Below, one piece after another: positions 1-15,336 of a stretch of DNA of 15,336 nt; the first letter of the stretch is position 1; each line of letters starts with the position of its first letter. The notes below the pieces were generated by a model. The model saw nothing but the letters and a program-made list of their open reading frames with translations. It searched no databases and had not been told where the DNA came from. Both the position numbers and the translations under genes were made by a program. This stretch comes from Magnetococcales bacterium (GTDB lineage: Bacteria > Pseudomonadota > Magnetococcia > Magnetococcales > JADFWU01): positions 1 to 15,336 of the forward strand of contig JADFWU010000061.1 of NCBI GenBank assembly GCA_015234045.1. Reading direction: 5' to 3'.

Positions 1-1
1 C

Positions 2-49
2 ACCATGTCACTGTTGAAAGAGTTGGAGAGCCAGGAGGGTGAATCATGA
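2..49 (+). CDS. 3' end of upstream gene, possibly an SbcD/YhaO-like nuclease
   Basis: An open frame enters the window at base 2 and stops at TGA 47-49. Only its last 15 codons are visible, ending in ...SQEGES. The stop overlaps the ATG of the next gene in the classic ATGA arrangement, so the two are probably translationally coupled. SbcC/Rad50/YhaN-type ATPases are usually encoded directly after their metallophosphoesterase nuclease (SbcD, Mre11, YhaO). That makes a nuclease the best guess, but it is inference from position alone because no diagnostic residues are in the window. Confidence 0.6.
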   Translation, partial: TMSLLKELESQEGES

Positions 50-2295
50 TTATTCGCAGCCTGCACGGCGAAAATATAATGAAGTACGCCAACCTCGATC
101 TGACCGATCTGCCAGAACGGGGTGTTATCGCCATCCAAGGGCGCAATGAATCCGGTAAATCTACGCTGGCCGAGGCGATCTGTCTCGCGCTGTTTGGCCG
201 CACATCCGCACTTGCTGAACCAAAACTCGATCAGGTAATCCGCTGGGGTGAGTCCTCCGCACTGGTGTCCATGTCCTTCACCGGTCGGGATGATCAAACC
301 TATAAAGTAACGCGCTATATTGATCGGGAAGGCGAACATAAAGCCCATCTGTCGAGAAATGGTGAATCCGAGCCGTTCATGTCAGGCTGGCAGGATGTCA
401 ATCGGGCGATGATTCAATCAACCGGGCTGGTGTATGAACGCTATCTGGAGGCGCTCTATCTGGTGCAACGCCGTGGTGGTCAGTCGGGAATGGATCATCA
501 TACGCTCAAAGCACTGGCCGGTGTTGATCTGATCGAGAAGGCAGAGCAACAGCTACAGGATGAGCAGGCTAACGCAGAGCGGGAGATCGTGAATCAGGAT
601 CGAAGCCGTCTTGAACTGCTTCAACAACGCCGTGCTTTGGATCTAAAGCCAGAACGACTTGACGCGTTGCAAAATGATCTGACCGATAAGAAAAAGCAGC
701 TTTCAGAGGCACGTAATAGCGAGACCCAATGGACTCAGGTGGTAACCGACATCAATCGGGCTGGAAATGATGTTCAATCCAGCGTCAAAGCGATCATGGA
801 GTCGGTGAGAAAGAGCCAATACAAAAAGTGGGACACCACCACCAATGATATGGCTATGTCGCTGGCCAATTGGCAGGATGCTGAAGATTTGATCGAACAA
901 ACCGGTGAAGATGCCGGTATAGATGGGCCAAAACAGCTTGGTAGTTGGCTATCCGGTTTTCTGGAAAAGGTTGCCGGACTGACAGCCATTCGTGAACAGG
1001 TGGTGGTGTTTCAAAAATCGCTGGCTGTCTGGATGAGTGATAAACCCGGTTCTGACAAGAAACCGACTTATCAAGAAGAGCGTAAAAAGCTGGAGAAAAA
1101 GCACGATGTGCTAGCGAGTCGGAAACGGATGATTGGTCTGTTTGCGTTACTGTTTTTGATCGTTGGTATTGTTGGGGCGGGCGGTTGGGGGCTGCATGAT
1201 CGCATGCCCGAAGAGCCAATGGTTGTACAAGGTTCTGCGTGGGTAGAGGCCAATGTGCCGCACTGGAAACCGGCCTATTGGGGCTATTCCGGTATCGCTG
1301 GTGGTGGTTGTCTGTTTCTTGGTTTGCTGGTCCTGGGTCGCTCCTTTCGGGTAGGTTCTGCGCTTTCCAAGTATAAAAAGTCCTTGAAAGAGTTGAAAGA
1401 GCGTGCGCGTGAGAGTCAAGCTGCCATAGAGGGACTTCAAGCCGCTTTGGATTCGCCACTGGAAAAACAGATTCTTGCACTTGGAAAATTCGATAATGCG
1501 CCTTGGCGCGATACGCTCTCTGATTGGCAGGACCGGCATGGTGAACAACTGCTAGAGCATGAGATGCGTAACCACTATCTCAAAAAATGTCAGACCGCGC
1601 TGGATCTGTTTAGCAAACAGAAACAGGAGATGGTCAGCGACATCGATAGCCAGATTAGTGAGGTGGTGGAAAGCTGTTCAATGCTTGATGAGAACGTCAG
1701 TCAACTGGACGAACAGATCGCCGAGGAGAAACAGCGCCGCGAGCAGGATAGTGGACTCAATGAACTTCTGGCAGAGAACGAACAAGCCAGCAACGCCCTG
1801 CAACGACAGATAGAGATCCGCCAAGTTTCACGTGAATTGCTAACCGGAACTGCACGGCGCTCCATGACCAAATTTCATCAGGAGCTACAAGGCTTTCTGT
1901 CCAAAGTTACGCCCATGTTTACCGAGGATCGCTATCAACAGCTTCGCATTGATGACGAACTGCTGGTACAGGCGTTTTCGGTGCAGAAAAATGACTTCCT
2001 CGGTTTTGAAGAGGTCTCAACCGGCGTACAGCATCAGATGCTGTTGGCACTTCGGGTAGCACTGGCGCAAGCGGTGGTGGCTCGATCTGCAAAAACCGCC
2101 CAGTTTCTGATTTTTGACGAACCGTTCGCCTTTTTCGACCGCTATCGTACCCATTCGGCACTGAAAGCGTTTGAGGATATCAGCCCGGAAATCGCCCAGA
2201 TCTGGGTTATTTCTCAGGAGTTTGATGAAGAATTTCCATTTGCGGCGCGACTAAGTTGCGATCCTGACAGTGATGTTGTGGCGGTGCAAAGCTGA
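46..2295 (+). CDS. SbcC/Rad50/YhaN-like ATPase with two internal membrane segments
   Basis: This is a 749-residue ABC-type ATPase of the SMC/Rad50 superfamily, expected to work with a nuclease on DNA ends. The Walker A motif GRNESGKST lies at residues 32-40. The signature-like stretch STGVQHQ is at 658-664 and Walker B with its catalytic acid (LIFDEP) at 688-693, so the two halves of the head sit at the two ends. Between them are charged, glutamine-rich stretches typical of coiled coil (about 160-230 and 435-600). Unlike E. coli SbcC, from memory about 1050 residues, there is no CxxC zinc hook. Two hydrophobic segments (about 362-382 and 412-434) flank a short loop where a hook would be expected, which recalls YhaN-type proteins that carry membrane helices. 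The start ATG overlaps the upstream stop. The family call is firm, while membrane anchoring is a prediction from hydrophobicity. The exact subfamily is uncertain. Confidence 0.88.
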   Translation: MIIRSLHGENIMKYANLDLTDLPERGVIAIQGRNESGKSTLAEAICLALFGRTSALAEPKLDQVIRWGESSALVSMSFTGRDDQTYKVTRYIDREGEHKAHLSRNGESEPFMSGWQDVNRAMIQSTGLVYERYLEALYLVQRRGGQSGMDHHTLKALAGVDLIEKAEQQLQDEQANAEREIVNQDRSRLELLQQRRALDLKPERLDALQNDLTDKKKQLSEARNSETQWTQVVTDINRAGNDVQSSVKAIMESVRKSQYKKWDTTTNDMAMSLANWQDAEDLIEQTGEDAGIDGPKQLGSWLSGFLEKVAGLTAIREQVVVFQKSLAVWMSDKPGSDKKPTYQEERKKLEKKHDVLASRKRMIGLFALLFLIVGIVGAGGWGLHDRMPEEPMVVQGSAWVEANVPHWKPAYWGYSGIAGGGCLFLGLLVLGRSFRVGSALSKYKKSLKELKERARESQAAIEGLQAALDSPLEKQILALGKFDNAPWRDTLSDWQDRHGEQLLEHEMRNHYLKKCQTALDLFSKQKQEMVSDIDSQISEVVESCSMLDENVSQLDEQIAEEKQRREQDSGLNELLAENEQASNALQRQIEIRQVSRELLTGTARRSMTKFHQELQGFLSKVTPMFTEDRYQQLRIDDELLVQAFSVQKNDFLGFEEVSTGVQHQMLLALRVALAQAVVARSAKTAQFLIFDEPFAFFDRYRTHSALKAFEDISPEIAQIWVISQEFDEEFPFAARLSCDPDSDVVAVQS

Positions 2296-2299
2296 GGAG
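2294..2299 (+). promoter_or_regulatory. ribosome binding site that favours GTG 2307 over ATG 2301
   Basis: GAGGAG overlaps the stop codon of the SbcC-like gene. It leaves only one base before ATG 2301 but seven before the in-frame GTG at 2307. Normal Shine-Dalgarno spacing therefore favours the GTG start. The signal peptide is intact with either start. Confidence 0.5.
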
Positions 2300-2300
2300 T

Positions 2301-3449
2301 ATGACAGTGTTCAGCTATTCAAAGTGGTTGGCGTTTGCGCTGTTATTCTGTCTGTTGGCTGGACCGGCACAGGCTGATAAACAGTTGGATCAGATCAGTG
2401 ATAACGCTTTTAAAGCCTTGCAGTATATGCAAAAGAAAAAAGGTCTGTTTCACTACGAATATGATCTGGTCGCACAGAAATATTCAAAAAAGAACAATAT
2501 GGTACGCCAAGCGGGCACGGCTTATGCGCTTGGAGAGTATCTACTTCGCACCAAAAGCAAACCTGCACGTCAGGTGTTGGCAAAGGCACTGAACGCGCTG
2601 CAATCAAAGTCAATCGGCTTCAAAAACGGTAAGCTGGTCACCTCGAAACGCCTTCTTTCCAAAGCCAAAACCGGCACCACAGCGTTGTCACTGCTGGCTG
2701 AATTACACTATTACTCAGCCACTGGTGATGAACAATTTGCTGAAATCCGCAAGTCTTGGAAAGATGGCTTGCTGGCTCAATATCGGCCAGGTGCTGGGTT
2801 TGCCAAGCTGCCGAAGTCGGACATTGAATCTGATTATTACAACGGTGAAACCTGGTTGGCGCTGGCCTGGTATCACGCGCTGTTTCCTGACGATAAGAAG
2901 GTCGGTGCGCTTCTGCCAAGGGTTGATCACTATATGATGAAGCGCTACAGCCGCGAGCCGCTGTCTGGATTCTATCATTGGGGCATGTTGGCCAGTGCGA
3001 AGCGGATGCAGACCAAAGTTGATGATAAACTGATCGCCTTTGCGCGTAGTCAGACTGACGTCTATTTAAAGAAATTACGGCCTGAGCCGAGACCATCGGT
3101 CAACACCTGTTCTGCCATTGAAGGATTGAGTGCAGCGGTGTTGATTCTTGATCATTCTGATAGCCATGGTCAGCTAAAAAAACGCGCTTTACGTCGGATC
3201 TTCATTGAAGAGAAACAGAATTTTCCATTCCAGATCAAAGCCAATCAAAGACGGCTTGATCTTGGTAACGGCGTCGCTCTCCACTCGCCGGAGCTGTCCC
3301 GATTCCAAGGTGCGTTTGTTAACGGACGTCGGAAACCACGCATGCGGGTGGATTTTACTCAGCACTGCCTTTCAGCGGCATTACGTCTCTCTGCATTGAG
3401 GGATAAGATGGCCGAGAAGCCCGTAACCACGCAATCATCCACGCCTTAG
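2301..3449 (+). CDS. exported all-helical protein of unknown function
   Basis: I do not recognise this 382-residue protein with confidence. It begins with a signal peptide: lysine near the N-terminus, hydrophobic core about 9-20, likely cleavage after AQA at residue 25. It should therefore be exported. The mature part alternates amphipathic helices with short polar turns and conserved-looking patches such as NMVRQAGTAYALGEYL (66-81) and DYYNGETWLALAW (178-190). These patterns recall alpha/alpha-toroid proteins related to six-hairpin glycosidases and epimerases, but that is only a fold-level impression. GAGGAG at 2294-2299 lies almost on the ATG at 2301. GTG at 2307 has a more normal spacing of 7 bases and may be the real start, shortening the protein by two residues. 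It is separated from the SbcC-like gene by 5 bases and ends directly against the next ATG, so it belongs to the same operon. Confidence 0.8.
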   Translation: MTVFSYSKWLAFALLFCLLAGPAQADKQLDQISDNAFKALQYMQKKKGLFHYEYDLVAQKYSKKNNMVRQAGTAYALGEYLLRTKSKPARQVLAKALNALQSKSIGFKNGKLVTSKRLLSKAKTGTTALSLLAELHYYSATGDEQFAEIRKSWKDGLLAQYRPGAGFAKLPKSDIESDYYNGETWLALAWYHALFPDDKKVGALLPRVDHYMMKRYSREPLSGFYHWGMLASAKRMQTKVDDKLIAFARSQTDVYLKKLRPEPRPSVNTCSAIEGLSAAVLILDHSDSHGQLKKRALRRIFIEEKQNFPFQIKANQRRLDLGNGVALHSPELSRFQGAFVNGRRKPRMRVDFTQHCLSAALRLSALRDKMAEKPVTTQSSTP

Positions 3450-6400
3450 ATGTCGGTTTTTCGCCATTTCCGTCTGAACAGAGTGCTGTTTTGGCTCTTG
3501 TTTGTTGGTATGGCGTTGAGTCTTGCTCATCTGCTTGTTCCAGACTATCAATGGGGCCAGGGGCGGTCTTCGATATTCTCCATGAATCACAGTTTGTCGC
3601 TGGCTTCTTGGTTGGCGGCCATGCAGTTTTTTCTCAGTGGGTTGTTTGCGCTGATTGGGATGATCCGTGCCCGATGGCTGGGCCACTCTGAAAAAGCCTT
3701 CTGGGGCTGGTTTGTGGTGGTGTTGATCGGCTTTGGTCTGTCTTTTTTTGAGTTCTCCCGACTTTATGAGCGGGTGGTTTTTGTTGGTTCTGTAGATCTT
3801 TTTGACCAGTTGGCTCAATCCGGCATTGGATTCCTGTTTCTGTTTCCGTTGATGTTTTTTATCAGCTACTGGCGGTTGGTGGATGGCTTCTCCAATCGTC
3901 TGTTGATGCTGATGGCGACGGCGTTTGGTGGCGCGTTATTGCTGGGGCCGATTGCCTGGTTGATGGAACCCGATGTCCAGATGCTTTTGAATGGGCTGGC
4001 TGGACTGTTTCATCTCTGGGGTGGTGCGTTGCTGCTGGTGTTGGTGATGCGTCAGACCCTGGTTGATGGGGTTGTGTTTGGCTATAGGCTGCGTGACGGT
4101 GTTCAGCCCGGTGGAGAGATTCGACCAGTAGTTGCCATGGCGGTCATCGCTGGCGCGGCCATGAGTCATAGTGCGGTTCAGATCCTGCTGTTTCATATTG
4201 CCTCAGTGTTCCACAACTACACCATTGCACAGACCATTATTTCGGTGGCGCTGTTGGGGTTGGCTGTGGGTGGTTTGATCGGTTATCGGCTGGCCGGGTT
4301 GGATATTCGTCGTCTGTTTGTGGTGAGTGGCACGGTAACGGCTATTTCGTTTCTGTTGGCGCTGGGTGTGCTGGCTTCTCTGGCGGATTTTCCCTGGTTA
4401 TCGGCGCTGCTGTTGATGCCCGGTTTCAGTGCCATCAGTGTGATCATGACGGTGATTCTGATCCGCCATGATGCCCATGTTACCTATGGCAGTATGCTGA
4501 TTGGTGCGGCGCTGGGAGCGATCCTCATTGATCCCATGTTGGGACTCTGGCAGGAAGAGGGCGCACTGCTGGCATTGACGCTGATTCCGTTCGGTATCGC
4601 CATGCTGTTTGTTCAGAAAGCGAACTTTCGGCCTGTGGTGGTTTGGCCGATGGTTGTGGTGATGTCGGTACTATTTGGTGTGCTCTGTACGGTGGTGATT
4701 CAGTCACCACATGAGGCTTTGAATATCACTCTGAATAAATACCGTGAAAAATATCCCGATTTGAAGATTCTGCATAGCCACTCATCCACGGTGGGACGCT
4801 ATGAGATCGTCAAGCGTACTAAAAAAGCCAATTCATTAAAGTCAAAAGAGAACGGTCGAACCATCGACACAATCCGTGATTGGCCGCCGGAGAATTATCA
4901 GATTGATCCACGTCTGCCACACACTTGGAAACAGCAACCAAAAGTATTGATCATCGGTCTATCCGGTGACGGTATTGCCAAAACGGCTCGTGAGCGTGGC
5001 GGATCGGTGGTGGGGCTGGAGATCAATCCACATGTGGTGGATATTCAGCAAAACGTCCTGAAGCGGCGCAACGGCAACAGTTACGCGGGTATAGATGTGC
5101 GTGTTGCTGATGGCTGGGGTTTTGTCCGCACCGACACCGGTGTGTATGACATGATTACATTACTGAATACGCATCATTCCCGTGGTTCGTTGTCAGGTCG
5201 TGCGCCCAGTCCAGAGAATCTTTATTCCATTGAGACCATTCATCACTATCTGGATCGACTTTCTGACGATGGTTTGATCCTGATAGAACATCCCACCGGA
5301 TCGCCTCAGCATGAACCGGTGATCTGGAAAATGCTTACCACCATGCGACAAGCGCTGTTGATGCGCGGTGCAGAACGTCCAGAAGATCATTTTTTTATCT
5401 TCATGTGGCGCACGCGCTCCAATCACTACGCCCAGATCGTCATGAACAAAACGCCCATTACCGAACCGCAGCTCAATAAGCTAAACCAGTGGTTGCGGGA
5501 TGTGGATGAGATGAAAGCGCTGGAAAAAGCGGCGGAAAAACGTCTGGGACCGATTAAGGCGCACACCTTGGTTCTGCATGCGCCGGGACAGGAACGACCG
5601 GGCATTGTCTCCAAGGCGGTGCGTGGTCTGTTGCCGGAATCGTTGGTTGAGAAACGTCATCTGGAACCGATGACTGATGACAGGCCGTTTCTGTTCGACG
5701 TGTTGCCGGATCGGGCCATGATTACCGAGTCCATGGCGGTGATATTGGTGGTGGCTTTGGTACTGGTGGCGCTGTTGTGGCGCTCTATGGAACGGGTGTT
5801 GATCTCTCATCATGTGATGGTGTTTTTGACCGGCTTGGCCTATCTGCTCATCGAAGTGGTGTTGATTCAGCGCGGGGCGTTTTTTCTTGGAGCGCCTGCG
5901 GTGGTGTTTGCGGCCATATTGGGTGGATTGTTGGTGTTTTCCGGTCTGGGTAGTGTGATGGGGCGCTGGATTGGTGGTGATCGACCCTGGTGGATTGTGC
6001 TGGTGATCATCGGGTTGTTGATGGGCTATGAATGGCTCTCGCCGGGGCTGTTTGCCTGGGCTGGTGGTTGGAGCTTGGCGGAAAAAACCGCTCTGTTGGT
6101 GGCATCCATTGCGCCGCTGGCGTTTTTTATGGGCATGGTGTTTCCGTTTGTATTGGACCATGCCCGGATAAATCATGTGGAACGCAGTGCCGGTAGTCTG
6201 TTTGCCATCAACGCCATTGGTAGTGCTTTGAGTGTGCCGATCACGCTGTTTTTAACCATGGTCGTCGGCATGACCGCCACCTTTTATCTGGGTGTACTGG
6301 CTTATCTTTTGGTACTGCTGTTGTTGATGGGGCTGTTTTGGGTTCCGCTTCGGGGAGTGGGGTTGGCGGCGGCAGGGCTGTTTATTGTTATGGTGATCTT

Positions 6401-7226
6401 TTCGCCTTGGTGGAGTGGTCCGGCGGTTCAATCGCTGGTGGCTCAGGAAGCGACGCCAGCAAAAGTGTATGCATTGAAATATGGTGAATCACGGGTCAAG
6501 CAGAAGACGGTCTATTACAACGGCTCATCACGTAAGAGAATGAAATTCGCCTGGTGGTTTTGGATGGTTGAGATGCCGGATGGGCGGCGGATTCTGGTGG
6601 ATACCGGTACCGATGACAAAAGCCGCCTGAACAAATGGAAAGTGAAGAATTATACGCATCCAACCGAGTTGTTGGCGCGGCTGGATGTTGCTCCACAGGC
6701 CATCACCGATATCATTCTGACTCACCTACATTGGGATCATATGGGCTTGATCTCGGCCTATCCCGATGCGCAGATATGGCTTCAGCAAAAGGCTTGGGCG
6801 CATGCTGAGAGCCGTTTTTCTGATACCAATAAATCGTTTCTCAACGGCATGGACCGGCAGCACTGGCAGCAGTTGCAGAAACGCCATGAACGGGGCTTAG
6901 TATCCCTGATGGATGGTGATCAACAGATGGTGCCCGGTCTATCGGTTAGCTTGGCAGAGAGCCACACACCCGGCGGTCAGTATGTGACCATAGAGACTCA
7001 AGAAGGCCCGTTGATTCTGGCTGGCGACGCCATCTATCTCTATCGCAACAGCCAACACCACCGCCCATCCCGTTCCCATGGCCCGGAACAGGGCTTGGAT
7101 ATAATCGAAAAAATGCAGTGGCAAGCGGCATCACCCTACTGGATCATTCCTGGACATGATCCATTGGTAAAAAAATTCTTCCCGGAAGTGGCTGACAACA
7201 TCGTCGCCCTGACACCGTGGCCGTGA
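3450..7226 (+). CDS. trimodular membrane fusion: 6-TM domain, spermidine-synthase-like domain, AHL-lactonase-type metallo-beta-lactamase
   Basis: This 1258-residue protein has three recognisable modules. Residues 1-215 hold six hydrophobic helices that resemble the next gene. Residues about 225-1000 look like a membrane-fused spermidine-synthase-like protein. That module has about seven helices (225-420), then a soluble Rossmann domain with KVLIIGLSGDG (498-508) and the acidic VVGLEIN (520-526), then about eight helices (763-1000). The latter include the family-like patches LIEVVLIQRG and FFMGMVFPF. Residues about 1005-1258 form a metallo-beta-lactamase domain with H1092-x-H1094-x-D1096-H1097, H1172, D1193 and H1236, plus Y1196 three residues after D1193. 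This is the AiiA-type AHL lactonase pattern as I remember it. The usual aminopropyltransferase aspartate (YDxIxxD) appears to be lost, since Y566-D567 is followed by L572, so polyamine synthesis is doubtful. ATG 3450 directly follows the previous stop with no clear Shine-Dalgarno site, suggesting coupled translation. Substrates are unknown. Confidence 0.88.
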   Translation: MSVFRHFRLNRVLFWLLFVGMALSLAHLLVPDYQWGQGRSSIFSMNHSLSLASWLAAMQFFLSGLFALIGMIRARWLGHSEKAFWGWFVVVLIGFGLSFFEFSRLYERVVFVGSVDLFDQLAQSGIGFLFLFPLMFFISYWRLVDGFSNRLLMLMATAFGGALLLGPIAWLMEPDVQMLLNGLAGLFHLWGGALLLVLVMRQTLVDGVVFGYRLRDGVQPGGEIRPVVAMAVIAGAAMSHSAVQILLFHIASVFHNYTIAQTIISVALLGLAVGGLIGYRLAGLDIRRLFVVSGTVTAISFLLALGVLASLADFPWLSALLLMPGFSAISVIMTVILIRHDAHVTYGSMLIGAALGAILIDPMLGLWQEEGALLALTLIPFGIAMLFVQKANFRPVVVWPMVVVMSVLFGVLCTVVIQSPHEALNITLNKYREKYPDLKILHSHSSTVGRYEIVKRTKKANSLKSKENGRTIDTIRDWPPENYQIDPRLPHTWKQQPKVLIIGLSGDGIAKTARERGGSVVGLEINPHVVDIQQNVLKRRNGNSYAGIDVRVADGWGFVRTDTGVYDMITLLNTHHSRGSLSGRAPSPENLYSIETIHHYLDRLSDDGLILIEHPTGSPQHEPVIWKMLTTMRQALLMRGAERPEDHFFIFMWRTRSNHYAQIVMNKTPITEPQLNKLNQWLRDVDEMKALEKAAEKRLGPIKAHTLVLHAPGQERPGIVSKAVRGLLPESLVEKRHLEPMTDDRPFLFDVLPDRAMITESMAVILVVALVLVALLWRSMERVLISHHVMVFLTGLAYLLIEVVLIQRGAFFLGAPAVVFAAILGGLLVFSGLGSVMGRWIGGDRPWWIVLVIIGLLMGYEWLSPGLFAWAGGWSLAEKTALLVASIAPLAFFMGMVFPFVLDHARINHVERSAGSLFAINAIGSALSVPITLFLTMVVGMTATFYLGVLAYLLVLLLLMGLFWVPLRGVGLAAAGLFIVMVIFSPWWSGPAVQSLVAQEATPAKVYALKYGESRVKQKTVYYNGSSRKRMKFAWWFWMVEMPDGRRILVDTGTDDKSRLNKWKVKNYTHPTELLARLDVAPQAITDIILTHLHWDHMGLISAYPDAQIWLQQKAWAHAESRFSDTNKSFLNGMDRQHWQQLQKRHERGLVSLMDGDQQMVPGLSVSLAESHTPGGQYVTIETQEGPLILAGDAIYLYRNSQHHRPSRSHGPEQGLDIIEKMQWQAASPYWIIPGHDPLVKKFFPEVADNIVALTPWP

Positions 7227-7238
7227 TGGGGTGCTGAT

Positions 7239-8126
7239 ATGGATCCCAAGCAGAAACACCAGTATCAGCAGGTTAAGCGACTATTACAGCGTTTTTTTTG
7301 GATGCTTTTTGTACTGATTGCGCTTATGGGCTTGGCGCACCTCCTCTGGCACGACGTCAAAGCAGGTGGTACCTCCTGGTTCAATCTGGACAAGGAGCGC
7401 AACTTACCCACTTGGTTTTCCGGTATTCTGCTGTTTTCCGTAGCAATAGCCTCACTGTTTGCCCATCGATTGGAACGCCACCTGATCCAACAAACCAGCC
7501 TGCAACTGCAAGGCGTTTATTTTTGGATACTCTTGTCAATAATCGGCGTTGGTCTCAGCCTGGATGAGATGCTGATTCTGCATGAAAACCTCTACTGGCG
7601 CGAAATCCGTCAAATCAGCGAAGCCCTGAATCCCACCCTGATCTACATCACCCAATGGCAACTGCTTTTGGCACCGCTGATGGTGTTTCTGCTCGCCCTG
7701 ATACTGCTGTTTCTCCACAGTCGTTTAACCTTCTCCATCCGTACCCGTTTATTGGTGGCTTTCGGTATCGGCACATGGACCCTGGCGATTTTCTTTGAAA
7801 GCATCCGCCAGTGGTTTCTATTCTCCGGTTCGGATTGGTATCAATGGGAGGTGATAATAGAAGAGCTATTGGAGTTGGCTGGAACGGTATTTCTGTTAGT
7901 GGCGATTTTGTCCTATTGCCTGGAGATTTTTTATAGAAGTGAAGCGCTTCAGAGCGAAGCAGGATCCAGCTTTGGAAAACTGTTTTCCGTGGATGGGATG
8001 AAGTGGGTGTCGGTTTTTCTGGCAGTGGTTTTGTTTGGTGCCACCATGGTTTATAGCGTTGGAAAATCCCTGGAAACCAAACGCGCTCCGATACCGACAT
8101 TGCAGAAGCGGGCCATTGATAGGTGA
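7239..8126 (+). CDS. multi-spanning membrane protein, paralogous to the N-terminal module of the preceding gene
   Basis: This 295-residue integral membrane protein has about seven hydrophobic helices: six in residues 20-235 and one near the C-terminus (about 260-280). The third helix region carries GVGLSLDEMLILHEN, an acid-rich DE...HE signature seen in uncharacterised bacterial membrane proteins. The first 200 residues match the N-terminus of the preceding 1258-residue protein in helix order and short motifs: GLAHLL against SLAHLL, and SIIGVGLSLDEMLILHEN against VLIGFGLSFFEFSRLYER. The D and H positions are changed in the larger protein. GGGG at 7228-7231 lies 7 bases before ATG 7239, and only 12 bases separate it from the preceding stop, so the two are co-transcribed. 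Its function is unknown. It is the last gene of the operon, and the next gene has its own promoter. Confidence 0.85.
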   Translation: MDPKQKHQYQQVKRLLQRFFWMLFVLIALMGLAHLLWHDVKAGGTSWFNLDKERNLPTWFSGILLFSVAIASLFAHRLERHLIQQTSLQLQGVYFWILLSIIGVGLSLDEMLILHENLYWREIRQISEALNPTLIYITQWQLLLAPLMVFLLALILLFLHSRLTFSIRTRLLVAFGIGTWTLAIFFESIRQWFLFSGSDWYQWEVIIEELLELAGTVFLLVAILSYCLEIFYRSEALQSEAGSSFGKLFSVDGMKWVSVFLAVVLFGATMVYSVGKSLETKRAPIPTLQKRAIDR

Positions 8127-8155
8127 TTGAAAATCAATGTTATTACATGTATAAT
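8127..8155 (+). promoter_or_regulatory. sigma70-type promoter of the TA operon
   Basis: TTGAAA (8127-8132) and a perfect TATAAT (8150-8155) are separated by exactly 17 bases. The -35 box begins directly after the stop codon of the upstream membrane protein. Transcription would start near 8162, giving a leader of about 15 bases that contains the AAGGAG site. Confidence 0.78.
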
Positions 8156-8163
8156 AACATTGA
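8134..8163 (+). promoter_or_regulatory. operator: perfect inverted repeat over the TA promoter
   Basis: The arms TCAATGTTATTA (8134-8145) and TAATAACATTGA (8152-8163) are exact reverse complements around a 6-base centre, CATGTA. The repeat covers the promoter spacer, the -10 box and the likely start point. Bound protein would therefore block RNA polymerase. AbrB/MazE-type antitoxins bind such palindromes, so autorepression by the next gene, perhaps with its toxin, is the natural reading. Confidence 0.75.
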
Positions 8164-8176
8164 AAGGAGTCGTGTT

Positions 8177-8401
8177 ATGACGACATTGAAATTGATTTCA
8201 GTAGGCAATTCTACCGGTGTGGTTCTACCTAAAGAACTGCTATCTCGCCTGCGTGTTGAAAAAGGCGATGCGCTATATGTGGTTGAAACACCAACGGGAA
8301 TTGAGCTGTCTGCATATGATCCTGAATTTGATCGACAGATGGAGATGGCTGAATCCATCATGCGGCAGGATCGAGATGTGTTGAAAAAGCTGGGAAGCTG
8401 A
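8177..8401 (+). CDS. AbrB/MazE-type antitoxin of a Doc toxin
   Basis: A 74-residue swapped-hairpin AbrB DNA-binding protein that should neutralise the adjacent Doc toxin and repress the operon. Residues 5-40 (KLISVGNSTGVVLPKELLSRLRV and onward) match the family core: a first strand, the N-S-x-G turn, the LP-x-E motif and a hydrophobic second half. The acidic, amphipathic tail (48-74, with DPEFDRQMEMAE) is the usual toxin-binding part. AAGGAGT at 8164-8170 lies 6 bases before ATG 8177. An in-frame upstream ATG at 8123 would lie on the previous gene's stop and add residues encoded by the operator, so 8177 is chosen. The toxin start follows 4 bases after this stop. Confidence 0.88.
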   Translation: MTTLKLISVGNSTGVVLPKELLSRLRVEKGDALYVVETPTGIELSAYDPEFDRQMEMAESIMRQDRDVLKKLGS

Positions 8402-8405
8402 TTCC

Positions 8406-8798
8406 GTGTCTACACCAATTTGGGTATTGAGACAGACCGTTTTAGCTATTCACAATCGTCAGCTAGCAGAGCATGGCGGGCCGCCCGGTCTTCGTGATGA
8501 AGGGTTGCTTGATTCAGCACTGGCCCGTCCTGAAAACTTGCTGGTGTATTCGGATATAAAGCCAAGCATTGAGCGCCTTGCGGCGGCTTATGCATACGGC
8601 ATTATCCGTAACCACCCTTTTGTCGATGGAAACAAGCGTGTGGCCTATGTGGTTTGTTTGTTGTTCTTGAAATTGAATGGGCGGTCTATAAAACTTTCTG
8701 ATCTAGAGAAATATAATGCTTTCATGGCCCTGGCTGATGGTGGTATGACAGAAGAGGCATTTGCTCAGTTCTTGCTATCAAAAAGCTTTCCCAATTGA
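8406..8798 (+). CDS. doc: Doc/Fic family death-on-curing toxin
   Basis: A 130-residue Fic-fold toxin. The motif HPFVDGNKR (70-78) is the Doc version of the Fic motif, with lysine where AMP-transferring Fic enzymes have glycine. In phage P1 Doc this goes with phosphorylation of EF-Tu and arrest of translation, and the same activity is inferred here. Other Doc-like patches are IHNRQLAEHGG (15-25) and GLRDEGLLDSALARP (28-42). The chosen start is GTG 8406, just after the antitoxin stop at 8399-8401, because homology begins right there and no ATG lies upstream in frame close by. The low-efficiency start fits the need for less toxin than antitoxin. The length is usual for the family and no key residue is missing, so the toxin should be active unless neutralised. 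Confidence 0.92.
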   Translation: MSTPIWVLRQTVLAIHNRQLAEHGGPPGLRDEGLLDSALARPENLLVYSDIKPSIERLAAAYAYGIIRNHPFVDGNKRVAYVVCLLFLKLNGRSIKLSDLEKYNAFMALADGGMTEEAFAQFLLSKSFPN

Positions 8799-8810
8799 TC
8801 TGATTGCTCA

Positions 8811-8847
8811 GTGCATATCAGATAGAGGTATGCACAGTAGGTACCTA
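8811..8847 (+). promoter_or_regulatory. candidate operator region before the Phd-like gene
   Basis: The 51-base gap before the Phd-like gene contains an inverted pair, GTGCATA (8811-8817) and TATGCAC (8829-8835), and a perfect palindrome, TAGGTACCTA (8838-8847), that ends 2 bases before the ATG. Phd/YefM antitoxins bind short palindromes at their own promoters, so autoregulation separate from the AbrB-Doc promoter is possible. I see no good -35/-10 pair here. Confidence 0.4.
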
Positions 8848-8849
8848 TT

Positions 8850-9083
8850 ATGGAACAGATAAACATGGCCGAGGCGCAGGACAAATTTTCTGATCTTGTT
8901 CGCCGTGCTGCTTCTGGCGAGGAAATTACTATCACAGAAAATGGTATTCCCCAAGCCAAATTGGTTCCATTGAGTGAACCAAAACCGCAATCACCGAGAG
9001 TGCCTGGACTGTTGAAAGGCCTGATTCAGGAGTCAGAAGATTTTGATCAGACACCTGAAGATGTTATCGCATTGTTTGGGTAA
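8850..9083 (+). CDS. Phd/YefM-type antitoxin without an adjacent cognate toxin
   Basis: A 77-residue antitoxin-like protein. The first 45 residues (MEQINMAEAQDKFSDLV, then an ITITENGIPQAKLVPL-like stretch) are a textbook Phd/YefM DNA-binding fold. The tail, rich in acidic residues and ending DVIALFG, would be the toxin-binding segment. Its usual partner, a RelE, PIN or Doc toxin, should follow directly. Instead only 54 noncoding bases separate it from the convergent CHAT gene. The upstream neighbour is a Doc toxin, and Phd is the classic antitoxin of Doc, so it may be a second antidote in the same locus. Alternatively its own toxin was lost. An AGG at 8839-8841 provides a weak ribosome site. 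Confidence 0.85.
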   Translation: MEQINMAEAQDKFSDLVRRAASGEEITITENGIPQAKLVPLSEPKPQSPRVPGLLKGLIQESEDFDQTPEDVIALFG

Positions 9084-9137
9084 ATATTGACAGTTCTTTC
9101 CAGTGATTAGTTTTTTCTACATCACCTTGATAACGGA

Positions 9138-12100
9138 TTAATCCCCTTCAGACAGAATCTCCTGAATTCGTTTTTCAGTCACTTCTACATTCTCAGTCAG
9201 TCCCATTATTCGATAAGCCTCACATGAGGCTTTCAGAAACTCCACGGCCTCATTTTTCCAACCAAATTGGGCAAGCAAATTACCAAGTCTCCAGCCAATG
9301 ACACTAATGAAATTCGCATTTCCCAACTTCCAGGCTGAGGCAAAAGCCTTACGCAAATCATCAATGATACTCATAATCGCTTTTGGGTTTTCAACGCCTT
9401 TTTCCAAGCGGATGTCAGAAATGTAGTACCAGCAACGAATCAGTCCTTCTTTATTCTGCAATGATTCGTATAAAGGAATGCACTCTTCTTGATGAATGCG
9501 TAATGCCTCATCAAGATCTCCTTGTTGTTGCCGAATTTGGGCAATATTCCCCCAAATGATAGCACGAGAGAGAACATCTCGGAGGCGCTCATAGACAGGC
9601 AATTGTTCGACTTTTAGAATACGCAAGGCTTCGTCGAGTTCCCCTCTGGTGGCTAAAATATCAGCGATTTCTCCCCAAGTGGTAGCGCGAGAGCTAACAT
9701 CTCCGAGGTGCTCAAAGACAGGCAATAGTTCGACTTTTAGAATGCGTAAGGCTTCGTCCAGCTCTCCTCTGGTGGCCAGAATATTAGAGATTTTACCCCA
9801 AGTGATAGCGTGTTCGCGAACATCTTGGAGGCGCTCATAGACTGGCAATAGTTCGACTTTTCGAATGCGCAAGGCTTCGTCTAGCTCCCCTCTGTAGGTC
9901 AGAATATCAGCGATTCTTCCCAAAGTGATAGCGCGTTCGCGAACATCTTGTAGGCGCTCAAAGACGGGAAATTCTTCGACTTTTCGAATGCGCAAGGCTC
10001 TGTCGAGCTCCCCTCTGATGACTAGAATATCAGCGATTTTTCTCCAAGTGATAGCCAAATGGCGGGGGTCTTCCTTTTTTTGAAAGACCTCTTTTGACTT
10101 CTCCAACCATTTTAAGGCACCATCATAATCACCTAGAGTTCTAAGACGTTCGGACCATACATTCCATAGTTTGGCTATTTCATAGGAAGGATGCTTATTG
10201 TTATCAATTTTTTTTGCAATTATTTTCTCTAGTTCAGAGTCCCAACTGGATTGATTGGCACAACTTACAATCAACTGCATCAGGTTTGTTTCAAGATCAG
10301 AATTAATTTGCTCCCCGGACAGTTTTTCCAAAGCCGTCTGGGCCATTTCCAATGGCTTTTCAGGATGTTTTAATTTCTTCCAGAGGTGCCAACCTCCATA
10401 ACGAGCTGCTTTTGTCAGAATTTCTGGGCAGTTACTGGCCAAGTTGGCCAGTTGATAGAGTGCCACTGATTGGGTTGACCATGGCAAATTACCATCTGAA
10501 TCCAGCCAAGCTGAATAAAGCAGTGGTGCGGCTGATTGGGCCAGCAGGGTTGCTTCTTCGTCGGATGGATCCTCAAAAAGGTGACGGGCCAGCGGATTGG
10601 TGATCAGTTCAGCGGGTTCTGATTGTTTGTCGGTATCATAACGGTCGATAAGGCCTAGGCCGGTGAGGCGGGTTAGGGCTTTTGCTGGTTGGTCCACTTT
10701 GAAATCGGCGCATACTTTTTCAGCCACCAGTTTCGGGATGGGCAGGCCGAATAGCATCATGGCTCTGAAAGCCTGGGTGATGTGCGCTGGTAGGGTGGCG
10801 CGGAATTGGTCCAGGGCCATGCGTTTGAAGAAATCTCCGGCGTCGCCCTCGGTGGTGGTTTGGCCTTTTTTTAAATATTCCTCAACAGCTTTGATTGCTT
10901 TTTTTGCTGCCTTAATCTCTTTATTCAGAATGGCATTGGATAATAGATTTTGCAGGCCGGGGTTGCCTTGAGATATGTCAACGCACCGGTTTAAGAGTGG
11001 GCCGATCTCATGAAACCATTCAGGATCCAACTGGATGTCCGCACGGTTAATATGGTGGTGTAACTCGGTTTGCTGCTGTTTGTACTGCTCCACTAGACCC
11101 ATGGGGGGGAGGGCGATAGTGGTCAGTGTCTTAGCAGCCAGATCCCGATTGGTATTATCGGGTAGAGTGAAGGTGTAGCGGCTGGTGAGCAATAGGCGGG
11201 AATCGGTTCGGCTGGTGTGAAGGGCCGATAGCACTGCACTCAATGGTTTTTTATAGCGGTTTTTCACTGTGGTGAAATCACCGGAAGCGGGCAGGGGATC
11301 AAGAATCTGTTCCAGATCATCCAGAATCAACAGAATCGGATTGTACTCCGCTTGCAGTGTGTCTAGCAGGTCTTCTAAAGCATCGGCCAATAGGGTTGGG
11401 TCATCTTTGATACTTGCGAGCCAATCCCGTTTTTTGCTGGCTCTGTCTTTGGGTTTCAATGCCTTGATGACAGCGCTAAAAATCGCTTGGGCATCATAGC
11501 TGCCATAGATCACCACTGGTTTGTGTTTGGGTAACCTGTTAGCGATCCGAGCCGCTACACTGGATTTTCCTTGATTGCCCATGCCATGGACCAGTGCCCC
11601 TTTTCCTTCACTTAACGTCCGTAAAATACGTTGCAATATCCGCCGACGGCCAACGAATAGATTCCGTGGTGCAACGGGTACTTTTTTCTCCAGATCAAGA
11701 TATTCCTGATAGCCGATTTCATGACCAGTTGTGGATCGCTGATGGCCATTTTGAATGGTTACGGTGCTGCCACCAGTACCGCCCAGATAGAGCCGTGCAA
11801 GGTGCCAGTGACGACCAAGATTATGTTCTGAATCTTTGATCCATTTTTGATAAAGGACTTGTCGGGCCTTGGCTGCGGCATGGGCAACTGTGCTGAATCC
11901 GGCCAGATCGGAATAAAACTGTTTTGCGAACTGGGAGGCATCCCAATCTAACACCGGGCCATCCCAGCCCATAACGTTGCCAACACCGGAAATAATCAAA
12001 TCGGTGGCCAAAGAACCCACTGCGGCACGGCTTGCCGCACTGTGACAGGCGGACAGAAACACCATCGGTGGTGGTTTCTCACCTAAAGCGTTGATTAAAT

Positions 12101-12806
12101 TGGCTACAGAGACATCTTCTTGATCACCAAAATCATTCTCCAATGCCAATACCGGTGTACCCTCATCAAATCCACCGTGACAGGAGAGATGCAACGCCTC
12201 AATGGGACCATCCAACCGCACCCGTTCACTGAGATTGAACAGATTGCCGCTCTCTTCTACCAGCAGTTGCAGCGGTAGCGTACCGGTTGCATTGAGAATA
12301 CTGGTCTCTTCCTGTTCAAAATCCAGTTCTGATACCCCATCCGGTGCTGCTGCCATAAACATCAAGCGCAGATCACGGTTTTCAGCCTGATAACTGGTTT
12401 CCTGATCACCCAACCACCGCTCAACAAGGAATAGACGCCTATGATCTTCAACAACAAAACGCCCTTCAGGCAGTGCCAACAGCTCCCAAGGCGCACCGAT
12501 CATTAATCGAGCGCTATTCGGTGTCTCCTCATTGCGCTCCATCTCCTCAATGGAAACCGTTAACGATAGTTTGATCGCCCCAGTTCCCTTGATGCCATTG
12601 ACCAGCCAATCCTGACCACCATCCAGCCACTGAAACAGCGCCTGACCAATGGCCAATAGCTCCGCCCGGTCTTCGGTCTCCAACACCTTGGCATAGCGTT
12701 GAATCAGGCCATCTAATTCCGTCAGGTGATCCGCTTCCAACTCCCGACGATTATCAATCGGATCATTGTATAGCGTGTCATCTTCCAACCTGATCTTTAT
12801 GCTCAT
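9138..12806 (-). CDS. CHAT protease-STAND ATPase-TPR protein (NLR-like, candidate defence effector)
   Basis: A 1222-residue multidomain protein. Residues about 100-345 form a CHAT (caspase/separase-like) domain with the catalytic dyad H210 in LHLSCHGGF and C254 in VFLSACHSAA. Residues about 380-625 form a STAND/NB-ARC-type NTPase. Walker A is GMGNQGKSS (408-416), Walker B is ILLILDDLEQ (491-500), the sensor-1-like stretch is LLLTSRY (538-544), and a GNP variant of the GxP motif lies at 614-616. The rest is alpha-helical and ends in TPR-like repeats, including five 41-residue units (910-1114). The layout of protease effector, switch ATPase and repeat sensor matches bacterial NLR-like proteins that trigger cell death on sensing phage or stress. 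Defence is inference from this layout and from adjacent TA genes. GGAG (complement of 12815-12818) lies 8 bases before ATG 12806. All key residues appear intact. No partner gene is adjacent. Confidence 0.88.
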   Translation of the reverse strand: MSIKIRLEDDTLYNDPIDNRRELEADHLTELDGLIQRYAKVLETEDRAELLAIGQALFQWLDGGQDWLVNGIKGTGAIKLSLTVSIEEMERNEETPNSARLMIGAPWELLALPEGRFVVEDHRRLFLVERWLGDQETSYQAENRDLRLMFMAAAPDGVSELDFEQEETSILNATGTLPLQLLVEESGNLFNLSERVRLDGPIEALHLSCHGGFDEGTPVLALENDFGDQEDVSVANLINALGEKPPPMVFLSACHSAASRAAVGSLATDLIISGVGNVMGWDGPVLDWDASQFAKQFYSDLAGFSTVAHAAAKARQVLYQKWIKDSEHNLGRHWHLARLYLGGTGGSTVTIQNGHQRSTTGHEIGYQEYLDLEKKVPVAPRNLFVGRRRILQRILRTLSEGKGALVHGMGNQGKSSVAARIANRLPKHKPVVIYGSYDAQAIFSAVIKALKPKDRASKKRDWLASIKDDPTLLADALEDLLDTLQAEYNPILLILDDLEQILDPLPASGDFTTVKNRYKKPLSAVLSALHTSRTDSRLLLTSRYTFTLPDNTNRDLAAKTLTTIALPPMGLVEQYKQQQTELHHHINRADIQLDPEWFHEIGPLLNRCVDISQGNPGLQNLLSNAILNKEIKAAKKAIKAVEEYLKKGQTTTEGDAGDFFKRMALDQFRATLPAHITQAFRAMMLFGLPIPKLVAEKVCADFKVDQPAKALTRLTGLGLIDRYDTDKQSEPAELITNPLARHLFEDPSDEEATLLAQSAAPLLYSAWLDSDGNLPWSTQSVALYQLANLASNCPEILTKAARYGGWHLWKKLKHPEKPLEMAQTALEKLSGEQINSDLETNLMQLIVSCANQSSWDSELEKIIAKKIDNNKHPSYEIAKLWNVWSERLRTLGDYDGALKWLEKSKEVFQKKEDPRHLAITWRKIADILVIRGELDRALRIRKVEEFPVFERLQDVRERAITLGRIADILTYRGELDEALRIRKVELLPVYERLQDVREHAITWGKISNILATRGELDEALRILKVELLPVFEHLGDVSSRATTWGEIADILATRGELDEALRILKVEQLPVYERLRDVLSRAIIWGNIAQIRQQQGDLDEALRIHQEECIPLYESLQNKEGLIRCWYYISDIRLEKGVENPKAIMSIIDDLRKAFASAWKLGNANFISVIGWRLGNLLAQFGWKNEAVEFLKASCEAYRIMGLTENVEVTEKRIQEILSEGD
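9465..10079 (-). repeat. five tandem 123-bp units encoding 41-residue TPR-like repeats
   Basis: Five consecutive in-frame units (residues 910-950, 951-991, 992-1032, 1033-1073, 1074-1114) share a core like RGELDEALRI followed by LPVYERL. At DNA level the same landmarks recur every 123 bases. The middle three units (9588-9956) are the most alike. The first and last have drifted, a usual pattern for an array that grows and shrinks by unequal recombination. Degenerate units flank both ends. Confidence 0.9.
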
Positions 12807-12875
12807 GCGCTTGGCTCCAATAACTGAAAAGCGAATACAATAGAGTGTAGCCGGTATTCCCGATCAAGTTGAGTG

Positions 12876-12905
12876 ATAAAAAATAGTTCAGTGAAGCATT
12901 GTCAA
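12876..12905 (-). promoter_or_regulatory. candidate promoter of the CHAT-STAND gene
   Basis: Read on the minus strand, a perfect TTGACA -35 box (complement of 12900-12905) is followed after 18 bases by TTTTAT (complement of 12876-12881), a 4-of-6 match to the -10 consensus. This would leave a leader of about 60 bases. A second weaker pair (TTGATC with TCTATT) lies closer to the gene. Neither is proven. Confidence 0.35.
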
Positions 12906-12974
12906 GTTAAAATGAATACAGATAAAAATAGGTGGTGCAATAAAATAAAGAAATCAACCAGTGTCCAGGACAAC

Positions 12975-12998
12975 TGTAGAAGCGAGTTTGCTCGTGAA
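12975..12998 (+). repeat. REP-like palindromic repeat, left copy
   Basis: A 24-base element beginning TGTAGAAGCGAG and ending GCTCGTGAA. It matches the reverse complement of the element at 13087-13110 at 21 of 24 positions, and the three differences are all G:C to A:T transitions. The family looks like the Pseudomonas-type REP with consensus start TGTAGGAGCGAG. This copy is partly decayed. Confidence 0.7.
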
Positions 12999-13086
12999 CG
13001 AGGTGTGATATGTGTTAATAGTGTATTGAAATAACAAGGTAAAAATAAAAGTATCCACACCCTATTTCAACTGAGGTGCAACCCAA

Positions 13087-13110
13087 TTCGCGAGCAAGCT
13101 CGCTCCTACA
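13087..13110 (-). repeat. REP-like palindromic repeat, right copy
   Basis: Inverted partner of the copy at 12975-12998. It contains the palindromic core GCGAGCAAGCTCGC and reads TGTAGGAGCGAG at its start on the minus strand. The two copies face each other across 88 bases, as in REP doublets (REPINs). The AT-rich spacer contains a short inverted pair (GGTGTG at 13002-13007, CACACC at 13056-13061) and no gene. Confidence 0.72.
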
Positions 13111-13167
13111 AGTATCCATGAATTCATCTATTTGTTTAGATTGATGAATCAAGAAATCCAAACTCTT
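13111..13167. other. AT-rich gap with no recognisable element
   Basis: Between the right REP-like copy and the minus-strand terminator I see only the short palindrome ATGAATTCAT and AT-rich sequence. There is no open frame, promoter pair or repeat. Confidence 0.5.
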
Positions 13168-13208
13168 AAAAAAACAAAAAAACCTCCTGTATCACAGACA
13201 CAGAAGGT
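13168..13208 (-). terminator. Rho-independent terminator facing left, with no gene feeding it
   Basis: On the minus strand, arms ACCTTCTGT (complement of 13200-13208) and ACAGGAGGT (complement of 13182-13190) pair over 9 bp with one G-U. They are followed by a T-rich run (A-rich at 13168-13181 on the plus strand). The stem and tail make a standard intrinsic terminator for a transcript coming from the right. No minus-strand gene lies between here and 14162, so the transcript is unidentified. Confidence 0.65.
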
Positions 13209-13507
13209 CATCACAATCCATCACTTTTTCTATTGACTAAAGAGAATACAGTTCGGTACGCTGTTCGGCATCACATTCACAAAAGTGTTCATAATAAGCG
13301 GCCACCGAGAGTGTATCAGCACTCCCGGAAGCCTAAACACCAGCAGGAGCTTGAGTCATGCTGACGCCTGTCGATACGATACAAAAACATCCCCAGCTTC
13401 ACAACCGGTCACTGTGGTGTACACCAAGGCCCAGGCTGTAATGTTCTGACATTACTGCTGTTTTTGGCAATCTGACGATGGTTCAGGTGTCTACACCTGT
13501 GCCGTGC

Positions 13508-13617
13508 TCTGGATTTAGCCCTATCTGCACCCAGACTTGCAGACTGTCCATCCCTGGATAGGTCTGGATTTAGACCTGTCTGATCCGCAGATAAGCAGAC
13601 CACACCCATCGCCAATT
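13508..13617 (+). repeat. two tandem, diverged 55-base units inside the candidate RNA
   Basis: TCTGGATTTAG begins at 13508 and again at 13563. The sequence after it stays alignable (CCT-x-TCTG, then CAGA and GCAGAC) for about 40 bases. The spacing of 55 bases is constant across these matches, so this is a tandem duplication. Each unit can form its own TCTG/CAGA hairpin. Confidence 0.6.
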
Positions 13618-13732
13618 CGCAGACGCATTGAAACCAATGCATCTACAACTCTGCACGCCATGAACACGCCTGCGTTCTGGTGCAGAATCCAACCGTCGAT
13701 TCTGGCGGATGGTCGTGTCTATCAGGCCCCTG

Positions 13733-13769
13733 GCCATCTTCCTGGTACACTGGGAAGGTGGCTTTTTTT
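13733..13769 (+). terminator. strong Rho-independent terminator
   Basis: Arms GCCATCTTCC (13733-13742) and GGAAGGTGGC (13753-13762) pair over 10 bp with one G-U pair. The stem can extend inward by three more pairs, and seven consecutive T bases follow (13763-13769). It ends a plus-strand transcript that does not come from any protein gene seen here. Confidence 0.82.
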
Positions 13770-13826
13770 ATGTGCAAAGTAAGATCAGGATCCAACGATG
13801 ATGAGCAGATTATTCACGGGATAGGT

Positions 13827-13985
13827 CTGGAAAGGGACAAGTCCCTTTCCAGTGGGTCGTACAGGGCAAAGCCCTGTTTTAATGAAAATAAGGCGCGTAA
13901 GCTCCCGGAGCATTTTTTGCGCAAAGCGCGGAAAATGCGTAGCGCCGTGACACGAAGTGTCACACAACTGGAGGCCCAAAGGGCC
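13827..13985 (+). other. cluster of short hairpins with A-rich loops
   Basis: Five perfect or near-perfect palindromes lie in 160 bases, most with loops of two or three purines. CTGGAAAGGGAC/GTCCCTTTCCAG has loop AA (13827-13852). ACAGGGC/GCCCTGT has loop AAA (13861-13877). A GGCGC/GCGCC stem (13892-13896 with 13942-13946) encloses GCTC/GAGC and an 11-bp stem with loop AAA. GTGACAC/GTGTCAC has loop GAA (13947-13963), and GGCCC/GGGCC has loop AAA (13973-13985). Two G-U pairs in the long stem favour a plus-strand RNA. CAACTG (13965-13970) and CAGTTG (14029-14034) could close a further domain. I cannot assign it to a known family. Confidence 0.6.
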
Positions 13986-14049
13986 GACTTCCGTAGAGGA
14001 GGCAATAGAAGTAAATAAGGAGTGACGCAGTTGAATGAAGTGTAATAGC

Positions 14050-14120
14050 CGTCATTCCCGCAAAAGCGGGAATCCAGTTGGTTCACTGCCCCCTAGATTC
14101 CCGCTGTTGCGGGAATGACG
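14050..14120. repeat. REPIN-like inverted pair of CGTCATTCCCGC-type repeats
   Basis: A 28-base copy starting CGTCATTCCCGC (14050-14077) and an inverted copy ending GCGGGAATGACG (14093-14120) match at 26 of 28 positions. They are separated by 15 bases. Each copy is itself a palindrome around CCCGC and GCGGG. Such ATTCCCGC...GCGGGAAT repeats are widespread in proteobacteria as short non-autonomous mobile elements. It lies directly behind the lone antitoxin-like gene, where a toxin would be expected. Confidence 0.82.
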
Positions 14121-14161
14121 AGCACGCCCTCTAATGCAGGTTTCCAAATAGACCAGATTAT

Positions 14162-14428
14162 TCAATCCCAAGCCTCTCGCTCTGCTCGGATTTGTGCCTC
14201 AATTTCATCAGCAGAACGGCGTGATTCAGGAGGTAATGGATTGTCACGTAGTGCTTTTAATAAGGCATGACCATTACCGGCAGTTGAGACAGAACTATCT
14301 GTTTTGGAAGTTGTTTCCAAAGGCTCAAGAACAGTCAATATAGCACGATGTTTACCATGCAATTCTAACGGCTCACATAAGGTAATCTGACCATCAGCCG
14401 AAATCTCAACTTCAACGGATAGCAGCAC
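14162..14428 (-). CDS. small antitoxin-like protein, no adjacent toxin
   Basis: An 88-residue protein. The N-terminal 37 residues (VEVEISADGQITLCEPLEL, then HRAILTVLEP) look like the small beta-rich domain of AbrB-like or AF2212-like antitoxins. The middle is a serine/threonine-rich linker. The end, SADEIEAQIRAEREAWD, is the charged helical tail typical of antitoxins that wrap PIN-domain toxins. That reading is pattern-based and of moderate confidence. The start is GTG 14428, supported by AGAGGAG (complement of 14438-14444) 9 bases upstream. No ATG is available nearby. Downstream, where the toxin should be, there is only the REPIN-like repeat at 14050-14120, so the gene is orphaned or was never paired. 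Confidence 0.6.
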   Translation of the reverse strand: MLLSVEVEISADGQITLCEPLELHGKHRAILTVLEPLETTSKTDSSVSTAGNGHALLKALRDNPLPPESRRSADEIEAQIRAEREAWD

Positions 14429-14570
14429 AATGCAACACTCCTCTGAATACTGTCTGAAATAATTGAATAAACGGTATTATCATGTATTGTCTAATGTAGT
14501 GCATTGATCGCCTAAACGTAAGAAAAAAGCGTTCAGAATGATGTCATAACCTATCCGAAAAGGCCAAAAA

Positions 14571-15317
14571 ATGACCAATCTCGCAAAACGCTTCACCTTA
14601 ATTTTGCTGGCCTTTTTCACGATTATTCCCATAACCCACGCCCAGGAACCCAACTGGACCAGCTATGATGCGCTACTCAAGCGCCACCTCACCACCAAAA
14701 CCCATCAAGGAATCACCCTAAAATGGTTGGACTACCCAGCCGTTAAGCAAGATCCCATTTTTGCCGAAATTGTGACTACACTGCAAAATCACCCCCTCGA
14801 TAATTTCACCACACAAAAACAAAAAATCGCTTTCTATATCAACGCCTATAACATCTTTGCCATAAAAATGGTTCTCGATCACTGGCCCGTCGAGAGTATC
14901 AAAGACGCCGGTAGCTGGTTCAACTCAGTCTGGAAAAAACAGATTGGTACCTTGGATGGAGCGCCAATCACTCTTGATGAAATCGAACATAAAATCCTTC
15001 GCCCCATGAAGGAACCCCGAATCCATATGGCCATCGTCTGTGCATCGCTCAGTTGCCCAGATCTGCGAAATGAAGCCTACACCGCCGATAAACTGGATCA
15101 CCAACTGAATGACCAAACCCAACAATTCCTCACCAACGCCAGCAAAGGCTTGATCGTTCAACAAAATAAACTGACTCTTTCAAAAATATTTGATTGGTTT
15201 GAAACGGATTTTTCCGACACAATCGCGTTCATCCGGCAGTATCGGCCTGACATTCCAGCCAACGCCACCATTGATGGATATATGGACTATAACTGGTCTT
15301 TGAACGGTGCGCGGTAA
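14571..15317 (+). CDS. exported DUF547 family protein
   Basis: A 248-residue protein with an N-terminal signal peptide: K/R at 5-7, hydrophobic core 8-21, likely cleavage after THA at residue 24. It should act in the periplasm. The mature part matches the DUF547 family through IAFYINAYNIFAIK (86-99), HMAIVCASLSCPDL (152-165, with C157 and C162) and the C-terminal YMDYNWSLN. The paired cysteines and conserved asparagine resemble a papain-like or transglutaminase-type fold, but no activity is established to my knowledge. AAAAGG at 14558-14563 lies 7 bases before the ATG. It stands alone, divergent from the antitoxin-like gene across 142 bases, and is full length in the window. Confidence 0.88.
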   Translation: MTNLAKRFTLILLAFFTIIPITHAQEPNWTSYDALLKRHLTTKTHQGITLKWLDYPAVKQDPIFAEIVTTLQNHPLDNFTTQKQKIAFYINAYNIFAIKMVLDHWPVESIKDAGSWFNSVWKKQIGTLDGAPITLDEIEHKILRPMKEPRIHMAIVCASLSCPDLRNEAYTADKLDHQLNDQTQQFLTNASKGLIVQQNKLTLSKIFDWFETDFSDTIAFIRQYRPDIPANATIDGYMDYNWSLNGAR

Positions 15318-15336
15318 TGCAGACGTCTACTGAGTA

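Follow-up and report, generated by a model that had tools for sequence, protein, structure and literature searches.

A single Magnetococcales open frame joining a six-helix module, a membrane core with a spermidine-synthase-like insert, and a metallo-beta-lactamase-fold hydrolase

The window, meaning the whole stretch of DNA analysed, comprises 15,336 nucleotides from a Magnetococcales bacterium (assembly GCA_015234045.1, contig JADFWU010000061.1). On its forward strand, positions 3450-7226 form one open frame of 1258 codons that encodes three modules and lies within an apparent operon. The genes and features are as follows.

46..2295, + strand: SbcC/Rad50-like ATPase with a mid-protein membrane segment (AAA_23, E 1.2e-15); first gene of the apparent operon
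2301..3449, + strand: mostly helical product, predicted to be secreted and of unknown family, with an N-terminal signal-like segment
3450..7226, + strand: 1258-aa three-module membrane protein; single open frame with in-frame coding signal throughout
3450..4064, + strand: module 1, six-helix domain, aa 1-205, by paralogy to the 7239-8126 product
4095..4700, + strand: first seven helices of the core, aa 216-417, by homology to the family of about 800 aa, topology and MFS fold match
4701..5729, + strand: spermidine-synthase-like Rossmann insert with an altered cofactor loop, aa 418-760, predicted to lie in the periplasm, by profile, structure match and family alignment
5730..6344, + strand: last seven helices of the core, aa 761-965, by homology, topology and helices in the AF2 model
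6357..6410, + strand: helix 21, aa 970-987, at the signal-peptide position of secreted relatives and absent from the core family
6456..7223, + strand: metallo-beta-lactamase-fold hydrolase, AiiA/AidB-like, aa 1003-1258, predicted periplasmic (Pfam PF00753, E 2.4e-15)
6723..6740, + strand: HLHWDH metal-binding motif, aa 1092-1097
7239..8126, + strand: stand-alone six-helix membrane protein, by homology an intact paralogue of module 1

An earlier note on this DNA had placed the three modules in one uninterrupted frame of 1258 codons, and this was borne out. In each 80-codon window, both module joints included, codon statistics preferred this frame to the other two, and they gave no sign of a frameshift. 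Homology continued in the same frame on either side of both joints, with aa 226-965 resembling membrane proteins of about 800 aa and aa 1003-1254 resembling metallo-beta-lactamases. The upstream gene's stop codon is followed directly by the start codon of the three-module gene, and the downstream six-helix gene begins 12 nt after its end. The upstream gene product had no match in Pfam, NCBIfam, or the PDB, and its single-sequence model was all-helical but poor (pLDDT 41). The product of the first gene is one that we take to be YhaN-like; contig C69 carries a paralogous pair of these two upstream genes. A plasmid search found no homologues of the upstream and downstream neighbours of the three-module gene. 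PADLOC matches mad2 and mad3 were rejected as a defence system; they seem to reflect generic similarity to methyltransferases and ATPases.

A full-length counterpart was found neither in about 700 genomes searched directly, nor in 84,980 species scanned by pattern, nor among plasmids or viral contigs. Close-relative scans of viral and genome contigs found nothing, and plasmid searches returned single modules only. The six-helix module and the hydrolase module were both absent from all 73 recovered core ORFs, and a gene for either was present within about 6 kb of the core at 0 of 80 core loci. The first and last modules are thus additions to a common core, as the earlier note had supposed. The combination occurs in no other genome examined, and our best guess is that it is a private fusion. 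An extended architecture was considered for a core ORF of 1144 aa in Ensifer (L117) and rejected; the added N-terminal stretch resembles non-coding sequence read through.

Module 1 matched the 7239-8126 product by BLASTP (E 1e-7, 27% over 142 aa), and a profile search matched positions 3462-3878 (E 2.9e-4). Scans of Pfam and NCBIfam assigned the module to no family, and the downstream product reached no Pfam family above its cut-off. Across 19 family members, eight polar residues are invariant: E53, D109, D/E110, H115, E116, E208, E209, and E212. The downstream protein retains all eight. Module 1 retains the equivalents of E110 and E116 only and has lost the other six (E53S, D109F, H115Y, E208A, E209G, and E212H, numbered as in the downstream protein). 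The six-helix domain proposed previously is therefore real; judged by its sequence, however, it is a degenerate, diverged paralogue of the protein encoded next door, whose family is uncharacterised, and not an unrelated domain.

Sequence comparison assigns aa 216-965 to an unnamed, widespread family consisting of seven helices, a spermidine-synthase-like Rossmann domain, and seven further helices. The core is collinear with this family (L060-L139) over aa 226-965, with just 21-26% identity to its relatives. A free topology fit of the whole protein, made with a home-made tool that placed the large control loops of CopA, KdpD, and MalF on the right side and that of KdpB on the wrong one, predicted six plus seven helices, a 343-aa domain outside, eight helices, and the hydrolase outside. 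The count of about 15 helices with a Rossmann insert, given previously for the core, was exact (7 + domain + 8), and the side of the membrane taken by the hydrolase, which had been left to topology prediction, is predicted to be the periplasmic one. The fit scored 88.6 compared with 84.9 for the best alternative, which has 20 helices and also puts the Rossmann domain outside. In the fitted topology, K and R numbered 24 per 134 residues in the short inside loops and 5 per 126 in the outside loops. Applied to core relatives, the same fit put the Rossmann domain outside in 40 of 40 and gave 7+7 helices with the C-terminus inside in 37 of 40. Because these relatives end inside after helix 14, the added helix 21, which is strongly hydrophobic, is predicted to lead outside.

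In an AF2 model of the core plus hydrolase, pLDDT was mostly 80-95 for the core and below 50 for the hydrolase, which could not be used because the alignment contained core sequences only. The modeled membrane part resembled 14-helix MFS transporters of the POT family (6h7u, Z 18.6, 375 residues, rmsd 4.5) and AmpG (9j9z, Z 17.8). This likeness rests on the predicted model; the membrane part had no MFS match in Pfam. Unlike those transporters, the core carries a 343-aa domain inserted after helix 7, and its transport function is something we infer. NF037959 (fused MFS/spermidine synthase) gave no match at E 1 for the core or six relatives in searches whose HMMER filters can lose weak matches. 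A viral structure library returned generic methyltransferases and one weak MFS-like match, and nothing else. Membrane polyamine aminopropyltransferase (NF002956, PRK03612) likewise combines membrane helices with a spermidine-synthase fold and matched weakly over aa 245-635, but the core scored 25 bits against a cut-off of 472, its second helix bundle lies outside the match, and its catalytic residues differ.

The spermidine-synthase fold of the insert was found both with the family profile, which matched solved spermidine synthases (1uir, E 5e-13), and by comparing the AF2 model with them (Z up to 18.1, VIA). The cofactor site is altered. Positions invariant in the core family are changed at S505, D507, W556, H575, and S593, and the loop reads GLSGDG here compared with GxGGG in the family. 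Among 54 relatives, E524 is present in 53, R556 in 54, and D575 in 45; relative to the family, this protein has R556 to W, D575 to H, and T593 to S. The acid of GxG(D/E)G, for decarboxylated SAM, is absent, with Gly at that position and the acid shifted by one. Also absent is the catalytic Asp of the (D)xTDP segment, which is H575 in the segment LLNTHHSRG. Pfam PF01564 (spermine synthase) did not match the protein at E 0.05. Because its cofactor loop and several residues invariant in the family differ, the protein is unlikely to have a polyamine role. These changes, together with the missing Pfam match and the MFS-like membrane part, weaken the idea of an amine substrate.

The hydrolase, a zinc enzyme with quorum-quenching lactonases among its relatives, matched PF00753 and has every ligand of the dinuclear metal site (H1092, H1094, D1096, H1097, H1172, D1193, and H1236, as HxHxDH...H...D...H), so the metallo-beta-lactamase is complete, as had been claimed. 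With AHL lactonases of the AiiA/AidB type (NF045699, NF047979) it shares HxHxDH, the distal His, the bridging Asp, and the last His; it differs in being membrane-fused and far below the curated cut-offs, scoring 65.3 bits against 375 for AiiA (NF045699). The label AHL-lactonase-type names no more than the nearest curated family. Its best-scoring relatives are secreted enzymes with signal-like N-termini (E 8e-43), and seven Acidobacteriota hydrolases have a hydrophobic segment at the N-terminus just ahead of the same domain. The closest Pseudomonadota relatives are without signal peptides. In the tree, the hydrolase formed a long branch (support 87/45) and grouped firmly with neither the secreted nor the cytoplasmic relatives. 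Plasmid lactonase matches that extended into helix 21 (H4, H6) were rejected, the extension lying upstream of the annotated starts, and metallo-beta-lactamase ORFs of 564 and 425 aa (L039, L040) appear to be frames read too long in GC-rich DNA.

To the explanation that follows we give about an even chance: the protein may be an inner-membrane transporter-hydrolase fusion that splits a lactone or ester in the periplasm, with the MFS-like body moving the substrate or product. The body would be a 14-helix MFS-fold membrane domain whose periplasmic loop after helix 7 holds the spermidine-synthase-like domain. A second copy of the six-helix gene would have been joined to the 5' end of the core gene; six being an even number, the orientation of the remaining protein would be kept. 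A secreted metallo-hydrolase gene would have been joined to the 3' end, its old signal peptide retained as helix 21, thereby tethering a lactone- or ester-splitting enzyme on the periplasmic face. The hydrolase would open a small lactone or ester there, and the body would carry substrate or product across the membrane. Module 1, its polar centre lost, is probably a docking or structural piece for the intact partner encoded downstream. The core and the hydrolase may plausibly act on a common substrate.

Two proteins were counted as precedents for the transporter-hydrolase fusion, QsdH (PMC3466314) and NHMT (PMC10349129). QsdH is an AHL lactonase fused to an RND transporter, with a GDSL hydrolase at the N-terminus (PMC3466314), and is believed to destroy incoming signals. 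In both proteins a transporter polypeptide contains a lactone hydrolase that is predicted to face the periplasm; here, however, it is a C-terminal metallo-beta-lactamase on an MFS-like core instead of an N-terminal GDSL hydrolase on an RND pump. QsdH also lends weight to a different reading, that of a true periplasmic AHL lactonase destroying incoming signals with the core merely its anchor. The nearest curated families are AHL lactonases, and the nearest solved structures include AiiA chains. We consider this unlikely, because the hydrolase scores far under every AHL-lactonase cut-off, because it also matches 4-pyridoxolactonase, methyl parathion hydrolase, and unnamed 'glyoxylase' relatives, and because a 14-helix MFS-like body exceeds the needs of an anchor.

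A little harder to credit is a polyprotein whose modules separate after synthesis, a signal peptidase cut after helix 21 or an internal start freeing a secreted hydrolase. Helix 21 and its linker resemble a signal peptide with a cleavage region, the hydrolase relatives are free secreted enzymes, and there are a candidate cut site, SGPA|VQ, near residue 992 and a candidate start, GGGGAG...TTG, near 6353-6366. These sites were judged by eye, however, and uncleaved signal anchors are common.

Just below this in probability we place periplasmic group transfer, in which the core would still use, outside the cytoplasm, S-adenosylmethionine or a cofactor related to it and the hydrolase would trim or proofread the product. 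The core family retains the G-rich loop, E524, and R556, typical of cofactor binding. Against this stand the altered loop and the substitutions at 556, 575, and 593 in this protein; in addition, we know of no periplasmic SAM pool in bacteria. A precedent in the fungal ER is NHMT (AN4663), the N-terminal histidine methyltransferase of LPMOs, a 558-aa ER-resident protein with seven helices followed by a spermidine-synthase-like domain whose GxG(D/E)G motif lacks the Asp/Glu (PMC10349129). Because it is ER-resident with secreted substrates, we infer that this domain is luminal, so that NHMT shares with the core a layout of seven helices followed by an extracytoplasmic domain. The likeness is one of layout; the 7TM sequence of NHMT is described as fungus-specific (PMC10349129), and NHMT has no second helix bundle, six-helix module, or hydrolase.

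A cytoplasmic hydrolase, with one of helices 14-21 not spanning the membrane, would agree with the cytoplasmic Pseudomonadota relatives and with the 20-helix fit, but is very unlikely given the hydrophobicity of helix 21, its absence from the core family, and the inside end of 37 of 40 relatives. A chimeric assembly, or a gene in decay within a metagenome bin, might be suspected from the missing full-length counterpart and from the window being an entire short contig of a 117-contig draft, but is scarcely credible given the uniform single-frame coding signal across both joints, the intact metal site, and the tight operon spacing on both sides.

A transporter-hydrolase fusion acting in the periplasm is the reading we prefer for this protein. 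For the core family as a whole, it is possible, if on balance doubtful, that it forms an uncharacterised MFS-fold class present in many phyla, with a periplasmic cofactor-binding spermidine-synthase-like domain carrying out extracytoplasmic cofactor-dependent chemistry and the membrane domain delivering cofactor or substrate. The topology raises the question of why, in many phyla, such a domain apparently lies in the periplasm, a compartment where SAM is not known to occur. If the periplasmic-chemistry reading is true, the protein would be a natural fusion linking the core family to lactone or ester hydrolysis and to a six-helix partner. With a degenerate and an intact six-helix copy together in one operon, an unnamed membrane family with a conserved Asp/His/Glu centre becomes simple to study, and the linkage of modules in one polypeptide hints directly at the molecules that a large, unnamed membrane family may act on.

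The earlier note had described three modules in one reading frame: a six-helix domain (module 1), a spermidine-synthase-like core and a hydrolase (module 3). The window is the entire contig C75 (15,336 bases) of a 3.65-Mb draft genome in 117 contigs, and contains the following:

46-3449, SbcC/Rad50-like ATPase with a membrane segment, then a predicted secreted helical protein
3450-7226 (+), fusion protein
7239-8126 (+), intact six-helix protein (the downstream protein)
8123-8798 (+), toxin-antitoxin-like pair, a MazE/doc_partner antidote then a Fic/Doc death-on-curing protein
9138-12806 (-), 1222-aa protein combining a CHAT protease-like domain, an AAA/STAND ATPase and tetratricopeptide repeats, similar in layout to the NLR-like immune or cell-death proteins of bacteria

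The fusion frame was indeed single and uninterrupted for 1258 codons. Because codon statistics trained on the neighboring genes favored this frame in every 80-codon window, including those at both module joints, a hidden frameshift between modules is unlikely. The same three-module order was sought in other genomes, as samples or by pattern-limited searches in which "not found" does not mean "absent". No full-length counterpart was found in 61 genomes (47 of them from the same order), 398 genomes of the source phylum, 199 genomes of the phylum of Acidobacteriaceae bacterium G429, 49 core-bearing genomes, plasmids, viral contigs, or a close-relative scan of 84,980 species. At 80 core loci, neither a module-3-type hydrolase nor a six-helix gene was found in the vicinity.

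The downstream protein aligned with module 1 over residues 1-205 (BLASTP E 1e-7), and a profile built from it and three relatives recovered module 1 (E 2.9e-4); no Pfam model scored above its cut-off for this family. Eight polar positions were invariant or almost so in 19 members from several families (E53, D109, D/E110, H115, E116, E208, E209, and E212, numbered as in the downstream protein). All eight are kept in the downstream protein and two in module 1. Given this homology and the loss of conserved residues, module 1 is best read as a degenerate paralogue of the downstream protein, fused to the core.

Over residues 226-965 the fusion protein was collinear with ~800-aa proteins from Alpha-, Gamma- and Betaproteobacteria, Acidobacteriota, Kiritimatiellae, Planctomycetota, Chloroflexota, and others. 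A free topology fit, based on helix hydrophobicity and the positive-inside rule, put the domain outside in all 40 relatives fitted; in 37 of them it was flanked by seven helices on each side. Among E. coli controls of known topology, the fit got the side of the large loop right for MalF, CopA, and KdpD and wrong for KdpB; single calls are therefore not safe, and the family consensus is stronger. For the complete fusion protein, the best fit predicted 21 helices, the N-terminus inside and both soluble domains, including the hydrolase, outside (score 88.6 vs. 84.9 for the next best, which also placed the Rossmann domain outside). Short loops held 24 K/R per 134 residues inside and 5 per 126 outside. 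In an AlphaFold model built from 55 sequences (core mostly pLDDT 80-95), the insert resembled spermidine synthases (Z up to 18.1), and the membrane part matched 14-helix MFS transporters (6h7u, POT, Z 18.6 over 375 residues; 9j9z, AmpG, Z 17.8). MFS proteins usually have the N-terminus inside; in that fold the loop after helix 7 is predicted to be periplasmic, in agreement with the charge-based fit.

The earlier note had suggested that the core and the hydrolase act on related molecules, perhaps a small signal or an amine conjugate. In the core family the Gly-rich loop is nearly invariant, with an acidic residue after strand 2 in 53 of 54 members and an Arg in 54 of 54. In the fusion protein the loop reads GLSGDG, Trp replaces the Arg, His replaces the conserved Asp, and Ser stands where the family has an invariant Thr. 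These changes and the lack of a spermine-synthase match argue against aminopropyl transfer in the fusion protein.

Module 3 is a metallo-beta-lactamase (residues 1003-1258) with every metal ligand present. Its top curated matches were AHL lactonases, but far below cut-off. The highest-scoring relatives, with top E values of 1.6e-36 to 8e-43, were those found in the Acidobacteriota search; a domain tree gave no clear closest group. A hydrophobic signal-like segment immediately preceded the domain in all seven Acidobacteriota hydrolases examined; Pseudomonadota relatives had none. Because helix 21 (970-987) occupies the position of that segment and has no equivalent in the core family, its simplest source would be a signal peptide turned membrane helix.

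The fusion gene's start codon abuts the upstream stop codon, and 12 nt separate its own stop from the next start; with the upstream pair and the downstream gene, it forms an operon-like order. The upstream pair has a diverged second copy (60% and 54% identity) at the end of contig C69 (L055:2-2823), which cuts it; no second core copy was found in the source assembly. Elsewhere, six-helix genes adjoin sulfatase-like, phosphoethanolamine-transferase-like, MBOAT-like, and AMP-ligase genes (the second and fourth of these names were assigned by eye), or lie within a pilMNOQ pilus cluster beside Ser/Lys-rich secreted proteins that bear the motif CH...HGD..G.C. The operon content and these neighbors point to the cell envelope.

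Stand-alone six-helix proteins whose Asp/His/Glu centre is invariant are encoded in or beside pilus genes (pilin-like, pilMNOQ) at loci L149-L162 (e.g., L152:6275-7105) and at L047 and L163 of genome G011. The Ser/Lys-rich neighbors repeat the motif CHxPPGNPxxxxTLSVxxxAVxAHxxHGDxxGxC, one family has an SxHREIMGQ-like C-terminus, and G011 has similar motif proteins near its six-helix genes. At L047 (5327-6922 and 7424-11396), from a relative of the same order, a gene for a 532-aa membrane spermidine-synthase-like protein is found near the six-helix gene, with a sulfatase-like gene and an MBOAT-like/AMP-ligase pair beside it.

The most economical reading is that a periplasmic hydrolase would be tethered to an MFS-like transporter body. 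The computations show the architecture, the homologies and the residue changes and predict the topology and fold, whereas the origin of helix 21 from a signal peptide, a substrate, its transport and any docking of the two six-helix copies are inferred. The fusion resembles QsdH in the idea of a hydrolase joined to a transporter (PMC3466314), and the fungal histidine methyltransferase NHMT in core layout (PMC10349129). It combines already known kinds of protein in a new arrangement. The core family (L060-L139) is large, unnamed and spread over many phyla, with 7+7 helices and an outside spermidine-synthase-like domain; none of the members tested scored above the cut-off of any NCBIfam model. 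A predicted periplasmic spermidine-synthase-like domain across such a family poses an unusual side question.
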